From a bacterium (GTDB lineage Bacteria > Eisenbacteria > RBG-16-71-46 > CAIMUX01), in assembly GCA_030431975.1 (NCBI GenBank), contig JAUIHP010000010.1, positions 62,001 through 126,000 on the forward strand: DNA of 64,000 nucleotides, read 5' to 3'. Below, in pieces: positions 1 to 64,000 of this stretch. Under the pieces are notes generated by a model. The model did not search any database, was not told where the DNA came from, and worked only from the letters and a program-made list of their open reading frames with translations. Numbering within the stretch: position 1 is the first letter of the stretch; every line of letters starts with the position of its first letter. The position numbers and the translations under genes are program-made.

Positions 1-1238
1 GCCCCGACGGGATCCTGGGTACCGCCGACGACGAAGTGAAGATCAGAGTCGTCAGCGCGGACGGCAAGTACGAGGTGACCCAACTCTTCCCCGGTGACTA
101 CCGCGTCGATGTCCTGCTCGATACGGTTCCCGAAGACTTCATCGTCGGAGTCTGCCCGACGGAGGAGCAGGTATCACTCGCAGCGGGAGAGACGGCCATC
201 GTCGACTTCTGTTTCGTCGACAAGCCGCAGCCGGGAATCGTTCGCAGCCTGGTCTTCTGTGACACGAACCAGAACGGCGTCCGCGAAGAGAACGAGCCGG
301 GTATCGAAGGCATTCGCATCCTTCTGATCTGTGGGGGTGACGACGGCGCCTTCGACACCGAGGACGACGTCTTCGGTGAAGCGTTCAGCGGACCGGACGG
401 CACCTTGATGTTCCCGGAGACACCGGCAGGTCCCTGTCGACTCGTCCTTGATCCGCTTACCATCCCCGAAGATAAAGAGCCCGGCCTCTGCCCCATGGAG
501 TTCGAGTCAGATCTCACCGCCGGTGGAGATCTCATGATCGGCCCGTTCTGCCTGGTCCCGAAGATCATCGATCCTTCGGAGGTTCACGGGATGGTCTTCT
601 GTGACGACAACGAGAACCAGGTGCAGGACGGACGCGAAACCCGCATGGCAGGTATCGACATCCTCTTGACCTCGCCTGGAGATGACGGCATCTACGGCAC
701 CTTTGACGATGTCGTCTATCTGCAGACCACCGACTGGAACGGTGAGTATCTGTTCACCAATCTTCCCGCCGACGAGTACATCGTCGCAGTGGACGAGTCG
801 ACCGTACCCCCGAGCAAGTCGCGCGCCCTCTGCTCGGTCTTCCGGGAGTTCATCCTCCTGGACAATGACGTCTACGAAGCGGACTTTTGTTTTGCCAGCT
901 GTGGCGCGTGTCGAAACTACGTGTCGCAGCTGACCCTTCGGTACGACGGCGCCATCCCGGCCATGATCCGGGTCCGACAGAAGAACAACCAGACGGTCTT
1001 CTATGAAACGGTAGAGCCCGGCCAGGAGTTCACGTTTCACGGCACGTACCGGGGCAGCTTCGGAACCGAGGTCAAGATCAGTATCGACGAGGGTCCGTAT
1101 GCGATCTTCGACACTTCGTGTGACGTGGAGGTCGGACCCGGTTTGGTCGCTGGTGACTTCGTCGTCCTGGCTGGACACAGCAAACTCGGAGGCCCGCTCT
1201 GCCGGATCGCCCCGACGCCACCTCCGACTTTGCCGTAA
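1..1238 (+). CDS. Secreted multi-domain SdrD-B-like surface protein, 5' end missing
   Basis: The reading frame is open from the first complete codon (position 3) to the stop at 1236-1238, so the gene begins outside the window; a GTG at 36 is internal to a domain and unlikely to be the start. The visible part holds the end of one SdrD-B/Cna-B-like beta domain and two complete ones (about residues 65-185 and 186-290). Each opens with an FCD-x-N-x-N block and carries an acidic GDDG-x-x-x-T-x-DD loop that looks calcium binding; the open frame before 36 shows the same loop. Paired cysteines recur in every domain, suggesting disulfides outside the cytoplasm. The last 110 residues form a different domain ending in a GPGLVAGDF...GGPLC pattern that I associate with a terminal domain of unknown function (DUF7467-like; from memory). 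It lacks the C-terminal motif of the next two proteins. Function unknown; surface structure or adhesion is inferred. Confidence 0.8.
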   Translation, partial: PDGILGTADDEVKIRVVSADGKYEVTQLFPGDYRVDVLLDTVPEDFIVGVCPTEEQVSLAAGETAIVDFCFVDKPQPGIVRSLVFCDTNQNGVREENEPGIEGIRILLICGGDDGAFDTEDDVFGEAFSGPDGTLMFPETPAGPCRLVLDPLTIPEDKEPGLCPMEFESDLTAGGDLMIGPFCLVPKIIDPSEVHGMVFCDDNENQVQDGRETRMAGIDILLTSPGDDGIYGTFDDVVYLQTTDWNGEYLFTNLPADEYIVAVDESTVPPSKSRALCSVFREFILLDNDVYEADFCFASCGACRNYVSQLTLRYDGAIPAMIRVRQKNNQTVFYETVEPGQEFTFHGTYRGSFGTEVKISIDEGPYAIFDTSCDVEVGPGLVAGDFVVLAGHSKLGGPLCRIAPTPPPTLP

Positions 1239-1334
1239 CCGGCTCCTCCAGTCTGCTTCGGTGTCACCGATGATCGAGGAGGACAGAGCGCGGGCGGACA
1301 GACGCGGAAGACATTCCCGAATCGCATCAAAAGG

Positions 1335-1365
1335 AAAGGCCCCCGGATGAAATCCGGAGGCCTTT
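1335..1365. terminator. Bidirectional intrinsic terminator between convergent genes
   Basis: Two 14-base arms (1335-1348 and 1352-1365) form a hairpin with a 3-base loop. There is one imperfect position, which is C-A on the plus transcript and a G-U wobble on the minus transcript. T-rich sequence follows on both strands. It sits between the plus-strand gene ending at 1238 and the minus-strand gene ending at 1442, so it can serve both. Confidence 0.8.
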
Positions 1366-1441
1366 TCGGTGCGCTTTTTCTATGACCGCTTCCGGCAGAA
1401 AGGAAGCTGAGAGCAGAGAGTCGCTAGCGGTCGTTCGAAGA

Positions 1442-2164
1442 CTAGCGGTGGACGGCCTTGATCTGTCCCCAAGAACTGTCGATCGTGGGAACGGCCACTT
1501 CCTGGTTCCCGAAGAGGAACTTGTTGATGTCGTCCTGAGCGACATCGATCGTGACGCAACAGCAGTCTTCACAGTTCGTGCACTCGTAACCGTCCTGCAG
1601 CGTTTCGCAGAGCTGGTACGTGCCGGGATCGATACCGAAGAAGCAGGCAAGTCCGTTCTCGTCGGTGAGTTCGCACATCTGGCCGCTCGGACCGTCGTAG
1701 CACATCTCCCAACCTTCGAGCAGCGGCTCGCCGCCGTCGAAGATTCCGTTGCCGTTCTCGTCATAGAACTTGACGGCACAGAGACCGGTTACTCCGCCGG
1801 CGACCAGGAACTGGCCTTCGGCGCTGGTCGTCGCGCCAGAGTCGTCAACGTAGTTGACCTGGTAGAGGTAGACACCGTCCATCACCCCTGCAGGGACGAT
1901 CCACTCGAGCGTGTACTCGGTTGCCTCCGGGAAATTCAGGTCGACGATCAACGTCCCCATCGGATCGAAGACGCGGACATTGAGATTGGACGGCGTGGTG
2001 CCGTCCGTGTCGACCAGACACGAGGCTTCCATGAAGCCTCCCGGGTTCTCGACGTGATCCGGGATGGCCGGCGACCATTCGAGCTGAATGGACGGAGCAG
2101 CCATGGCTGCAACCGGAACGGCAAGGAGACCTGCGACTGCAAGGTTCAATAGAAAGGCGCGCAT
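1442..2164 (-). CDS. Secreted Ig-like/SdrD-B protein with C-terminal WGxIK motif
   Basis: A 240-residue exported protein. The ATG at 2164 is preferred over an upstream in-frame start because it begins a typical signal peptide (residues 1-22, cleavage near AMA-A) and is preceded by an AGGGGG ribosome site. Residues 24-125 look like an Ig/FlgD-like beta domain. Residues 128-228 are an SdrD-B-like domain (FYDENGNG opening) with an unusual Cys cluster (C-x-x-C-x-x-CCC). The last 11 residues, S-S-W-G-Q-I-K-A-V-H-R, match the end of the neighbouring protein at 2246-2680 although the rest differs, so this tail may be a sorting or anchoring signal (inference). Function unknown. Confidence 0.8.
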   Translation of the reverse strand: MRAFLLNLAVAGLLAVPVAAMAAPSIQLEWSPAIPDHVENPGGFMEASCLVDTDGTTPSNLNVRVFDPMGTLIVDLNFPEATEYTLEWIVPAGVMDGVYLYQVNYVDDSGATTSAEGQFLVAGGVTGLCAVKFYDENGNGIFDGGEPLLEGWEMCYDGPSGQMCELTDENGLACFFGIDPGTYQLCETLQDGYECTNCEDCCCVTIDVAQDDINKFLFGNQEVAVPTIDSSWGQIKAVHR

Positions 2165-2245
2165 GTTGGGATCAACCCCCTTAGACAGGTGTCTGAGTCC
2201 GCGCTTCTTGCGAAGCCCCAAAAAGTAACCGCCGGACCGAGATGT

Positions 2246-2680
2246 CTAGCGGTAGATTGACTTGATGCTGCCCCAGGTCGACTTGAGAGTCGGCGTCGGG
2301 CAATCTTCATTTGTCACACCGAAGAAGACCTGCATGACGTCACCGTCAGGAAAGTCTCCAACCGTCGTGAACTGACATGGATCGTTGATCGACTCAAAGC
2401 CGTCCATCAACGTCACGCAAACTTCATACTCGCCACCCTCGAAGAGCGGAATCCAGCACGCAGCGCCGTCGACATCAGTCGTGCGGCAATCTTCATCGTT
2501 GCTGGGAGAAGTGATGCACACTTCCCATCCTTCCAGAGGGGACTCTTCCCCTTCCTGGTACTCTCCATCGCAATTGGCGTCGAAGTAAACGAAAGCACAG
2601 ATGCCGGGCGTGGCAAAAGCCGGACCTGTGGCCGAAGCGACCAGCGCCAGGGCTGCCAGCAAGCCAAAGGCTCTCTTCAT
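2246..2680 (-). CDS. Small secreted single SdrD-B-domain protein with WGxIK tail
   Basis: A 144-residue exported protein with signal peptide 1-23 (AFA-T cleavage) and one SdrD-B-like domain (about 25-128) with three Cys pairs and the FDANCDG block typical of the fold. It ends in S-T-W-G-S-I-K-S-I-Y-R, the same motif as the protein at 1442-2164. The ATG at 2680 was chosen because it starts the signal peptide; the frame stays open upstream to 2740 but that part is not signal-like. It lies 81 bp upstream of the next minus-strand gene and is probably co-transcribed. It may be a structural or matrix component; no enzymatic motif is seen. Confidence 0.75.
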   Translation of the reverse strand: MKRAFGLLAALALVASATGPAFATPGICAFVYFDANCDGEYQEGEESPLEGWEVCITSPSNDEDCRTTDVDGAACWIPLFEGGEYEVCVTLMDGFESINDPCQFTTVGDFPDGDVMQVFFGVTNEDCPTPTLKSTWGSIKSIYR

Positions 2681-2740
2681 TCGAGGGACACTCCATTCCA
2701 AATTGTTGGCGGGGGCGGGGCGTCGGACGAACCCCTGCAT

Positions 2741-3174
2741 CCCGACCCATCCACGTTTCCGTCCGCAGTTTTGGAAAGCGAGGAGAGCTTAGCATCAATC
2801 AAAAAGGGCTAAAAGTAGGAAAGTGGAAGGAATTCGTTAACTAGCACGGCGTGCCGCCATACCTCAAGGAAGCCCAACGTAAATTCACCCCGCTGTCCCA
2901 ATCTCACAATCCCATGCTCGACAATATCTTACATCATTCTCAAGGTTGCCGAAAGGACCCGCCTGCGTCTCCAGCCCCACCGAAAACGCGGAAGCGACAA
3001 AATCAGAAAATTTTCTCAGTGAGTTGAGGCTGCCTAATTCCGGCCGTTCGCCCCGCCCAATCTGCGGCCGGACAGCAACGAGGAAGATCGGCGCACAAGG
3101 TTCGGCGCGTTAACCGACCCCGGTTCGGTTGGAGTCAGATCAAGTCGTCCTGTCGATTGTCGTGGGGAAAAAAC
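2741..3174. other. Intergenic region without a recognisable gene
   Basis: This 434-bp stretch between the small secreted protein and the tRNA pair is less GC-rich than its surroundings around 2780-2960. No supported ORF, tRNA or clear promoter is seen. A short inverted repeat near 3112-3130 just downstream of the tRNA-Cys gene, and a T-run directly after the encoded CCA end, could help end the tRNA transcript, but neither is a convincing terminator. Confidence 0.5.
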
Positions 3175-3249
3175 TGGAGGCGCCACCCGGATTCGAACCG
3201 GGGAATAACGGTTTTGCAGACCGTTGCCTTACCACTTGGCCATGGCGCC
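3175..3249 (-). tRNA. tRNA-Cys (anticodon GCA)
   Basis: A full cloverleaf on the minus strand: acceptor stem GGCGCCA/TGGCGCC, anticodon loop with GCA at 3215-3217, T-loop GGTTCGAATCC, and a genomically encoded CCA end at 3175-3177. It follows tRNA-Gly by 58 bp in the same transcript. Confidence 0.97.
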
Positions 3250-3307
3250 TCCACGACGCAAAACCTGGCGGTCGGCACAGCAGAGGAGGGCCCTGAGGCA
3301 AAAAAAA

Positions 3308-3382
<75 letters not shown>

Positions 3383-3435
3383 ACCAAAACCTTCCGAGTC
3401 CCTGGCCCGCTTAGCGTTCCAAGGACAGAGCCCAG

Positions 3436-3464
3436 ACTTTAGAGAAAGCATTTGGGCTTGTCAA
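3436..3464 (-). promoter_or_regulatory. Sigma70-type promoter of the tRNA operon
   Basis: TTGACA (3459-3464) and TAAAGT (3436-3441) are separated by 17 bp on the minus strand, nearly a consensus housekeeping promoter. It places the transcript start around 3428, about 45 bp upstream of mature tRNA-Gly. Confidence 0.85.
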
Positions 3465-3668
3465 CGTACAAACCCTGTCCACCTCGTCCCGCCCACCCAA
3501 TGCCATCTCTCCGGATCGACCCCCCGGCCCCGCCGGATCGATCGAATTCCCATAGTCCTCGCCATGCGCAGCGCCTATCCTCGCGGCATTGGCCGCAAGT
3601 GGCCGATTGGAAAGGGTTTGGCCCCATCTCCGCCCGGCTTCGAAACGTCGCATGGTGAAGGGTTCGGC

Positions 3669-4907
3669 ATGACGCTACGGGTTCTCAAATACGGCGGCAC
3701 TTCCGTCGAAACACCGACGCATATTCTTGCGGTCGCCCGGCAGATCCTGCACTACCGGGAACGAGGGGACCGGGTCATCGTCGTGGTCTCGGCCATGGGC
3801 CAGTTCACCGATGAACTTGTCCACCTGGCCCACCGCGTCAGCCGAACGCCGCCCCGCCGCGAGCTGGACATGCTTCTGACGGCCGGGGAACGGATCTCCA
3901 TGTCCTTGCTCGCCATGGCCCTGGGCTCGCTGGGTTGCCCGGCCATCTCCTTCACGGGCTCACAGAGCGGGATTGTGACGGACAACCGGCACGCCGATGC
4001 GCGCGTCTTCTCGGTCCGGCCGTTTCGAATCGAGGAAGAGCTGGAAAAGGGAAAGGTCGTCATCGTCGCCGGGTTTCAGGGCGTCTCCCCGGAGAAGGAA
4101 GTCACGACCCTAGGACGGGGTGGCAGCGACACGACGGCGGTGGCCCTGGCGATTGCCTTTGGCGCTGACGAAGGTGAGATCTGCACGGACGTCGACGGCA
4201 TCTGGACCGGCGACCCTCGGGTCGTCCCGCATGCCCAGCGCTTGGAAACCATCGACTACGATCCGATGATCGCCCTCTCCCACTTCGGTGGGCGCGTTCT
4301 CTATCGTCGCGCCGTCCGTTTGGCCCGACGTTTCGGACTCCCACTTTCGATCCGTTCGTCTCTACGTCCGGGCGCCGGCACCCGCGTCCCCAAAGTGCTG
4401 ACCACTCGCGTTCCCTTTACAGAGGAAAGCTGCCCCATGGAAACGAATCGTATCCTCGCCATCGCCCTGGAGTCCCCGGTTTGTCGCATCCGCGTGACCT
4501 TGCCCGACGCGGGGTCGACCTCCGTTGCCGATAGAGTGAACGCGCCCGACGGGACTTCGCTTCTCTTCTACGGCGCACGCAACGAAGCCGGCGAACGCGA
4601 GTGTTGTTGGATTCTTCCGACGTCGGCCCCTATCGATACCTGGCTCGATCCAGCCAACTGGCCCGAAGGATCCTTACCGAGAGTCGACCGCGACCTGGCT
4701 CTCGTTTCTCTGATCGGTGAAGGAGCCCATCTGCAGGTCGAAACAATTCTGCGAGCGGAGGAACTCTTGCACGAGGCCGGAGTGAAGGTGGAGAGCAGCC
4801 AGACCGGCGCCCACTCGCTGAGCTTTCTCATTGATGAGGCGTCCGGTGAAACGGCCAGCCGCCTACTTCACGACCATTTCATCGCCACGCTCGACCCTGC
4901 GACGTAG
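3669..4907 (+). CDS. Aspartate kinase
   Basis: A 412-residue aspartokinase that phosphorylates L-aspartate, the first step to lysine, threonine and methionine. The amino-acid kinase domain (about 1-260) shows the KYGGTSV nucleotide-binding start, LTAGERIS, the GRGGSDTTA substrate loop and the CTDVDGIWTGDPR block. The C-terminal 140 residues should hold two ACT domains; only the last (around 345-405) is easy to see and the first looks divergent, so feedback regulation may be altered. The ATG at 3669 has a GAAGG ribosome site and gives the usual N-terminus; upstream in-frame ATGs (from 3564) have no support. The gene stands alone, divergent from the tRNA operon and convergent with the next gene. 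Confidence 0.93.
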   Translation: MTLRVLKYGGTSVETPTHILAVARQILHYRERGDRVIVVVSAMGQFTDELVHLAHRVSRTPPRRELDMLLTAGERISMSLLAMALGSLGCPAISFTGSQSGIVTDNRHADARVFSVRPFRIEEELEKGKVVIVAGFQGVSPEKEVTTLGRGGSDTTAVALAIAFGADEGEICTDVDGIWTGDPRVVPHAQRLETIDYDPMIALSHFGGRVLYRRAVRLARRFGLPLSIRSSLRPGAGTRVPKVLTTRVPFTEESCPMETNRILAIALESPVCRIRVTLPDAGSTSVADRVNAPDGTSLLFYGARNEAGERECCWILPTSAPIDTWLDPANWPEGSLPRVDRDLALVSLIGEGAHLQVETILRAEELLHEAGVKVESSQTGAHSLSFLIDEASGETASRLLHDHFIATLDPAT

Positions 4908-4926
4908 TCCCGATTCGAGCGCGTGA

Positions 4927-4942
4927 GGCTGTTTCCACAGCC
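4927..4942. terminator. Short hairpin between convergent genes (weak candidate terminator)
   Basis: GGCTGT-TTCC-ACAGCC forms a 6-bp stem with a tetraloop in the 74-bp gap between aspartokinase and the glycogen-synthase-like gene. No U-tract follows on either strand, so a terminator role is only possible. Confidence 0.3.
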
Positions 4943-4981
4943 ACCGAGCGAACAAGGTAGTTCTGCGGTCGAGAGGTGCGA

Positions 4982-6439
4982 TCAAGCCTTCGGACTGGAA
5001 AGTGCGCGCTCGTAAGACGCCATAGCCTGCCCACCCGTCCTCGCCCAGGAAACATCGATCTGCTGCAGCCGCGAGACGAGTTTCTTCCAGGCTGACTTGT
5101 GTTCGTAGACTTCCAGTCCGCGTCGAACGGCACTGAGAAGATCGCCCCCGTTGTAGCCCTTGAAGACGAAGCCTTCACCTTTCGCAGTTTCCAACTGATA
5201 CGGATTCACCGCATCGAGGAGAGCTCCGGTGTGGTGACAGATGGGCACCGTTCCATAGTGCATGCTACGCAGCGCAAACTGGGCCGTGGGTTCATGCCGG
5301 GCAGCCAGGAGAACGAAGTCGGCCCCTGCCAACTGCAGTCGGAACTGCGGCTCGGAGGCGTCCTTGACGTAGGCCACCTGATCAGGCGCCTTGGCCGCCA
5401 GGCCCTTGGCCCAACTGTCCCAGGCCTGCACGTCCGAAACGCTGCGGCCGAAGAGCGCGAGCTTGAGGCGCTCACCGAGCAGGTCACCGACCACTCCACT
5501 CAGAAGTTCCCAGCCGTCGTCGGCGACCAAGTCTCCGTCCATGGTTACGAGCGGGACGTCCGGTTCGATGGGAAGATGCAAGCTTTCCAGAAGCCGAATC
5601 TTGTCGTTGCCGCGCTGAACATGATCGTTTGGTCCAAAGCGGAATGGAAGTAACTCATCTCCGAGGGGATTCCATCGAGAGGTGTCGATTCCCCACATGA
5701 TCGGATCGATTCGGCCGTGAGCCTGGGCCAAAATGGACTCGAGGCCAAAACCCTTGCCGTCCTGCTGCAGTTGTTCGGCGTACCGACGACCGGCAACGGT
5801 CACCCGATCCGAAGTCACGAGTGCGGCGCGTACGAAGCTGAACTCGTTCCCCATCCGCAGAGCAGACTTCACGTCCTCGATCGCGCCGACCTCTCCCAGC
5901 AGATCGACGGGGGACGTCTCGAAGATGCAAAGATCGGTCGGCTCATGAAGGCCGAAGACGGTGCGCGTTTCGCGCATCTCGTCACTCAGAGAGTAGTCCT
6001 CACGCAAGAGCAGAGAGATCGGCGCACCCAACCCGTCCTGGATGTGAAAGACGTGCGGGCGCCACCCCAATCGCGGTAGCGCCGCGAGGACGGCCTTCGA
6101 AAAGAAGACGGCGGCGCGAGGATCCCGCGCGAGTTGGTCCGCGGGCTTTCCGTCGATCACCTCACCGTCGACAGCAACGATGCGGGTCGGACTGCCCTCC
6201 AACGTCAACATGCGAACGCGGGCCGGGCCAAAACCTTCGACGTCGAACCCGATTGCGTGCCCAATTCGAAGTCCGGGGAACTTCCGCCAGCGCTCTCCGC
6301 CGGGGAGGAAGACAACGGCCTGATGGCCGCGCAGCGCGGTCTCCTTGGCAAGCGCGTCGACATAGGCCGCCACTTCCGAAACCTGGAAGAACGGTCTCAT
6401 CTCGCTGGAGACGAATGCGATCTCGAGAGGCTGTTGCAC
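4982..6439 (-). CDS. Glycogen/starch synthase-like GT5 glycosyltransferase, divergent donor site
   Basis: A 485-residue GT-B enzyme of the glycogen synthase family, which normally moves glucose from (A/U)DP-glucose to an alpha-1,4-glucan. The N-terminal domain begins with the family's FVSSEMRPF. The following K-T-G-G-L donor loop is replaced by Q-V-S-E-V, so the lysine that contacts the sugar nucleotide is missing. The C-terminal domain keeps an E-P and Y-G-T-V-P region (R-H-E-P...Y-G-T-V-P) and the usual GF-x-F-x-x-Y tail block. GTG at 6439 is chosen because an AAAGG site lies 9 bp upstream; an ATG at 6496 in the same frame adds 19 residues of no family likeness. It lies downstream of galT. 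Either a divergent glycogen synthase or a relative with another donor. Confidence 0.72.
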   Translation of the reverse strand: MQQPLEIAFVSSEMRPFFQVSEVAAYVDALAKETALRGHQAVVFLPGGERWRKFPGLRIGHAIGFDVEGFGPARVRMLTLEGSPTRIVAVDGEVIDGKPADQLARDPRAAVFFSKAVLAALPRLGWRPHVFHIQDGLGAPISLLLREDYSLSDEMRETRTVFGLHEPTDLCIFETSPVDLLGEVGAIEDVKSALRMGNEFSFVRAALVTSDRVTVAGRRYAEQLQQDGKGFGLESILAQAHGRIDPIMWGIDTSRWNPLGDELLPFRFGPNDHVQRGNDKIRLLESLHLPIEPDVPLVTMDGDLVADDGWELLSGVVGDLLGERLKLALFGRSVSDVQAWDSWAKGLAAKAPDQVAYVKDASEPQFRLQLAGADFVLLAARHEPTAQFALRSMHYGTVPICHHTGALLDAVNPYQLETAKGEGFVFKGYNGGDLLSAVRRGLEVYEHKSAWKKLVSRLQQIDVSWARTGGQAMASYERALSSPKA

Positions 6440-6559
6440 GATTGAATACCTTTCACCCACCGAGCACGGCGAGACAGAGTCAACCGGCCGTCCCAAGGGA
6501 AAACGGACCTAACCCATCTCCATGTGGATCGGCGAACCGGGTGCGGATCTGTAGATTTC

Positions 6560-6573
6560 TCGGCCTAGGCCGA
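6560..6573. repeat. 14-bp perfect palindrome at the galT stop
   Basis: TCGGCCTAGGCCGA reads the same on both strands and abuts the galT stop codon at 6574. The two-base centre argues against a normal hairpin terminator; a symmetric protein site is possible. Role unknown. Confidence 0.4.
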
Positions 6574-7578
6574 TCAGAGAGCGGGGCGAAGTCGGGCGGC
6601 GGCATCCTCCGGGCTCACAGCGTTGATGTAGAACCCAGTACCCCATTCGAAGCCCGCGACGCGGGAAAGTTTCGGCATGACCTCGAGTTTCCAATGAAAG
6701 AGTGGCCGGGGTCCGGGCTCGTTGATCGGAGCCGTATGGAGAACGAAGTTGTATGGAGGATCTTCCAGCACGTTACGGAAGGCCCGTAGGGCTCGACCCA
6801 ATACGCGTGAGAAATCCGCCAGCAGTTCATCCGAAGCGTCCTCAAAGGCCGCCGCGTGCCGGGTTGGAACCACCCAGGTCTCGAAAGGAAATCGTGCGGC
6901 GAAGGGTTGGAACACGACGAACTCGGAAGACTCGAAGAGAATCCGGCTTCCTTCGTCTCGTTCCTGTTTCACGATCTGACAAAGGACACAGGCGCCGTTG
7001 GCTCGCTCGTGAATCGCGAATCCGGCCAACGCCTCGTCCAAACGTCTGGGAACGGTCGGCGTCGCGATCAACTGAGAGTGGCCGTGATCCAAGGTGGCGC
7101 CAGCTTCGAATCCGCGGTTCTTGAAAACCTGGATGTACCGAAAACGCCGGTCCCCCGTCAGGTCGAGAATGCGTTCGCGCGCTGCTCTGAAGACTCCGGT
7201 CCGCGCATCGTCGGAAAGAGTCGCCAGTTCGTCATCGTGTCGCGGTGACTCGATCAGAACTTCGTGCGCCCCGATGCCGCGCATCGAGTGATAAATCCCG
7301 GAACTCGACGGATCCAGATCCCCTTCGATCTGAAGCGCGGGATACTTGTTGGAAACGACACGGACCGTCCAACCCGGCCCGTCGGCGGGCAAACCTTCCG
7401 CTCTCTCGGCATAGACCTCGGGCGGAGTTTCCGATTCGTTGCCCTCGCAGAAGGGACACGAATCCTTCTTGGAGTTCACGTTGACGGAACTCGACTCGTA
7501 GTCCTGCGGACGGCTTCCGCGATCCGGGGCGATGATGACCCAACGACCGGAAATCGGATCACGACGAAGCTCAGACAA
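6574..7578 (-). CDS. galT: Galactose-1-phosphate uridylyltransferase
   Basis: A 334-residue HIT-superfamily enzyme exchanging UMP between UDP-glucose and galactose-1-phosphate (Leloir pathway). It starts with the typical ELRRDPISGRWVIIAP. CPFC (41-44) and the downstream His positions correspond to the family's zinc site. The active-site triad that is usually H-P-H is H165-G-H167 here; the nucleophilic second His is kept while Pro is Gly, which is uncommon. A second C-x-x-C (CVLC) lies near 197-200, and the C-terminal FHWKLEVMPKLSR block is standard. It sits 23 bp downstream of the GlmU-like gene in an operon supplying activated sugars. It could act on a related sugar phosphate. Confidence 0.9.
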   Translation of the reverse strand: MSELRRDPISGRWVIIAPDRGSRPQDYESSSVNVNSKKDSCPFCEGNESETPPEVYAERAEGLPADGPGWTVRVVSNKYPALQIEGDLDPSSSGIYHSMRGIGAHEVLIESPRHDDELATLSDDARTGVFRAARERILDLTGDRRFRYIQVFKNRGFEAGATLDHGHSQLIATPTVPRRLDEALAGFAIHERANGACVLCQIVKQERDEGSRILFESSEFVVFQPFAARFPFETWVVPTRHAAAFEDASDELLADFSRVLGRALRAFRNVLEDPPYNFVLHTAPINEPGPRPLFHWKLEVMPKLSRVAGFEWGTGFYINAVSPEDAAARLRPAL

Positions 7579-7601
7579 TGGAGAGTCCCCAGCCTTCGAA
7601 C

Positions 7602-8981
7602 CTACGCAGAACCAGATCGATTCGCGTGGCTGTCAAAGAAGCGCTGACGAGCGAGCGCACTGTTTTGGAACGCGTCGGACAATGCCGCTTCGTAAGGCTC
7701 GCTCCATGGGACTCTACGACGACCCAGGACGATTTCCGCGACGGAAAGAAACTTGTCCAGCCGGTACTCGACGGCAGACTCTCCCGTCCCCCAGAGGAAG
7801 TCCGCAACGTACCGATCCGGCACCGCCGGTTCCCCAAAGACATTGACGCCCATACCTAGAACGGTGCCGGTATTCAGAAGGCAACCAATCCGGGTCTTGG
7901 TGTGGTCCCCGAAGAACGTTCCGATCTTGTTCGACCCCGACTTGACGAGCCGTCCGTCGACCTCCAACGAGATCTCACCGTAGTTGTTCTTGAGATCGCT
8001 CGTCGTGGTCATCGCGCCCAGGTTGACCCACTCCCCGAGATAGCTGTGCCCCACGAACCCGTCGTGCGCCTTGTTCGAGTAACCGAGAAAGACGCTCGTC
8101 TCCACCTCTCCGCGCACTCGGGTCACCGAGCCGAACGACGAGCCGTCCCCGATCGGACCGCCCAGAAAGAGACACCGGTCTTCGGCGAACATCGGTCCTT
8201 TGAGAATGGCGCCGCTGTGAACCTCACAGTTCGCGCCCAAAACGATGGCACCATCCCGAGCGTCGAGTATTGCGCCGTGATCGATGCGCGCCGACGGGTG
8301 AACCCAGATGTTGTCCGGTCTGTATGCGAATCCGTCCTGCACACCACCCGAGGCACCCGGGATCCTCGAGGCACCTGGGGCACCCGAGGCACCCGAGGCA
8401 CCCGAGGCACCCGAGGCACCCGACGCTCCTGCTGCACCTGACACCCCCAGACCGCGCAGATGTCGCTCCAGGTCCGCGGGAAGAAGAGTTGCCTGCAGCC
8501 GAACAAGATCTCCCAGTCCGCCCAACCATTGTCCGGAAGTCAGGTCCAAGGAGCTCGGCGCATCTTTCATCCAGGATGCAACGTCGGCCTCATTTCCCGT
8601 CTCCCCGCGCCCCGGAAACCCGGCATCTCCGTCCAGCGCCGTCCGCCGAGCCACGACCGTTCCATGGAAGCCGGCCGCGCCTCCGGGCGGGAGTGAGCGA
8701 AGCTGTTCGATGGCGACGTCATCCGGAAGGAACCGGTCCCGTACCCAAACGACATCCCCGGAGAGTTCAAGACTTCCGACGTTGGACCAAGCCACACGTC
8801 CCGGTTTGAGTTTGCTGATCGCATCGCGACAAACGACCTGCAACGGATCCGCCCCAACCAGACGACGCCAACGCGCCTCTCCGCGTTCCGTTCCGAGCAG
8901 AAGCTCGGAGGCCGGACGCATCCAGGTCAACGGGCGCAGATCCGAATGAGTGGAGTCCTCGCAGAGGATCCAGGTCGTCAT
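7602..8981 (-). CDS. Alternative bifunctional GlmU-like sugar nucleotidyltransferase with collagen-like insert
   Basis: A 459-residue protein of the GlmU-related family used by Bacteroidetes and relatives, likely making UDP-GlcNAc or a similar nucleotide sugar. The N-terminus matches the family opening (ILCEDS...RPLTWMRPASELLLG). From about residue 220 a left-handed beta-helix of hexapeptide repeats runs to about 410, with the conserved EWVNLGAMTTTSDLKNNYG block. Between the two domains, residues 181-213 are Gly-X-Y repeats (mostly Gly-Ala-Ser) encoded by a 9-bp tandem repeat. The insert is unusual in a metabolic enzyme and can change length without a frameshift. The stop is 23 bp from the galT start, and the start overlaps the stop of the SPOR lipoprotein gene (ATGA). 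Confidence 0.8.
   Translation of the reverse strand: MTTWILCEDSTHSDLRPLTWMRPASELLLGTERGEARWRRLVGADPLQVVCRDAISKLKPGRVAWSNVGSLELSGDVVWVRDRFLPDDVAIEQLRSLPPGGAAGFHGTVVARRTALDGDAGFPGRGETGNEADVASWMKDAPSSLDLTSGQWLGGLGDLVRLQATLLPADLERHLRGLGVSGAAGASGASGASGASGASGAPGASRIPGASGGVQDGFAYRPDNIWVHPSARIDHGAILDARDGAIVLGANCEVHSGAILKGPMFAEDRCLFLGGPIGDGSSFGSVTRVRGEVETSVFLGYSNKAHDGFVGHSYLGEWVNLGAMTTTSDLKNNYGEISLEVDGRLVKSGSNKIGTFFGDHTKTRIGCLLNTGTVLGMGVNVFGEPAVPDRYVADFLWGTGESAVEYRLDKFLSVAEIVLGRRRVPWSEPYEAALSDAFQNSALARQRFFDSHANRSGSA
8343..8441. repeat. 9-bp tandem repeat coding for Gly-Ala-Ser units
   Basis: Five perfect copies of GGCACCCGA occupy 8379-8423, with degenerate copies on both sides (about 8343-8378 and 8424-8441). 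The unit is in frame with the GlmU-like gene, so slippage would add or remove Gly-X-Y triplets. Confidence 0.9.
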
Positions 8982-9766
8982 CGGGAGTCCCCTCTTCCCG
9001 GAACGCGAACGACGCGAGCATCGGCGTAACCCAACGCAACCGCACGCCGCCGGAGCTCTTCCGCCCCTTCCTCGGTCGTGACCGCTCCAACCCGCAACTT
9101 GTAGAGCTGGTCTTCGAAGTCGAGCCGCACTTTCTCTTCGAAAAGACCGGAAGCCCGGGTCTTCCAGTCGTCCGCCAGGTCTCGTGAAGTTGCGACCAGC
9201 AGCTGCACAGTGAAGAACATTCCCTGCGGCAGTACCGGCGGAGGATCCACCGCATCCGACCTCGCGGTTCGAGCTCCCTCAGGGTTTGCTTCCGAGGATT
9301 CGCGGCGACGCGTGATAGAAGAGTTGGAGTCTTCGCCCGCCACGACGCGACCCGCTGCGTCCCGCATATCTTCGCTGTCACCCGACCGCCCCGCCGAGCC
9401 GCCGCGGGTTGCCGAGCCCGAACTCGAGGCGCCCAAACTCGATTCGCCAGATCTCGACGCGCCCGATCTCGATTCTCCAGATCTCGTCGCGCCCGAGCGA
9501 TCGCTCCCCGCTGGTCCCTCGGCGACGGCAAACTCATAGTCGGGAAAGGCCGAAGGAGCTCCCCAGTCCGGTTCGTTCTCCTCGGATGGAAGCGGCCGGT
9601 CCGTTCCCGGCAGCGGATCATCGGTCACTTGGGGGACCGAAGGCTTCAGGCTCGCCGACGGCGCGCAAGCCGAAAGAACGAGTGCCAGGAGCAGGAAAGA
9701 AATGCCAAAGCTGACGCGACAGGCGCCACGGTGGCCAGAGCCCCCGCTGATGTCCCAAGAACCCAC
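8978..9766 (-). CDS. SPOR-domain lipoprotein
   Basis: A 262-residue predicted lipoprotein: hydrophobic segment 18-31 followed by the lipobox L-S-A-C34. Residues 91-120 are three copies of a 10-residue Ser/Gly/Arg repeat (SGASRSGESR type) in a long disordered linker. The C-terminal 80 residues (about 183-258) look like a SPOR domain (F-T-V-Q-L opening, G-Y-A-D-A-R-V-V-R-V end), the fold that binds denuded peptidoglycan glycan strands at division sites. GTG at 9766 is supported by CGGAGGA 7 bp upstream. The stop overlaps the start of the GlmU-like gene. Envelope or septal role inferred from the domain. Confidence 0.78.
   Translation of the reverse strand: MGSWDISGGSGHRGACRVSFGISFLLLALVLSACAPSASLKPSVPQVTDDPLPGTDRPLPSEENEPDWGAPSAFPDYEFAVAEGPAGSDRSGATRSGESRSGASRSGESSLGASSSGSATRGGSAGRSGDSEDMRDAAGRVVAGEDSNSSITRRRESSEANPEGARTARSDAVDPPPVLPQGMFFTVQLLVATSRDLADDWKTRASGLFEEKVRLDFEDQLYKLRVGAVTTEEGAEELRRRAVALGYADARVVRVPGRGDSR
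9411..9500. repeat. 30-bp imperfect tandem repeat in the SPOR lipoprotein gene
   Basis: Units 9441-9470 and 9471-9500 are close copies, and 9411-9440 is a diverged third. They code for the 10-residue Ser/Gly-rich repeats. The period is a multiple of three, so copy changes stay in frame. Confidence 0.75.
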
Positions 9767-9834
9767 GAAACCGTCCTCCGAATCTTCGCCGCGCCCCGTC
9801 GCCCCCTATTCTAGAGGAACCGCACCGGCCGTGT

Positions 9835-10992
9835 TCAAAACCTCTCCGGCCACTCCTCGCGACCCTTTTCGACGATGCGGCGAATCTCCTGCAGACGATC
9901 CTTCGGACAAACCAGCGTGGCATCTCCGACCCGAACCACGACCAGCCCTTCGACACCCAGAATCGCGGTCGTCCCGCCGTCCGCGGACAGGACGATGTTG
10001 TCCCGAGAGTCGACGGCAAGGACGTCACCCTGGATCCGATTGCCGGCAGAGTCCGAGTCGGCAAAATCTCCCCAGGAAAGCCAGCCCCCGAGGTCGTCCC
10101 AGGCAAACCCAGCCTCAACCACGGCAACCCGTTCGCTCTTCTCCATGATGGCGCGGTCAATCGGGGACGAAGGCGCATCATGGAAGAAGGGATCCCAGAT
10201 TCTCGAATCCGTGGGCGAAAGAGCCGACCCACCCTCCGTCCCGTACGAAGAGACACTTGGCGCCGCCGGGTCGGTGGGCTCGGTGGGCTCCACGGACTCG
10301 AACGCCGACTGGGCCCGTTCCACCAGAGCAAACAACTCCGGAGCGTGCGTTCTCACTTCGTCAAGCATCGCCTGCGCGGAGAAGAGAAAGATCCCCGCGT
10401 TCCAGTAGAATCCGCCCGCCGCTTGATACTCCCGCGCTTTCGCCTCGTCAGGTTTTTCATGGAAGCGCGAGACCTCGAAAGCTCCAGGAAACAATGCGTT
10501 CCCGCGCTCGATGTATCCGTAACCCGTCTCGGGTCGCGTGACCTCGATTCCAAAGGTCACCAACCGACCCGTCTCGTCGACGATCCGCTCCGCCAGGCGA
10601 GCCGACTCCCAAAACGCTTCGGAGTCCGGAACGTGATGGTCGGCGGAAAGAACCAGCACCCGCCGGTCCTCCTCGCCCATCCGACGAGCCTCTTCGAGAA
10701 CCGCCACCGTCGCCGCCACGACCGCCGGCGCCGTATTCCTACCCACCGGCTCCCAAACCCATCGACTACGGTCAACCCCCGGAGCCTCCGGAACCAGAAC
10801 CTCTTCCTGATCCTGCCCCGCCACCGCCCAAACCCCACGCCCCGGATCCCCATGCAGCGCCCGCCGCACAGTAGCCCGCAGCAAACTCTCATCCCCAACC
10901 AACCGCAGGACCTGCTTCGGCCGCGAGTTCCGACTCAAAGGCCAGAACCGCACCCCCCGCCCCCCAGCCAAAATGACAACATCCGTCCGCAT
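9835..10992 (-). CDS. manC: Mannose-1-phosphate guanylyltransferase
   Basis: A 385-residue nucleotidyltransferase that makes GDP-mannose from mannose-1-phosphate and GTP. Visible motifs are the GGRGVRFWPLSR pyrophosphorylase signature (residues 9-20), the E-P-x-GRNTAPA block, SADHHV and an RPETGYGYI region. A short low-complexity insert (about 235-275) precedes DDLGGW, and there is no C-terminal isomerase domain, so it is the short type. ATG at 10992 is chosen because GGGAG lies about 10 bp upstream; a GTG at 11016 is the alternative. It lies between the repeat-rich gap that flanks the EPS locus and the sugar-nucleotide operon, and probably supplies GDP-mannose for surface polysaccharide. Confidence 0.88.
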   Translation of the reverse strand: MRTDVVILAGGRGVRFWPLSRNSRPKQVLRLVGDESLLRATVRRALHGDPGRGVWAVAGQDQEEVLVPEAPGVDRSRWVWEPVGRNTAPAVVAATVAVLEEARRMGEEDRRVLVLSADHHVPDSEAFWESARLAERIVDETGRLVTFGIEVTRPETGYGYIERGNALFPGAFEVSRFHEKPDEAKAREYQAAGGFYWNAGIFLFSAQAMLDEVRTHAPELFALVERAQSAFESVEPTEPTDPAAPSVSSYGTEGGSALSPTDSRIWDPFFHDAPSSPIDRAIMEKSERVAVVEAGFAWDDLGGWLSWGDFADSDSAGNRIQGDVLAVDSRDNIVLSADGGTTAILGVEGLVVVRVGDATLVCPKDRLQEIRRIVEKGREEWPERF

Positions 10993-11225
10993 CCCCCCAT
11001 TCTCCCGCCCCCCCACGAAAGGTCAACCCTTGTGGCCGGAAGATTGCGGACGGAATCAATCCAAGGGTCTCAGCACGATTGACGTTACAGCGACGATCCG
11101 CCGTCACCCGTCGCCACCCCCAATCCGCCCCCCCAGGACACTCTGACGTCACCGGTTACAAGCCTCGCGTCCCCAATCTTCCGTCCACAACCCCCATCCC
11201 CCAAGCCGAGCCGCCAATCCCCCAT

Positions 11226-11312
11226 GCGGAGCCGGCGAAGCCGGCAATCGCAAAGGCAAACCCCTTCCCCCACGCGGAGCCGGCAAAGCCGGCAATCGCA
11301 AAGGCAAACCCC
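11226..11312. repeat. Two 39-bp direct repeats with internal GCCGGC hairpins
   Basis: Units at 11226-11264 and 11274-11312 (48-bp period) differ at one base. Each contains GCCGGC-(G/A)AA-GCCGGC, which folds into a small hairpin. No coding evidence; resembles REP-like intergenic elements. Confidence 0.8.
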
Positions 11313-11345
11313 ATCCCCGCGTACGCCTGGAAGAGGCCGAGCCGA

Positions 11346-11486
11346 GGGCCCGGAGTCGGAGGTGAGGGGGTGCGATAAACGGACTTTGGGAGCCGCCGCC
11401 AAACTCAGACAGGAATTCCGCGCCCAGACCCACCCGGCGGCGACCCATGAAGTGCATCGCACCCCCTCACCTCCGACTCCGGGCCC
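11346..11486. repeat. 141-bp element bounded by perfect 31-bp inverted repeats
   Basis: Bases 11346-11376 and 11456-11486 are exact reverse complements around a 79-bp core without an ORF. No target-site duplication is evident. It could be a miniature mobile or REP-type element, or a long hairpin ending the EPS operon, whose last stop codon is at 11505. Confidence 0.8.
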
Positions 11487-11504
11487 GAACACGGTCGAAC
11501 CGGC

Positions 11505-12686
11505 CTACCCGAGATGACGATCCTTCACTAGGGTGAGCTTCGGCCGAGCCTCCTCATCCGGCGGCGCCGCCTCCTTGTTCGGCTTCCCGGCAAAGAGATC
11601 GAGGTACACCGCCTCGGTCGCCTCCACGATCCGACTCCAGGAGTAGTGCGCCTCCGCATGCCGCTGGCAGGCCTCGGCCACGCGTCCCACCCGATGGGGG
11701 TCATCGATGAGTTCGCGCAGCTTCGCTTCGAGATCGTCGACGTCGCGCGTGCGGTGACTGACGGCGCAGTCGGCCACGACTTCGAGATTCTCGGGGATGT
11801 CGCTGACCAGGACGCACTTTCCGTGCGAGATGGCTTCGATCAGCGAAATGGAGAGTCCTTCCAGAACGGAAGGCTGAGCCACCATGTAGGCGTTCGTCCA
11901 CAGTTCGTCGAGGAGATCGCCGTAGACGTAGCCGAGCATGTGGATGCGTTCGTCGTTTCCGCGAATGCGCATCAACGAATCGACGTAACCGTCACTGAAG
12001 CTCGACCCGCCGGCCATGACGAGATGGACGTTGGGATCCTCGATGCGGGTGAAGGCTTCCATCAGATAGTGGCAGCCCTTCTCCGGAACGAGACGACCGA
12101 CGAACAGGATGTAGCGGTTCTTGTCCAGCCCGAAGCGCTTGATCTTGTTCGGTGGACGATGGACGCCGGGGTTGGCGCCGTTGGGAATCATCACCGTTTC
12201 GGTGTTGTACTTCTTGTCGAAGTATTCCTTCAGTGTCTGCGAAACGACGATCGTCTTGTTGGGAAAACGGACCGCAGGGTTCTCACAAAGACGAAGGAAC
12301 CAAGTTGCGAACTTGCCCCACTTCCCGCGCTCCCAGTCCAGCCCGTGCACGGTGACGACGGTCTTCGCGCCTGCGATGCGTGGGACGGTGGCGAAGACGG
12401 CAGGACCCAAAGCGTGGTAGTGGACGACGTCGTACCGGCGCGCCAAAGCATCCAAAGTGGAAAAGGCGCAGTGGGAGATGGCGTCGAGGTGCTTCGTGTT
12501 CAGACTGGGAAGACGATGAGTGTGTACTCCGCGAAAGTCGCCGGTGTGGCGTGAGTAGTGAACGCGCGAATAGACGTCGACCTCATGCCCCCGCTCCACC
12601 AGTCGGGTCGCGATCTCTTCGACGTGGCGTTCGATACCCCCGTAGGTTGCGGGAATACCTTTCTGCCCGATCATGGCAATTCTCAA
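11505..12686 (-). CDS. GT4 family glycosyltransferase (MIGQKGIPATYGG type)
   Basis: A 393-residue GT-B retaining glycosyltransferase. The N-terminus has the subgroup signature IGQKGIPATYGGIERHVEE, the C-terminal domain has FVGRLVPEKGCHYLMEAF, and the donor-site E-x7-E type block is PSVLEGLSISLIEA. The start is a TTG at 12686: it overlaps the upstream stop as TTGA, has GGAGG 7 bp before it and gives the usual M-R-I-A-M-I-G-Q. An ATG at 12674 is the alternative. The frame stays open far upstream, but that part lies inside the previous gene. Last gene of the EPS operon; substrate unknown. Confidence 0.9.
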   Translation of the reverse strand: MRIAMIGQKGIPATYGGIERHVEEIATRLVERGHEVDVYSRVHYSRHTGDFRGVHTHRLPSLNTKHLDAISHCAFSTLDALARRYDVVHYHALGPAVFATVPRIAGAKTVVTVHGLDWERGKWGKFATWFLRLCENPAVRFPNKTIVVSQTLKEYFDKKYNTETVMIPNGANPGVHRPPNKIKRFGLDKNRYILFVGRLVPEKGCHYLMEAFTRIEDPNVHLVMAGGSSFSDGYVDSLMRIRGNDERIHMLGYVYGDLLDELWTNAYMVAQPSVLEGLSISLIEAISHGKCVLVSDIPENLEVVADCAVSHRTRDVDDLEAKLRELIDDPHRVGRVAEACQRHAEAHYSWSRIVEATEAVYLDLFAGKPNKEAAPPDEEARPKLTLVKDRHLG

Positions 12687-13912
12687 GCGGAAACCTCCGC
12701 GTAGATGGAGAGCAGGCGCTCGAGATGTGCGTCCACGGCGTAGTCCTCTTCGATGCGCTGGCGGGCGTTCTTTCCCATAGCCACGAGATCGGCATCCGAA
12801 CTGGTCATCCAAAGGAGCGCCTCCCGCAGCGAGTCGGGATCGGCACTGGTGTGGAGACGTCCGGTCACGCCATTCTCGACCATCTCGGGAATGCCACCGA
12901 TGCGGGCCCCAACCACGGGGGTCCCGAGAGCGAAAGGTTCGAGCACGGCGAACGGCAGGTTTTCGTACCACTCTGAGGGTACCACGGCGAAGGCCGCCGA
13001 CCGAATGGTCTCGTGGAGTTCCTCTCCCGACTGAAAACCGAGGAATTTGACCCGATCCGGACAGGTTTTTTGGACCTTTTCCTCCAATCGGGCCCGAATC
13101 GGCCCCTCTCCGAGGATGCGAAGCTCGAGACCGTTGGACGGCATCCCGGCCATCGCTTCGATCAGGGTCTCGATCCCCTTTTCGCGGGACAGGCGCCCGA
13201 CGTAAACGCAGTACTCCCCAACCGCTTCCGGAGTCGGCCGGTAGAGGTGCGACTGCACGAGATACGGCAGGTGAACGAGCTTGTCGCGGGGAATCCCGAA
13301 TTCGGCCACCTTCTCCATCATGAAGCGACTGGGGCAAAGGAACCGGCTGATCCGACCGTAGGTCCCCTTGGCGCCGTGGAAGTAGGCTTCGATCATTCCG
13401 ACGGCCGAGGCTGCCCGGCTCTCGAGCAGACAACGATGGGCCACGGCCTGGTAGTAGTGGCCGCCCTTGCACCGCTCGCAGATCTGCCCTTCGGTCATGC
13501 AAAGGTAAGCCGGACACACCAGCTTGTAGTCGTGCAGCGTCTGAACGACGGGAACTCCGACATCAACGAATCCGTCTATGACCGAAGGCGAAAGCTGGTG
13601 ATAGATGTTGTGCATGTGCGCGACCTGGACCCCGGACCGCGCCATCTCCAGTGCGTGCTTCTTCGCTTCGCCGTTGTAGATGACGCGCAACGACTGACGC
13701 ACCTTTTGCCAAGGTCCCATCGCCCCCCGGTAGTCGACCTCTTCGACGAAGCGATCTCCGTCGATCGGCGACTCGTTACGCTCGTGAGCCATGGCCAGGT
13801 GCCGGACTTCGTGGCCGCATTCCCGCAATGCCTGAGAAACGTCGAGGTAGTACCGTTCCGCTCCGCCTTTGAGGTAGTGGTACTTGTTGACTTGGGCCAC
13901 CTGCAACTTCAT
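12683..13912 (-). CDS. GT4 family glycosyltransferase
   Basis: A 409-residue GT-B glycosyltransferase. The N-terminal domain carries KGGAERYYLDV and the HMHNIYHQLSPS stretch, followed by a Cys-containing insert (C-x2-C near 191-196) seen in some GT4 enzymes. The C-terminal domain has YVGRLSREKGIETLIEA and PSEWYENLPFAVLEPFA. It ends in a 4-bp overlap with the next gene and starts 9 bp after the previous one. Predicted to add a sugar to a lipid-linked EPS repeat in the cytoplasm; donor and acceptor cannot be told. Confidence 0.88.
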   Translation of the reverse strand: MKLQVAQVNKYHYLKGGAERYYLDVSQALRECGHEVRHLAMAHERNESPIDGDRFVEEVDYRGAMGPWQKVRQSLRVIYNGEAKKHALEMARSGVQVAHMHNIYHQLSPSVIDGFVDVGVPVVQTLHDYKLVCPAYLCMTEGQICERCKGGHYYQAVAHRCLLESRAASAVGMIEAYFHGAKGTYGRISRFLCPSRFMMEKVAEFGIPRDKLVHLPYLVQSHLYRPTPEAVGEYCVYVGRLSREKGIETLIEAMAGMPSNGLELRILGEGPIRARLEEKVQKTCPDRVKFLGFQSGEELHETIRSAAFAVVPSEWYENLPFAVLEPFALGTPVVGARIGGIPEMVENGVTGRLHTSADPDSLREALLWMTSSDADLVAMGKNARQRIEEDYAVDAHLERLLSIYAEVSA

Positions 13913-13921
13913 CGCTCCTCG

Positions 13922-15067
13922 TCAGGCCGCATCACGCGGCAAATCCTTCGGAAGTCCACCCAACGCCTCGCCGTAGACTTCCCACGTTCGTTCCGTCATA
14001 CGAAGAGCTGTGAAGTTGGCGTCATAACTTCGCCCACCGTTGTCGCCCCACTCACGCAACCGATTCGGGTCGGACGTCATCTCGTCCAAGGTTCGACTGA
14101 GCGCGGGGACATCCGCCGCGGGGACGAGCCGACCCGTCACGCCATCCTCGACCAGCTCCGGAACTCCGTAGATGGCCGTCGCCAAAACCGGCACTCGACC
14201 GGCCATAGCTTCGAGGATGGTCAGCGGCTGTGTTTCGATGAGGGACGGAAGGACGAACAGGTCAAAGGCCTGGGAGACGCTGGCCGCGTCCTCGAGCTGC
14301 CCGGTGAAGACGACATCCACATCGGCACTCGCCGCACGTGAGCGAAGTGCCTCTGCCTCCTCTCCTTCACCGACAAAAACGAGAAGAGGTTGACGCTCGC
14401 GCGGCAGGAGTGCGACCGCATCGATCAGAAAGTGATGACCTTTGCGCTCTGTCAGACGAGCCACCGTTCCGACGATCGTTCTCCCGGTGGAGTTCGACCA
14501 CGAAGATCGAAGTGTCGACCGCTCGCCCTCGGAAAGAATCCTCGGAGGCTCGACTCCGTTCGGCAAACACACGACCTTGCCCGACGAAACTCCGTGGCGA
14601 CGAACGAGAAGATCACGATTCGACTCGGCGATGGCGATCGCCCGATCGATCCAGTGCGAGAAGAACACTTTGATCGGGTACTTCTTGTACTTCCGATCGA
14701 TCATGGGCAGATGCTCCGTCGTAACGACCGCATCGTAGCCCGCGCGTTTGGCTGCCCAGGCCACGGAGGATACTCCGGCGTCGTAGCTGCTCGGTAGGTT
14801 GACATGAAGGAGGTCACCCGGACACTCGCGGAAGAGCGAGACGAGTGGGGAAAGCTTCTTGTACCAGTCGAACCCGGGCCGCTCGGCCCGAACGACAGGG
14901 ACGCCTATCGCCCGATACTCCTCAGCCAATCGATCGGCGCCCGAGGCCGTCTCCACGATGGCCCGGACCTCGACTGCAGACGAACGGAGATACTTGGCCA
15001 AGACACTGAGGTAGCGTTCCGCGCCACCGTAGTAGGGCGCGTCTGAATAGAGGGTAACGCGTGTCAT
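13922..15067 (-). CDS. GT4 family glycosyltransferase
   Basis: A 381-residue GT-B glycosyltransferase beginning VTLYSDAPYYGGAERYLSVLA. The donor half shows GTVARLTERKGHHFLIDA and PSLIETQPLTILEAMA (E-x7-E type), then GVPELVEDGVTGRLV. Its ATG overlaps the stop of the GT39-like gene (ATGA, 15064-15067). One of three GT4 enzymes in a row, consistent with assembly of an oligosaccharide repeat unit. Confidence 0.88.
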   Translation of the reverse strand: MTRVTLYSDAPYYGGAERYLSVLAKYLRSSAVEVRAIVETASGADRLAEEYRAIGVPVVRAERPGFDWYKKLSPLVSLFRECPGDLLHVNLPSSYDAGVSSVAWAAKRAGYDAVVTTEHLPMIDRKYKKYPIKVFFSHWIDRAIAIAESNRDLLVRRHGVSSGKVVCLPNGVEPPRILSEGERSTLRSSWSNSTGRTIVGTVARLTERKGHHFLIDAVALLPRERQPLLVFVGEGEEAEALRSRAASADVDVVFTGQLEDAASVSQAFDLFVLPSLIETQPLTILEAMAGRVPVLATAIYGVPELVEDGVTGRLVPAADVPALSRTLDEMTSDPNRLREWGDNGGRSYDANFTALRMTERTWEVYGEALGGLPKDLPRDAA

Positions 15068-16623
15068 GGGCGTTCCCCCACCGCCGCCTCGGCAGCCGGC
15101 GCGGCCAGTTGCCAGACCTCGGCACCAACCAACTGACGCTCGTCGATGAGATCAAACTCGTCGCGTAGGTACTGACGCCACTCTCCGGTCGGATCGAGCC
15201 AATGATCCCGAAGATAGAGTACGAAGGTTTCGTCCGCCGCGGACCAGGACTCGACGAACTTGGCGTGGCGTTCATCCTCCGACAAGTGGGCCCACCGAAA
15301 CTGGTACTCGACATCGATGCCGTCGATGCCGCCGCGGAACCCCTTCCAGTAAAAGTGCTGCAACGGCTCATCCGTTCCCACGACGAAGATGAAGTCGCCG
15401 TCGTCCGCGTGCTCTTTCAGAAAGGCGGTGGCTCCGCGGGCATCGTCCTTCGCGTAGCGGGGATCGTGATAGTGCTGAATGAGACTTAGAACCAACGGAG
15501 CGGCAACGGCTGTGCCCAGGAGGACACCGGACCTGCGCCCACCCATGGCTACACCTTGCGCGACCAGAAGGACGTAGGCCGGGAACGCCGCAGACGCGTA
15601 ACGAGGATTGAAAGCTTTTAGGTTGAGCAGTGCGACACCGTAGGTCACGAAGACGGGTACGATACTCAGCCACAGCCATGCGCGCGCCGCCTCTCCCCCG
15701 CGCCACAGCCCCCAAGCACCCCGGATGGCGGAAATGCCGAAAGCAACCGCGGCCAACGCAATCCAGGGGATGTGTTCACGAACGACACCGAGGTCCATCT
15801 TCTGCGAGAGTCCTTTGAGTTCACGCAGGCTTGGCCCGAAGGAGTACCCCGTGCTGTAGACGTAGTACGTGTAAGGAATGCCCCAGACCGGCGCGGTCGT
15901 CTCCCCACGAACGAGTTCGGCCCGTCCCATGTTGGTCGCCTGCTGCGCGTCGGTCCGTCCGACGTTGGTCAGCCAGAACACATAGATCCACGGCGTGAGC
16001 AGGACCAGACTCACAACCCACGAAATGATGAGCGGCCGCCACTGCCGGAGCCCCGCCCGCCCGCGAAGCAGCTGGGTCCAGCCGTGGGACATGAGCGTAA
16101 AGAGATGCGCGAGGTTGCAGAGAAAGCCGGCCGTGTTGGCGACTCCGTAGCTCCAGATCCGACGCCCGGAGTTCTCGATCATACGTGTCATCACCCCCGT
16201 CGAGAGAATGACGAAGAGCATGAGAAAAACGTAGTTCCGCACTTCTTGGGAGTACCAGATGTGAAAGGGATGAAACGCGAGGAGTGCGCAGGCGATCCAC
16301 GTCGTCCGCGGCTTTCTCAGCGGTCGAAGAGCCCAGTAGAGCGCGGGGATGGAAGCCGCACCGGCCAGCGCGGACAGGCTTCGCATCGCCGTTTCACTCG
16401 TTCCAAAGAGAGCGCACCAGTAGTGGAGGGTGACGGCATGGAGCGCGCCGTGAACATTCCAGAAGAAGCGGTCCCAACCGTATGCCGCGTACTTGATGGT
16501 GGCGGCCTCGTCGACCCAGATCGAGGGTTCGCCGATCCGGTAAAAACGAAGGGCCAGCCCCACCGCCGTGAGGAGAAGAAGAAACTGGCCGCTTCGATCG
16601 AGCCGCCAGAGAGGTTTCGTCAT
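15064..16623 (-). CDS. GT39/ArnT-like membrane glycosyltransferase
   Basis: A 519-residue GT-C membrane protein with roughly ten hydrophobic segments and a soluble C-terminal domain of about 120 residues. The first loop has the acidic motif W-V-D-E-A (about residue 35), where this class keeps its catalytic Asp/Glu. Such enzymes use polyprenyl-phosphate sugars on the outer face of the inner membrane. The start at 16623 overlaps the stop of the sugar transferase gene (ATGA); the frame is open further upstream but inside that gene. It may decorate the polysaccharide or lipid A; specificity unknown. Confidence 0.83.
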   Translation of the reverse strand: MTKPLWRLDRSGQFLLLLTAVGLALRFYRIGEPSIWVDEAATIKYAAYGWDRFFWNVHGALHAVTLHYWCALFGTSETAMRSLSALAGAASIPALYWALRPLRKPRTTWIACALLAFHPFHIWYSQEVRNYVFLMLFVILSTGVMTRMIENSGRRIWSYGVANTAGFLCNLAHLFTLMSHGWTQLLRGRAGLRQWRPLIISWVVSLVLLTPWIYVFWLTNVGRTDAQQATNMGRAELVRGETTAPVWGIPYTYYVYSTGYSFGPSLRELKGLSQKMDLGVVREHIPWIALAAVAFGISAIRGAWGLWRGGEAARAWLWLSIVPVFVTYGVALLNLKAFNPRYASAAFPAYVLLVAQGVAMGGRRSGVLLGTAVAAPLVLSLIQHYHDPRYAKDDARGATAFLKEHADDGDFIFVVGTDEPLQHFYWKGFRGGIDGIDVEYQFRWAHLSEDERHAKFVESWSAADETFVLYLRDHWLDPTGEWRQYLRDEFDLIDERQLVGAEVWQLAAPAAEAAVGERP

Positions 16624-17402
16624 CAATACGCGCCTTCGCCCGATATCACCGCTGGGATCGTACGAAGAAGGATCTTGATGTCGCTCGAGAACGTGCGGTG
16701 GTGATCGATGTACTCCATGTCGAGACGCATCCACTCGTCAAAGCCGATTCGACAACGACCGCTGATCTGCCAAAGGCAGGTAATCCCCGGTCGTACGGAA
16801 AGGCGGCGACGCTGCCACGGCTCGTACTTCTCGACTTCGCTGGCGATGGGCGGACGCGGTCCGACCAGGGTCATATCGCCGATGAGTACGTTCCAGAACT
16901 GAGGCAACTCGTCCAGGCTCGTCCGTCTGAGGATTCGTCCGACACGAGTGATGCGGGGATCATTCTCGATCTTGAAGACCGGCCCGTCCACCTCGTTCAG
17001 GTTCTGAAGATTGTCCCGACAGGAGTCGGCCGCCGGAATCATGCTACGGAACTTGATGAAGCGGAATCCCCGCCCGGTCTTTCCCACTCGTTCCGAACAA
17101 TAGAAAATGGGTCCGCCATCCTCGAGCTTGATCATGATCATGAGGGCGAGGAAAACAGGCGAAAGCACGAGCATGCCGAAGAGCGCACCCGTCACGTCGA
17201 GAGCGCGCTTCCCGTACTTCTGATAGAGGGTCTTGTCGGCAGTGGCCGGTATGGCGCCTTCCCAAGCTCGCGCCATGGAAGGCGCACCTTCCCCGGCGGA
17301 AGGTGGAGGCGGCGGTGTCGCCGTCGGCGGCGCTACCGTCGTCACTCCGTCGCTCGAACGTGGATGCAGCGACGCATGTGGTGTGGAGCCGTTATCCAAC
17401 AT
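16623..17402 (-). CDS. Polyprenyl-phosphate sugar-1-phosphate transferase (EPS priming)
   Basis: A 259-residue bacterial sugar transferase of the PssY/WcaJ-C-terminal type, which moves a sugar-1-phosphate to undecaprenyl phosphate to start the repeat unit. After a Pro-rich N-tail (20-45) comes KRALDVTGALFG and one membrane helix (about 67-90). Then follow FRFIKFRSM, the R-x-S-L-D-E-L-P-Q-F-W-N-V core, MTLVGPRPP and RPGITCLWQISGR. The long multi-span N-terminal domain of WcaJ is absent. The ATG at 17402 has no good ribosome site but overlaps the end of a 45-codon ORF that does, so coupled translation is possible; ATG at codon 43 is an alternative. Confidence 0.9.
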   Translation of the reverse strand: MLDNGSTPHASLHPRSSDGVTTVAPPTATPPPPPSAGEGAPSMARAWEGAIPATADKTLYQKYGKRALDVTGALFGMLVLSPVFLALMIMIKLEDGGPIFYCSERVGKTGRGFRFIKFRSMIPAADSCRDNLQNLNEVDGPVFKIENDPRITRVGRILRRTSLDELPQFWNVLIGDMTLVGPRPPIASEVEKYEPWQRRRLSVRPGITCLWQISGRCRIGFDEWMRLDMEYIDHHRTFSSDIKILLRTIPAVISGEGAY

Positions 17403-17529
17403 AGATGCTGTGATTCGTTCCTCGAGACCACTCGTAGAACGGCAAACTGCGGGGAGACCCCGGAGGGAAACACCGGGGCTGGAGATCCCCGGGACGCAGA
17501 ACGTCTTTGCTTTCCGGCCAATTGGTCAC
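17392..17529 (-). CDS. Candidate 45-codon leader ORF overlapping the priming transferase
   Basis: GTG at 17529 has AGGAGG 5 bp upstream and opens a 45-residue ORF that ends 11 bp inside the priming transferase gene. The peptide is Pro/Arg/Ser-rich with no recognised domain, and its codon use is less GC-biased at the third position than neighbouring genes. It may be a small protein, or may just load ribosomes for the downstream gene. No homology claim is made. Confidence 0.35.
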   Translation of the reverse strand: MTNWPESKDVLRPGDLQPRCFPPGSPRSLPFYEWSRGTNHSIYVG

Positions 17530-17740
17530 GATGGCCTCCTGAGCGCTGAACTCAAGCGGGTTCACAAAAGTCCGGCCGCCGGGTGCCTCCTCAGAAACCC
17601 GCACGTCCTGACCCTGAGTCTTACAACGATGTCGTGTGACCCGCGAAGCTAGTCGCGGAATGCCCAGTACCAATGGCTGATACGCTTCCCTCCAAAGGGG
17701 TCTCCCGGTCGCCCATTAGGACGACCCGTACTTCTCACGA
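17530..17740 (-). other. Long structured 5' leader of the priming transferase transcript
   Basis: From the promoter at 17747-17776 the transcript would run about 340 nt before the transferase ATG. The leader can form several hairpins, for example GGTCGTCC-TAAT-GGGCGACC and CCGCGA-CTAGCT-TCGCGG. I recognise no known riboswitch class on this strand. Post-transcriptional control of EPS priming is an inference. Confidence 0.4.
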
Positions 17741-17746
17741 GTTTCC

Positions 17747-17776
17747 AGGATATCCGATTCCTTTTTCTAATGTCAA
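17747..17776 (-). promoter_or_regulatory. Sigma70-type promoter inside the EPS locus
   Basis: TTGACA (17771-17776) and TATCCT (17747-17752) are 18 bp apart on the minus strand. It lies just after the O-antigen polymerase stop (17813), so the priming transferase and four glycosyltransferases can form a separate transcription unit. Confidence 0.8.
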
Positions 17777-17812
17777 GTAATGCCATCGTTTGGCGCGTTT
17801 TTGTCCACTGTT

Positions 17813-19537
17813 TCAATCCGACGATGGAGGGTCCCAAAGCGAAGGCCGACGCCGTTTCTCCGGGGGCGATTCGTCCTCTTCCCGTCCCTCTGTCCCACCG
17901 GCCGCACCGCCCCGCAGCCAGTGGCCGGATTCCGGCGTGGGACGTCTCTTCTGTCCGTCGGGCAGCACATCCGGAAGCCCAACGGCCCGAGCCACAAAGC
18001 CGTCCCCGCCAACAACCCTGGCCGCGGCATCAACCGGCGGATCGAGAACGTCGATATCTTCTGATTCGTCGGTCTGCCCGGCTTTCTGTTGCTGCCAGTA
18101 GCGCCAGGAAATGGCGGCCAAGGCGAAGAGAATCCACATCAGGTAGAGATAGACGTTGCCCCGCTGGTGGCTGGCTCGCAGCTGGGCCATCGCGAACATG
18201 ACGACCTGGATGTGGGCCAGGGCCATCACGGCCTTCCCGAAGGGCGCCGTCCGGAAGTCGACCTGAAAGCCGGGAAACGTCTTCCAGAGGAGTTTCCCCA
18301 GAATCCACAGCCAGGACATGAGCCCGAAGACTCCGGTCGAGTAGAGGTAGAAGAGGTAGGCGGAGTGAGGCCAGACCAGCTTGCTCTCGCCGACTCCCCC
18401 CAGCTGATAGTACGGACCGTGTCCGATCCAAGGGTGCTCCGGGATTCGCCGCAGAACCTGAGTCCAGGCATGGACTCGGGTGTCCGGAATCCCCCGCTCG
18501 ATCTGCGTCCCGGCCAACCGGGCGATGAGCCGGATCCTTCCCGGCTCCTGACCGACCACCCAGCGGTAGGTGAGAAAGATCGTGGCCACGATCGGGGCAC
18601 TGATGAGCAGCTTCGTCCAGTCGACCTGCCGCCGGGCCAGGAACAGGAAGTACGCCCCGCCGATGGCCCAGGTCAGCGCCCCCCCTCGGTTGACCGTCAT
18701 TGAGATGACCACCAGTCCGATGGCGGCCAGTCCGTAGTAGACGACCTTGAGTAACGTTCCCCGCGACCGCATCCCCATGAAGACCTGCAGGTAGAACATG
18801 ATCGCGCTGAAGTCGGCGAGGAGAGCGTGGTACCCGAAGATCCCGCCAACACGCTCGGCACTCGTAATCGTCTGACCGCCCCGGTAGAGAAACCACTCCG
18901 GAACGACCTTGTAGTTGAAGAAGTACTCGACGAGAGCGGAGAAGTAGGCGAACCCGGAAACGAGGCACAGCACCTGAAGCACGCGCCAGATCTGCTCTCT
19001 TGTCCGGATGGCGTTGTAGAGCAACCAGTACAGAGCCGCGCCCGAAGCCATGTAGACGAAAATGGGAATGCCTTTTTGGAGCGCGACGGGATCCGTGACG
19101 TTGACGAAGGAAAGAAGGTGAATTCCCAGGTAGGCCCAGATGGCCCAGTCCACGGGAGAGCGTTCGGGTTTCGGAACCCGTCCCAGAACGATCAGAGTCG
19201 ACCACGCGGTCAGAAGCAAACCAATGAGTAGAACGTTGGTGTCGCTGACGAACACGAACGTCGGGACGGTGAAGACGAGAACGAAGAGCGTCACCGCGGA
19301 CGGGAAGGGCAGCCGAATGACCGTGATGACAGCGACGACGCCGAAGAGCAGCTTCAGGTAGCGCGGATTGAGCTGGACGAACTGGCTCGTGATGATGGTC
19401 CCGAAGAGCACACAGATCGGGACAAGAATCCAGGCGGAGAGAGCGACTTCCTGGAGCGGCCGACTGTAGACCCGCCGCCGGCCCCTGAGGGTTGGACGGC
19501 GATTCGAGTCTCGATTGTCCGTCGCCGTATCGGCCAA
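17813..19537 (-). CDS. O-antigen ligase/polymerase family membrane protein
   Basis: A 574-residue integral membrane protein with about eleven to twelve hydrophobic segments and a large periplasmic loop (about 330-390) containing R-x-x-x-W and G-H-G-P-Y-Y, the pattern of the Wzy/WaaL (Wzy_C) family. These proteins polymerise lipid-linked repeats or ligate them to an acceptor outside the inner membrane. The last 90 residues are charged, Pro-rich and probably cytoplasmic; such a tail is not standard. It starts 12 bp after the membrane protein gene at 19550-20539. Polymerase is favoured over ligase because of the EPS context. Confidence 0.82.
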   Translation of the reverse strand: MADTATDNRDSNRRPTLRGRRRVYSRPLQEVALSAWILVPICVLFGTIITSQFVQLNPRYLKLLFGVVAVITVIRLPFPSAVTLFVLVFTVPTFVFVSDTNVLLIGLLLTAWSTLIVLGRVPKPERSPVDWAIWAYLGIHLLSFVNVTDPVALQKGIPIFVYMASGAALYWLLYNAIRTREQIWRVLQVLCLVSGFAYFSALVEYFFNYKVVPEWFLYRGGQTITSAERVGGIFGYHALLADFSAIMFYLQVFMGMRSRGTLLKVVYYGLAAIGLVVISMTVNRGGALTWAIGGAYFLFLARRQVDWTKLLISAPIVATIFLTYRWVVGQEPGRIRLIARLAGTQIERGIPDTRVHAWTQVLRRIPEHPWIGHGPYYQLGGVGESKLVWPHSAYLFYLYSTGVFGLMSWLWILGKLLWKTFPGFQVDFRTAPFGKAVMALAHIQVVMFAMAQLRASHQRGNVYLYLMWILFALAAISWRYWQQQKAGQTDESEDIDVLDPPVDAAARVVGGDGFVARAVGLPDVLPDGQKRRPTPESGHWLRGGAAGGTEGREEDESPPEKRRRPSLWDPPSSD

Positions 19538-19549
19538 GCCCTACTCCTC

Positions 19550-20539
19550 CTACCTCTCGGTATCGGCTGCCGGACCGCCCGTCTCCAAGTCTGTGATCTG
19601 CCGAAAGCTCATGTGCTGACCCAGGAAGAAGAACAAGCCGACGATCGTCACAGGGAACCACTGGCTCGCGTGGTAGATCAGCGTAAAGCTGAGGGCAAGC
19701 GAGGGGTCGATCCCAAACTGGGTCAGAGCGAGCTTGCCCGCATACTGCAAGGGTCCGATGAACCCGGGGCCGGAGGGCACCATCGTGCCGATGGCCATGA
19801 TGACCAGCGTGATGACTCCCGCCTTCGGGGGCAGCGAGATGTCGAGCGAGTGGAAGCCGCAGATGACCACGACGACCAGGCACAACCACATCGGCACGGA
19901 GAGAATGAGCCCTCCCACAATCTGCGACGTGCTCTGCAGGGAACCCAGTCCTTCGTAGAAGTTCTCCGCGATCTGCATCAGCCGCCCTTCCAGCCGTGAG
20001 GGCGCGAGCTTGCGAAGGATGGCGTAGAACGGCTGCGGGCGGATCCGGAAGACGACGACGCCCAGAAGCACAGGGACGAGAGCAAAGGCAAGGTACCGTC
20101 CCCAACTCTGTACCTCTTCCGGCATGCCACCGGCCAGGTCGACGACCAGAAAGAAGACGAGGAGCATGACCAGGTCGAGTATCCGCTCCACGACCAACGA
20201 TCCCAATGCGGCGCTTCGGCTCATCCCCGTACTGGAACGGATGGCGTAGACCCGCATGATCTCGCCGAGGCGGGCCGGAAGCACGTTGTTCCCCATGAAC
20301 CCAATGAAGGTCGCGCTGAGTAGCGGCCAAACCGGAACCGGTCCCATTCGTTGCAAAAGGATCTTCCAGCGAAGGGAGCGCAGCAGAAACGACAGAAGGG
20401 TGAAGAAGACCATCGGAATCATCCAGATGTAGTCGGCGGCGACGACCGCTTCCCAAATCTGTCCGAGGTCGGCGTCGCGCAAAGCCCACCAGAGGAAGAA
20501 CGCCGAAAGGGCGAGACCGACGATCAGTTTCCGAATCAC
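19550..20539 (-). CDS. LPG-synthase-TM/UPF0104 family membrane protein
   Basis: A 329-residue protein with seven to eight predicted membrane helices. The N-terminal LRSLRWKILLQ and the FMGNNVLPARLGEIMRVY block are hallmarks of the lysylphosphatidylglycerol-synthase transmembrane family (AglD/MprF-like flippase domain). It lacks the MprF synthase domain. In this locus, where no Wzx flippase is seen, it might move or modify a lipid-linked sugar, but that is inference. Its ATG overlaps the stop of the phosphodiesterase gene (20536-20539), so the two are translated together. Confidence 0.83.
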   Translation of the reverse strand: MIRKLIVGLALSAFFLWWALRDADLGQIWEAVVAADYIWMIPMVFFTLLSFLLRSLRWKILLQRMGPVPVWPLLSATFIGFMGNNVLPARLGEIMRVYAIRSSTGMSRSAALGSLVVERILDLVMLLVFFLVVDLAGGMPEEVQSWGRYLAFALVPVLLGVVVFRIRPQPFYAILRKLAPSRLEGRLMQIAENFYEGLGSLQSTSQIVGGLILSVPMWLCLVVVVICGFHSLDISLPPKAGVITLVIMAIGTMVPSGPGFIGPLQYAGKLALTQFGIDPSLALSFTLIYHASQWFPVTIVGLFFFLGQHMSFRQITDLETGGPAADTER

Positions 20540-21693
20540 GTCAACACCTCGCCCAGTGACTCTCGCAGCACCTGGTGAAGCTGATAGAGATTCTTTGGGT
20601 ACTCGATGTCGGGGCGATTCGTCACCAACGTCGTGAAGGAGGCGCCCGCGTTCGGATGGTATCCGTGCATTCCCCGTACCGGCTCCTTCCCCATGAAGGA
20701 CGGAGCCAGAATGTGTCCTTCATCGAGTAGGAAGATCAGTTCGCCGTAATCCGCATCCGGAAAGAAAGCGCCCAGGCTTTGGAGTTCCTCTCTGTCGACG
20801 ATCCGTCCGTACTCCTGCGTCTGCAGCAGTTTTCGAACCCACGCCTCCGCATCAGGGTGTTGAAACCAGAAACGAGCCATCGTGCTGTCGAGAAAGTAGA
20901 GAAGGTCCGACGGAACTTTGAACTCCGCTTCCTTGAGCAGAGACCAAAGATCGTGGACCCCGCGCACCTCGGCCATCCCGTGATCTCCGAACACGAAGAG
21001 GTCGACCTCTTCGTACTGTTCCCTGGCTTTGGTCAGTGCCCGCCCGATTCGGTCACTGTAGAACGAGAGCCGGTCGTGCGATTGGGCATGCTCGGGACCG
21101 ACGACATGCATCAGGCTGTCCAGTTCGGGAGTATAGAAAAAGAGAACACGTCGACGAGCCGCGGCCAGTTCCTCGTCCAACTCCGCCCAGGCCTGCTCTT
21201 CCGGCACGGTCCAGTCCCAAACCCGGGACAACTCACGATCCGCAAGTAGGTCGCCCAGACCACTCAATCCTTCTGTGTCGAACGCCTGCGGCTGGTAGAT
21301 GTTCCTGGTCTGGCAGAGATCAAACTCGCCGAGTAGTTCCAAGGGCACTTCGTACAGTGAAAAGTAGCCCGTAATCCCTTTGCGGCGAAGATGGCCGTGC
21401 AGCCATTGCCGCATTCTCCAGTGACCTCGATCGCTCCAGCGGGCCAGCCGGGAAAGCAGCTTGGTCGGTCCCCCGAAGACGGTCCGGCCGCCCTGGGCAC
21501 GGCGATACATGGAGAGGTGACCGTGCTCGTTGGGAGCCTTGCCCGTCATGATCGACGGAATGCAGGCACTGGAGTAGCCGAGAACGGTTTCGACGGGCCG
21601 TCGATCCGATCCGGCTCCGGGGAGGAATTCGCCCCCGCCGGCTTGATCGAAGCCCAATGCGTCGATCATGAAGATTAGAGTCAGCTTCTTCAC
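20536..21693 (-). CDS. Alkaline-phosphatase-superfamily phosphodiesterase
   Basis: A 385-residue enzyme of the type I phosphodiesterase/nucleotide pyrophosphatase class. Visible metal-site features are FMIDALGFD near the N-terminus, the nucleophile region YSSACIPSIMTG, TPELDSLMHVVGP, FGDHGM, and a late H-x-Y-H. GTG at 21693 overlaps the upstream stop (GTGA) and gives the expected N-terminus; the open frame before it lies in the previous gene. There is no signal peptide, so it may act in the cytoplasm, unlike many relatives. It sits between a nucleotidyltransferase-fold protein and a flippase-like protein and may act on a phosphorylated glycan precursor (inference). Confidence 0.8.
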   Translation of the reverse strand: MKKLTLIFMIDALGFDQAGGGEFLPGAGSDRRPVETVLGYSSACIPSIMTGKAPNEHGHLSMYRRAQGGRTVFGGPTKLLSRLARWSDRGHWRMRQWLHGHLRRKGITGYFSLYEVPLELLGEFDLCQTRNIYQPQAFDTEGLSGLGDLLADRELSRVWDWTVPEEQAWAELDEELAAARRRVLFFYTPELDSLMHVVGPEHAQSHDRLSFYSDRIGRALTKAREQYEEVDLFVFGDHGMAEVRGVHDLWSLLKEAEFKVPSDLLYFLDSTMARFWFQHPDAEAWVRKLLQTQEYGRIVDREELQSLGAFFPDADYGELIFLLDEGHILAPSFMGKEPVRGMHGYHPNAGASFTTLVTNRPDIEYPKNLYQLHQVLRESLGEVLT

Positions 21694-22955
21694 GATTCCG
21701 GGAACGTAGCCCCGTCCCATCCCAGTCGGCTGCGAAGCCGGTTCTTGGCTCCAGCGCCCGGTTCGATCCGGTCTCCGAGAAGGCGCTCCACCCGGGACCA
21801 AAGTTCCAATTCCGTCGTTCTGTCGACCCTACCCCAATCCGGCTCCGGATCCTCCGGCAAAGACAGCCAGTAGAGGACGGCGGCTCCGAGGCGTCGAATC
21901 TCCGGACTACCGACGAATCGACTTCGAAGAGCCCAGCTCCACGTCGTCATCGGCTCGTCCCGAACGGCCGCCCGCCAAGCCCGTAAGCGATCCGCCAACG
22001 TCCGGGGATCGCGGAGAAACGCGTCTTCGATACCCCGACCTCCCGTTTCCGGGTTCGCCTGCTCGAGCACCATCTGCAAAGCCCGACTTCCGGCACGAAT
22101 CGAATCGGCGAGCGCTTCCGACGGCGCCGTCTCGGGAGCCGGCCGCTCCAGAAAGGTCCGCCAGACCGCATGGGCATCCAAGATCTCGACCGGCACATTG
22201 AGAGTGCGGTCGTTGGTAAACGCCTGCCAGCGGTCTGAGCGACCCACGAGATAGCGTCCCTGAAAAACGAGACTCGCTGTCGCGATGCCGTCGATCCACT
22301 TTCCGAGAAGATACAGGCTTTCGATCCTGGCCCGGTCCGGCCGCAAGGACGTCACGTCCTGTGCCGTGCGGTTTCCGCCCGGTCCCGCGGAACCACCAAA
22401 AAGAAGCTCGCGACAGCGGTTGCCGACGAGTCGATAGCCCTCCCACGAAGGAAGATCCTCCGGCGTGAAAGGCGGGAACGTTCCGAACGCCTTCGGGTCT
22501 CCCCACAACAAACGTCGGCGAGCCAGGAAGTCCACGGCTCCCGGCGTCGGGACCTGACGGGGCAGCGCTTCCGCGGGATAAAGACCGAATCCGACCTCCG
22601 CGCCTACCGGATCAGAAAGCGCATCGAGTTCTCTGGCAAGCCGGGTGTGTACATCGGCGGGCACCGCATGACGAAGAACGACTCCGAGGTCCAGGTCCGA
22701 GAGCACGAAACGTTCGTCTCCCTCCCAACCGACCGCTTCGCCCAACCCCGCGCTTCCGGAAAGGAAGACCAGGCGAACCCCGTAGTCCGAGAGCGCCTCG
22801 ACCAATCGAGGAAGCACCCGACGAAGTTGTTCCCGGCACGATTCGTCCACCCAGTCCTGAGCCGAGAAGCGGCCGTCCCAGGAAAAGTCGTCTTCCAAGG
22901 GTCGGGCAGATCCTCCCCGGCCGGAAGGGTTCCAGGTCGAGGGAATCTGATCCAT
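21690..22955 (-). CDS. Pol-beta-fold nucleotidyltransferase-like protein of unknown function
   Basis: A 421-residue protein. Residues about 60-110 contain L-S-G-S-A-G-L-G followed by S-D-L-D-L-G, the G-S...D-x-D pattern of the polymerase-beta nucleotidyltransferase superfamily (MNT/kanamycin-transferase type). The rest is helical, without a domain I recognise, and is rich in Trp and Arg. The ATG at 22955 starts 5 bp after the stop of the ATPase gene; the frame is open upstream but overlaps that gene. It is coupled by GTGA to the phosphodiesterase, so the pair may add and remove a nucleotide or phosphate group. Target unknown. Confidence 0.7.
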   Translation of the reverse strand: MDQIPSTWNPSGRGGSARPLEDDFSWDGRFSAQDWVDESCREQLRRVLPRLVEALSDYGVRLVFLSGSAGLGEAVGWEGDERFVLSDLDLGVVLRHAVPADVHTRLARELDALSDPVGAEVGFGLYPAEALPRQVPTPGAVDFLARRRLLWGDPKAFGTFPPFTPEDLPSWEGYRLVGNRCRELLFGGSAGPGGNRTAQDVTSLRPDRARIESLYLLGKWIDGIATASLVFQGRYLVGRSDRWQAFTNDRTLNVPVEILDAHAVWRTFLERPAPETAPSEALADSIRAGSRALQMVLEQANPETGGRGIEDAFLRDPRTLADRLRAWRAAVRDEPMTTWSWALRSRFVGSPEIRRLGAAVLYWLSLPEDPEPDWGRVDRTTELELWSRVERLLGDRIEPGAGAKNRLRSRLGWDGATFPES

Positions 22956-22960
22956 CGGGA

Positions 22961-23725
22961 TTACAGGCGCCGATAGAGAAACGAAGGAATCGGGTAGCGT
23001 CGCTCGTTGAGAACCGCCCCCAGGACCCGGCAGTTGGCCTGTTGCAAACCGCGAAGACCACGCTGGACGACTTCCCGCCGCGTGCGATGAGCCCGTACGA
23101 CGACGACGACACCGTCGGTGGCCGAGGCCAGACGAGTGGTCTCCGGCGAATCGAGTAGCGGCGGGCCGTCGAGGACGACGTAGGCATAGTGTTGGACGGC
23201 CTCGTCGATGAGATCCTGGACCCGTGTCCCCTTGATGACATCCATCGCCGAACCGTAATCGGACCCACGGGGCATGAAGTGGAGGTTGGAGAGCTCGGTC
23301 CCAAGTAGGCACTCGGAGAGCTTGGCGTTGCCGACCAGCAGATCCGTGAAGCCTTTGTGCGAAGGCCCCTCTGACTTCATCGCTCCGGTCAGCGTACGCG
23401 GGTAACCCTCGATGTCCCCATCAATGAGAAGAACGGGACGCTGTTCGGAGTGGGCCACCTCGCGAGCAAAGAGAAGCGACAAGGTGGTCGACCCTTCGCC
23501 TTCGACACTTCCCGCAAAGAGAATGCTGGCGGTACTGACGGGACCGAGTTCGAGAAGCACACGCTGGCGCAGGCGCTCCATGTCGAGATCGCGATCGGTC
23601 TCGCCCGCCGGCGACAAAGGAGTCGGAGCTCCGGCCGGTTCGAGTGGCTTCAGGTTTTCGTTGCGCGGCTTCTTCGGGGGACGTTCCTTGTCCCGCTTGT
23701 TGAGCGCATCGAAGATGTTGCTCAT
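22961..23725 (-). CDS. CpsD/BY-kinase-like ATPase with degenerate Walker A
   Basis: A 254-residue ParA/MinD-fold protein like the tyrosine autokinases paired with Wzz co-polymerases. The Walker A site reads G-S-V-E-G-E-G-S-T-T (72-81) where the family has P-G-E-G-K-S/T; the catalytic lysine position (79) is Ser. Walker A' is LLIDGDIEG instead of the usual D-A-D, and Walker B VVLDGPPLL is kept. The C-terminus lacks a Tyr cluster. It is likely a pseudokinase or weak ATP binder regulating chain length. The gene is separate from the Wzz gene, with the ExeA-like ATPase between them. Confidence 0.82.
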   Translation of the reverse strand: MSNIFDALNKRDKERPPKKPRNENLKPLEPAGAPTPLSPAGETDRDLDMERLRQRVLLELGPVSTASILFAGSVEGEGSTTLSLLFAREVAHSEQRPVLLIDGDIEGYPRTLTGAMKSEGPSHKGFTDLLVGNAKLSECLLGTELSNLHFMPRGSDYGSAMDVIKGTRVQDLIDEAVQHYAYVVLDGPPLLDSPETTRLASATDGVVVVVRAHRTRREVVQRGLRGLQQANCRVLGAVLNERRYPIPSFLYRRL

Positions 23726-23836
23726 CTATCGCCCTGTCTGTTCCCGTCTTGCTTGATCCGTACGGGTCCGTTCCCACCGATCGAAGTCAGCCTGATCGGA
23801 ATCGTCCGGGGACGGGAAAGCATTCCGACGGCGACG

Positions 23837-24688
23837 CTAGGCCTCCTTGTACACCGAGGAGTACTGAGGTGAACCTTCGTCGACGTAGCCTAGCTCCTGA
23901 CCGGCCTCCGCGACTACACCTGCATTGATTCGATCCAAACTCTTTGCGAATCCGATAAGCAGGGACCGGTCGCAGAGCTGGTTGATCATTCGCGGAATGC
24001 CTTGCGAGAACCGGCAGATGGCGGCCATGGCCTGCTCATCGAACAAGCCGGAGACCTTGCCGTCACTGCCGACCTGCAGTCGGAAATCGATGTACTCGCG
24101 GACAGCCTCGTCCGGTAGACGGGAAAGATCAAAGATACCGGGAATTCGCTGACGCAACTGGCGCAAACTGTGCCGGTTGAGCTTCTCTTTCAATTCCGGT
24201 TGGCCGACCAGGATGATCTGAAGGAGCTTCGCGTCCGCCGTCTCGAGATTGGAAAGGAGACGGAACTCCTCGAGGCTCTTCTCGGAAAGATTCTGCGCCT
24301 CGTCGATGATCAGGACCGCGTTTTCGTTGGCCTGGCGCATGCGGACGAGAAAGTCCTGAAGCGTCATGAGCAGGTCCACGCGGGAACGCCCCGGAGGATT
24401 GAGATCAAAATCGAGAAGCGCCATGTAGAGCAGTTGCCGGAACGAAAGCCGCGCGTTCATGACGATGGACGTTCGCACGTTACGTGAGAGCTGCCCCAGA
24501 AGTGTCCGGATGACCAGGGTCTTACCGACGCCGACCTCACCGGTCAGGGCGAGGATTCCCTTACGTTGTTCGATGCCGTAATGCAGGTAGGCAAGGGCGT
24601 CACGGTGGTTCCGGGTATGGAAGAGGAAGCGCGGATCGGGGGTGATCGAGAAGGGCGCTTCGTTCAGCCGGTAAAAGGTCTCGTACAC
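23837..24688 (-). CDS. ExeA/GspA-like AAA ATPase of the EPS locus
   Basis: A 283-residue AAA+ ATPase. The opening YxxFYRLNEAPFSITPDPRFLF is the family start; Walker A is GEVGVGKT (50-57) and Walker B is LIIDEAQNL (about 127-135). This type accompanies Wzz/Wza genes in exosortase-linked and other EPS loci and may drive peptidoglycan or export-complex remodelling. It has no C-terminal peptidoglycan-binding domain. It is 11 bp from the Wzz-like gene and 111 bp from the CpsD-like gene. No exosortase or PEP-CTERM protein is found in the window. Confidence 0.87.
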   Translation of the reverse strand: MYETFYRLNEAPFSITPDPRFLFHTRNHRDALAYLHYGIEQRKGILALTGEVGVGKTLVIRTLLGQLSRNVRTSIVMNARLSFRQLLYMALLDFDLNPPGRSRVDLLMTLQDFLVRMRQANENAVLIIDEAQNLSEKSLEEFRLLSNLETADAKLLQIILVGQPELKEKLNRHSLRQLRQRIPGIFDLSRLPDEAVREYIDFRLQVGSDGKVSGLFDEQAMAAICRFSQGIPRMINQLCDRSLLIGFAKSLDRINAGVVAEAGQELGYVDEGSPQYSSVYKEA

Positions 24689-24699
24689 GGTCGTTCTCC

Positions 24700-26082
24700 C
24701 TAGCGGATCTTACCCACGGAACCCAGAACCGGGACCCGGAGATGACTCTCGACCTCATTGCTGTCTTTGATCGTGTGGTCGAGCCCGTCCACGATGAAGG
24801 CCAAAGCGACGCCGAGCACGAGGGCGAGGAGGGGGATGATCGCCATACGTACGTAGTCGTTCACACGAATCGGTAGTGCCGGTCCAGCCGGCTGCAGCAC
24901 CAGGACGTTCCAGTCCGAAGAACCGCTTCTTTCGATTCTAGCCTGTATTTGCTTGTCCACCAACGCCGTATAGTTCGCCTTGAGCTGATCGAGGACGCGA
25001 TCGAAGCTGGCGAGGCGGGCTTCCTTCTCCGGAAGAGAGGAAAGCTCGGTGTCCACGACCCGTAACGTCCGGAGAATGGCGTCCTCACGCGCCTTGATAA
25101 CTTCTGCTCGCGCTTCCATATGGCGGATATATCGGCGTGTTTCCTTACGGAGATCCTCGGAAAGAAATGCCACACGGTCTCTTTGGGCCCGGACTTCCGG
25201 ATGGTCGTCCGTGTACTGGGACATCAGGTCGAACATTTGTGACCGCTCCAGGACCAGCTCCGAGCGGATCCGGAACAGAACCTGGTCATCGTGCTCGTCA
25301 GCGTCGCCAAAAGCATACACGTCGGCCTCATCCCCACCGTGGGTCAGGCGGCCCCGCAGGACCTCTCCCTTGGCCTCCACTTCTGCAAGTTCGGCGCGAA
25401 TCCTCGCCAAGTCCACCTCGGCGGTCTGGCGGATGGCCAGGAGGTTGAGGCGCTCGTCCTGGATTCGGACGACCGATTCCTCGTTCATGAAGCGGGCTCG
25501 CTCCTGCTCCCAGTCGTCCAGCTGATCGCGAACCGAATTGATTTCCTCGTCGAAGAACTCCTCGACGGCCGGCACGGCCCGCACCTGGAGGCGGAAGTCC
25601 TCGTAGGCCTCGGTAACGGCCCGGCAACCTTCCTGGGCCGCCTTCGGGTCAGGATCACGGTAGCTCAGGTAAACGACCGCGGACTTCCCGGTGGTCGAGG
25701 CCGAGACATTGGCCGAGGTGAGTTTGATTTCTCCGCCTTCCGAGTCGCGGAGGTTGAGGTCGTCGACCTTGGCCTGCGCCAGCTTGACGATCTGCTGACT
25801 CTGAATGGTCTCGATCTCCGAGTTGAGCTCTTCTTCCCAGGTGAGCAGGCGGACCCGGGAGGTGAACGCCGATTCCTGCTGACCACGACTGATTCGGATG
25901 GTGGCTTCGGACTGGTACTTCACCTCGGAACGGGCGTTGAGCAGAAAGACGATGAGCAGGGCCGCCAGAAACACACCGATGATGATCAACTTCCGACGGA
26001 AGACGACGGATACGAAGTCGCGAAGCGAAACTTCGCGCGCCTCCTCACCGGCTTCTCCATTGGGAAGATAATGCTCGACCAT
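24700..26082 (-). CDS. Wzz-like polysaccharide chain-length determinant
   Basis: A 460-residue inner-membrane co-polymerase: N-terminal helix about 31-50, a large periplasmic coiled-coil region (about 180-400), and C-terminal helix about 417-437 followed by a short cytoplasmic tail. Such proteins set EPS chain length together with the polymerase and a CpsD-type partner; the kinase domain is absent here and supplied by the gene at 22961-23725. It begins 59 bp after the Wza-like gene. Confidence 0.87.
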   Translation of the reverse strand: MVEHYLPNGEAGEEAREVSLRDFVSVVFRRKLIIIGVFLAALLIVFLLNARSEVKYQSEATIRISRGQQESAFTSRVRLLTWEEELNSEIETIQSQQIVKLAQAKVDDLNLRDSEGGEIKLTSANVSASTTGKSAVVYLSYRDPDPKAAQEGCRAVTEAYEDFRLQVRAVPAVEEFFDEEINSVRDQLDDWEQERARFMNEESVVRIQDERLNLLAIRQTAEVDLARIRAELAEVEAKGEVLRGRLTHGGDEADVYAFGDADEHDDQVLFRIRSELVLERSQMFDLMSQYTDDHPEVRAQRDRVAFLSEDLRKETRRYIRHMEARAEVIKAREDAILRTLRVVDTELSSLPEKEARLASFDRVLDQLKANYTALVDKQIQARIERSGSSDWNVLVLQPAGPALPIRVNDYVRMAIIPLLALVLGVALAFIVDGLDHTIKDSNEVESHLRVPVLGSVGKIR

Positions 26083-26141
26083 GTTCGTGTCCTACACTGC
26101 GCACGGGGCGCAAGTTCGATGTCGCGTGGACTTGGCGTCCA

Positions 26142-27074
26142 CTAGTTTCTTCTGATGGTCACTCGGTCTTGCGTCACACTGTAGGCATCCCAACCTTCGA
26201 GATAGAAGTTGAGCGCCGAGATATTCTGACGGAACCACTGATCGACGAACGTATTGACGTTGGCGATGAAGGTCTTCGGTACATAGACGATGTCGTACGG
26301 ACGGAGGAACATGTCATCGCCGTACACACCCTTGTCCAAGGCCTGCTTCAGATCCAACTTGTAAAACTCAGCCTCGTCCTCGCCCACGCGGCGGAAGACG
26401 ACCACACTCTTGCGCTGTCCGGAGTCTTCGAATCCGCCGGCCATCGCGATCGCCTGAAGAACAGTCAGGCCCTTCCGGTAGGGATGGTCGGCCGGGATTT
26501 CAACTTCGCCCATCACGTAGACGACATGCTCACCGTACTCCGTCACCATGACGTCGACGTCGGGGTAGCGGAGATACCTGGAAAGTCTCTGCTCGATGCG
26601 CTGGGAGGCATCGGACACCGTTTGTCCGAGCACGTAGACTGGGTCGGTCCCCGGCGTGGCTATCGTTCCATCCGGAAGAACCTTGGCCCCCCGCGTGAAG
26701 TTCGGCTGGCCGACGACGAGTACGTTGACTTCGTCTCCGACACCGAGCCGGTAGGCCGATTCTTCCGGAGGCAGGTCGGGAATCTCGGCGAGGTCGGGGA
26801 TCCGGAGATCGTCCGGCTCTTCCACGCGACCCTCTCCCGTCCCCGGGTCGGCCGGAGCCGGCGTTTCAGGCCGATTCGGATCCGTCAGCGGAGGGAAGTC
26901 CCGCATTCCGTCTTGCGACTGGAGCCCACTCGCGGAGGGCGCGCAGGCAGCCAGGGTCATGGCCAGGATCGGTGTGATCCAACCCCCTAGGCGGAGACAA
27001 AAGTCGACCGGTCCGCCGTTCTGTGGGAGACGGTGGTTCAGAATGTGCTCCCTTCGCCACGTCATTGCAGACAT
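26142..27074 (-). CDS. Wza-like polysaccharide export lipoprotein
   Basis: A 310-residue outer-membrane export protein. A hydrophobic segment ends in lipobox L-A-A-C (Cys 44), followed by a Pro-rich linker. Next comes the Poly_export domain (YRLGVGDEVNVLVVGQ) and an SLBB-like domain (VYVMGEVEIP...LTVLQAIAMAGG). Upstream in-frame starts at and above 27125 fall inside or before the promoter, so ATG at 27074 (GGTGG 6 bp upstream) or 27065 is the real start. First gene of the EPS operon. Confidence 0.85.
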   Translation of the reverse strand: MSAMTWRREHILNHRLPQNGGPVDFCLRLGGWITPILAMTLAACAPSASGLQSQDGMRDFPPLTDPNRPETPAPADPGTGEGRVEEPDDLRIPDLAEIPDLPPEESAYRLGVGDEVNVLVVGQPNFTRGAKVLPDGTIATPGTDPVYVLGQTVSDASQRIEQRLSRYLRYPDVDVMVTEYGEHVVYVMGEVEIPADHPYRKGLTVLQAIAMAGGFEDSGQRKSVVVFRRVGEDEAEFYKLDLKQALDKGVYGDDMFLRPYDIVYVPKTFIANVNTFVDQWFRQNISALNFYLEGWDAYSVTQDRVTIRRN

Positions 27075-27114
27075 GTTGTCCACCGGTTGCGGGAAGTTCG
27101 TTACTTTCAGGGTA

Positions 27115-27144
27115 ATCTTAGGCAATCCGTTTCAGAGCCGTCAA
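27115..27144 (-). promoter_or_regulatory. Sigma70-type promoter of the EPS operon
   Basis: TTGACG (27139-27144) and TAAGAT (27115-27120) are 18 bp apart on the minus strand, giving a start near 27107 and a leader of about 35 nt before the Wza-like gene. Confidence 0.8.
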
Positions 27145-27263
27145 CCGATGGCGACATCTCCCGCCCGTTCGACCGTTTTGGAAGATATCGGCCATCAGCC
27201 GTATACCCTTCAGTCACAGGGGCCTGGCGGCTCTCCCGATTCCCTTATCCCTGTATATTGTCG

Positions 27264-28241
27264 CTATTTTGAGTCACTTTGCGCGGAGCCGGCAGTTTCC
27301 GCGCCCGAGAGGCGAAGGGCCTGGAAGAGCAAAGGTAGAAGGATCTCGTGTTGACCCACGATGTAGAACCCTCGTCCCCCCTGCATCGTCGGTCGCCGAA
27401 CGACGTTTTCGAAGGGACGGTAGTGCCGGATGAAGTCGAGCACAGCCGTGGTCAGGTCGTCGAAGCGCGTCCCGAGGTTGGTGGCCACCGAAACGGCCTT
27501 GAGGAAGACCTCCGGCAGAATGACCGCAGACCCGGCATTGAGGGCCACCCCCTGGGCCAGCGTCTGCACCTGGGCACAAAGAATGCGAAAGTCACGGGTG
27601 CTGGCCTCCCCGGCCGCGGCGCCGGAGAAGTTCGGGTGCTGGTGATTGATGTCGGTACCCATGGAGACGTGGAGCGTGGCCGGAATCCCCAGCCGGTAGG
27701 CCGAGGCCAGTACGGACTGGGCCGCGTTGGGAGCCTTGTTATCCAGAAACGCCCGCCCCATGCCCTCACCGAGCCCTTCACCGCGGTCCGCGGCGTCGCG
27801 GGTCCAATCGTTGACCCACTGACAGGTCTCTTCGGCCATTCCGAACTTCCCTTCGGGAAGCTGCTTGGCCACGTCCTCGGAGGTCTTGCCGAAAAAGGCC
27901 AACTCCAGATCGTGGATGGCACAGGCGCCGTTCATAGCGACGGAGGTGACCCATCCTTCTTCCATCAGTCGGATGAGTCCCGGGGCCATTCCGGTCTTGA
28001 TGACGTGGGCGCCCAGCATGACCAGCTGACCCGCGCCCCGTTCTTTGGCCAGTCGCCAGTACTCGACCAGCGCTTTGAGATCACGGGCGCCGAGGACGTC
28101 GGGGAGAGAATCCCAAAACTCGGCGAAGGAAGCGGGATCCTGCGCCGGCTCGTGCAGCTGCCCCCGCTCGACCTTGCTGGCACGCTGGCCTACCGGATAG
28201 GTTTGAACCCGACTCAGGTCGACTTCGGGGTATCGGCTCAC
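27264..28241 (-). CDS. Deoxyhypusine-synthase-like conserved protein, function unknown
   Basis: A 325-residue soluble protein. From memory it resembles a bacterial family with GAHVIK-x-G...P-x-L-I-x-L-M-E and NGA-x-x-IHD-x-E-x-A...G-x-TSEDV blocks that some annotation links to the deoxyhypusine-synthase (DHS) NAD-binding fold. The sequence also has VSMGTDINHQHP and a conserved end (DFIRHYRPFENVVRRP). GTG at 28241 has GAGG 6 bp upstream and starts near the conserved YPxxxR-x-S-K-V; a TTG at 28331 would add 30 poorly conserved residues. eIF5A-type hypusination is not expected in bacteria, so the reaction is unknown. Confidence 0.62.
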   Translation of the reverse strand: MSRYPEVDLSRVQTYPVGQRASKVERGQLHEPAQDPASFAEFWDSLPDVLGARDLKALVEYWRLAKERGAGQLVMLGAHVIKTGMAPGLIRLMEEGWVTSVAMNGACAIHDLELAFFGKTSEDVAKQLPEGKFGMAEETCQWVNDWTRDAADRGEGLGEGMGRAFLDNKAPNAAQSVLASAYRLGIPATLHVSMGTDINHQHPNFSGAAAGEASTRDFRILCAQVQTLAQGVALNAGSAVILPEVFLKAVSVATNLGTRFDDLTTAVLDFIRHYRPFENVVRRPTMQGGRGFYIVGQHEILLPLLFQALRLSGAETAGSAQSDSK

Positions 28242-28339
28242 ACTTCGCCTCGATTCGAAGACTCGCTCAATGGCTTGCGGCCGCTCACCCGTGGCGGCCC
28301 TTTTCAAACGGGCGATCTGCGCAGCCGGCAAACTGGCGG

Positions 28340-29344
28340 CTAGTTCGCGGCGGCTCGGCCGCGATCACCCTGCCCACCTCGGGCCACTTCCATTTCCACC
28401 GAACCGGAGCCGTTGTCCAGGGGGCGTTCAAAGCTCTCCAACTCGACGGCAATGGAGCCGACCGGGATCTTGCTCTTCATCTGCACCGGCATCCGCCGAT
28501 CGTCGTCGGTCAGCCAGATGTGGAGACTACCCTCGTTCTTGAAGAAATCACCGCTCTGGAGCATCGGCTCGACGACGACACAATCGAAGGTCCCCGCCGG
28601 CACGGTCACCTTCTCCCGGCGATGCACCTTGACCTTGATCGGATAGTTCTTACGGTCGGTGTGGCTGTCCAGCTCGTAGACATCCCCTTCTTTCAGCGGC
28701 ATCGTCCGCACGAAGTAGAAGGCCGAGAGAACGTCGTAGGCACCCGGGGTCAGATCGACGACCTTGCCGTCATGGTAGTAGGCCTTGGCGTTGTCATGGT
28801 CTTTCCGCACGACCTGATCGCGGCGAAACTTCCCTTCGCGAAGGTGCTTCTTGAAAGCCCAACTCTTGAGGTCACCGGTATCCATGAAGCTCTCGAACTG
28901 GTCCCGTACCGTGTAGATCTTGTCGAAGACCGGATTGGAGACCGCGGTTGAGACGATGTGGTAGCAGGGATGGCCGGAGACGTCCTTCTGCTCCGTGATC
29001 GACATCGTCGCCGTGCCCGCGGGAATGATTCCCCAACGGATGCCGAAGGTGAGCGACTCGCCGACCTGGATGGAGGGATGGTCGCCGGTGCCGACGCGAG
29101 AGTCGCCGGACGTGGAAAGCGTGGACGTATCGTCGCCCCGGACGGTCGAAGCCAGTACGAAGACACCCAGGAAGAAGAGAAACGTCGCGGTCACGATTGC
29201 CAAAGCGTTCGCGGTTTCATGCGATGCTTCCCGGACCGATGCACTCCCCACCGATGCACTTCGGACCGATACACTTCGGACCGATGCGCTCTGGACGCCT
29301 ATGCGGCGACCCTGGACGTGATAGATGTCGGACCGAAACTTCAT
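28340..29344 (-). CDS. DUF3108-domain exported or membrane-anchored protein
   Basis: A 334-residue protein. ATG at 29344 overlaps the dut stop (ATGA) and has AAGGA 7 bp upstream. Residues about 17-42 are repeats of S-A-S-V-R coded by a 15-bp tandem repeat, followed by one hydrophobic helix (about 48-67). The rest is outside the cytoplasm and matches the DUF3108 pattern: GESLTFGIRWGIIPAGTATM, FYFVRTMPL, and a C-terminal WLTDDDRRMPVQMKSKIPVGSI. The family is a beta-sheet fold often linked to the cell envelope; biochemical role unknown. The 45-residue N-region before the helix is unusually long. Confidence 0.8.
   Translation of the reverse strand: MKFRSDIYHVQGRRIGVQSASVRSVSVRSASVGSASVREASHETANALAIVTATFLFFLGVFVLASTVRGDDTSTLSTSGDSRVGTGDHPSIQVGESLTFGIRWGIIPAGTATMSITEQKDVSGHPCYHIVSTAVSNPVFDKIYTVRDQFESFMDTGDLKSWAFKKHLREGKFRRDQVVRKDHDNAKAYYHDGKVVDLTPGAYDVLSAFYFVRTMPLKEGDVYELDSHTDRKNYPIKVKVHRREKVTVPAGTFDCVVVEPMLQSGDFFKNEGSLHIWLTDDDRRMPVQMKSKIPVGSIAVELESFERPLDNGSGSVEMEVARGGQGDRGRAAAN
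29220..29294. repeat. 15-bp tandem repeat (five units) in the DUF3108 gene
   Basis: Five imperfect copies of ACCGATGCACTTCGG code for Ser-Ala-Ser-Val-Arg units before the membrane helix. The period keeps the reading frame, so copy number can vary without loss of the gene. Confidence 0.85.
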
Positions 29345-29793
29345 GGACTTTTCCTTTCTCCGGTGCCGGTGTGGCCAAACCCGCCTCCACCCCGGTCCGT
29401 CTCGTCCAAGTCCTCGCTCCACTCCACCTGGACCGGTATCACCTGCTGGAAAACGATCTGCGCAATTCTTTCACCCTGCCGAATGACAAATGGTTCCAGC
29501 CCCCAGTTCATCAATAGGACACCGATCTCGCCCCGATAGTCACAATCGATGGTTCCCGGTCCGTTGAGGACGCCGACACCGTGTCGAAAGGCCAGTCCGC
29601 TACGCGCCCGAATCTGGCCTTCGTGGCCTTCCGGAATGGCCATTTGGAGACCCGTCGGGATCAGCGCCCAACGTCCGGGCTGCAACGTGACGGACTCTTC
29701 CAGGCAGGCGTAGAGGTCGAAACCGGCCGCCCCTTCCGTCATTCGTTCCGGAAGCCGGGCATTGGGATGGATTCGTTTGCAGGCAACGCGCAT
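29341..29793 (-). CDS. dut: Deoxyuridine 5'-triphosphate nucleotidohydrolase
   Basis: A 150-residue trimeric dUTPase that hydrolyses dUTP to dUMP and pyrophosphate, keeping uracil out of DNA. All five family motifs are visible: AGFDLYA, RSGLA, NGPGTIDCDYRGEI, ERIAQIV and RGGGGFGHTG. ATG at 29793 has GGAGAG upstream and gives the normal length. It is translationally coupled to the DUF3108 gene and follows the M16 peptidase gene by 147 bp. Confidence 0.95.
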   Translation of the reverse strand: MRVACKRIHPNARLPERMTEGAAGFDLYACLEESVTLQPGRWALIPTGLQMAIPEGHEGQIRARSGLAFRHGVGVLNGPGTIDCDYRGEIGVLLMNWGLEPFVIRQGERIAQIVFQQVIPVQVEWSEDLDETDRGGGGFGHTGTGERKSP

Positions 29794-29915
29794 GGCGGCG
29801 ACTCTCCGTGGTTGGGGCGATGCCGTCAAGCCCGACAATCGTTGAAGGTGACGACAATACGATCCATCCGCCCACGACACGGACTAGCTTGGATGAATCG
29901 TGGACAATCCCGGCG

Positions 29916-29942
29916 AGTGTCCTGTCTCAGAGACAGGACACT
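29916..29942. repeat. 27-bp perfect palindrome at the end of the M16 peptidase gene
   Basis: Two exact 13-bp arms meet at one central base; the right arm overlaps the M16 stop codon. The loop is too small and no U-tract follows, so it is not a normal terminator. It may be a cruciform or a dimeric protein site upstream of dut. Confidence 0.8.
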
Positions 29943-31236
29943 AGGCGGTCAGGTCCGAGAGCTGAAGCGCCTCCTGCCCCCGTGGTCCCACGGTGACGAG
30001 GCAGTACTGAGAAGGATCCAGGAATCCCGCGGCGGCCTCGGCGATCTCTTCCGCACGAATGTCATCGATCTCGCGGACCATCTTTTCCAAGGTCGGATGC
30101 GCGCCGTAGTAAAGCTCATCGTAAGCCAGTCGGTTCATCCGCTCGAACATGCTCTCGTAGGAAAGGAAGAGCTGGGTCAGAAGCTGCGCTTTGGCGCTTT
30201 CCAATTCCCACTTCTTCACTCCCTTCTCGGCAAGCTTTCGCATCTCCCTTCCGACTCGGGAAAGAGCGCGGCGTGCTTCGGACGGTTCGACACCCATGTA
30301 GATGGAGAAGATCCCGGTGTCGCGAAGCATCTCGAGATAGGAGTAGACGGTGTAGGCCAGTCCCTGCGATTCCCGAATGCTCTGAAAGAGACGAGAGCTG
30401 ACGCCGGAACCCAGTATGGTGTGAATGACGGAGTGGATGTGCCGCTCCCGCGCCCGCGAGGAAGGGCCTCTGCGCATCAGACAAACCGACGTCTGCTGTA
30501 CGTCCTTTTCCACATGATGATTCGTCGATCGAAACCGCGGCAGTCGCTTGACGCCGTTGGGGACCGGCGACGTGCCGACATGGAGACGTGCGTCGATCTC
30601 TGAGGCCAGTTGCTCAGGGTCGACGTTCCCCGCCGCGGTCACGATGATATTGGGCCGGGTATAGTGGGTCGCATGAAACTTGCGCAGATCGTCGGGCCCC
30701 ATCGCCTTGACCGTTTCCGGCCGACCGAGGATGGGATGACTGAGGCTGTGTCCGGCCCAGATGTGCTCCGTCCCCAGGTCGAAGACGTACTCTTCCGGAC
30801 TGTCCTCGTAGGAGTGGATCTCCTCGATGACGATCTGCCGTTCCTTCTCCAGTTCCTTTTCCCGGAAGCTGACTTCGGAGATCAGCTCGCAGACCAGATC
30901 CACCGCTTGCTTTCGATGTCCCTGAAAGACTCGGGCGTGATAGCAGGTGGTTTCCTTCGTCGTGAAGGCATCGATCTGACCACCCAGCGCTTCCAGTCGC
31001 TTTGCGATCTCGAACGCAGTGCGTCGGTGCGTCCCCTTGAAGACCATGTGCTCAACGAGATGCGCGGCCCCCATCTGTGCAGGCTCTTCGTGTCGTGAGC
31101 CGGAGCGAACCCAAACGCCGAAGGCCAACGAGGGAACCGTCGGCACCGGCTCGGCGAGGAGAAGCAGACCCCCGGGGAGTTCGAGTCGCACAGGAGCCGG
31201 TTGCTCCAGTTTGCCGACCCGTCTCAGGAAGCTCAT
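29941..31236 (-). CDS. M16 family zinc metallopeptidase
   Basis: A 431-residue pitrilysin/MPP-like peptidase. The inverted zinc motif H-L-V-E-H is at 59-63 and the third ligand region EKERQIVIEEI follows about 75 residues later. The second half is the non-catalytic repeat with the R-x-x-x-G-L-A-Y-x-V-Y signature. No signal peptide is seen. It follows pnp, the common neighbourhood of this processing-protease-like group (often called YmxG/PqqL-like) in many bacteria. Confidence 0.92.
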   Translation of the reverse strand: MSFLRRVGKLEQPAPVRLELPGGLLLLAEPVPTVPSLAFGVWVRSGSRHEEPAQMGAAHLVEHMVFKGTHRRTAFEIAKRLEALGGQIDAFTTKETTCYHARVFQGHRKQAVDLVCELISEVSFREKELEKERQIVIEEIHSYEDSPEEYVFDLGTEHIWAGHSLSHPILGRPETVKAMGPDDLRKFHATHYTRPNIIVTAAGNVDPEQLASEIDARLHVGTSPVPNGVKRLPRFRSTNHHVEKDVQQTSVCLMRRGPSSRARERHIHSVIHTILGSGVSSRLFQSIRESQGLAYTVYSYLEMLRDTGIFSIYMGVEPSEARRALSRVGREMRKLAEKGVKKWELESAKAQLLTQLFLSYESMFERMNRLAYDELYYGAHPTLEKMVREIDDIRAEEIAEAAAGFLDPSQYCLVTVGPRGQEALQLSDLTA

Positions 31237-31307
31237 CGTGGTTCCTTTCCCCGTGCGGAACGTGAACGCGTCGGCGCCGGGTCATCCCGGGAACGCATAA
31301 ATGAAAC

Positions 31308-31335
31308 GCGGGACGCGGACGACTCCGCGCCCCGC
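31308..31335 (-). terminator. Intrinsic terminator after pnp
   Basis: A 12-bp GC stem (31308-31319 with 31324-31335, one G-U pair on the minus transcript) with a 4-base loop, followed on the minus strand by a T-rich stretch (GTTTCATTTA). It lies between the pnp stop (31369) and the M16 start (31236). Confidence 0.75.
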
Positions 31336-31368
31336 ATGAATCAAGGCAGGTCTCAATCCCTGATGGGA

Positions 31369-33462
31369 TTAGGTCGTAGCTTCGGACTCCTCGAGCACGG
31401 CCTTGCGGGAAAGGCGAATCTTCCCTTCCTCGTCGACCCCGATGACCTTGACGAGAACGATGTCATCCTCGTTGAGGACGTCCTCGACGCGTGCCACCCG
31501 GTGCGACTCGAGTTCGGAGATGTGAACGAGTCCGTCACGTCCCGGAAGGATCTCGACAAAGGCACCGAAGTTGACGATGCGCTTGACCTTGCCACGGTAG
31601 ACGCGGCCGATCTCCGGATCCTCGGTCAGCGAGCGGACGATGTCGACCGCGCGGTTGGCCATCTCTGCGTCGACGCAGGCGACCTTGACGGTACCGTCGT
31701 CCTCGACGTCGATGGAGGCACCCGTGTCTTCGCAGATCTTCCGGATGACCTTACCGCCGGGCCCAATGACGTCGCGGATACGATCGGGGTTGATGTTCAG
31801 AACGATGATTCGCGGCGCGTGCTGAGAAATCTCTTCGCGCGACGCATCCATCGTCTTCGCCATCTCGCCGAGGATATGAAGCCGTCCCTGACGGGCCTGC
31901 TCCAACGCGTTGGTCAGAACCTCATAGTCGAGGCCCTTGATCTTGATGTCCATCTGGATGGCGGTGATGCCTTCCGAGGTTCCCGCGACCTTGAAGTCCA
32001 TGTCACCGAGGTGATCCTCGACGCCGAGGATGTCGGAAAGGACGCACGTGTCGTCTCCTTCCTGAATCAGTCCCATGGCGATACCGGCTACCGGCGCCTT
32101 GATCGGGACACCGGCGTCCATGAGAGCGAGCGTTCCTCCACAGACCGAAGCCATCGAGGAAGAACCGTTCGACTCGAGGATGTCCGAGACGATGCGAATG
32201 GTGTAGGGAAAGCGCTCCGTCGCGGGAAGAATCGGAGTCAGGGCGCGCTCGGCGAGCATTCCGTGTCCGATCTCACGACGACCGGGGCCGCGCAGTGGGC
32301 GAACCTCACCGACGGAGTACGGCGGGAAGTTGTAGTGAAGCATGAAGGTCTTCCAGGACTGGCCGAGAAGCTCCTCGATTTTCTGCTCGTCCGCGGTCGT
32401 ACCCAGGGTGGCGACGACGAGCGCCTGCGTCTGCCCGCGGGTGAAGACGGCGCTTCCGTGCGTTCGCGGAAGAACCGAGACCTTCGACCAGATCGGCCGA
32501 ACATCGTCGAGACCGCGACCGTCCGTACGCTTGTGCTCCTTGAGGATCATCATGCGCATGGACGACTTCTCGATACCATGCAGCACGCTGGAAATGTCGT
32601 CGGCACCGTCGGGGAACTGGTCCGCAAACTTTTCCTTGGTCGCTTCCTTGAGCGCGCTGAAGGCTTCGTCGCGTTCTTCCTTCTCCGCGATCCGAACGAT
32701 CTCCTCGATCCGGTTCTTGGCCTCGGCCGTGACCGCGTCGACGATTTCCGGATTGATTTCCTTCGAAGGAATCTCGCGGGTCGGCTTGGCGTTGCGGGAG
32801 ATGATCTCCTTCTGCGCCGAGTTGATCTCGCGAATGACCTCGTGGGCCTTGCGCAGACCGCCCAGGAACTGCTCCTCGGTGATCTCGTCGGACTCGCCTT
32901 CGACCATGACGATCGAGTCGTCGGTTCCGGCGATGATCACGTCCATGACGCTCTGTTCCAGCTGCTCGACCGTCGGGTTGATGACGTACTCGCCGTCGAC
33001 CAGCCCGACCCGAACGGCGGAAAGCGGTCCGGGGAACGGGAGCCCGCACATGTTGACCGCGCAGCTCGCGCCGCAAAGCGCGATGACATCGGCGTCGTTC
33101 TCCTGGTCACTGGAGATGACTTCCGTCATGACCTGGATTTCAAAACGACAGGACTTGTCGAACATGGGACGAAGCGTCCGGTCGATGATCCGGGAGGAGA
33201 GAATCTCTTTTCCCGTCGGCCGGCCTTCACGCTTGAAAAAGCCGCCGGGAATCTTCCCCGCGGCGTAGGTCTTTTCCCGGTACTCGACGAAGAGCGGGAG
33301 GAAGTCGCGATCCGCTTCCCGCTTCGAAACGACGACGGTGCAGAGGACCACAGTGTCGCCGAAACGAACGATGCAGGACCCTTGAGCCTGCTTGGCCAAC
33401 TCACCGGTTTCAAAAGATAGATCGAGTTCGCCGATACGAACTTCGGATTTGTCGATTTTCAA
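31369..33462 (-). CDS. pnp: Polynucleotide phosphorylase
   Basis: A 697-residue 3'-5' phosphorolytic exoribonuclease. Two RNase PH domains flank a helical linker; the second carries SDILGVEDHLGDMDFKVAGT with the catalytic acidic residues. The KH domain (GPGGKVIRKICEDTGASIDVEDDG) and the C-terminal S1 domain (VYRGKVKRIVNFGAFVEILP) are complete, and the length is typical. It lies 213 bp downstream of rpsO, the classical arrangement, with an intergenic hairpin at 33625-33651. Confidence 0.97.
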   Translation of the reverse strand: MKIDKSEVRIGELDLSFETGELAKQAQGSCIVRFGDTVVLCTVVVSKREADRDFLPLFVEYREKTYAAGKIPGGFFKREGRPTGKEILSSRIIDRTLRPMFDKSCRFEIQVMTEVISSDQENDADVIALCGASCAVNMCGLPFPGPLSAVRVGLVDGEYVINPTVEQLEQSVMDVIIAGTDDSIVMVEGESDEITEEQFLGGLRKAHEVIREINSAQKEIISRNAKPTREIPSKEINPEIVDAVTAEAKNRIEEIVRIAEKEERDEAFSALKEATKEKFADQFPDGADDISSVLHGIEKSSMRMMILKEHKRTDGRGLDDVRPIWSKVSVLPRTHGSAVFTRGQTQALVVATLGTTADEQKIEELLGQSWKTFMLHYNFPPYSVGEVRPLRGPGRREIGHGMLAERALTPILPATERFPYTIRIVSDILESNGSSSMASVCGGTLALMDAGVPIKAPVAGIAMGLIQEGDDTCVLSDILGVEDHLGDMDFKVAGTSEGITAIQMDIKIKGLDYEVLTNALEQARQGRLHILGEMAKTMDASREEISQHAPRIIVLNINPDRIRDVIGPGGKVIRKICEDTGASIDVEDDGTVKVACVDAEMANRAVDIVRSLTEDPEIGRVYRGKVKRIVNFGAFVEILPGRDGLVHISELESHRVARVEDVLNEDDIVLVKVIGVDEEGKIRLSRKAVLEESEATT

Positions 33463-33624
33463 TTTGTTCTCCGATCGGCCGCGTCATCCTTGGACGCAGA
33501 CCGAGGACGTGGAATCTCGCGTAGGTTCCGCCGCATCCCGGGACCTTCCCGGATCATCTAGGCGGATGGCAGACAACCGGCCGGGGATCGTCGGGCGACG
33601 ATGCCGACCATGTAACGAACAGCA

Positions 33625-33651
33625 CCGGCGCGGCGAGTGACGCCGCACCGG
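33625..33651 (-). promoter_or_regulatory. rpsO-pnp intergenic hairpin
   Basis: An 11-bp stem with a 5-base loop (33625-33635 with 33641-33651); one pair is G-U on the minus transcript. No clean U-tract follows. By analogy with the E. coli rpsO-pnp spacer it may be a partial terminator or an RNase III site for pnp control. Confidence 0.55.
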
Positions 33652-33675
33652 ATACCGTCGTGCGAGTTCCGTGAT

Positions 33676-33945
33676 TTAGCGACGGAGACCGAGGTCTTTG
33701 ACCAGCTGACGATACGCATCCAGCTTGGTCCGACGCAGGTAGTCGAGCAGCTTGCGCCGACGCCCGACCATGCGGAGCAAGCCGCGCCTCGAGTGGTGAT
33801 CCGTCGTGTGCGTACGGAAGTGCTCCGTCAGATGACGAATCTTCTCCGTTAGGAGAGCGATCTGAACTTCGGGCGAACCGGAGTCCTGACCGTGCAGCTT
33901 GTACTTTTCGATGACGTCTTGTTTCTGTTCCCTCGTCAGGGGCAT
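33676..33945 (-). CDS. rpsO: 30S ribosomal protein S15
   Basis: An 89-residue S15 with the family blocks [35 protein letters not shown] and the R-Y/A-Y-R-Q-L-V end. ATG at 33945 is preceded by GGAGG. It binds 16S rRNA at a three-way junction and in many bacteria represses its own mRNA. The leader here holds two hairpins and its own promoter. Confidence 0.97.
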
Positions 33946-33960
33946 CCTTTTCCTCCATAG

Positions 33961-34010
33961 AACGCCCGTGCTGGACACGAGCGTTAGTCAGACGATCGGC
34001 ACTTCCGATC
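33961..34010 (-). promoter_or_regulatory. Structured rpsO leader (possible S15 autoregulation site)
   Basis: Two hairpins lie between the promoter and the rpsO ribosome site: 33994-34010 (GATCGG/CCGATC) and 33961-33985 (10-bp stem with one G-U). The second ends 15 bp before the start codon and sits against the GGAGG. The arrangement fits translational feedback by S15, but sequence alone does not show S15 binding. Confidence 0.5.
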
Positions 34011-34038
34011 CGCGTCTCATCTCTGAGATATCCGGAGG

Positions 34039-34067
34039 AGACTAGCGATCCGGGACCGGAAGTTCAA
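34039..34067 (-). promoter_or_regulatory. Sigma70-type promoter of rpsO
   Basis: TTGAAC (34062-34067) and TAGTCT (34039-34044) are 17 bp apart on the minus strand, giving a leader of about 85 nt. It lets rpsO-pnp be transcribed apart from the rimP-ribF genes upstream. Confidence 0.7.
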
Positions 34068-34078
34068 GCGAGTTCTAT

Positions 34079-34126
34079 GGTTCGGGCGGCGGTTCGGACG
34101 GCGGTTCAGGTGGCGGCTCAGGCGGC
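34079..34126. repeat. Four 12-bp tandem repeats in the ribF-rpsO spacer
   Basis: Four imperfect copies of GGTTCGGGCGGC lie directly upstream of the rpsO promoter and outside any gene I support. Role unknown; length variation here could alter promoter context. Confidence 0.7.
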
Positions 34127-34188
34127 AGGCCGAGTTCGGAGTCCGTCCGCCGGTTCCGCGGGTCGTCGGACTGTGCTTCTCACGACCT

Positions 34189-35136
34189 TCACTGTCCTGG
34201 ACGGCGCCGGGACAGACGTCGGCCAGCTTCCGCGACGTCCTCGAGAATCGCTTCCCGCAACGCGCCGAGGTTCGGAAACGCCTCTTCCGCCCGCATCCAC
34301 TCGGCAAACCGAAACGCGAGTCGATGCCCGTAAATGCTTCCGCTCCAGTCCATTATGTGGACCTCAGCCCACATGGGCCCCTGGATCTCGGTGGTTGGCC
34401 TCTCCCCCACGCTGGCAACCGCAGGCAGCCAATCGTTGGACCACTGATGAGCAGGATCGGACGCCCATCCGGCATAGATTCCATTTCCTGGAAGCAGAAG
34501 ACTGGAGGGAAGCCCCAGGTTCGCGGTCGGAACGAACTCCTTGCTCCCCCGCCCTCGCCCGGCGACGACTGTCCCCTCGACCTCCAAGAGGGCTCCGAGC
34601 AACTCGGCCGCATCCTCGACTCGGCCTTCGCGGACACACTCCCGGATCCAGGTCGAACTGATCGGTCGCACTCCCTCTTCGATGGCATCCAGTTTGCGGA
34701 CATCGAAACCGAGTGAGTCTCCGACTTCACGAAGGAAGGACGCATCCCCGGCCCGGTCCTTACCGAAGCGAAAGTCATGCCCCAGCCAAAGACCCTGCAG
34801 GTCCAGTTCCGCGGTCAACATCCCGACGAACTCCCGGGGACTGAGTTCGGCCATCGCGCGCGAGAATGGGAGAAACCACACCCAGTCGACTCCGGTCTCG
34901 GCGAAGCGGCGCAAGGCGACCTCGCGGACGGCAAGGCGATGCGGCGGAGCCTCGGGAGCGAACACCTCGATCGGATGAGGATCGAAGGTCACAACCATCG
35001 ATTCCGCGGAACGCGCTTTCGCCTCATGAACCACTCGGGAGAGGAGTTCCCGGTGTCCGCGATGAACACCGTCAAAGACGCCGATCGTACCCACCACCGT
35101 GGGCCGGTCCGTGGACTGAACGAACTCACGAGTCAC
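34189..35136 (-). CDS. ribF: Bifunctional riboflavin kinase/FMN adenylyltransferase
   Basis: A 315-residue enzyme making FMN and FAD. The N-terminal nucleotidyltransferase domain has GVFDGVHRGHRELL and FDPHP plus ISSTWIRE. The C-terminal riboflavin kinase domain has G-R-G-x-x-x-x-F-P-T-A-N-L and a C-terminal E-V-H-I (VHIMDWSG) block. GTG at 35136 lies 1 bp after the truB stop; the frame is open further upstream but within truB, so this start is set by context and homologue length. Confidence 0.93.
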   Translation of the reverse strand: MTREFVQSTDRPTVVGTIGVFDGVHRGHRELLSRVVHEAKARSAESMVVTFDPHPIEVFAPEAPPHRLAVREVALRRFAETGVDWVWFLPFSRAMAELSPREFVGMLTAELDLQGLWLGHDFRFGKDRAGDASFLREVGDSLGFDVRKLDAIEEGVRPISSTWIRECVREGRVEDAAELLGALLEVEGTVVAGRGRGSKEFVPTANLGLPSSLLLPGNGIYAGWASDPAHQWSNDWLPAVASVGERPTTEIQGPMWAEVHIMDWSGSIYGHRLAFRFAEWMRAEEAFPNLGALREAILEDVAEAGRRLSRRRPGQ

Positions 35137-35137
35137 G

Positions 35138-36055
35138 TCAGAGCACCCGTTCCAAACCCAGCGTCTCGTCTTCCTTCGTCTTGCCAAGCGCCAACAACTC
35201 TTCGCCCGGACCCAGGATTCGTACGACGGATCCAGTCTCCGGCCTTTCGGTGTCGAAGGCCACATGCTCGCCGGCCGGAGAGATGCCGTTTCGCACACGT
35301 TCGGCCCACGCCTGATCGACCCGCGCGGCGGGAAGGTGAGCGAGAGCGTGCTCGACCGTGACGGCCGCTTCGCGAAGCCCGGAGTCGGAGGACCCGGGCA
35401 AAGAGATGATTCGGACCGCGTCGTCGATGGAAAACAGTCCCACCTCGGCCCGGGTCAGGCACTCCAATGTCGCAACCGTCCCGAGTTTCTCGGCCAGGTC
35501 CTCCGCCAGCGCCCGAACGTAGGTTCCCTGTCCGCAACGAAGTTCGAAGTCGATCCGAGGGCGTGTGTAGTCGACGACACGAAACTCCGCGATGGCAACG
35601 GGACGAGGCTCCCGCTCCACCGTCTGTCCTTTTCGTGCGTACTTGTAAAGGCGGCGACCGCCTCGCTTCAAGGCCGAGACCATGGGCGGGACTTGGTCGT
35701 ATCCGGGAACGAAGGACTGGGCCGTTTCGGAAATGACGTCGCGCGTCAACACCGGGACGTCGCGCTCTTCGAGCAATGCGCCTCCCAGGTCGCCGCTGGC
35801 CGTCTTCATTCCCAGCCGGATGACTCCCCGGTACACTTTCGGCAGCTCGGTAATGAAAGGAAGAAGCTTCGTCGCCCGACCGACACCGAGCACGACGACG
35901 CCGTTGGCCAAAGGATCCAACGCACCCGCGTGTCCGATCCTCCGCAAGCCGAGGATGCGGCGCACCCGGTCGACCAGATGGTGGCTCGTCCAGGAAATCT
36001 CTTTGTAGACGTTTAGGAAGTAGCCCGGATTCGCAGCCCGATCCTGTTCAGCCAT
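35138..36055 (-). CDS. truB: tRNA pseudouridine(55) synthase
   Basis: A 305-residue TruB that makes pseudouridine 55 in the T-loop of tRNAs. The catalytic motif GHAGALDPLANG contains Asp47. R-x-x-Y-x-x-A-R-x-G and GTYVRALAEDL follow as usual, and a PUA-like C-terminal region is present. The start overlaps the rbfA stop by one base (36055). Confidence 0.96.
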   Translation of the reverse strand: MAEQDRAANPGYFLNVYKEISWTSHHLVDRVRRILGLRRIGHAGALDPLANGVVVLGVGRATKLLPFITELPKVYRGVIRLGMKTASGDLGGALLEERDVPVLTRDVISETAQSFVPGYDQVPPMVSALKRGGRRLYKYARKGQTVEREPRPVAIAEFRVVDYTRPRIDFELRCGQGTYVRALAEDLAEKLGTVATLECLTRAEVGLFSIDDAVRIISLPGSSDSGLREAAVTVEHALAHLPAARVDQAWAERVRNGISPAGEHVAFDTERPETGSVVRILGPGEELLALGKTKEDETLGLERVL

Positions 36056-36462
36056 CAGTGGGATTCGTCTCCGTCAGCCGACGCTCTTCGGTCAGGCCCC
36101 CGGTCGTCATCCGAGGGCTCATCTTCGATCCCGAGTTCGTCCAGGACTTCGCTGATCCGAAGACTGTGCTCGATCCCCTTGTCGTAGACGAAGCGCAGCT
36201 CCGGCGTGCGCCGCAAGCGGAGCCCGTGTCCCAGCTCTGAACGCACGAAAGGCGCGGCCTTTCCAAGAGCGGTCATGGCCGCGTCCTGTGCCTCTTCGTC
36301 TCCGAGAGTGGAAACGTAGACCCGGGCAAAGGACAGATCTTTCGCGACCTGGACGCGGGTGACGCTGACCCACTGCAGTCTGGGATCGGTGACGCGTGTC
36401 TGCAGGACGGCGCCGATCTCCCGGCGCAGTTCTTCCTGAACACGATCGAGACGGCTACTCAC
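36055..36462 (-). CDS. rbfA: Ribosome-binding factor A
   Basis: A 135-residue KH-fold factor for late 30S maturation and cold adaptation. DPRL...VSVTRVQVAKDLSFARVYVS and the R-T-P-E-L-R-F-V-Y-D end of the fold are typical; the last 25 residues are an acidic tail. It overlaps the DUF503 gene stop (36459-36462). Confidence 0.95.
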   Translation of the reverse strand: MSSRLDRVQEELRREIGAVLQTRVTDPRLQWVSVTRVQVAKDLSFARVYVSTLGDEEAQDAAMTALGKAAPFVRSELGHGLRLRRTPELRFVYDKGIEHSLRISEVLDELGIEDEPSDDDRGPDRRASADGDESH

Positions 36463-36800
36463 CGTTCATCTCCAAAGGAAAGGTCGAGGTCAAACTCTTC
36501 ATCGCCGAGCGCGGCGATATGCGTATGAAAGTCGAGCACGACAACTCTCGGGTCTTCCTCGACTTCTCCGCGAATCGCCTCCATCGCATTGGATCCCGAG
36601 GAGGGACCGGACACGACCAGCGCGAAGCCGAGCGCGCCCCGCTGATGGAGGTCCTGATGCTCGACCTCCGCGACGGAACACTGGAACCGGGAGGCGATTC
36701 TCGACTTGAGATGATTCAGGACGGAACGCTTCGCCTTCAGCGAGCGACTTTCTGCGATTCGGATTTCCATGCGGCCGACCGCGTAATACACGCCGCCCAT
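36459..36800 (-). CDS. DUF503 family protein
   Basis: A 113-residue protein with the DUF503 pattern: short beta strand then ESRSLKAKRSVL, a KSRI-x-x-R-F block, and E-x-Q-D-L-x-Q-R-x-x-L-G-F-A. The family is usually found between infB and rbfA, as here, and is thought to act in translation; its activity is unknown. It lies 75 bp after infB. Confidence 0.93.
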   Translation of the reverse strand: MGGVYYAVGRMEIRIAESRSLKAKRSVLNHLKSRIASRFQCSVAEVEHQDLHQRGALGFALVVSGPSSGSNAMEAIRGEVEEDPRVVVLDFHTHIAALGDEEFDLDLSFGDER

Positions 36801-36875
36801 CCCTTTCCGAGGTCGAGGAGTGAGGATCGCATCCCGTCTCGACCCGGATTGTTCACAAAGGTCTTGGGCCGTTTC

Positions 36876-39494
36876 CTACTCGATGGTCCGCGCCACCTGT
36901 TCGATGATGTAGGCCTCGATGATGTCGCCTTCCCGCAGGTTCTCGAAGTTCTCCAGGCCGATACCGCACTCAAAGCCGGTCGCCACTTCCCGGACATCGT
37001 CCTTGTGGCGTTTGAGCGAGTTGATCGAACCTTCGTAGAGGACCTGATCACCCCGGCGTACACGTGCTTTGTGGTTTCGGTGGATGTTTCCGCTGCGGAC
37101 AATGGAACCGGCAATGGTTCCCAGCCGCGAGATCTTGAAGACCTGACGCACCTCTGCCGTACCCTGCTGCCGCTCGACATCTTCCGGCGCCAGGAGGCCG
37201 CTCATCGCCGCCTTGATCTCCTTCTCCACGTCGTAGATGACTTCGTAGAGATGGATATCGACGCCCTCGGACTGGGCGATGCTGTGCGCCTTCGGGTCGA
37301 CCTTGGTATGGAAACCGATGATGACGGCTCCGGAAGCCATAGCCAGGTTGACGTCCACTTCGCTGATCTGTCCGACACCCAGGTGGATGACGCGGACCTT
37401 GATCTCCGCCGTGCTCAGGTTCTCGAGCGTATCGCGCAACACTTCGACCGAACCGGCCACGTCCGCTTTCAGAATGATGTTGAAGTCCTGAAGCTCACCG
37501 GCCTGGATCCGCTCATGAACGGAGTAGAGCGTCGTCCGCTGGCGCGAGAGACGATGCTGATGCGCCCGCGCAATCTGTGCACGATGGGTGGCGATTTCCC
37601 TGGCCTTGTTCTCGTTCCGCATGACGGCCAACGAGTCACCGGCCATGGGAACTCCACTCCAACCGAGAACCTCGACCGGCGTCGAAGGCCCCGCCGATTC
37701 GACGCGATGGCCGTGGTCGTTGGTCATGGCTCGCACGCGGCCAAACTCCTGTCCGCAGACAAAGGCGTCGCCGACCCGAAGGGTTCCGTCCTGAACGAGT
37801 ACCGTGGCCACGATTCCCTTGCCGGAGTCACGCCGGGACTCGACGACCGTGCCTCGAGCCACTCGCTCCGGAGCGGCCGTCAGCTCGAGAAGCTCCGCTT
37901 CCAGCGCCACCAACTCCAGGAGCTTGTCGATGTTCGTACCAAACTTGGCCGCAACCTCGACGTCGACGACCTTTCCTCCCCAGGACTCGACGAGGACGCC
38001 CGCGTCGGAAAGACCCTTGCGAATGTTGTCGGGGTTGGCCCCGTTGACGTCGATCTTGTTGATCGCGACGACGAGCGGAACTTCAGCGGCCTTCGCATGA
38101 TTGATGGCTTCGATCGTTTGCGGGCGCACTTCGTCGTTGGCCGCGACGACCAGAATGACCAGGTCGGTGACCTTGGCTCCACGGGCACGCATGGCGGTGA
38201 ACGCCTCGTGACCCGGGGTGTCCAGGAACGCGATCGGTCCCTTACTCGTCTCGACGCGATAAGCACCGATGTGCTGGGTGATCCCTCCGGACTCCGACTC
38301 GGTAACCCGAGTCTCCCGGATCTGGTCAAGCAGCGTCGTCTTACCATGGTCGACGTGTCCCATCACCGTCACGATGGGAGCACGGGGCTTGACCGGATGG
38401 TCTTCTTCCGCAGCCACCTCTTCTTCCAGGATCTTCTCTTCGCCGTACTCGGTGACGAACTCTGCTTCGTGGCCGAACTCGGCCAGGATCAGTTCGATTT
38501 CTTCCTTCTCGAGCTGGCGATTGATATTCACGATCATGCCCATCTGAAGGCACGCACCAATGACCTCGGCGGGCTTCACTTCCATGACGGACGCGAGTTC
38601 GGCAACGGTCGCGTACTCGTGGATCCGCAGCGGACCGGCCTCGGCCTCCGCCATGTCTCCGCCGCCTCCGCGACGGCGACGGCCCTTCCGGCCCCGTCCA
38701 CCGTCCATACCCGCCAGCGTCCGCTTGACGTTGGCGCGGATTTCCTCCTGGCTCGCCTGCCGCTTCTTCTTACGCTTGCGTTTTTCGTTTCGGGACAACG
38801 GCTGACGCGTCGCGGGCAGCCCGACCCGACTGGGGTTCGAGGATCCGACGTGAGGAGTCCTGGACGGACCGAGCGGGGCTTGGCCCGTGTCCTGCGGAGC
38901 CATCGACTGGCCGCGACCGGAGGAACCTCCGGACCCGCCGCCTGACGGTCCACCCGACCCCGCACCACCGCCTCGGGAATCCCGCCCCCGTTGACCTGCG
39001 GGCGGCCTTCCTCCGGTTTGATTGGGCCGGGAAGTCGATCGTGAGGCCGGTCGACCTGCGGGCGCTCCACCCGTGGACGGCGCTTTCGGGGATGCCTTCG
39101 GAACCGGCGGTTTGGCCGGCGGAGGAGTCGATGCCGCTTTGGAGGCAGGAGACTTCGGCGTCACTGTCTTCTCAGGCGGCGCGCTGGTCGGAGGCGGCGA
39201 TTTCGGCGCGCTCGGCTTGGGCGGCGGTGTCGCGGTCGTCGTCGCAGTTTCGCCTGAGGCTGAGGGCCGTGCCGGCGGCGTCGCGGCGCGAGCCGTGGCC
39301 CGAGAAGCTGCGGGGCGCGCACCGGCGCGTCCGGACTTCTCCTTGGCGATCTGCTGACGGACCTGCTCCACGATGCTCTCGTCGAGGTTGTCCTTCTGGT
39401 TCTTCACCTCGCCACCGAGCTCCTGGACCATCTCCATAAGAGCGTCCGGAGTTATCTTGAGCTCACGGGCGAGCTGGTAGACCCGTACTTTCAA
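36876..39494 (-). CDS. infB: Translation initiation factor IF-2
   Basis: An 872-residue IF-2. An N-terminal IF2_N-type domain ([18 protein letters not shown]) is followed by about 230 residues of Ala/Pro/Ser/Gly-rich linker. The G domain begins near 378 with GHVDHGKTT and shows DTPGHEAF and NKIDV, then domains II-IV. The long linker is common in GC-rich genomes. The start overlaps the nusA stop (ATGA, 39491-39494). Confidence 0.97.
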
Positions 39495-41098
39495 ACGCTA
39501 GCCTCCCTGTCATCCTTCTTCTCGGTGCCCGACTCGTCTTCGCCGTCGTTGCGATCGGGCTCGTCTTCCGGGGCGTCGGCCGTCGCCACCGCACTTTCGG
39601 CAGGGACAGACTCTGTGTCCGTCGCGGCCTCTGCAGAGGGCTCGTCGCCCTCACCGTCCGAAGCCGCGGCAACGGCGGACTCGGCACTCTCGCTGACATC
39701 CGAGGCGGACTCCGCACTCACTTCGGACGAACTTCCATCATCCTCGTTCGACTCCGTCTCATCGTCTTCGTCGTCGGCCATCTCGGCGGGACTCTTGAAG
39801 AGGTCCTCGATATCACGGGGTCCACTGCTCTCACCCGGCGATGAATGTTCCTCGAGGATCTGTCCACCCAGGCTGAGCAAACGGCTGGCAGTTTTCTCCC
39901 CGATTCCAGGAATCGCCATGAGCTCGTCGACCGACGTTCGCATGACGTCCTGCAGGGTCTCCTTGCCCGCCTTGACCAACCGCTCGACCGTCCGGGGCCC
40001 GAGTTCCTTGGCCAGCTCGTCGAGATCGAGTTCCGGGGCTCCCCCGGCCACGCCTTCCGTCGCCTGCATCTGCGACTGGCTGCGAAGGTCGATGGCGAAC
40101 CCGGTAAGCTTGTGGGCCAACCGCGCATTCTGACCTCGGGTTCCAATGGCCAGGCTGAGCTGGTCGTCCGGAACGACGACGGTAACCCGCTTCTCTTCCT
40201 CGTTGACGTAGACGTCGATGGCACGGGCCGGAGAAAGCGCCCTGCTGACAAAGATCTTCGGATCCGGGCTCCACGGCACGATGTCGATCCGCTCCCCGCC
40301 GAGTTCGCGAACGATCGCCTGAACTCGGGCGCCCTTCATTCCGACGCACGCGCCGACGGGATCCACCCGGTCGTCATGGGAAACGACGGAGATCTTACTC
40401 CTCGACCCGGGCTCACGCGCAATCTCGCGAATCTCGACCACGCGCTCGAAGATCTCCGGGACCTCGTTCTCGAAGAGACGACGGACGAATTCCGGGTGGG
40501 TTCGCGACAGCACGAGTTGCGGGCCGCGCATGTTGCGGTCGACCTCGAGCAGAATGGCGCGAATGGGATCACCGATCTTGAAGCGGTCTCGGTTGATGAC
40601 TTCCCGAGGCGGGATGATCGCCTCCGTGCGGCCGATCTTCACGATGACGCTGCCCCGGTCGACTTGGGAAACCGTTCCCGACACGACCTGGTTGACCTTG
40701 TCGATGTACTCGTCGAAGACGTTCTCGCGCTCGGCCTCCCGGACCTTTTGGACGAGAACCTGCTTGGCCGCCATGATCGCGGTCCGCCCCATCTCGGCAA
40801 CCGGGACTTCGACCGGCACCGTCGAGCCGAGTCGGGCGTGAGGATCGATCTCCAGGGCATCCTCGTAGTCGATCTCGCCGGCCATATCGATGGCGACCTG
40901 CATGACCTTCTTGTGCACGCGGACGCGGATGTCACCGCTGGCGTCGTCGAAGCGCACCTCGACGTCGGCTGCGCTGGCGTACTTCTTCTTGGCCGCGCTC
41001 AGCAAACCCGCCTGCAGCGTCTCTTTGAGCATCGCTTCGTCGACGCTCTTCTCGCGAGAGATGTTCTTGAGAGCCTGTAGGATCTCGTCGGTCGCCAT
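39491..41098 (-). CDS. nusA: Transcription termination/antitermination factor NusA
   Basis: A 535-residue NusA: N-terminal RNA-polymerase-binding domain, S1 (about 135-200), two KH domains (GACVGMKGARVQAI; AIGTRGQNARLA) and one helix-hairpin-helix region (MAIPGIGEKTASRLL). A Ser/Glu/Asp-rich acidic tail of about 110 residues ends the protein; it is unusual in length. ATG at 41098 fits homologues. NusA may act on the attenuator upstream of rimP in its own operon. Confidence 0.96.
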   Translation of the reverse strand: MATDEILQALKNISREKSVDEAMLKETLQAGLLSAAKKKYASAADVEVRFDDASGDIRVRVHKKVMQVAIDMAGEIDYEDALEIDPHARLGSTVPVEVPVAEMGRTAIMAAKQVLVQKVREAERENVFDEYIDKVNQVVSGTVSQVDRGSVIVKIGRTEAIIPPREVINRDRFKIGDPIRAILLEVDRNMRGPQLVLSRTHPEFVRRLFENEVPEIFERVVEIREIAREPGSRSKISVVSHDDRVDPVGACVGMKGARVQAIVRELGGERIDIVPWSPDPKIFVSRALSPARAIDVYVNEEEKRVTVVVPDDQLSLAIGTRGQNARLAHKLTGFAIDLRSQSQMQATEGVAGGAPELDLDELAKELGPRTVERLVKAGKETLQDVMRTSVDELMAIPGIGEKTASRLLSLGGQILEEHSSPGESSGPRDIEDLFKSPAEMADDEDDETESNEDDGSSSEVSAESASDVSESAESAVAAASDGEGDEPSAEAATDTESVPAESAVATADAPEDEPDRNDGEDESGTEKKDDREASV

Positions 41099-41138
41099 GT
41101 ACGTTCCTACTCCGTTCCCTGTTACCGGCCGCCGGCCT

Positions 41139-41618
41139 CTACTGGCCGTCCTGCCGTTTCCGCTTCCACGGATCCATCCGAAGCCGAGCCTCTTCGATCT
41201 CATCGAGACGTATGCGACGTTTGGCGCCATTCTCGAGCAGCAGCTCTACATCTTCGTCGCCAACCTCGACAATCTCACCAATCCATACTTTGATGCCGTC
41301 TTCCGGCTCCCGAAGGTCGATTTTCGCCTTCTCCCCCCGAAACCTTCGGAAGTGCGGCGCGGACCAAATCTTTCGGTTCATTCCCGGAGACGAAACTTCA
41401 ATCGAATAGCTGCCCTCGAGCAGAGGGTTCTGATCCAGAGTCTCCGAGATCTTCCGGCTGACGCGAGCGCAGGCGTCCACCGGAACACCATCCTCCGAAT
41501 CAATGTAGATCCGAAAAATCTGGCTCCGAGGCCGCACGGATACGTTGCACTCGACCAGCTCGAACCCAGCATCCACGATGGTGGGCTCGACGAGCTCGGC
41601 CAGCTCGTGCGCGTTCAA
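41139..41618 (-). CDS. rimP: Ribosome maturation factor RimP
   Basis: A 159-residue RimP for 30S assembly. ELVECNVSVR...FRIYIDSEDGVPVDACARVSR and the YSIEVSSPGMNR block identify the family; the C-terminal SH3-like domain follows. A TTG at 41618 is chosen because GGAGG lies 7 bp upstream and it gives the usual length; the open frame before it runs through the terminator and promoter. First gene of the nusA-infB operon. Confidence 0.92.
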   Translation of the reverse strand: MNAHELAELVEPTIVDAGFELVECNVSVRPRSQIFRIYIDSEDGVPVDACARVSRKISETLDQNPLLEGSYSIEVSSPGMNRKIWSAPHFRRFRGEKAKIDLREPEDGIKVWIGEIVEVGDEDVELLLENGAKRRIRLDEIEEARLRMDPWKRKRQDGQ

Positions 41619-41642
41619 CTGTCGACCTCCGACCAACTTCGA

Positions 41643-41676
41643 GACAAAGAAAAACGTGGGACTCCACCGCCCACGT
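41643..41676 (-). terminator. Intrinsic terminator in the rimP leader (attenuator candidate)
   Basis: ACGTGGG and CCCACGT (41654-41660 and 41670-41676) form a stem with a 9-base loop, followed by TTTTCTTTG. It ends about 25 bp before the rimP start codon, with the GGAGG in between. The promoter at 41689-41718 lies directly upstream, so the hairpin is in the leader and not only after the M28 peptidase gene. An outer GAGAC/GTCTC pair could extend it. Confidence 0.75.
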
Positions 41677-41688
41677 CTCCGAGGGAGA

Positions 41689-41718
41689 ACAATAGTACAG
41701 AAACGAAAGCGGGGGCAA
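41689..41718 (-). promoter_or_regulatory. Sigma70-like promoter of the rimP-nusA-infB operon
   Basis: TTGCCC (41713-41718) and TATTGT (41689-41694) are 18 bp apart on the minus strand. The predicted start lies a few bases upstream of the leader terminator. No other spot between the terminator and rimP has room for a promoter. Confidence 0.65.
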
Positions 41719-41753
41719 CCCCCATTCATGAGGGGGGCGGGGCCAAATCGCTT

Positions 41754-42761
41754 TCAGGAGCCCAGATAGCCCCCGTAGACGATCTCCAGGCAGACCTCAC
41801 CGACCCGGCGGAGGCGTTCGCCGCTCAGAAACTCGGGCCGATCCTTCTGGGTGTGCCAGTTCGGATCGTCGAACCCGATCAGCACGGTCGACGGCACCCC
41901 CGCTTGCAGGAACGGGATGTGATCGTCGTACACGGTATAGGTCCGATCCGGATTGAACTCAAGGTAACCCCGGGCCCGGGCCACGCCGAATACCAGCTCG
42001 TTCCAGGCCGGAAAGGCGCCGTGAGACACGGTATCGCGGCCAAAATCCACGGTCGGCGAACCCACCATGTCCAAGACCAGCACGTAGTTGGGCGGGGTGC
42101 CCGTCCAGTGCTCGACCATGTAACGGCTGCCCAGGCAGTACTCCAGGGACCGGGTCGGGCGACCCAGGTCCTCCGCATCGAAGAAGGCCAGATCGACCCC
42201 AACAGGAGGCGGGCTCTCGGCGAACAGACGCGCCAGCTCCAGAAGTGCGGCGACGCCGGAGCCCCCGTCATTGGCGCCGGGAACCGGCATCTCGGCGAGG
42301 GCGGGATCGGATTCCTCATCGGACCAGGGTCGGGTGTCCCAGTGGGCCCCGAACAGAATCCGCGGCTCCTTCCCGGGAGAGATCCTCACGAGGAGGTTCG
42401 TAAAATCGAGTGAGTCTTCCAGGGCCGGAACCCAAAGACGGTACTCCTGACGCTCGGGCGTCCAACCCAGAGAACGGAGGCGTCCGTCCATCCACTCGAG
42501 GCACTTCGTGTGTCCGGGGCGTCCGGAGACCCGCGGACCGAACTCGACCTGGGTGCGGATGTCGGCCATGGCCCGCTCTCCGTCGAAGCTGGGAAACGCC
42601 ACCAACGGGGCCGGCAGCGCCAGACAGAGGAACAGGCCGGCCAGGATCCACCACGCAAGACGGCGGCTGCAACCGCGCGTACGAGGAGCGCCCGGAGAGG
42701 GAACGTCGGCGGTAGGAATCGGTTTTGCCCTGCTGGTCGCTTCGGACATGAGGTCACCCAT
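41754..42761 (-). CDS. M28 zinc peptidase / glutaminyl cyclase-like protein
   Basis: A 335-residue exported protein. After a positively charged N-region a hydrophobic stretch (about 31-50) serves as signal or anchor. The catalytic domain shows AHWDTRPWSDEE, PGANDGGSGVAALLELAR, FFDAEDLG and CLGSRYM, the layout of M28-fold glutaminyl-peptide cyclotransferases more than of aminopeptidases; the late H-T-Q-K-D is also kept. N-terminal pyroglutamate formation on secreted proteins is likely; peptidase activity is the alternative. ATG at 42761 overlaps the SprA-like stop (TGATG). Confidence 0.83.
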   Translation of the reverse strand: MGDLMSEATSRAKPIPTADVPSPGAPRTRGCSRRLAWWILAGLFLCLALPAPLVAFPSFDGERAMADIRTQVEFGPRVSGRPGHTKCLEWMDGRLRSLGWTPERQEYRLWVPALEDSLDFTNLLVRISPGKEPRILFGAHWDTRPWSDEESDPALAEMPVPGANDGGSGVAALLELARLFAESPPPVGVDLAFFDAEDLGRPTRSLEYCLGSRYMVEHWTGTPPNYVLVLDMVGSPTVDFGRDTVSHGAFPAWNELVFGVARARGYLEFNPDRTYTVYDDHIPFLQAGVPSTVLIGFDDPNWHTQKDRPEFLSGERLRRVGEVCLEIVYGGYLGS

Positions 42762-45700
42762 CAGAAGTTGAAGCTGGCCGAGACGGAGATCTCGATGAAG
42801 CGTTGCGTGTTCGCGTTGTTCTTGCGGTCTTTGTCCTGGCCAAACTCGACTCGGGCCACACCATTGATGCGCTCGGTGAAGCCGTAGTTCGTAGAACCAT
42901 TGAAGGAGACCCGGACGTTGTCGCTCGCCACCTGGCCGCGACCGCCCGCCTGTACCGTCTCCTGCTTGGTCGCGCTCCAATCCGCACCGCCCGTGATGTC
43001 CATGCGCGTCGTTACCATGCGGGACTGGCTCGAGCCCGGAATCTTCACGCGTTTGCGAAGGTTGATCGTCTTCTTCACCGTCAGCCCGGCGCGCTTGTTC
43101 GAGTTCGTCTGCGTCGATCGGGACGGAAAGAAACGGTCCGTCACGGTCGTCGATGACGAGCTGTTGAGCGTCGCCTGCATTCCGTTCTCGAGGGTCGCTC
43201 GGATGTCGAGCAGCGGTGAAAGGTCCGTCGTGACGCGAAGGTCGTTCGCTCCTTCGTTGCGCCGACGGGAGTAACGCGTCTTGGCCGTAAAGCTCTTCAG
43301 CTTGAGCAGCCGCTCCAGACCCAGCTTCTTGTGGACATCGCCCCAGGTGATATCCAGGTCGGGCCAGGTCCGTTCGTACGTCGTCGTCGTTTGGCCGTTG
43401 CTGAGGCCCTTTGTTTCGCGGGATGAGTAACTCGTCTTGACGCTCGCCCGGAGTGGTAGCCGGATGTTCGTATCAAAGCGCCAGTTCTGTCCCTCCGACG
43501 TGCTCGAAGACGCCCCCCGCAGGGACCTCGTGTCTCCTCCCAGAACCGTGTCCAATCCCAACTGATAGACGAGGTCCGGCTCGCCCTTTCTCTGCGGGTA
43601 GGACGAGCTGTTGCTGATGCTGTACGACGCGCTGATCGGATCGATCGAGAATCGCTGGGCGCCGGGCCGTCGCGACCGGGTCGGCGTCGCCGAGGAGTCC
43701 TCTTCCCCGCCAAAGAAAGGAAGGTCCTTGAAGAAGTTTGCCACTTCCTTGGGATCAATTCGTCCGCTGACGCTGGTCGTATTGTTGTTGCTGTAGGAGT
43801 TGGAGCGGTCCGGCTCGTCCAGGTCTCCCGAGTAGTTGTTGGCAAAGGAAAGATTCGAACCGCTGTTCCAATTGACGCGGGGTCCGAGCAGCCGTCTCAT
43901 GATTGGAATCTCGTAGTTTGCCGAAAGGTTCTGCGCGCGAGACCGTTCTCGACCCAAGCCCAGTCCACCGACCCGGGTCTGGTTCTCTTTCAGGTTCAGG
44001 TCTCGTCCGCTCGAGATGTCGTAGGTCACGGACCGGATCGGTTGTGCCTTGGCGTTGAGCCCAAGAGTCGCCGACTTCGAGTCGGTTCCGGCAACTCGAC
44101 TGTACTCACTGGCCAGGTTGCTTCGGGTGTAGCGTTCCTTGTCCGTACGGGCTGCGCTCAGGTTCCAACCCAACTGGGTCGGAAGGAAATTGAGTTCCGA
44201 GTTCTTGAAGAGTCCCAAGGGACCGTTTCCGATGCGCACCTTTCCCGCGTCCTGAAGACCCAGGGACCACCGAACGCTCCCGGACCTTCGAACGGTCGTG
44301 TCGCGCACGGTCGGACTCCGATCGATGCTGTGCGAGTATTCCGCGCTCATCGAGAACGGATCGACCATGTATTTCATCCAGGGGTTTTCGGACTGTCGTT
44401 TGCTGTAGGAGAACCGGTAGTTCTCTTCACTGCTCTCACTGATGTCCCTGTCCGTGGCCGTCTCCAGAACGAGATCGCTGTTCGTCTGAAACTTCGGCAC
44501 GCTCTTGTCCCGGCGAACGGAAACATTGAGGGGCAGGATCAGCCCACGACCTTCGACGAACTTCTCCAGGTTGAATCGTCCGGACGAATTGAAACTGGTC
44601 TTGGTCGTTCCACTTCCCCGTTCGGAACCGATGCGGAGGAAGTCCGCCCCGGTCCGGTCGAGGTTCATGTTGACGCTACCGAAGTCGGAGAGGGTCACGT
44701 TCATCTCGGCACGGGAGGCCAGACCGCGATCCTTCTTCACTCCGTTCAGCCGAAGCTCGTTGACCCAAACGCTTCCTTCCCGGAGCGGTGTTCGCCCGAC
44801 GTTCTCGACGGAAAAAGTGATGCGCTTGATGTCGTTGAGACTGGGTTGTCCCTTCCGCGAAATACTGACCCCGTCCCCCAGCGACTGGGCAACAACGCCA
44901 CTCAGGGAGTCGGGTTCCTCCAACTGAAGTTGCGAAAGCGCGGCCAGGTCGACCGTCGCCAGTCGCCATCGGTCGGGTACCGGCATCGTGTACTCGTAGT
45001 AGTTGGTGGTCTCGGAGTTGGCATCCCGGCTCAGCCGCACCGAAAAAAGAAGATCCGCCTCTCCGGAAACAATCTGACTGTTGATGAAGAACTGCATCTC
45101 TTCGTAGAGGGTGGCGAAGTTCTGGGCTCGGGTGTACGTGCGGTAGGCCGAGGCGCGGTGCCCCGGCTGAAAGTTCCGCAGCTCGAGCGCGATGGACTGC
45201 TCCCGTTCCTCGGTGTTGTCGTCGGTTCTTTCTCCCGGATCAAAGGGAGGGTCGTAGACGGCCGTGTCATCCTTGTTGTTGCGAACGCCGACGAAGAAGT
45301 CCTCTCCCGGAGACAGCTCGGCCGGGTCCAGAGGTTCGTCCTGCAGGTTCGTAATCGGATTTTCCAACCAACGGTTTCCGATGATCTCGATGCCGCCGAT
45401 CTGGATGCGCTCGAAGGCGTCGGAAAAACCGGTGAACCACATGCGCGCGTGGAAGATTCTTTCCCAGTCGGGATCGACGGAGCCGGACTTGAGAATCTGG
45501 ACCAACTCCTCATTGGCCAGAGAAACCCGGATCCGCCGCCAACCGCTGGAGTCGGCCGGAGTTTGGCTCAGCCCTTCGCACGGCGCGCACTCCAGAACGA
45601 AGTCCCGGCGAACGTCGGTTTCCCAAAGCGTCTCGTCGGCGAGATCGAGTTCGATCTCGAAGTAGTTGCTGACGTCGTCGACGCGACCACCACCGTCGAA

Positions 45701-48700
45701 GTCTTCCGTGTCCAGAAGTTGGTTCCCCTCCGTTCCGTTGATCTGCCGGAACTGAATGGGCTGGTACTCACCGTCGTTGAACGCGTCGCTGTCCTCGAAG
45801 GCGTAGTTGTCGAAGGGATCATCACCCGGCTGGCCGTTCTCGACGAAGTCGAGGCCGATGTCCTCGTTGTACTCGTCGCTGAGGTCGAGCGTCCCGTCTC
45901 CCTCGCCAATCTCACTTCGGTCTTCTGTATCCAGTTCTCCGTTCGGCGGCACGACGCGCCAGGTCGACTGATCGGCAAAGACGTCGTTCCGGGTCCAGGC
46001 TGCGTCCTCGCTGATGAAACCGAGTTCGATGTAGAGCTTGCCTTCGCGCTCCGACCGATCCTGATAGGGAACTCCGTCGTTGATCCAGATGTCGAGGAAC
46101 TGGGCCGACGACAGATTGATCCCCGATGCGGAGAGCGGCTGCGTCAGTCCGATCCAGGACTGCCGACGTTCTTCGTCGGTTTGCCCTTTCGGCGCGAAGA
46201 AGACCTCCAGCATCTGCCGGTTGTCGTCACCCTCGCGCTCTTCGAGCGTCGGTTTCAGGTCGTACTCCTGCAACGCCCGGCGCGGTGTATACCAAAGAAG
46301 CTCGCCCCGACGGGCCGTGGCCAGCGAATCCGTCGTTTCCTCCTGCTTGATGCGGAGAGGAATACTCGGCATCCGCCAGGCTCGACGGTTCAGCGAAAGA
46401 CTGAGAACATCCTTGGCCCCTTCGAAGTCATCCACATAGAGCTGGTTCCGGGTGTTCGGATTCGGGATCGAGATCCCAAGCCCACCTTCCAGCTCGAGCC
46501 GTGACTGTTCGCGCGCGTCCATGAACGGAATCTTGTCCATGACGTCCGTGATGAGCCAGGAGTCCGTTTGATACTGACCGGCAAACTCGCCGACCAGAGT
46601 ACGTGACGGTTCTTCACCCAGGCGCGGCCTGCGGCCCTCGTTACCCGGAGCTCCACCTTTGCTTTCGAAGAGCCAGGTCGAAGAGAAGTTCCACTTTGCG
46701 TTGTCGGGACGGACGAAGGCGGCGATCCCGGCGAGAGTCTTTTGTCCTCCCCCGCCGCCGAAGGGTACGTGGGAGTAACTGACGTCGATGGCATCGGTCT
46801 CGGTGATTCCCGCAGCAGGAAGGATGTCGATGACGCCCGAGTCGTAGTCGATACGGTAGTCCCGGTCGCGCTGCAGGCGGCGACCGTTGGCCGTGACCAC
46901 CTCGCTGCCTTCCAGGATGTTGAACGCGTCGAGTCGGATGTTGCTGACCGGACTCCGGTAGGTCACTTCCAGGAAGTAGCGGCTGAAGTCTTCGACGTTG
47001 GTAAAAATGTCGCGGTCGTAAATGTCGGGTGCACGAAACGTAGAATCCAGTGCAGCCCAACTCGGTCGATCTTCCTTCTGTCGATCGAGGGACGGATTGA
47101 ATCGGTAGTAGGAGAAGCCCGCGCAGTCCGCGGCTTCCTCGGCAAGATCTGTCGGGGAGGGATCGAAGGGGCGCAAGTCCGGAAGGTAGAGAAGACCTTC
47201 CGTCAGGTTGAGCCACTGCGGTTCGACTCGCTGGTCCGACCCTGGAATGAAGTTGCCGCTTTCCGTCCGTTCGGAAAGGTCCAATCCGAGTTGTTGCAGA
47301 AATGTCGTGTCGTTGGCAAGACGGTCGGGCTGGGCATCGGAACCGATCGTGGCCTTGAGACGCACCTTCATCTCAAAACCCTCGGCCAGAATGTTCGACG
47401 CCCCGAGACGATAGATGTTGCGAAGTTCCAGGTTCGCGGTCGGTCCCCACACCCCTTCGGTCAGGTCGGCTCGATTGACGCTCTGATCGGATCGGGCCTG
47501 GCGGATCATCTTCAGGTAGGGCGTGGCAGCACCACCCCCGGTTCCGACTCGAATCGGCGCGCCGAACTCCAGCAGATCGGCGCCCAGCTCGAACCCCTGG
47601 TAGGCGACGGCCAGAACATCCCGTTCTCCGAGTGACCGGTTGAGGACGAGCACCGGATGCCCCGTGTAGAGGTCGGTTTGGACTTGATACTCCGAAGTTT
47701 CCAGGTAACGGAAGTCCCCGGTGTATGCGCCTTCGCCTTCGGCAGGCTCTCCGTCGATCGTAGCGATCGCTACGATCGTTCCGTCCTCGACGTTGTTCCT
47801 TTGGTTTCCGTCGTCGATGTAGACCTCTAGCGCATCTTCACCGAGTTGCCAGGGACATCCGTCCGGGTCCCGAAGAAAGAAGTACTGCGACGAAACGAAG
47901 TTGTAGTCGTCGATCGTGATCGTTCGCACTTCCGCCTGGCTGGTAATCGACTTCGAATCGTTCCGTCCCTCCTGCTTGGAGAGGATCATGTTGAAGTCGA
48001 TGTCTCCGACCTTGGCCAGCGCGTTGATCCCGAAGAGTCCCTGCACGTTCTCGCTGAAGGTGACATAACGGGTTCCAGGCAGTCGAAGGTTCGTGTTTCC
48101 GAGGTCGACCCGCTGGATGATCTCGTCTTCGTAGCCGGTGTAGCGAATCTTGATCAGGTTGGCTAGCGGCGTGTCGCTCTCGCTCGACTGGTCGACATCG
48201 ACGGTGACCTTGTCCCCGATGGTTCCCGTGAGGTTGAGGTTGAGCCGCTGTTCCATGTTGAGCTGTGGAAACTTCGACTGCCGCCCAACGACATCGTTGG
48301 CCTGCAGATTCGGCCGCCACTGACTTCGCCCGCGGAAGCTGATCTGCTCGTTACCCGCCACAGAGAGACTGGGCTTCCCTTTTCCAAAGATGCTCTGCAA
48401 ACCGCCGGGCAACTCGAGCGGGATGTCCAGGTTGACGAGTCGGTCCTGCCGCGATTCCCGGTCCGTGCGCTTCAAGTCCTCGCGGAAGGAATCCGTCCAA
48501 AGATCGTACGTGGTCTCCTGCGTCAGTCGCCGGGTGTACTCACGCATCGACATGCGGATCTTCGGCTCGACGGCGCCCTCGCCTCCGTGAAGATGAGAGA
48601 ACTCCAGAGTTTCGTCCTCAATGTTCGGAGCCACCTGGTGGGCGACAAAGTCCTGCGACCTGAAGCGGGGGCCAAATCCGTCGACCGGGCGGAACAGCAC

Positions 48701-49591
48701 GGTATCGATCTGCGACTGCTGGCGGGGACTGAGGACGGCGGATTCGCGGAGGGTGCTTCGGGAGAGCCAGCGGTCACCGACCTCGTAGAGGAGGGCGTCA
48801 CCGACGGGCCGGGACGACTCGCGCCGGCCGAAGATCTGGAACGAGCTGCCCCCTCGAAACTCCGCACTCGTCGAGTCCGACGGGGGCGGCAGGTCGCTGA
48901 GAGAAAAGCTGGACACGATGCCGGACGCGCCCCACGGCGACGAGGTGTAGGCCCGGGAAGGCGGTGGCTCCAGAGAGTCGGCCACCTCGCCGACAAAGAG
49001 AGTGTCCGGTAGAGATTGAAGCAATGAGTCGGACAAGGATGCCCGGACCGAGTCCGGGAGCGCGGCCAGCAGTGAGTCGGTCGCGATCCCTCCCTCGGCC
49101 GGGATCAGGGAGTCCGGGATGACGTCCGCCAGGAGGCTGTCCGGCAAGTCTTCCGGCCAGATGAGATCGCGCGGGTATTGTCCCTCCGGGTCGAGGACTT
49201 CCGTGCGTGAAAGGGAGTCGGAAGGTGAGGTCTGGCGCGTTCGGAATGGACCGGAAGGTCGTTCGTCTGAGGGTCGTAGGTCTGAGGGGCTTTCGTCGGA
49301 GGGGCGTCCGTACCGGAGGAGGGACTCGTCGTCCGAGTCGGGGTCGACAGGATCTACCGATCCCGCGGAGTCGGCCGGACCTTCCTGCCCAGCCGCTTCG
49401 CCCTCCGGATCCCGCTCCCTCTCTCCCTGGCCCTCGTCCTCGACCGGTTTTCCTCCCGCGAAGATGGAGCCGCCTTTTTCAACGAAGCCGGACGTGGACC
49501 GGCCGCAACTGGCAACCAACAACGAAAGCAGAAGGAGACCTGCGGAGGCGAGAAGCGCCGAGAGCGGTATGTCCCGAAAAGTGTTTTTCAA
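42761..49591 (-). CDS. sprA: SprA-type giant outer-membrane protein
   Basis: A 2276-residue homologue of SprA/Sov, the type IX secretion channel of Bacteroidota. It has a signal peptide with lipobox-like V-A-S-C29, a disordered Ser/Asp/Pro-rich stretch (40-200), then repeated SprA blocks and a long series of beta-strand segments ending in aromatic F-N-F, as in outer-membrane barrels. GNEQISFRGRS, DVDQSSESDTPLANLIKIRYTG and YVDDFEGAKDVLSLSL are typical. The start is TTG at 49591 with no clear ribosome site, so it is uncertain. No PorV, PorU, GldKLMN or T9SS sorting domain is in the window. It is divergent from lptF. Confidence 0.88.
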   Translation of the reverse strand: MKNTFRDIPLSALLASAGLLLLSLLVASCGRSTSGFVEKGGSIFAGGKPVEDEGQGERERDPEGEAAGQEGPADSAGSVDPVDPDSDDESLLRYGRPSDESPSDLRPSDERPSGPFRTRQTSPSDSLSRTEVLDPEGQYPRDLIWPEDLPDSLLADVIPDSLIPAEGGIATDSLLAALPDSVRASLSDSLLQSLPDTLFVGEVADSLEPPPSRAYTSSPWGASGIVSSFSLSDLPPPSDSTSAEFRGGSSFQIFGRRESSRPVGDALLYEVGDRWLSRSTLRESAVLSPRQQSQIDTVLFRPVDGFGPRFRSQDFVAHQVAPNIEDETLEFSHLHGGEGAVEPKIRMSMREYTRRLTQETTYDLWTDSFREDLKRTDRESRQDRLVNLDIPLELPGGLQSIFGKGKPSLSVAGNEQISFRGRSQWRPNLQANDVVGRQSKFPQLNMEQRLNLNLTGTIGDKVTVDVDQSSESDTPLANLIKIRYTGYEDEIIQRVDLGNTNLRLPGTRYVTFSENVQGLFGINALAKVGDIDFNMILSKQEGRNDSKSITSQAEVRTITIDDYNFVSSQYFFLRDPDGCPWQLGEDALEVYIDDGNQRNNVEDGTIVAIATIDGEPAEGEGAYTGDFRYLETSEYQVQTDLYTGHPVLVLNRSLGERDVLAVAYQGFELGADLLEFGAPIRVGTGGGAATPYLKMIRQARSDQSVNRADLTEGVWGPTANLELRNIYRLGASNILAEGFEMKVRLKATIGSDAQPDRLANDTTFLQQLGLDLSERTESGNFIPGSDQRVEPQWLNLTEGLLYLPDLRPFDPSPTDLAEEAADCAGFSYYRFNPSLDRQKEDRPSWAALDSTFRAPDIYDRDIFTNVEDFSRYFLEVTYRSPVSNIRLDAFNILEGSEVVTANGRRLQRDRDYRIDYDSGVIDILPAAGITETDAIDVSYSHVPFGGGGGQKTLAGIAAFVRPDNAKWNFSSTWLFESKGGAPGNEGRRPRLGEEPSRTLVGEFAGQYQTDSWLITDVMDKIPFMDAREQSRLELEGGLGISIPNPNTRNQLYVDDFEGAKDVLSLSLNRRAWRMPSIPLRIKQEETTDSLATARRGELLWYTPRRALQEYDLKPTLEEREGDDNRQMLEVFFAPKGQTDEERRQSWIGLTQPLSASGINLSSAQFLDIWINDGVPYQDRSEREGKLYIELGFISEDAAWTRNDVFADQSTWRVVPPNGELDTEDRSEIGEGDGTLDLSDEYNEDIGLDFVENGQPGDDPFDNYAFEDSDAFNDGEYQPIQFRQINGTEGNQLLDTEDFDGGGRVDDVSNYFEIELDLADETLWETDVRRDFVLECAPCEGLSQTPADSSGWRRIRVSLANEELVQILKSGSVDPDWERIFHARMWFTGFSDAFERIQIGGIEIIGNRWLENPITNLQDEPLDPAELSPGEDFFVGVRNNKDDTAVYDPPFDPGERTDDNTEEREQSIALELRNFQPGHRASAYRTYTRAQNFATLYEEMQFFINSQIVSGEADLLFSVRLSRDANSETTNYYEYTMPVPDRWRLATVDLAALSQLQLEEPDSLSGVVAQSLGDGVSISRKGQPSLNDIKRITFSVENVGRTPLREGSVWVNELRLNGVKKDRGLASRAEMNVTLSDFGSVNMNLDRTGADFLRIGSERGSGTTKTSFNSSGRFNLEKFVEGRGLILPLNVSVRRDKSVPKFQTNSDLVLETATDRDISESSEENYRFSYSKRQSENPWMKYMVDPFSMSAEYSHSIDRSPTVRDTTVRRSGSVRWSLGLQDAGKVRIGNGPLGLFKNSELNFLPTQLGWNLSAARTDKERYTRSNLASEYSRVAGTDSKSATLGLNAKAQPIRSVTYDISSGRDLNLKENQTRVGGLGLGRERSRAQNLSANYEIPIMRRLLGPRVNWNSGSNLSFANNYSGDLDEPDRSNSYSNNNTTSVSGRIDPKEVANFFKDLPFFGGEEDSSATPTRSRRPGAQRFSIDPISASYSISNSSSYPQRKGEPDLVYQLGLDTVLGGDTRSLRGASSSTSEGQNWRFDTNIRLPLRASVKTSYSSRETKGLSNGQTTTTYERTWPDLDITWGDVHKKLGLERLLKLKSFTAKTRYSRRRNEGANDLRVTTDLSPLLDIRATLENGMQATLNSSSSTTVTDRFFPSRSTQTNSNKRAGLTVKKTINLRKRVKIPGSSQSRMVTTRMDITGGADWSATKQETVQAGGRGQVASDNVRVSFNGSTNYGFTERINGVARVEFGQDKDRKNNANTQRFIEISVSASFNF

Positions 49592-49741
49592 ATGGACTTG
49601 CCGCAGAGGGACGTTGCCGCCCCGTCGGTGTTCCCCAATCCTTGAGTGGCTATACTCCGGGCGCTCTGGAGAGTTTCGCGCGTTCCGGGGTAAGATGCAT
49701 TAAATAGGGAAGTTTGGGTCAGCTCCGTCGCCGAGGAAACC

Positions 49742-51133
49742 GTGATTCTGCAGAAGTACATCTTTCTTTCCCTGCTCCGACCCTTCTTCATCGGTTTCGG
49801 CTTCGTCAGCATGCTGCTGACCATGGACCTACTGCTCGACCTGCTCGACATGCTCCTGAACCGTGGGATCGGGATCGCCACCGTCGGCCAAATCTTCCTT
49901 TTCGCCCTGGGCTGGATCTCCGCCCTGACCGTGCCCTGCGGCATGCTCGTCGCGGTCCTCATGACCTACGGACGAATGAGCCAGGACAACGAGATCACCG
50001 CACTACGAGCCTCCGGCGTCCACCTCTTCCGTGTGGTCGCCCCTGCGCTCGTCATGGCCGTGATTCTCGCTGTCGGTCTCGCGGCCTTCAACAACTACGT
50101 CCTTCCGAAGACGAACTATGCCTACGCCAAGCTCATCCGTCAGATCACGCGGAAGAACCCCACGGTGCAGATTCGGGAGGGCGTGATCAACGACGATTTC
50201 AAGGGGTACTCCATCCGCATCAACCAGCTCGACGACCGGTCCGGCCGGATGGAGGACATCGTGATCCTGGACTCCCGGGTCGATCCCCGGGCCCCGCGGA
50301 CCATTCTTGCCCGATCCGGCAGCCTGTCGTACCACCCCGATCAGTCGCTGCTCCTCCTCGATCTGGAAGACGGGACCGTCCACGAAACCGATCCCGCCTC
50401 GGACGAGGGCGAGTACCGGGTCGTCTCCTTCGAGAGCCAGCGGCTTCAGATCCAGGATCCGATAGACACCTGGGACTCGGACCGTTCCCACAACCTGAGC
50501 GACCGGGAGATGTCGATTCCGGCCATGCTGACCAAGATCGAAGAACTGAAGGTCGAACAGGCTCGGGAGCGCGAGAAGATCCGGGACGGCCTCGAGACCC
50601 TCGGGATGTCCACGGTCGAAGAGCTGGCCCGATTCGAGCCCTCGTCGGTTCCGCCTCGCGGACGGGATCGACTGTTCGGGGACATCAAGAAGTGGTTCCG
50701 TCGGGGAGAAGTCGAGCCGAAGCGAAGCTGGACGCGCCAGGAGGAAAACGCCATCGGAGTGGTCCGGTCCCGTTACCGCGACGTCACCGAGCTGCAGAAA
50801 AACATCGAGAAGTACCGGGTGGAGATCCACAAGAAGTTCTCGATTCCGTTCGCGTGTATCGTCTTCGTCATCGTTGGAGCCCCTCTCGGAATGGTGGCCC
50901 GTCGGGGCGGAGCCGCGGTCGCCCTTTTCAGCGTGATCTTCTTCATCTTCTACTACCTGTGCCTGATGGGCGGCGAACAACTGGCCGACCGACTGCTCGT
51001 GCCGACGTGGGTCGCCATGTGGTTTCCCAACGTCCTACTGGGCCTGTTGGGGGTCTGGCTCTTCCGCAAGGCCCTACGGTCGGGAACGACCAGCCCGGTC
51101 CGCGTGCGCGGAAGTTCCCCGGGAGCCGCCTGA
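49742..51133 (+). CDS. lptF: LptF/LptG family permease
   Basis: A 463-residue inner-membrane permease of the LPS transport ABC system: three helices at the N-terminus, a periplasmic beta-jellyroll region, and three helices at the C-terminus. The start LQKYIFLSLLRPFF and GRMSQDNEITALRASG are family signatures. A helical insert (about 255-365) precedes the last helices, as in FCB-type members. GTG at 49742 has GAGGAAA 5 bp upstream. The stop overlaps the next start (TGATG). Confidence 0.92.
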   Translation: MILQKYIFLSLLRPFFIGFGFVSMLLTMDLLLDLLDMLLNRGIGIATVGQIFLFALGWISALTVPCGMLVAVLMTYGRMSQDNEITALRASGVHLFRVVAPALVMAVILAVGLAAFNNYVLPKTNYAYAKLIRQITRKNPTVQIREGVINDDFKGYSIRINQLDDRSGRMEDIVILDSRVDPRAPRTILARSGSLSYHPDQSLLLLDLEDGTVHETDPASDEGEYRVVSFESQRLQIQDPIDTWDSDRSHNLSDREMSIPAMLTKIEELKVEQAREREKIRDGLETLGMSTVEELARFEPSSVPPRGRDRLFGDIKKWFRRGEVEPKRSWTRQEENAIGVVRSRYRDVTELQKNIEKYRVEIHKKFSIPFACIVFVIVGAPLGMVARRGGAAVALFSVIFFIFYYLCLMGGEQLADRLLVPTWVAMWFPNVLLGLLGVWLFRKALRSGTTSPVRVRGSSPGAA

Positions 51134-52215
51134 TGAAGATCCTCGACCGCTACCTGCTGCGGACGTTTTTGACGTGGTTCGGAATCACCATCGTCGGGCT
51201 GACCCTCGTCTTCATCGTCATCAACCTGACGGAGAAGGTCGACACCTTCATCGACTACAAGACGCCGGTCGGGACGGTCGTGCGCTACTACGCCTACAGC
51301 GTCACCAACATCCTGACGCAAATCCTTCCGCTGTGCCTACTGCTGGCTGCCGTGCTCTCGCTGGGCCAGCTCAAGAAGCACAACGAGCTGACGGCGATGC
51401 AAGCTTGTGGGCAGTCGCCCTGGCGGCTCAGCCGATCCCTACTCATCGCCGCGTTCATCATCGCCGCGGGCCAGTACTACCTGAACGAGGAGTTCGCGGC
51501 CGAGCACTACGCGGAGAGCAAGCGCATCCTCACCGAGGAGGTGAAGAAACTCTCGGAGGAGGATCGACTGAGCAAGACGAATGTCCGGCTCCTTGGGGGC
51601 GGCAGCCGGCTTTGGGTGGCCCAGTTCTACGACGCGAAAAAGAAGGCGCTGCGTAACGTCTCGGTCCAGGTGGTCACCAGTCCCGACCTCAGTCGGCGGT
51701 GGGATGCGGACCGCGCCCAGTACCGCGGAGAAGGTGTTTGGGAGTTCGAACGCGGGTACTACCGTTCATTCGGAGACCAGGGTGAGAGTTCGATTGGCTT
51801 TAGCCGCTACGGGACCTCGCGCATCGGCGAAATCCCCGATGACTTCGCACGGCGAAAAGTCGACCCCTTCCGCGCAGGAATGGCCGAGCTCTATCGCTTC
51901 GCCCAGCGCGTCAAGGAGAGCGGCGGGGAAACCCAGCGATACATGACCAACTTTCACCTGCGGGCCAGCTATCCCATCTCCGGACTGATCATGGTCCTAC
52001 TGGGCGCAGGACTGAGTCTTCGGGTCATTCGTGGCGGGAACATGGTTCTGGGAGTGGGCATCTCCCTCGCGGCCGGATTCGTTTACTTCGCCCTCATTCG
52101 GGTCGGCCAGGCGCTGGGATACAACGGGACCCTGCCTCCGGCCGCCGCGGCGTGGCTCGGGAACGCGGTCTTCCTCTTCATCGGCGCGCTCCTCTTCCGA
52201 CGAGTCGCGCGCTAA
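51133..52215 (+). CDS. lptG: LptF/LptG family permease
   Basis: A 360-residue partner permease beginning MKILDRYLLRTFLTWF, with KKHNELTAMQACGQSPWRL in the cytoplasmic coupling region and six helices around a periplasmic domain. With LptF it would extract LPS from the inner membrane; the LptB ATPase and bridge proteins are not in the window. The presence of both permeases supports a Gram-negative envelope. Confidence 0.93.
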   Translation: MKILDRYLLRTFLTWFGITIVGLTLVFIVINLTEKVDTFIDYKTPVGTVVRYYAYSVTNILTQILPLCLLLAAVLSLGQLKKHNELTAMQACGQSPWRLSRSLLIAAFIIAAGQYYLNEEFAAEHYAESKRILTEEVKKLSEEDRLSKTNVRLLGGGSRLWVAQFYDAKKKALRNVSVQVVTSPDLSRRWDADRAQYRGEGVWEFERGYYRSFGDQGESSIGFSRYGTSRIGEIPDDFARRKVDPFRAGMAELYRFAQRVKESGGETQRYMTNFHLRASYPISGLIMVLLGAGLSLRVIRGGNMVLGVGISLAAGFVYFALIRVGQALGYNGTLPPAAAAWLGNAVFLFIGALLFRRVAR

Positions 52216-52321
52216 CTCTCCACTTCGCCCCCCGGCCGCCCACGCCTCGGCACTTGCCTCCACTTGGCATCCCCCTGCGGCGAAGTCGCCTTCAGATCGA
52301 GAAAGAGAAACGAATCGACGC

Positions 52322-53044
52322 TTAGGCCACCGTGATGCGGCCGTCCCGAGAGACCGGAACAATGGGCGCGCCGTCCAGTACCGCTGCGAGCTGAATGTCC
52401 CCGTCACGCCCCTTCCCGGCAAGAAAGCGTCCCTGCGCCGAGACTTTCAGCGCTTCGGAGAGGTTCTCGCGATAGGAGAGATAGAGAATCCAGGCGGCTC
52501 GGGCCGCGTCGTTCAAGTCCCCGTCGTTTTCGGCCGCTCCCAAGTGATCGATGAGCATGCCGGCAGCCACGGCATCATCGAGCGCAAACCGTCCCTGATG
52601 ACCGGCGCAAATCAGTGTGAGCTCCGCGTCATCCTTTTCGAGAAGGTAGTCGCGGACGGCGGACATGTTGCACAAGGACAGGGCGAGTTTCTCGACCGCT
52701 TCCGTCCCGCCGGAGAGAAGTCGACCTCCGTCGTCGGACGAAAAGACGACGGTCTTGCCGGAAATCTCCTCACTTTGTACGGCCACGGGTGAGTTTTCGA
52801 GGTCGAACCCCTCCAACTTTTCCCCGTCCTGCGATCCGACGAGGAGAGCGTTCTCTTTGCCCAGTGAATCGACGATGTCCCGAACGGCCTCGAGGCTGTC
52901 GACGGGAATGATCTTGTCGGCGCCCGACTGAAGCGCGTAAGCCAAGGTCGTCGCACTTCGCAGCACGTCTACGATGACGACGCGGCGACCTTTGGTGTAG
53001 AAGTGCGGGATCTCCTGCGGAGTAACGAAGAGGTCGAGTCTCAT
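52322..53044 (-). CDS. comB: ComB family phosphatase (2-phosphosulfolactate phosphatase-like)
   Basis: A 240-residue protein of the ComB family, which in methanogens dephosphorylates 2-phosphosulfolactate for coenzyme M. Family features are the VIVDVLRSATTLAYAL block, NSPVAV and an L-I-C-A-G-x-x-G-x-F-A-L-D-D stretch. The organism is not a methanogen, so the substrate is uncertain. ATG at 53044 overlaps the accC stop (ATGA); the frame is open upstream within accC. Confidence 0.87.
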   Translation of the reverse strand: MRLDLFVTPQEIPHFYTKGRRVVIVDVLRSATTLAYALQSGADKIIPVDSLEAVRDIVDSLGKENALLVGSQDGEKLEGFDLENSPVAVQSEEISGKTVVFSSDDGGRLLSGGTEAVEKLALSLCNMSAVRDYLLEKDDAELTLICAGHQGRFALDDAVAAGMLIDHLGAAENDGDLNDAARAAWILYLSYRENLSEALKVSAQGRFLAGKGRDGDIQLAAVLDGAPIVPVSRDGRITVA

Positions 53045-54420
53045 GACGCCTCTGTCTGCGAACCGGTCGCAGAGGCGCCGTTTCCAGCTTTCATGCGACC
53101 GACGAAACTCGTGTCGATGCCACCTTTGACGAAGTCCGGATGCGCCATGATTTCCAGGTGATACGGAATCGTCGTATCGATGCCCTCGACTTCGGTCTCG
53201 GCCAGAGCTCTTCGCATGCGAGCGATGCATTCCTTACGGTCTTTTCCGAAGGCAATGAGCTTCCCGATCATCGAGTCATAGTGTGGCGAGATGACGTAGC
53301 CGGAGTAGACGTGGCTGTCGACGCGAATCCCGGGTCCCCCGGCGAAATGAAGATCCCGAACCGTTCCCGGAGAGGGACGGAAGTTGGCGTAGGGAGACTC
53401 AGCGTTGATCCGGCACTCCATTGCGTGTCCGGTCAGCTCGATGTCTCTCTGCTTCATGCCCAACGGCTCGCCCGCGGCGATACGGATCTGAAGTTTGACC
53501 AGGTCGATTCCGGTCACCAACTCCGTTACCGGATGCTCGACCTGAAGTCGCGTATTCATCTCCATGAAGTAGAAGTCGCCGTCCTGATAGAGGAACTCCA
53601 TCGTCCCGACGCTGTGGTAACCGATCTTACGCGCACCGTCGCAGGCCACCTTCCCCATGGCTTTGCGAACCTTGGGCGGAATCCCGGGCGCGGGCGCCTC
53701 CTCGACAAGTTTCTGGTGACGGCGCTGCGCGGAGCAGTCCCTTTCAAACAGGTGAACCACGTTCCCGTGTTGGTCAGCCGCGAGCTGAATCTCGATGTGG
53801 CGGGGATGGGTAAGGAAACGTTCCATGTAGAGGGCGCCGCTGGCAAACGAGGCTTCTGCTTCGGCCGACGCCATTTGAAACTGGCGTCCGAGATCCGCCG
53901 CGCTCTCAACGACTCTCATTCCCTTGCCGCCACCGCCGTCGCGAGCCTTGAGGATGGCCGGAAAGCCGATCTTCTCTGCGACCGCAACCGCGTCGTCCAG
54001 CGATTCGAGAATGCCGTCGCTGCCGGGAAGGATCGGGACTCCGGCCGCTTTCATCGATCTCTTGGCTTCGCTCTTGTCACCCATGACGCGGATCGAGTCG
54101 GCGGGCGGGCCGATGAAGACGACCCCGCTGGCTTCGCAGGCTTCAGCAAACTGGGAGTTCTCGGAAAGGAATCCGTAGCCGGGATGGACGGCGTCCGCAC
54201 CGGTGATCTCGGCCGCGCTGATCACGCGAGGAACGGAAAGGTAGCTCTCCCGGCTGGACGCAGGACCGATACAGACGGACTCATCGGCCAGCCGTACGTG
54301 AAGGGAGTCGCGATCGGCTTCCGAATAGACGGCGACCGTTTCGATTCCCATTTCACGGCAGGCACGGATGACGCGGACGGCGATCTCTCCGCGGTTGGCA
54401 ATCAGAATCTTCGCAAACAT
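53041..54420 (-). CDS. accC: Acetyl-CoA carboxylase, biotin carboxylase subunit
   Basis: A 459-residue ATP-grasp biotin carboxylase that carboxylates biotin on AccB. It begins KILIANRGEIAVRVIRACRE; ATP-binding GGGGKGMR, ERDCSAQRRHQKLVEEAP and MEMNTRLQVEHPVTE are intact. It follows pilT by 97 bp and overlaps comB. It is separated from accB by the pilT gene. Confidence 0.96.
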   Translation of the reverse strand: MFAKILIANRGEIAVRVIRACREMGIETVAVYSEADRDSLHVRLADESVCIGPASSRESYLSVPRVISAAEITGADAVHPGYGFLSENSQFAEACEASGVVFIGPPADSIRVMGDKSEAKRSMKAAGVPILPGSDGILESLDDAVAVAEKIGFPAILKARDGGGGKGMRVVESAADLGRQFQMASAEAEASFASGALYMERFLTHPRHIEIQLAADQHGNVVHLFERDCSAQRRHQKLVEEAPAPGIPPKVRKAMGKVACDGARKIGYHSVGTMEFLYQDGDFYFMEMNTRLQVEHPVTELVTGIDLVKLQIRIAAGEPLGMKQRDIELTGHAMECRINAESPYANFRPSPGTVRDLHFAGGPGIRVDSHVYSGYVISPHYDSMIGKLIAFGKDRKECIARMRRALAETEVEGIDTTIPYHLEIMAHPDFVKGGIDTSFVGRMKAGNGASATGSQTEAS

Positions 54421-54517
54421 CGCGCTTCGGAGACTCAGAGCGCCGCCGGGAGAGGTCTTTCAGGAATCCGGTCGCAATCACTTCGCAACCGGACTCGAAA
54501 GTTGCCTCCACGAACTC

Positions 54518-55702
54518 TTAGAACCGGGTAATGCCCTCCGGATTGTCGTCGGGTTCATTCACCAGGTCCCGCGGAGCGTCGTCGTCCTCCTCGCCCTCCT
54601 TCTGTTCGAACGACTCCCAAGTCGTGTCGCTCGAAGAACTGATACCCTTCATGCGGAGCTCGAGTTCGGACGGATTCGACGCGTTCTTCATCGCCGCGTC
54701 GTAACTGATGAGCCCCTTCGTAAAGAGCCCCATCAGCGACTGGTCGAATGACTGCATGCCGTACTGCTGAGCCCCCTCTTGGATCGCGGATTTTATCATG
54801 AGGGTCTTCTCGGGCGATATCAGATAGTCCTGGATCGAAGCCGTGTTGAGCATGACCTCGACAGCGGGAACACGCCCCTTACCTTCCGCCCGCGGAATGA
54901 GTCGTTGTGAGATGACGGCTTGCAATGTGGACGCGAGAAGGAATCGGATCTCCGCGTGCTGATGCGGCGGATAGAACGAGAGAATACGATTGACGGTTTG
55001 CGGCGCATCGATCGTATGGAGCGTGGAAAGCACGAGATGCCCGGTGTCCGCCGCCATGAGAGCGATCGACATCGTCTCCTGGTCTCGAATCTCTCCCAGG
55101 AGAATGACATCCGGGTCCTGTCGGAGAATGTGCTTGAGGGCGGACTTGTAAGTGTTGGTGTCGAGACCGACTTCGCGCTGATTGATGATGCTCTTTTCGT
55201 CACGGTGAAGGAACTCAATCGGATCTTCAACCGTGATGACGTTGCGGGCTTGTCCCCGGTTGATGCAGTCGATGACCGAAGCCAGTGTCGTCGACTTACC
55301 GCTACCGACGGTTCCCGTGACCAGAATCAGACCACGCTGACGGTGCGAAAGCTGCTCGACGATGTTGGGAAGGTTCAGGTCTTCGATGGCGGGGACGCCG
55401 AGCGGAACATGACGGATGGCCATGGCCGCGGTTCCGCGCTGATTGTAGAAGTTGGCTCGGAAACGAGCCAGGCCGGGGACACCGAAAGCGAAGTCGAGTT
55501 CCCGCTCCTTGAGGTACTGCTCTTTCTGCTTCGCGGTCAGAACCTGATCGCCGATCGCTTCCAGGTCTTTGCCGTTGAGCGGGGGATCATCGGTCGGGGT
55601 CAACTCGCCATCGATCCGCAGCACGGGACGAGTCCCTGTCTTCAAATGAAGGTCACTCGCGCCCGTATCCATCATCTTTTCGAGAAGTCGACGCAGATCC
55701 AT
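54518..55702 (-). CDS. pilT: PilT/PilU-type twitching ATPase
   Basis: A 394-residue secretion ATPase of the type IV pilus retraction class. Walker A is GTVGSGKSTT, the Asp box VEDPIEFLH and Walker B LLGEIRD follow, and HLVLSTLHT is the His box. An acidic C-tail of about 40 residues follows the conserved part, more like PilU. ATG at 55702 has GGGGGA 7 bp upstream. It lies between accB and accC, an uncommon place, with no other pilus gene near. Confidence 0.93.
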   Translation of the reverse strand: MDLRRLLEKMMDTGASDLHLKTGTRPVLRIDGELTPTDDPPLNGKDLEAIGDQVLTAKQKEQYLKERELDFAFGVPGLARFRANFYNQRGTAAMAIRHVPLGVPAIEDLNLPNIVEQLSHRQRGLILVTGTVGSGKSTTLASVIDCINRGQARNVITVEDPIEFLHRDEKSIINQREVGLDTNTYKSALKHILRQDPDVILLGEIRDQETMSIALMAADTGHLVLSTLHTIDAPQTVNRILSFYPPHQHAEIRFLLASTLQAVISQRLIPRAEGKGRVPAVEVMLNTASIQDYLISPEKTLMIKSAIQEGAQQYGMQSFDQSLMGLFTKGLISYDAAMKNASNPSELELRMKGISSSSDTTWESFEQKEGEEDDDAPRDLVNEPDDNPEGITRF

Positions 55703-55757
55703 GAAGCTGTCCCCCTGCCGCCTTGTGGCGGGCAAAGTCGGGCCAGCGGTTCCGGAT

Positions 55758-56252
55758 CTAGTCAGGTCGAACGTAGAACAGGGGCTGACTGAACTCCACG
55801 GGCTCGCCGTTGTCGAGCGCGGCCCGCACGACCGTGCCGGATACCTCCGACTCGATCTCGTTCATGAGCTTCATCGCCTCGACGATGCAGACGACCTGGC
55901 CCTTTTCCACTCTCGACCCCGCCTCGACAAAAGGCGGAGATTCCGGACTCGGAGCCCGATAAAAAGTTCCGACCATCGGAGAACGGATCTCGACGAGGCC
56001 TTCGTCCGGAGACGATCCGGCGTCCTTCCCCCCTCCGGCGTCGGAGACCGAGCCTGAAGTCGGAGGCGCCGCTTGAGGGACTTGCACCGGTTGCACGACG
56101 GAAGGCAGCGCCGCTGGGACGCCGTTGCTTTCCGCCGGAGCCGGGTGCCGGGTCATTCGAATCGTTTGACCCTCGCCCCAGTTGACCTCGAGCTCGTCGA
56201 TTCCGCTCTCCTGGAAGACTTCGACGAGCTTCTTGATCTCATCGACGTTCAT
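55758..56252 (-). CDS. accB: Acetyl-CoA carboxylase biotin carboxyl carrier protein
   Basis: A 164-residue carrier with an N-terminal helix pair, an Ala/Pro linker (35-85) and a C-terminal biotinyl domain. The biotin attachment motif E-A-M-K-L-M-N has Lys128. It lies 28 bp downstream of aroQ. Confidence 0.95.
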
Positions 56253-56280
56253 GGATGATTTCTCCAGTTCTTAGCCGCGC

Positions 56281-56721
56281 CTAGCCTTCATCGAGGAGGC
56301 GCGAAAATGCGTAAACAGCCGCAAGATAGCTCGCCTGACCGAGTCCGACGATCGTACCGTGGGCCACGGGGGCGATCAGGTCTTTCGACCGAAACTCTTC
56401 GCGGGCGAAGGTATTGCTCAGATGAACCTCGATGACCGGGACGTCCACTCCGGAGACCGCGTCCCTCAGCGAGACACTGGTGTGGGTGAGCCCTCCCGGG
56501 TTGAGGATGATCCCGTCGTAGACTCCCTTCGCCGCGTGGATTTGATCGATGAGTTCGCCTTCGTGATTCGACTGGAAGGCGTCCACATCCAAGCCCAATT
56601 CGGCTCCGACCCGATTCGTTTCCCTGTCCAGGTCGGCAAGAGTTTCCCGTCCGTAGACTTCCGGCTCGCGGACACCGAGCAGATTCAAATTGGGTCCGTG
56701 AAGGACGAGAAGTTTCTTCAT
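56281..56721 (-). CDS. aroQ: 3-dehydroquinate dehydratase, type II
   Basis: A 146-residue type II dehydroquinase of the shikimate pathway. Signatures are LHGPNLNLLG, the flexible loop R-E-x-E-x-Y-G, QSNHEGELID, NPGGLTHTSVSLRDA and EVHLSN. ATG at 56721 overlaps the aroB stop (ATGA). Confidence 0.96.
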   Translation of the reverse strand: MKKLLVLHGPNLNLLGVREPEVYGRETLADLDRETNRVGAELGLDVDAFQSNHEGELIDQIHAAKGVYDGIILNPGGLTHTSVSLRDAVSGVDVPVIEVHLSNTFAREEFRSKDLIAPVAHGTIVGLGQASYLAAVYAFSRLLDEG

Positions 56722-57806
56722 GAGTCGAGGATGCGGTGGATCGACTCCCGCACCTGAGCCTCCGGAACTTGGCTCACGACGGTAGCTTCGCCCCACCGGG
56801 GTGTCAACACCCAGCGCCGACCTCCGGCGTCGGCCTTCTTGTCCATGTGGGTCGCGTGGAGCAGGGTTTCGACCTCGAGCCCGACACTTCGCGTGGGCAG
56901 CCCGTAGCGGGACAGGAGCGCTTCGAGCCGCGCGACCTGCTCGCCTCCCAATCCGAGGTGCGAATGGGACAGTTCCGCCGCAGCCACCATACCCAACCCA
57001 ACGGCTTCCCCGTGAAGATAACGCTGGAAGCCGGTCACCGCCTCGATGGCGTGTCCGACAGTGTGCCCGAAGTTGAGGATGTGGCGTAGGCCCTGGTCTC
57101 GTTCATCCTCCGCCACCACGTCCCGTTTGACTCCCAAGGCCCGAGCGATGACCTCTTCGAGGTGTGCGGAACGAACGAGGCGCGAAGGATCGAGCTGTTC
57201 CATGAGGTCGAGAAGTCCCGAGTCACGGATGGCTCCGCACTTGATGACCTCGGCCAGCCCGGCTCGAAATTCCCGCTCGGGCAGACTCGAGAGCCAGTCC
57301 GGGGAGACGAGAACCGCGTTCGGCTGGTGAAAGGCGCCGATCATGTTCTTGTGACCGCCGTAGTTGACGCCCGTCTTGCCGCCGACGGCACTGTCGACCA
57401 TGGCCAGCAGCGTCGTCGGAATCTGCACGCAGGCGATACCCCGTTGGTACGTCGCAGCGGCGAAACCGACCAGATCTCCGAGGACTCCTCCTCCGAAGAC
57501 CAGAACCCCGCCGTCCCGTCGGATCTGCTCACCGAGAAGGAAGTCGTAGACCCGGAAGACAGATTCGTGAGTCTTGGCCCGTTCTCCTCCACTCAAGACA
57601 AGACAGGCCGGACGGCAACCGACGGCGGAAAGCGCCGACTCCAAGTCCCGGCTCCAGTGTTCCCAAACCGTGGCGTCGGCCACGACGGCCCACTTACCCC
57701 TCGAGAGGGCGGGAACGGCGGAGCGTAGGTCCCAGTCTCTCCATGAGCCGATATGGACCGGGTAGGAGAACCCGTTTCCCCCACCCTCCACTCCGATCTC
57801 GATCAC
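56718..57806 (-). CDS. aroB: 3-dehydroquinate synthase
   Basis: A 362-residue NAD- and metal-dependent enzyme that makes 3-dehydroquinate. GGGVLGDLVGFAAATYQRG, PTTLLAMVDSAVGGKTGVN, and HILNFGHTVGHAIE are diagnostic. The start overlaps the stop of the DUF4837-like gene (ATGA, 57803-57806). Confidence 0.97.
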   Translation of the reverse strand: MIEIGVEGGGNGFSYPVHIGSWRDWDLRSAVPALSRGKWAVVADATVWEHWSRDLESALSAVGCRPACLVLSGGERAKTHESVFRVYDFLLGEQIRRDGGVLVFGGGVLGDLVGFAAATYQRGIACVQIPTTLLAMVDSAVGGKTGVNYGGHKNMIGAFHQPNAVLVSPDWLSSLPEREFRAGLAEVIKCGAIRDSGLLDLMEQLDPSRLVRSAHLEEVIARALGVKRDVVAEDERDQGLRHILNFGHTVGHAIEAVTGFQRYLHGEAVGLGMVAAAELSHSHLGLGGEQVARLEALLSRYGLPTRSVGLEVETLLHATHMDKKADAGGRRWVLTPRWGEATVVSQVPEAQVRESIHRILDS

Positions 57807-58822
57807 GAAGCCTCCGTGACTTGAAATGTTCGGGCGATAGCCAAGGTCTCGCGAAGGTAGGGCAGCTTCTTACCGGGCGGGTTGAACACGGCGACGTCGA
57901 CGACAAAGAAACGGTCTCCACGGACGAAGCCGTAGCTGCGGAACGGTCCGCCGATGACGAACTTGTCGTTTTGCCAAACTCCTTCGAGAACCAGGGCCGG
58001 CTCCTGTTGGAAGGAACCCTCGAACCCGCTCGACCGGTCGCGGAGGATGTAGTCCCCCTGGTAGTAGAACTCCGCAAGTTCACCCCTCAGGTCGAAGAAC
58101 TCCTCCACCGACTGGGGCGCCTCTTCCCTGGGAAGCCAGTGTACGAGGACGAACCTCGCCGGCTCACCCTGGATGACGCGATAGAGTCGGATGACCCGGC
58201 CTTCCGGATCCTCTCCCGTGAGGTACCCGGATGGAATGCCGATGTCGAAGCCGTAGTGCTCGCGAACATAGGACTCCATGTCCTCGTCCCGTCCCGCCGC
58301 CAGGACGGCCGGTCCCATCGCGACCTGCAAAGCCTCGTCGAAGCTCCGGGCCACCGTCGGACCATTCCGGCGCAAGTAGGCTTCGAGAGCATCGGGATGT
58401 TTGGCGTGCATCAGCAGGACGCACTGCCCCTTGGCCCAGACGTCCTCGATCAATCGGTAGGCGACGTCTTCGGCGGCCAGCTCTTCCCGAACTTCATCCG
58501 AGACGAGGCGGGCAATCTCATCGTCGAACTGCGTCGGCCGCGAAAGGTCACAGAGCACCGCAAGTCCCTTCCAGTCGCGGTTGGGCTTGAAGAGATCCAG
58601 CGGAATGCGGTCCACCTTGAAGCGGTTCTCCATTCGGACCATCTGTACCGGGGCCTGGAGTTGCTGGACGAGAGATTCCACCCGACGGTCGTCGGGAGCG
58701 AAGGAGGTGAGCAGCCCGACCTTTTCCGTACGGCCTACCGCCCAAAGCATGGAGTCCGCACAGCCCGAAGCCGTGCAGGCGAGAGAAACGAAAACGATCC
58801 AGGTAAGCAAACGTCGGACCAA
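57803..58822 (-). CDS. DUF4837-like lipoprotein
   Basis: A 339-residue probable lipoprotein: hydrophobic segment 5-18 and A-S-G-C21 (the lipobox is not perfect). The body has the layout I associate with the DUF4837 family of FCB bacteria: two related alpha/beta halves (F-x-x-x-R-x-P-L-D around 75, YGFDIGIPSGYL around 190) and VFNPPGKKLPYLRE near the end. TTG at 58822 is used, with AAAGGGG 5 bp upstream. It is coupled to aroB; a metabolic link is not implied. Role unknown. Confidence 0.72.
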   Translation of the reverse strand: MVRRLLTWIVFVSLACTASGCADSMLWAVGRTEKVGLLTSFAPDDRRVESLVQQLQAPVQMVRMENRFKVDRIPLDLFKPNRDWKGLAVLCDLSRPTQFDDEIARLVSDEVREELAAEDVAYRLIEDVWAKGQCVLLMHAKHPDALEAYLRRNGPTVARSFDEALQVAMGPAVLAAGRDEDMESYVREHYGFDIGIPSGYLTGEDPEGRVIRLYRVIQGEPARFVLVHWLPREEAPQSVEEFFDLRGELAEFYYQGDYILRDRSSGFEGSFQQEPALVLEGVWQNDKFVIGGPFRSYGFVRGDRFFVVDVAVFNPPGKKLPYLRETLAIARTFQVTEAS

Positions 58823-58894
58823 GGAGACCCCTTTACCCTTCCCCAGCAGTTTCCCCCAGTGTAGCAGTGATTCAGAACCGAGTCGGTCCCCCGA

Positions 58895-60148
58895 TCACTG
58901 GAACCATTTTTGTAGCTCGCGAAGCTCCTCGAGTTGAATCCGCAGTTCGTCGATCTCGGCTTGGAGTTGGTTCTGGCGGCGCAGGTTTCTCGACATTCGC
59001 CGCTCCATCCAGTCCAGTGACGTGCGGTCGCCGATGAGGGGATAAAGGACGAGGGGAGCCTCATCCCGCCTGAGTTCCATCCGGACCCGGGTGCCCGGCG
59101 GCGTGTTGGAGATGCGATCGGAAACGTCGGAGACGTTCATCACCGTGGTTCCGGCCAGGCTGACGATCTGATCCCCGGTCCGGATCCCTGCCTGCTCAGC
59201 CGGACTTCCCGGCAGGACCCTGAGGACCTCGAGAGGCGTGGGCAAGCTCACCGAGTCGGCGTCCGCAGAACCCGGGGGCCGAACTGCCGGCTGCACTCCA
59301 AGGAAGCCCTGGGCGTGTTCCGACTGAAGGGCGAGACGATCGGCGATGTCGAAGAGCAGGCTTCGGGGAAGCCCTTGGACGTAGGGCTCCGGATGCAATC
59401 CGAGCCACGAGGAAGTGACCCCTTCCACATCGCTCTCCACGACCATTCCGATCAAGCTTCCGTTGCCGTCGAGAATCGGGCTTCCACAGATTCCGGCCCG
59501 CTCTTCCACCTCGATGCGGAAGACCGCGTGGCTCGATGTCGAGGTCGCCGGTAGGATCCGGTCCAGGGTCCCGATCCGGGGCTCACCGCCTTCGGCATCG
59601 CGGAAGAACGGCAGAACAACTACCCAATCCCCCTCTCGAACCGAGAGCGGAGAGGTTCTCGGAGCCGGACGCAGCCCGGAACCATTGCCGACGCGTAACA
59701 GGCTGACGCCGCTTCGGGAGTCCTGGGAGAGGAAGTGGGCGCGTCTTTCCCGGCCGTCCCGTCCCATCACGACCAGACTGTCCGTCGGTTGGGCCCCATC
59801 CACGCAGGTCAGAACCAGACCCGTCGTATCGACAACGACTCCAGCAGACCAAAGGACGCCGCAGGTGCGGGGAACCTCTCCGTCCGTCGAGACGGCGAGA
59901 GCGTTCGGATCCGGCCCGGTCGGCCGGTGCGCGCGAACGAGAACGACGGTGCCCTCGTAGCCGTCGGTCAGGCGGCTCAGGGTGCGGCTGAGGACGGTCT
60001 CACGCGGGGGCGCGGCGTCCGTAGCCGTGGCGAAAACGATAAAGGGCACCAGAAACACAAGGAGCCCAGGCCAAAGACCTGAGCCCCACTGAAGGTCGAG
60101 CCGGGCAGGAATGCGGGCTCGATCAGAAGATGATGCGAGCCGATTCAT
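58895..60148 (-). CDS. HtrA-like pseudoprotease with PDZ domain
   Basis: A 417-residue protein with an N-terminal membrane segment (about 24-42), a trypsin/HtrA-like domain (about 60-290), one PDZ domain (about 300-385: LRVLPGSPAEQAGIRTGDQIVSL) and a C-terminal coiled coil. The triad positions are replaced: His in LTAAH is Asp117 (LTCVD), the D-L-A-L-L Asp is Gly147, and the Ser in G-N-S-G-G-P is Cys221 (G-I-C-G-S-P). It is probably a PDZ sensor or adaptor and not a protease. The ATG at 60148 overlaps the anti-sigma gene by 26 bp; ribosome site weak. Confidence 0.75.
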   Translation of the reverse strand: MNRLASSSDRARIPARLDLQWGSGLWPGLLVFLVPFIVFATATDAAPPRETVLSRTLSRLTDGYEGTVVLVRAHRPTGPDPNALAVSTDGEVPRTCGVLWSAGVVVDTTGLVLTCVDGAQPTDSLVVMGRDGRERRAHFLSQDSRSGVSLLRVGNGSGLRPAPRTSPLSVREGDWVVVLPFFRDAEGGEPRIGTLDRILPATSTSSHAVFRIEVEERAGICGSPILDGNGSLIGMVVESDVEGVTSSWLGLHPEPYVQGLPRSLLFDIADRLALQSEHAQGFLGVQPAVRPPGSADADSVSLPTPLEVLRVLPGSPAEQAGIRTGDQIVSLAGTTVMNVSDVSDRISNTPPGTRVRMELRRDEAPLVLYPLIGDRTSLDWMERRMSRNLRRQNQLQAEIDELRIQLEELRELQKWFQ

Positions 60149-60836
60149 TCCGATAGCCGACCTGCTGCTGCAGACCGGAATTGGCGTCCCGACCGGGTCG
60201 TACCACGGCCAACGGAGTCGAACTCGAGATAGAGGACTCCTGGGTCCGAATCTCGTCGGCCAGGTCGGAGAACGGAGACGTCGAGTTCGGATTTGCCATC
60301 GCGTGATCGACATCGATGGGTTCTCCGGAGGCGGCTCCCTGAATCATCGGAGCGGAGGTCAACGCAGGCGTCACCGCCTCGAGCGTGCCATCTGCCACGG
60401 CCGTCGAGCCCGGGCCCCCCATCCAGGTGCTGACTCCGGCGCCGACACCCAAGCCGAGAAAGAGGCAACCGAGCGCCATAGCCGGGGCCGGTTGCAAGAG
60501 TGCTCTGGGCTCGAAATCGGCCATCCAGTCACGTACTCGCCGCGCCAAGCCCTGAAGCACCGACGAGCTCGGAGCCTTGTCCATGGGGGTCAACGCGACT
60601 TTTGCGTCCTCGAGTTCATAGGCGCGTACGCGGTCGAGGACCGAGCCCACGAAAGAAGCGTCCGCTTCCCGGGCCGGGAGCGAACGCACGAGACCGACGG
60701 TGGAACGAAAACTACTCCACGCGATCTGACAGTCATCGCAATTGATCAGGTGTTTGTCGAGGGTGGCGAGGAGCTGGGGTTCCAGCTCCTCGTCCAAGCG
60801 AGAGGAGAATAAGTCGCGGGCCTCGCTACAGTTCAT
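60123..60836 (-). CDS. Zinc-finger anti-sigma factor
   Basis: A 237-residue membrane anti-sigma factor. The N-terminal ZAS domain has Cys3 and the H-x3-C-x2-C site (His28, Cys32, Cys35). One membrane helix (about 118-138) leads to a periplasmic C-terminal part of about 95 residues that would carry the cleavage or sensor region. It overlaps the sigma factor gene by 11 bp, as expected for a sigma/anti-sigma pair. Confidence 0.88.
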   Translation of the reverse strand: MNCSEARDLFSSRLDEELEPQLLATLDKHLINCDDCQIAWSSFRSTVGLVRSLPAREADASFVGSVLDRVRAYELEDAKVALTPMDKAPSSSVLQGLARRVRDWMADFEPRALLQPAPAMALGCLFLGLGVGAGVSTWMGGPGSTAVADGTLEAVTPALTSAPMIQGAASGEPIDVDHAMANPNSTSPFSDLADEIRTQESSISSSTPLAVVRPGRDANSGLQQQVGYRNESARIIF

Positions 60837-61458
60837 CGATTCCGCCTTCCACCAGCTTCGCGAGCATCTCCTGGAGTGATGTTCGCGCGCGGTTGATCCG
60901 AGACCGGACGGTTCCGCCCGGAATCCCGAGAACCTGCTCGATCTCCTCGTACGACAACTGCTGGATGTCGCGGAGGACGATCACTTCACGGTACTTCTCC
61001 GGGAGTTTGTCGAGGGCTTCTTCCACCCATTCCTGGACCTCTCGCTGGCGCAGACCACGGTCCGGCTTCTGCGAGGGGTCGGACACGAACTTACCCGAGT
61101 CCCCGGTGACCTCGAGAAGTTTGTCCAGGCTGACGACGCCCTTGGAACGGACGCGCCGGCGAATCTCGTTCTTGGCCAAGTTTACCGCGATCGTGTACAT
61201 CCAGGTGCTGAACTTCCCGCTGGGGCGGTAGCGCTCGCGGTGCACGTAAATACGGAGGAAGACCTCCTGCGCGATTTCCTGGGCCCGGTCACGGTCGTTG
61301 ATGAAGCGACTGACCAGGTTGATGATCCGATTGCGATAACGATCGACCAGAGTTGCGAAGGCGGCCTCGGAACCTCGAACGACGTGCTCCATAAGAGCCT
61401 CGTCAGGCAGGGCCGAGAAGACAGGTGCGTTCGAACTCTTCTTTTCTGCCAATTTCAT
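60826..61458 (-). CDS. ECF sigma factor (RpoE-like)
   Basis: A 210-residue ECF sigma factor: region 2 (DRDRAQEIAQEVFLRIYVHRERY) and region 4 (LPEKYREVIVLRDIQQLSYEEIEQVL). ATG at 61458 has GGGGAG 5 bp upstream. It heads a run with the anti-sigma and the pseudo-HtrA and may activate its own promoter (61482-61512). Confidence 0.92.
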   Translation of the reverse strand: MKLAEKKSSNAPVFSALPDEALMEHVVRGSEAAFATLVDRYRNRIINLVSRFINDRDRAQEIAQEVFLRIYVHRERYRPSGKFSTWMYTIAVNLAKNEIRRRVRSKGVVSLDKLLEVTGDSGKFVSDPSQKPDRGLRQREVQEWVEEALDKLPEKYREVIVLRDIQQLSYEEIEQVLGIPGGTVRSRINRARTSLQEMLAKLVEGGIDEL

Positions 61459-61481
61459 TGGTTCTCCCCAATACGCTCCGC

Positions 61482-61512
61482 TAGTCAAACCCGTCGTCAG
61501 AGCGACGGTTCC
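61482..61512 (-). promoter_or_regulatory. Possible ECF-type promoter of the sigma operon
   Basis: GGAACC (61507-61512) is followed after 17 bp by TTTGACTA (61482-61489) on the minus strand, a sigmaE-like layout that would allow self-activation. Based on pattern only. Confidence 0.4.
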
Positions 61513-61596
61513 GATCGTCCTAACTTTTTAGATGATTTTGGGGACGATTCGGTTGCGGTTGGGGCTAAGTGGTTGTTTACCTGGCTCTTGCCTACG

Positions 61597-63318
61597 TTAT
61601 CGGAGCCTCTCGATCCGCTCTTCGAGGTCGGAATCGCCGGGGAGCGACTTGAGCGCCTCCCGGTACTGAGCCACCGCGTCGTCGCTCCGGCCCAAAGCTT
61701 CGTAGGCTCGTCCGAGGTGGGTCAGGATCTCATGGTGGGTCCCTCCCCGGGCAACCGCCGCCTCGAGGTGGTGAACCGCGGATTCGTACTCGCCCTTCTG
61801 AAAGAACCCCCAGCCGTAACTATCCAAATAGGCTGAGTTTCCTGGGTCGAGTTCGAGCGCCTTCTGAATCATTGCGATGGCCTCATCCAGCCGTTCGCCT
61901 CGATCGATGAGCATGTAGCCGGCGTAGTTGAGAGCCGCGTGGTGGTCGGGAGCCTTCTCCAGGAGCCGCTCGAAGCGCACCATCGCATCATCAAAAGCAC
62001 CCTTGCGCTCGAGAGCGACCGCGTGGCGGTACATCAGGGAAATGTCCTCCGGCGACTCATCAAGGTAGTTCCGGAGAATGGTCTCCGATTTCTCGAAGCT
62101 CTCCCGGGCCATGAGGATGCTGGTCGCCAGCATGACGCCGCGTCGATGGCCGGGCGAGCGCCGAAGCAGATCGGACAGCGTCTCGAGACAGGCGTCGTCC
62201 CGCCCGAGTTCCGACTGTGAGACCGCCCGAAACCAGCGCCCCTCCAGATCATCGGGAGCCCGAACCAGGATCGAATCGGCCCGGGACAGTGACTCATTCC
62301 ACTCGGCCCTGTCGGTGGAGACCCTCCAAAGCCATCGGTAGGGATCCGGATCCTCCGGTCTGACAGCGGCGGCCACCATCAGGTGCCCCTCGGCCTCGTC
62401 GAGCCCTCCGGACCGTAGCGAAAGCAATGCGGCCTGCATCCGGACGTTGGCATCGTTGGGATAACTCCCCAAGTAGGCCTCGAGATGAGGTTTGGCTTCT
62501 TCCCAGCGATCCGACGTCGACAGAATCCCGATGACCGCACGGCGCGTCGGGACCAGGTCCGTGTGTAGATCCAGGACGGACGTCAACGCCGGAACGGCCT
62601 CCAACGGATCCTCGAGGCGGGCCAGGGTTCGAATCAGTTCTTCTTCGGCTCCGGGGTAGTCCGGGTCTTTCTCCAACGCGGTGGCAAGATCGGCCACGGC
62701 ATCGAGGTGTCGGCCGACCTGAGATCGCAGAGAAGCCCGCCGGGTGTAGACATGGGCCGTCGCCATGTTCTCGGGAATGGCCGGCTCGACCAGCTCGAGG
62801 GCCTCCTCGGGCTTTCCGATTCGCTGCAGCAGGGCCAGTAGATTGAGAAGTGTCCACCGGTCGTCCGGGTCGATGTTGTAGGAGGCGCGAAGTTCGGCGA
62901 TGGCATTGCCCGCATCACCCTGCTTCATGCGGCATCGGGCCACCAGGCGCCGCGGCTCCGGGTCGTCCGGCGCTGCGATCGCGACCCGCTGCGCGTGCAC
63001 GAGAGCGCTATCCACGGCTCCCATCTCGTAAAAGGACCAGGCCATGGGCAACTCGATCGTGCGATCGTCAGGAGCCAAGGCCAGGGCCGTCCGGAACTGC
63101 TCGATCGCTTCTCCGTATCGAGCCTTCTCATGCAGGAGTCCGCCACGAATGAAGTGGGTGAAAGCACGCTCCTGCGCTTCCTCGGAGGCCACAGAGACTT
63201 CTGACTCGACCGAGCGTGCCGCTTCCTTCGGTGGAGTGTTCGGAACTCCGGCCTCGGCCGAAGAGTAGGAGACAAGGAAGACGATCAGGACCCAGGATTT
63301 CTGAAGAAACAAACGCAT
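61597..63318 (-). CDS. Exported TPR-repeat protein
   Basis: A 573-residue protein with signal peptide 1-23 and about thirteen tetratricopeptide units from residue 50 to the end, several very regular (for example YGEAIEQFRTALALAPDD and LDEAIAMIQKALELDPGN). TPR proteins of this size are periplasmic or outer-membrane scaffolds. ATG at 63318 has AGG 9 bp upstream. It lies 138 bp upstream of the sigma gene on the same strand. Confidence 0.87.
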   Translation of the reverse strand: MRLFLQKSWVLIVFLVSYSSAEAGVPNTPPKEAARSVESEVSVASEEAQERAFTHFIRGGLLHEKARYGEAIEQFRTALALAPDDRTIELPMAWSFYEMGAVDSALVHAQRVAIAAPDDPEPRRLVARCRMKQGDAGNAIAELRASYNIDPDDRWTLLNLLALLQRIGKPEEALELVEPAIPENMATAHVYTRRASLRSQVGRHLDAVADLATALEKDPDYPGAEEELIRTLARLEDPLEAVPALTSVLDLHTDLVPTRRAVIGILSTSDRWEEAKPHLEAYLGSYPNDANVRMQAALLSLRSGGLDEAEGHLMVAAAVRPEDPDPYRWLWRVSTDRAEWNESLSRADSILVRAPDDLEGRWFRAVSQSELGRDDACLETLSDLLRRSPGHRRGVMLATSILMARESFEKSETILRNYLDESPEDISLMYRHAVALERKGAFDDAMVRFERLLEKAPDHHAALNYAGYMLIDRGERLDEAIAMIQKALELDPGNSAYLDSYGWGFFQKGEYESAVHHLEAAVARGGTHHEILTHLGRAYEALGRSDDAVAQYREALKSLPGDSDLEERIERLR

Positions 63319-63437
63319 CGGGCGAAACCTATCCTATACTGACGGCAGCGGCTACAAATGACAGCTACGCGAAACCAAATGGATCAGAACGGCAAACGGA
63401 TCGGAACGGCTAACCGGCCAGGGAGAATGGAGACAGA

Positions 63438-63944
63438 ATGAATCGCCTCAAGCTCCTGATCGGAGTCGCTCTCGTCACCGCGACGGTGGCTCTCTCCGGG
63501 TGCTACACGAAACTTGGGGTCCAGGATCCCTACGGATTCGACGACGGGTACGGAGACTACTACGACAGTTCCGGAGCCGACTGGACGGAAGTCTATTACG
63601 TCTACGTCCCCTATGTGCCCTGGAGGGCATACGCCGGCCACGACTGGTGGTACCACGACTACCATCGGTACTGGGACGGCCCTCGGCATCACTACGATGA
63701 CTACGACGAGTACGATGAGGTCGGCGGACGCTACGGATGGGATCGGGGCCCCGGCGCACCCAATCCGCCGCGGGTCGGTGTCGGCTCTGTCTCCGGCGGC
63801 GGCAGCGGCGGCGCAACTCCGACTGAGACTGCGCAGCCCCAGTCCAAGAACCCTGCCCGGGAGGGAAAGTCGACTCCCAAGCCCGAAGAAGAAAAGAAGC
63901 CCGACGAGTCCCAGAAAAAGAACCGTCGGGGCTGGCGCCGGTAA
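63438..63944 (+). CDS. Tyr/His/Trp-rich lipoprotein
   Basis: A 168-residue lipoprotein: signal with lipobox L-S-G-C22, then a 75-residue stretch very rich in Tyr, Trp, His and Asp (D-Y-Y-D, W-W-Y-H-D-Y, D-D-Y-D-E-Y). It then has a Gly/Ser spacer and a Lys/Arg-rich tail. No domain is recognised; metal or glycan binding is possible from composition. It is divergent from the TPR gene. Confidence 0.75.
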   Translation: MNRLKLLIGVALVTATVALSGCYTKLGVQDPYGFDDGYGDYYDSSGADWTEVYYVYVPYVPWRAYAGHDWWYHDYHRYWDGPRHHYDDYDEYDEVGGRYGWDRGPGAPNPPRVGVGSVSGGGSGGATPTETAQPQSKNPAREGKSTPKPEEEKKPDESQKKNRRGWRR

Positions 63945-64000
63945 CCAAAGTCGAGTCCGCCGGCATCGGACCCGTTGGCGGGTCATTCCTTCGCCTCCCA

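Follow-up and report, generated by a model that had tools for sequence, protein, structure and literature searches.

The window, a stretch of 64,000 nucleotides, contains two adjacent genes on the reverse strand whose products are exported SdrD-B-like proteins with nearly the same C-terminal ending, referred to here as the tag. Gene B (2246..2680, minus strand) lies directly upstream of gene A (1442..2164, minus strand), and the encoded proteins are 144 and 240 residues long, respectively. Each has a clear signal peptide at its N-terminus, MRAFLLNLAVAGLLAVPVAAMA in protein A (2099..2164, minus strand) and MKRAFGLLAALALVASATGPAFA in protein B (2612..2680, minus strand), with cleavage predicted at the end of each. 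The last residues of protein A are VPTIDSSWGQIKAVHR and those of protein B are TPTLKSTWGSIKSIYR, in both cases followed by the stop codon, and both endings fit W-G-x-I-K-x-x-[YH]-R. Together with their stop codons, the tags occupy 1442..1489 in gene A (PTIDSSWGQIKAVHR) and 2246..2293 in gene B (PTLKSTWGSIKSIYR), both on the minus strand. The initial annotation had described two exported SdrD-B-like proteins with near-identical ends at the stop codon, and both termini are exactly so.

The SdrD-B portions of A and B match Pfam PF17210 with E values of 3.5e-6 and 4e-4, below the gathering score. These matches do not reach the ending: they run to residue 201 in A, of 240 in all, and to residue 96 in B, of 144, and the tag therefore lies outside the SdrD-B match, which contradicts the possibility that the motif is part of the SdrD-B fold. 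The two proteins are paralogous, with 40% identity over the SdrD-B part, and L024, another tagged protein of this genome, is a further paralogue of both. A weak match to TIGR04183, the type A domain of T9SS, occurs in the middle of protein A rather than at the tag (E 0.037, 14 bits against a cut-off of 23). The structural model of protein A, built with few homologues, has a mean pLDDT of 50 and is unusable. A further SdrD-B-like protein is encoded at 36-1238 on the plus strand of the window, convergent with both tagged genes; it has three SdrD-B matches and ends in PTPPPTLP, with neither the tag nor a recognised sorting domain.

The C-terminal ending across the phylum

DNA was searched for the pattern W-G-x-[hydrophobic]-K-x-x-x-R-stop, with the reversed pattern as control, in a phylum sample of 47 genomes from one class and 11 families (f1-f11), the window's genome being G000 (6.19 Mb). 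The window contains two matches against none expected from 100 shuffles, its genome 27 against none for the reversed pattern, and the 47 genomes together 724 against 10, with at least one match in 45 of them. Genomes of families f1-f10 mostly hold 5-42 matches each and those of family f11 hold 0-4, and nearly all of the f11 loci that were read are genuine tags on exported proteins. Once copies followed by a few extra residues are counted, the window's genome encodes about 40 tagged proteins. The ending is real, and throughout the phylum each genome has dozens of exported proteins that share it and little else. The tagged proteins of family f11 (G038-G046) are mainly choice-of-anchor V and lamin-tail proteins, and these genomes retain many type A domains.

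From 138 distinct tails we derive the consensus P-[TVA]-x-x-[ST]-[ST]-W-G-x-[ILV]-K-x-x-[YF]-R, followed by 0-9 residues. The W, G, K and R are fixed by the search, but positions -1 (S/T, 96%), -6 (P, 75%) and +7 (Y/F, 93%), counted from the W, are conserved although the main search left them free. Among the 42 core matches in the window's genome, 27 stand directly at a stop codon and 15 do not; in 12 of these 15 the stop follows 1-9 residues downstream, the exceptions being L140 (stop 20 residues on), L138 (23 residues on, in a short frame) and L136 (in a long frame that runs on). In G006 and G007 a further seven copies were read, all ending 1-4 residues past the core. The claim of the initial annotation that the tag sits right at the stop codon thus holds for most copies and fails for a sizeable minority with 1-9 extra residues.

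The codons for the invariant Lys and for the Tyr are used in the tag as they are in the rest of each gene, and any of the three stop codons can follow it, so that selection acts on the peptide. Arg codons in the tag differ mildly from those in the gene bodies (p 0.002). Of 139 tagged genes, 81 stop with TAG, and the bodies of tagged proteins are poor in Lys (314 Lys to 1064 Arg), the Lys of the tag itself being demanded by the search.

Of the 121 tagged frames whose 5' end is complete, 100 passed a rule-based test for a signal peptide, compared with 7 of the 45 long ORFs taken from the window, and this pairing of a Sec signal peptide with a C-terminal signal is the one found in T9SS cargo. By eye, the 21 frames that failed the rule comprise about 11 with missed signal peptides and about 10 fragments or shifted frames. 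Several tagged proteins are likely lipoproteins, among them L021, L038, L057 and L117. The question raised in the initial annotation, whether nearly all proteins of the genome with the ending have signal peptides, is answered in favour of a tag, with 27 matches at the stop and a signal peptide on the great majority of tagged proteins; nor is the ending confined to two close paralogues, as many unrelated proteins carry it, though A and B are themselves paralogous.

With the shared ends removed, the bodies of 137 tagged proteins fall into 41 single-linkage groups, eight of them supplied by the window's genome. The largest group has 84 members, chained through Cys-rich GACC repeats and beta-helices, and passenger diversity is, by this clustering, real but uneven. 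Domains found on tagged proteins include beta-helix, lamin-tail, starch-binding, WD40-like propeller, nidogen-like and choice-of-anchor E, J and V domains. The median length from stop to stop is 320 residues for tagged proteins and 749 for the listed type A carriers, a comparison that is only indicative, the latter set being a best-scoring subset.

A core carrier is a lamin-tail-domain protein that 37 of the 47 genomes encode, essentially once each; in the window's genome its gene lies about 13 kb past the end of the window (G000:C49:139252-139839; orthologues L197-L226). The C-terminal core W-G-x-[ILVM]-K is present in 27 of 31 copies read, and the other four consist of three near-variants (WGRLRTIYR, WSGVKGLFR and WGHVRAIYR) and one copy broken by N. 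The surroundings of this gene hold housekeeping genes only, with no candidate enzyme or receptor. A model of the lamin-tail protein built with 25 orthologues (mean pLDDT 88) has a folded body, a coil at about 183-205 and a helix at 206-215 that corresponds to the tag; confidence in the helix is moderate (pLDDT about 67-75). In this model the S/T at position -1 would cap the helix, and W, I and Y would line up on one side of it. No chain in the Protein Data Bank matched the tag profile.

Type A domains and the choice-of-anchor V family

Matches to SprA, the T9SS translocon, lie at 43757..48571 on the minus strand of the window (G000:C49:105757-110571), within the ORF 42761-49699, making this a possible, unproven exit channel for tagged proteins. 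SprA was detected in 46 of the 47 genomes and C25 peptidases in all 47; a C25 peptidase match is not specific to PorU. The type A domain (TIGR04183) is likewise present in all 47 genomes, with at least 97 matches in that of the window, and the implication of the initial annotation that the organism lacks T9SS sorting domains is therefore wrong, these matches coming besides SprA and the C25 peptidases. None of 99 tagged proteins scanned matched TIGR04183 or any other recognised C-terminal sorting or CTERM model. As judged from sequence, the tag is a second signal alongside the standard T9SS type A signal. The two are not coupled in number, as genomes of family f11 hold 9-83 type A domains against 0-4 tags. 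Since T9SS parts and the tag are both near-universal in the phylum, phylogenetic profiling there cannot separate candidate readers.

The choice-of-anchor V domain of NCBI is, as its name indicates, one that occurs with differing C-terminal anchors. We found 26 loci encoding it in the phylum and classified their ends by eye against clear sequence features: 16 end in the tag, including close variants (WGAIKQLFVR, WGQVKVRYEK and WGKIKTRFH), 10 end in a type A domain, and none has both or neither. In four genomes (G000, G019, G027 and G035) both types of end are present on separate anchor V proteins. The readable ends of choice-of-anchor J proteins are mostly type A, with one tag. No other evidence speaks as strongly for the tag as an alternative sorting signal as this exchange on anchor V proteins. 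The tag also shows the features general to C-terminal sorting tags, being short, carried by many unrelated exported passengers and interchangeable with a known anchor. The proposal that it represents an undescribed substrate tag is accordingly well supported by its phylum-wide occurrence on signal-peptide proteins with unrelated bodies and by its replacement of type A on anchor V proteins.

A comparison of the tag with known sorting signals shows both resemblances and clear disparities. Like the tag, the type A domain (TIGR04183, Por_Secre_tail) is C-terminal on signal-peptide proteins, has a basic last residue and sits on the choice-of-anchor V family in the same genomes. It is, however, a beta-structured domain of about 72 positions, whereas the tag has about 15 residues and is modelled, with moderate confidence and in a lamin-tail orthologue, as a helix; the Ig-like beta-sandwich of about 70-80 residues that marks type A is absent from it. 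Closer in size are the short T9SS domains of Prevotella intermedia, which have 40-55 residues, three strands and the motifs B (G, Y), D (GxY) and E (PMC11969387). These share with the tag a shortened C-terminal signal and conserved terminal basic residues, but the tag is shorter still, with neither motif B nor motif D visible in it. In Porphyromonas HBP35 the last 22 residues are required for secretion of GFP, as cited in PMC11969387 and PMC11285876, and by that account T9SS can depend, as it would with the tag, on a very short C-terminal stretch; unlike the tag, the stretch in HBP35 belongs to a larger domain, of which it makes up the final two beta-strands. The PEP-CTERM/exosortase and GlyGly-CTERM/rhombosortase systems also put a single short tag on numerous unrelated exported proteins in each genome, but their signals consist of a transmembrane helix and a basic tail, and the tag described here has no transmembrane segment (PMC1569441, PMC3237569). 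Nor does it have the make-up of PEP-CTERM, GlyGly-CTERM or LPXTG signals in what follows its core, as 0 to about 9 residues come after the R in nearly all copies. The NCBIfam choice-of-anchor V, E and J families have varied C-terminal anchors and occur here with the tag, which itself matches no Pfam or NCBIfam model. A literature search for the literal tag strings, with subscription literature outside its scope, returned no paper, and on these two grounds we cautiously treat the tag as undescribed.

Carriers in the Bacteroidota

The Y/F form of the pattern was also searched in 198 genomes of the Bacteroidota, the phylum of Zunongwangia, giving 52 matches in 50 genomes against eight for the reversed pattern; the Zunongwangia genome itself had no match to this form. 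Six matches were inspected, of which two are chance occurrences and the rest belong to one exported FN3-like protein of about 135 residues that ends in TWGSIKALFR or similar, following the pattern TWG[SM][IL]K[AE][LM]FR (L292-L309 and L311). This protein had no good match among Pfam and NCBIfam families. The same family is present, once each, in 19 of 20 Bacteroidota neighbourhoods with partly conserved gene order, and these contain Maf and other housekeeping genes with no candidate machine. In four of the genomes a neighbouring protein of about 545 residues has an end resembling a type A domain; type A-like ends are thus encoded in at least four stretches with the FN3-like gene, and T9SS features co-occur with it. 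Many Bacteroidota genomes lack the tag, so that T9SS alone does not predict its presence. Its strong conservation in certain lineages of the Bacteroidota hints that the FN3-like protein has a core role.

Candidate readers of the tag

We consider the W-G-x-I-K-x-x-Y-R ending to be, on balance, a short C-terminal sorting signal whose likeliest reader is T9SS or an accessory of it. A tagged protein would cross the inner membrane by Sec, using its predicted signal peptide, and a periplasmic receptor would then bind the exposed tag, which, as modelled in one orthologue, would take the form of a flexible Pro/Thr-rich linker followed by a nine-residue amphipathic helix capped by Ser/Thr. The receptor would pass the protein on to an outer-membrane export or surface-attachment step, and the tag would in this way do the job of the type A domain of about 75 residues, mostly for smaller cargo. 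T9SS or its accessory is suggested as the reader because every tag-rich genome examined has T9SS features, an argument that could be wrong. It is also the most economical reader, since its parts are near-universal together with the tag and since the 22 residues of HBP35 and the 40-55-residue domains of Prevotella provide precedents for short signals.

A dedicated and undescribed receptor or anchoring machine, acting independently of T9SS and sending tagged proteins to a different destination from type A proteins, is a serious if less probable rival, because the tag lacks the fold and motifs of T9SS domains and its numbers do not follow those of type A. The modelled helix resembles no T9SS domain, the counts of tag and type A vary independently, and both signals occur on sister anchor V proteins within each of the four genomes named above, as would be expected of two destinations; however, no candidate for such a machine was found, and T9SS features are present in every genome of the phylum. 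We put forward only tentatively the reading that an undescribed sorting system, parallel to T9SS and with its own receptor, uses the tag to recognise its substrates across the phylum and in some Bacteroidota lineages, where a single-copy exported protein is the sole carrier. It is unlikely that the tag is not an export signal at all but a helix that binds membrane or surface and keeps proteins, once exported, on the outer membrane, lipopolysaccharide or peptidoglycan. The aromatic, aliphatic and basic residues gathered on one short helix would suit such a role, as would the several lipoprotein-like tagged proteins, although a second anchor would be superfluous on lipoproteins, W, G, K and R keep a tighter, invariant spacing than binding to a membrane would demand, and on anchor V proteins the tag stands in for an export signal.

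The remaining explanations are considerably less probable. A signal read by a tail-specific protease or a quality-control factor in the periplasm would be expected at the extreme C-terminus and to include hydrophobic and aromatic residues, as the tag does, but the tolerance of 0-9 residues after the R and the conservation of the tag on a near-universal single-copy protein make this improbable. We give hardly any weight to an element that works as nucleic acid or in translation at the 3' end of the gene, or to a ribosome-arrest peptide: most copies do adjoin the stop codon, but up to nine codons can intervene, the codons and stop codons vary, and the tag is found almost only on exported proteins. 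Simple descent of a single gene family with a conserved end is just as difficult to credit; the two window proteins are paralogues and many bodies chain into one group through Cys-rich repeats and beta-helices, yet there are 41 body groups, and lamin-tail, beta-helix, choice-of-anchor E, J and V, starch-binding and propeller proteins all carry the tag.

If the tag is a sorting signal, it would predict a destination for tens of proteins per genome throughout the phylum, most of them unannotated. A soluble tag of 15 residues that replaces a domain of 75 would test what T9SS must recognise or, alternatively, would show that another route of export or anchoring exists alongside T9SS. The motif is easily searched, and the single-copy carrier in the Bacteroidota may give access to it through culturable relatives.

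Three scans of viral contigs gave ten matches, of which about eight represent tagged proteins; several of these have a signal peptide. One of these, a signal-peptide protein ending in ATWGQVKNQYR, is encoded on a phage contig (L167:1182-1790, IMGVR_UViG_3300017527_000260) among phage replication genes for RusA, a replisome organiser and exonucleases. At least one phage thus carries a tagged exported protein, a putative cargo for the sorting route of its host.
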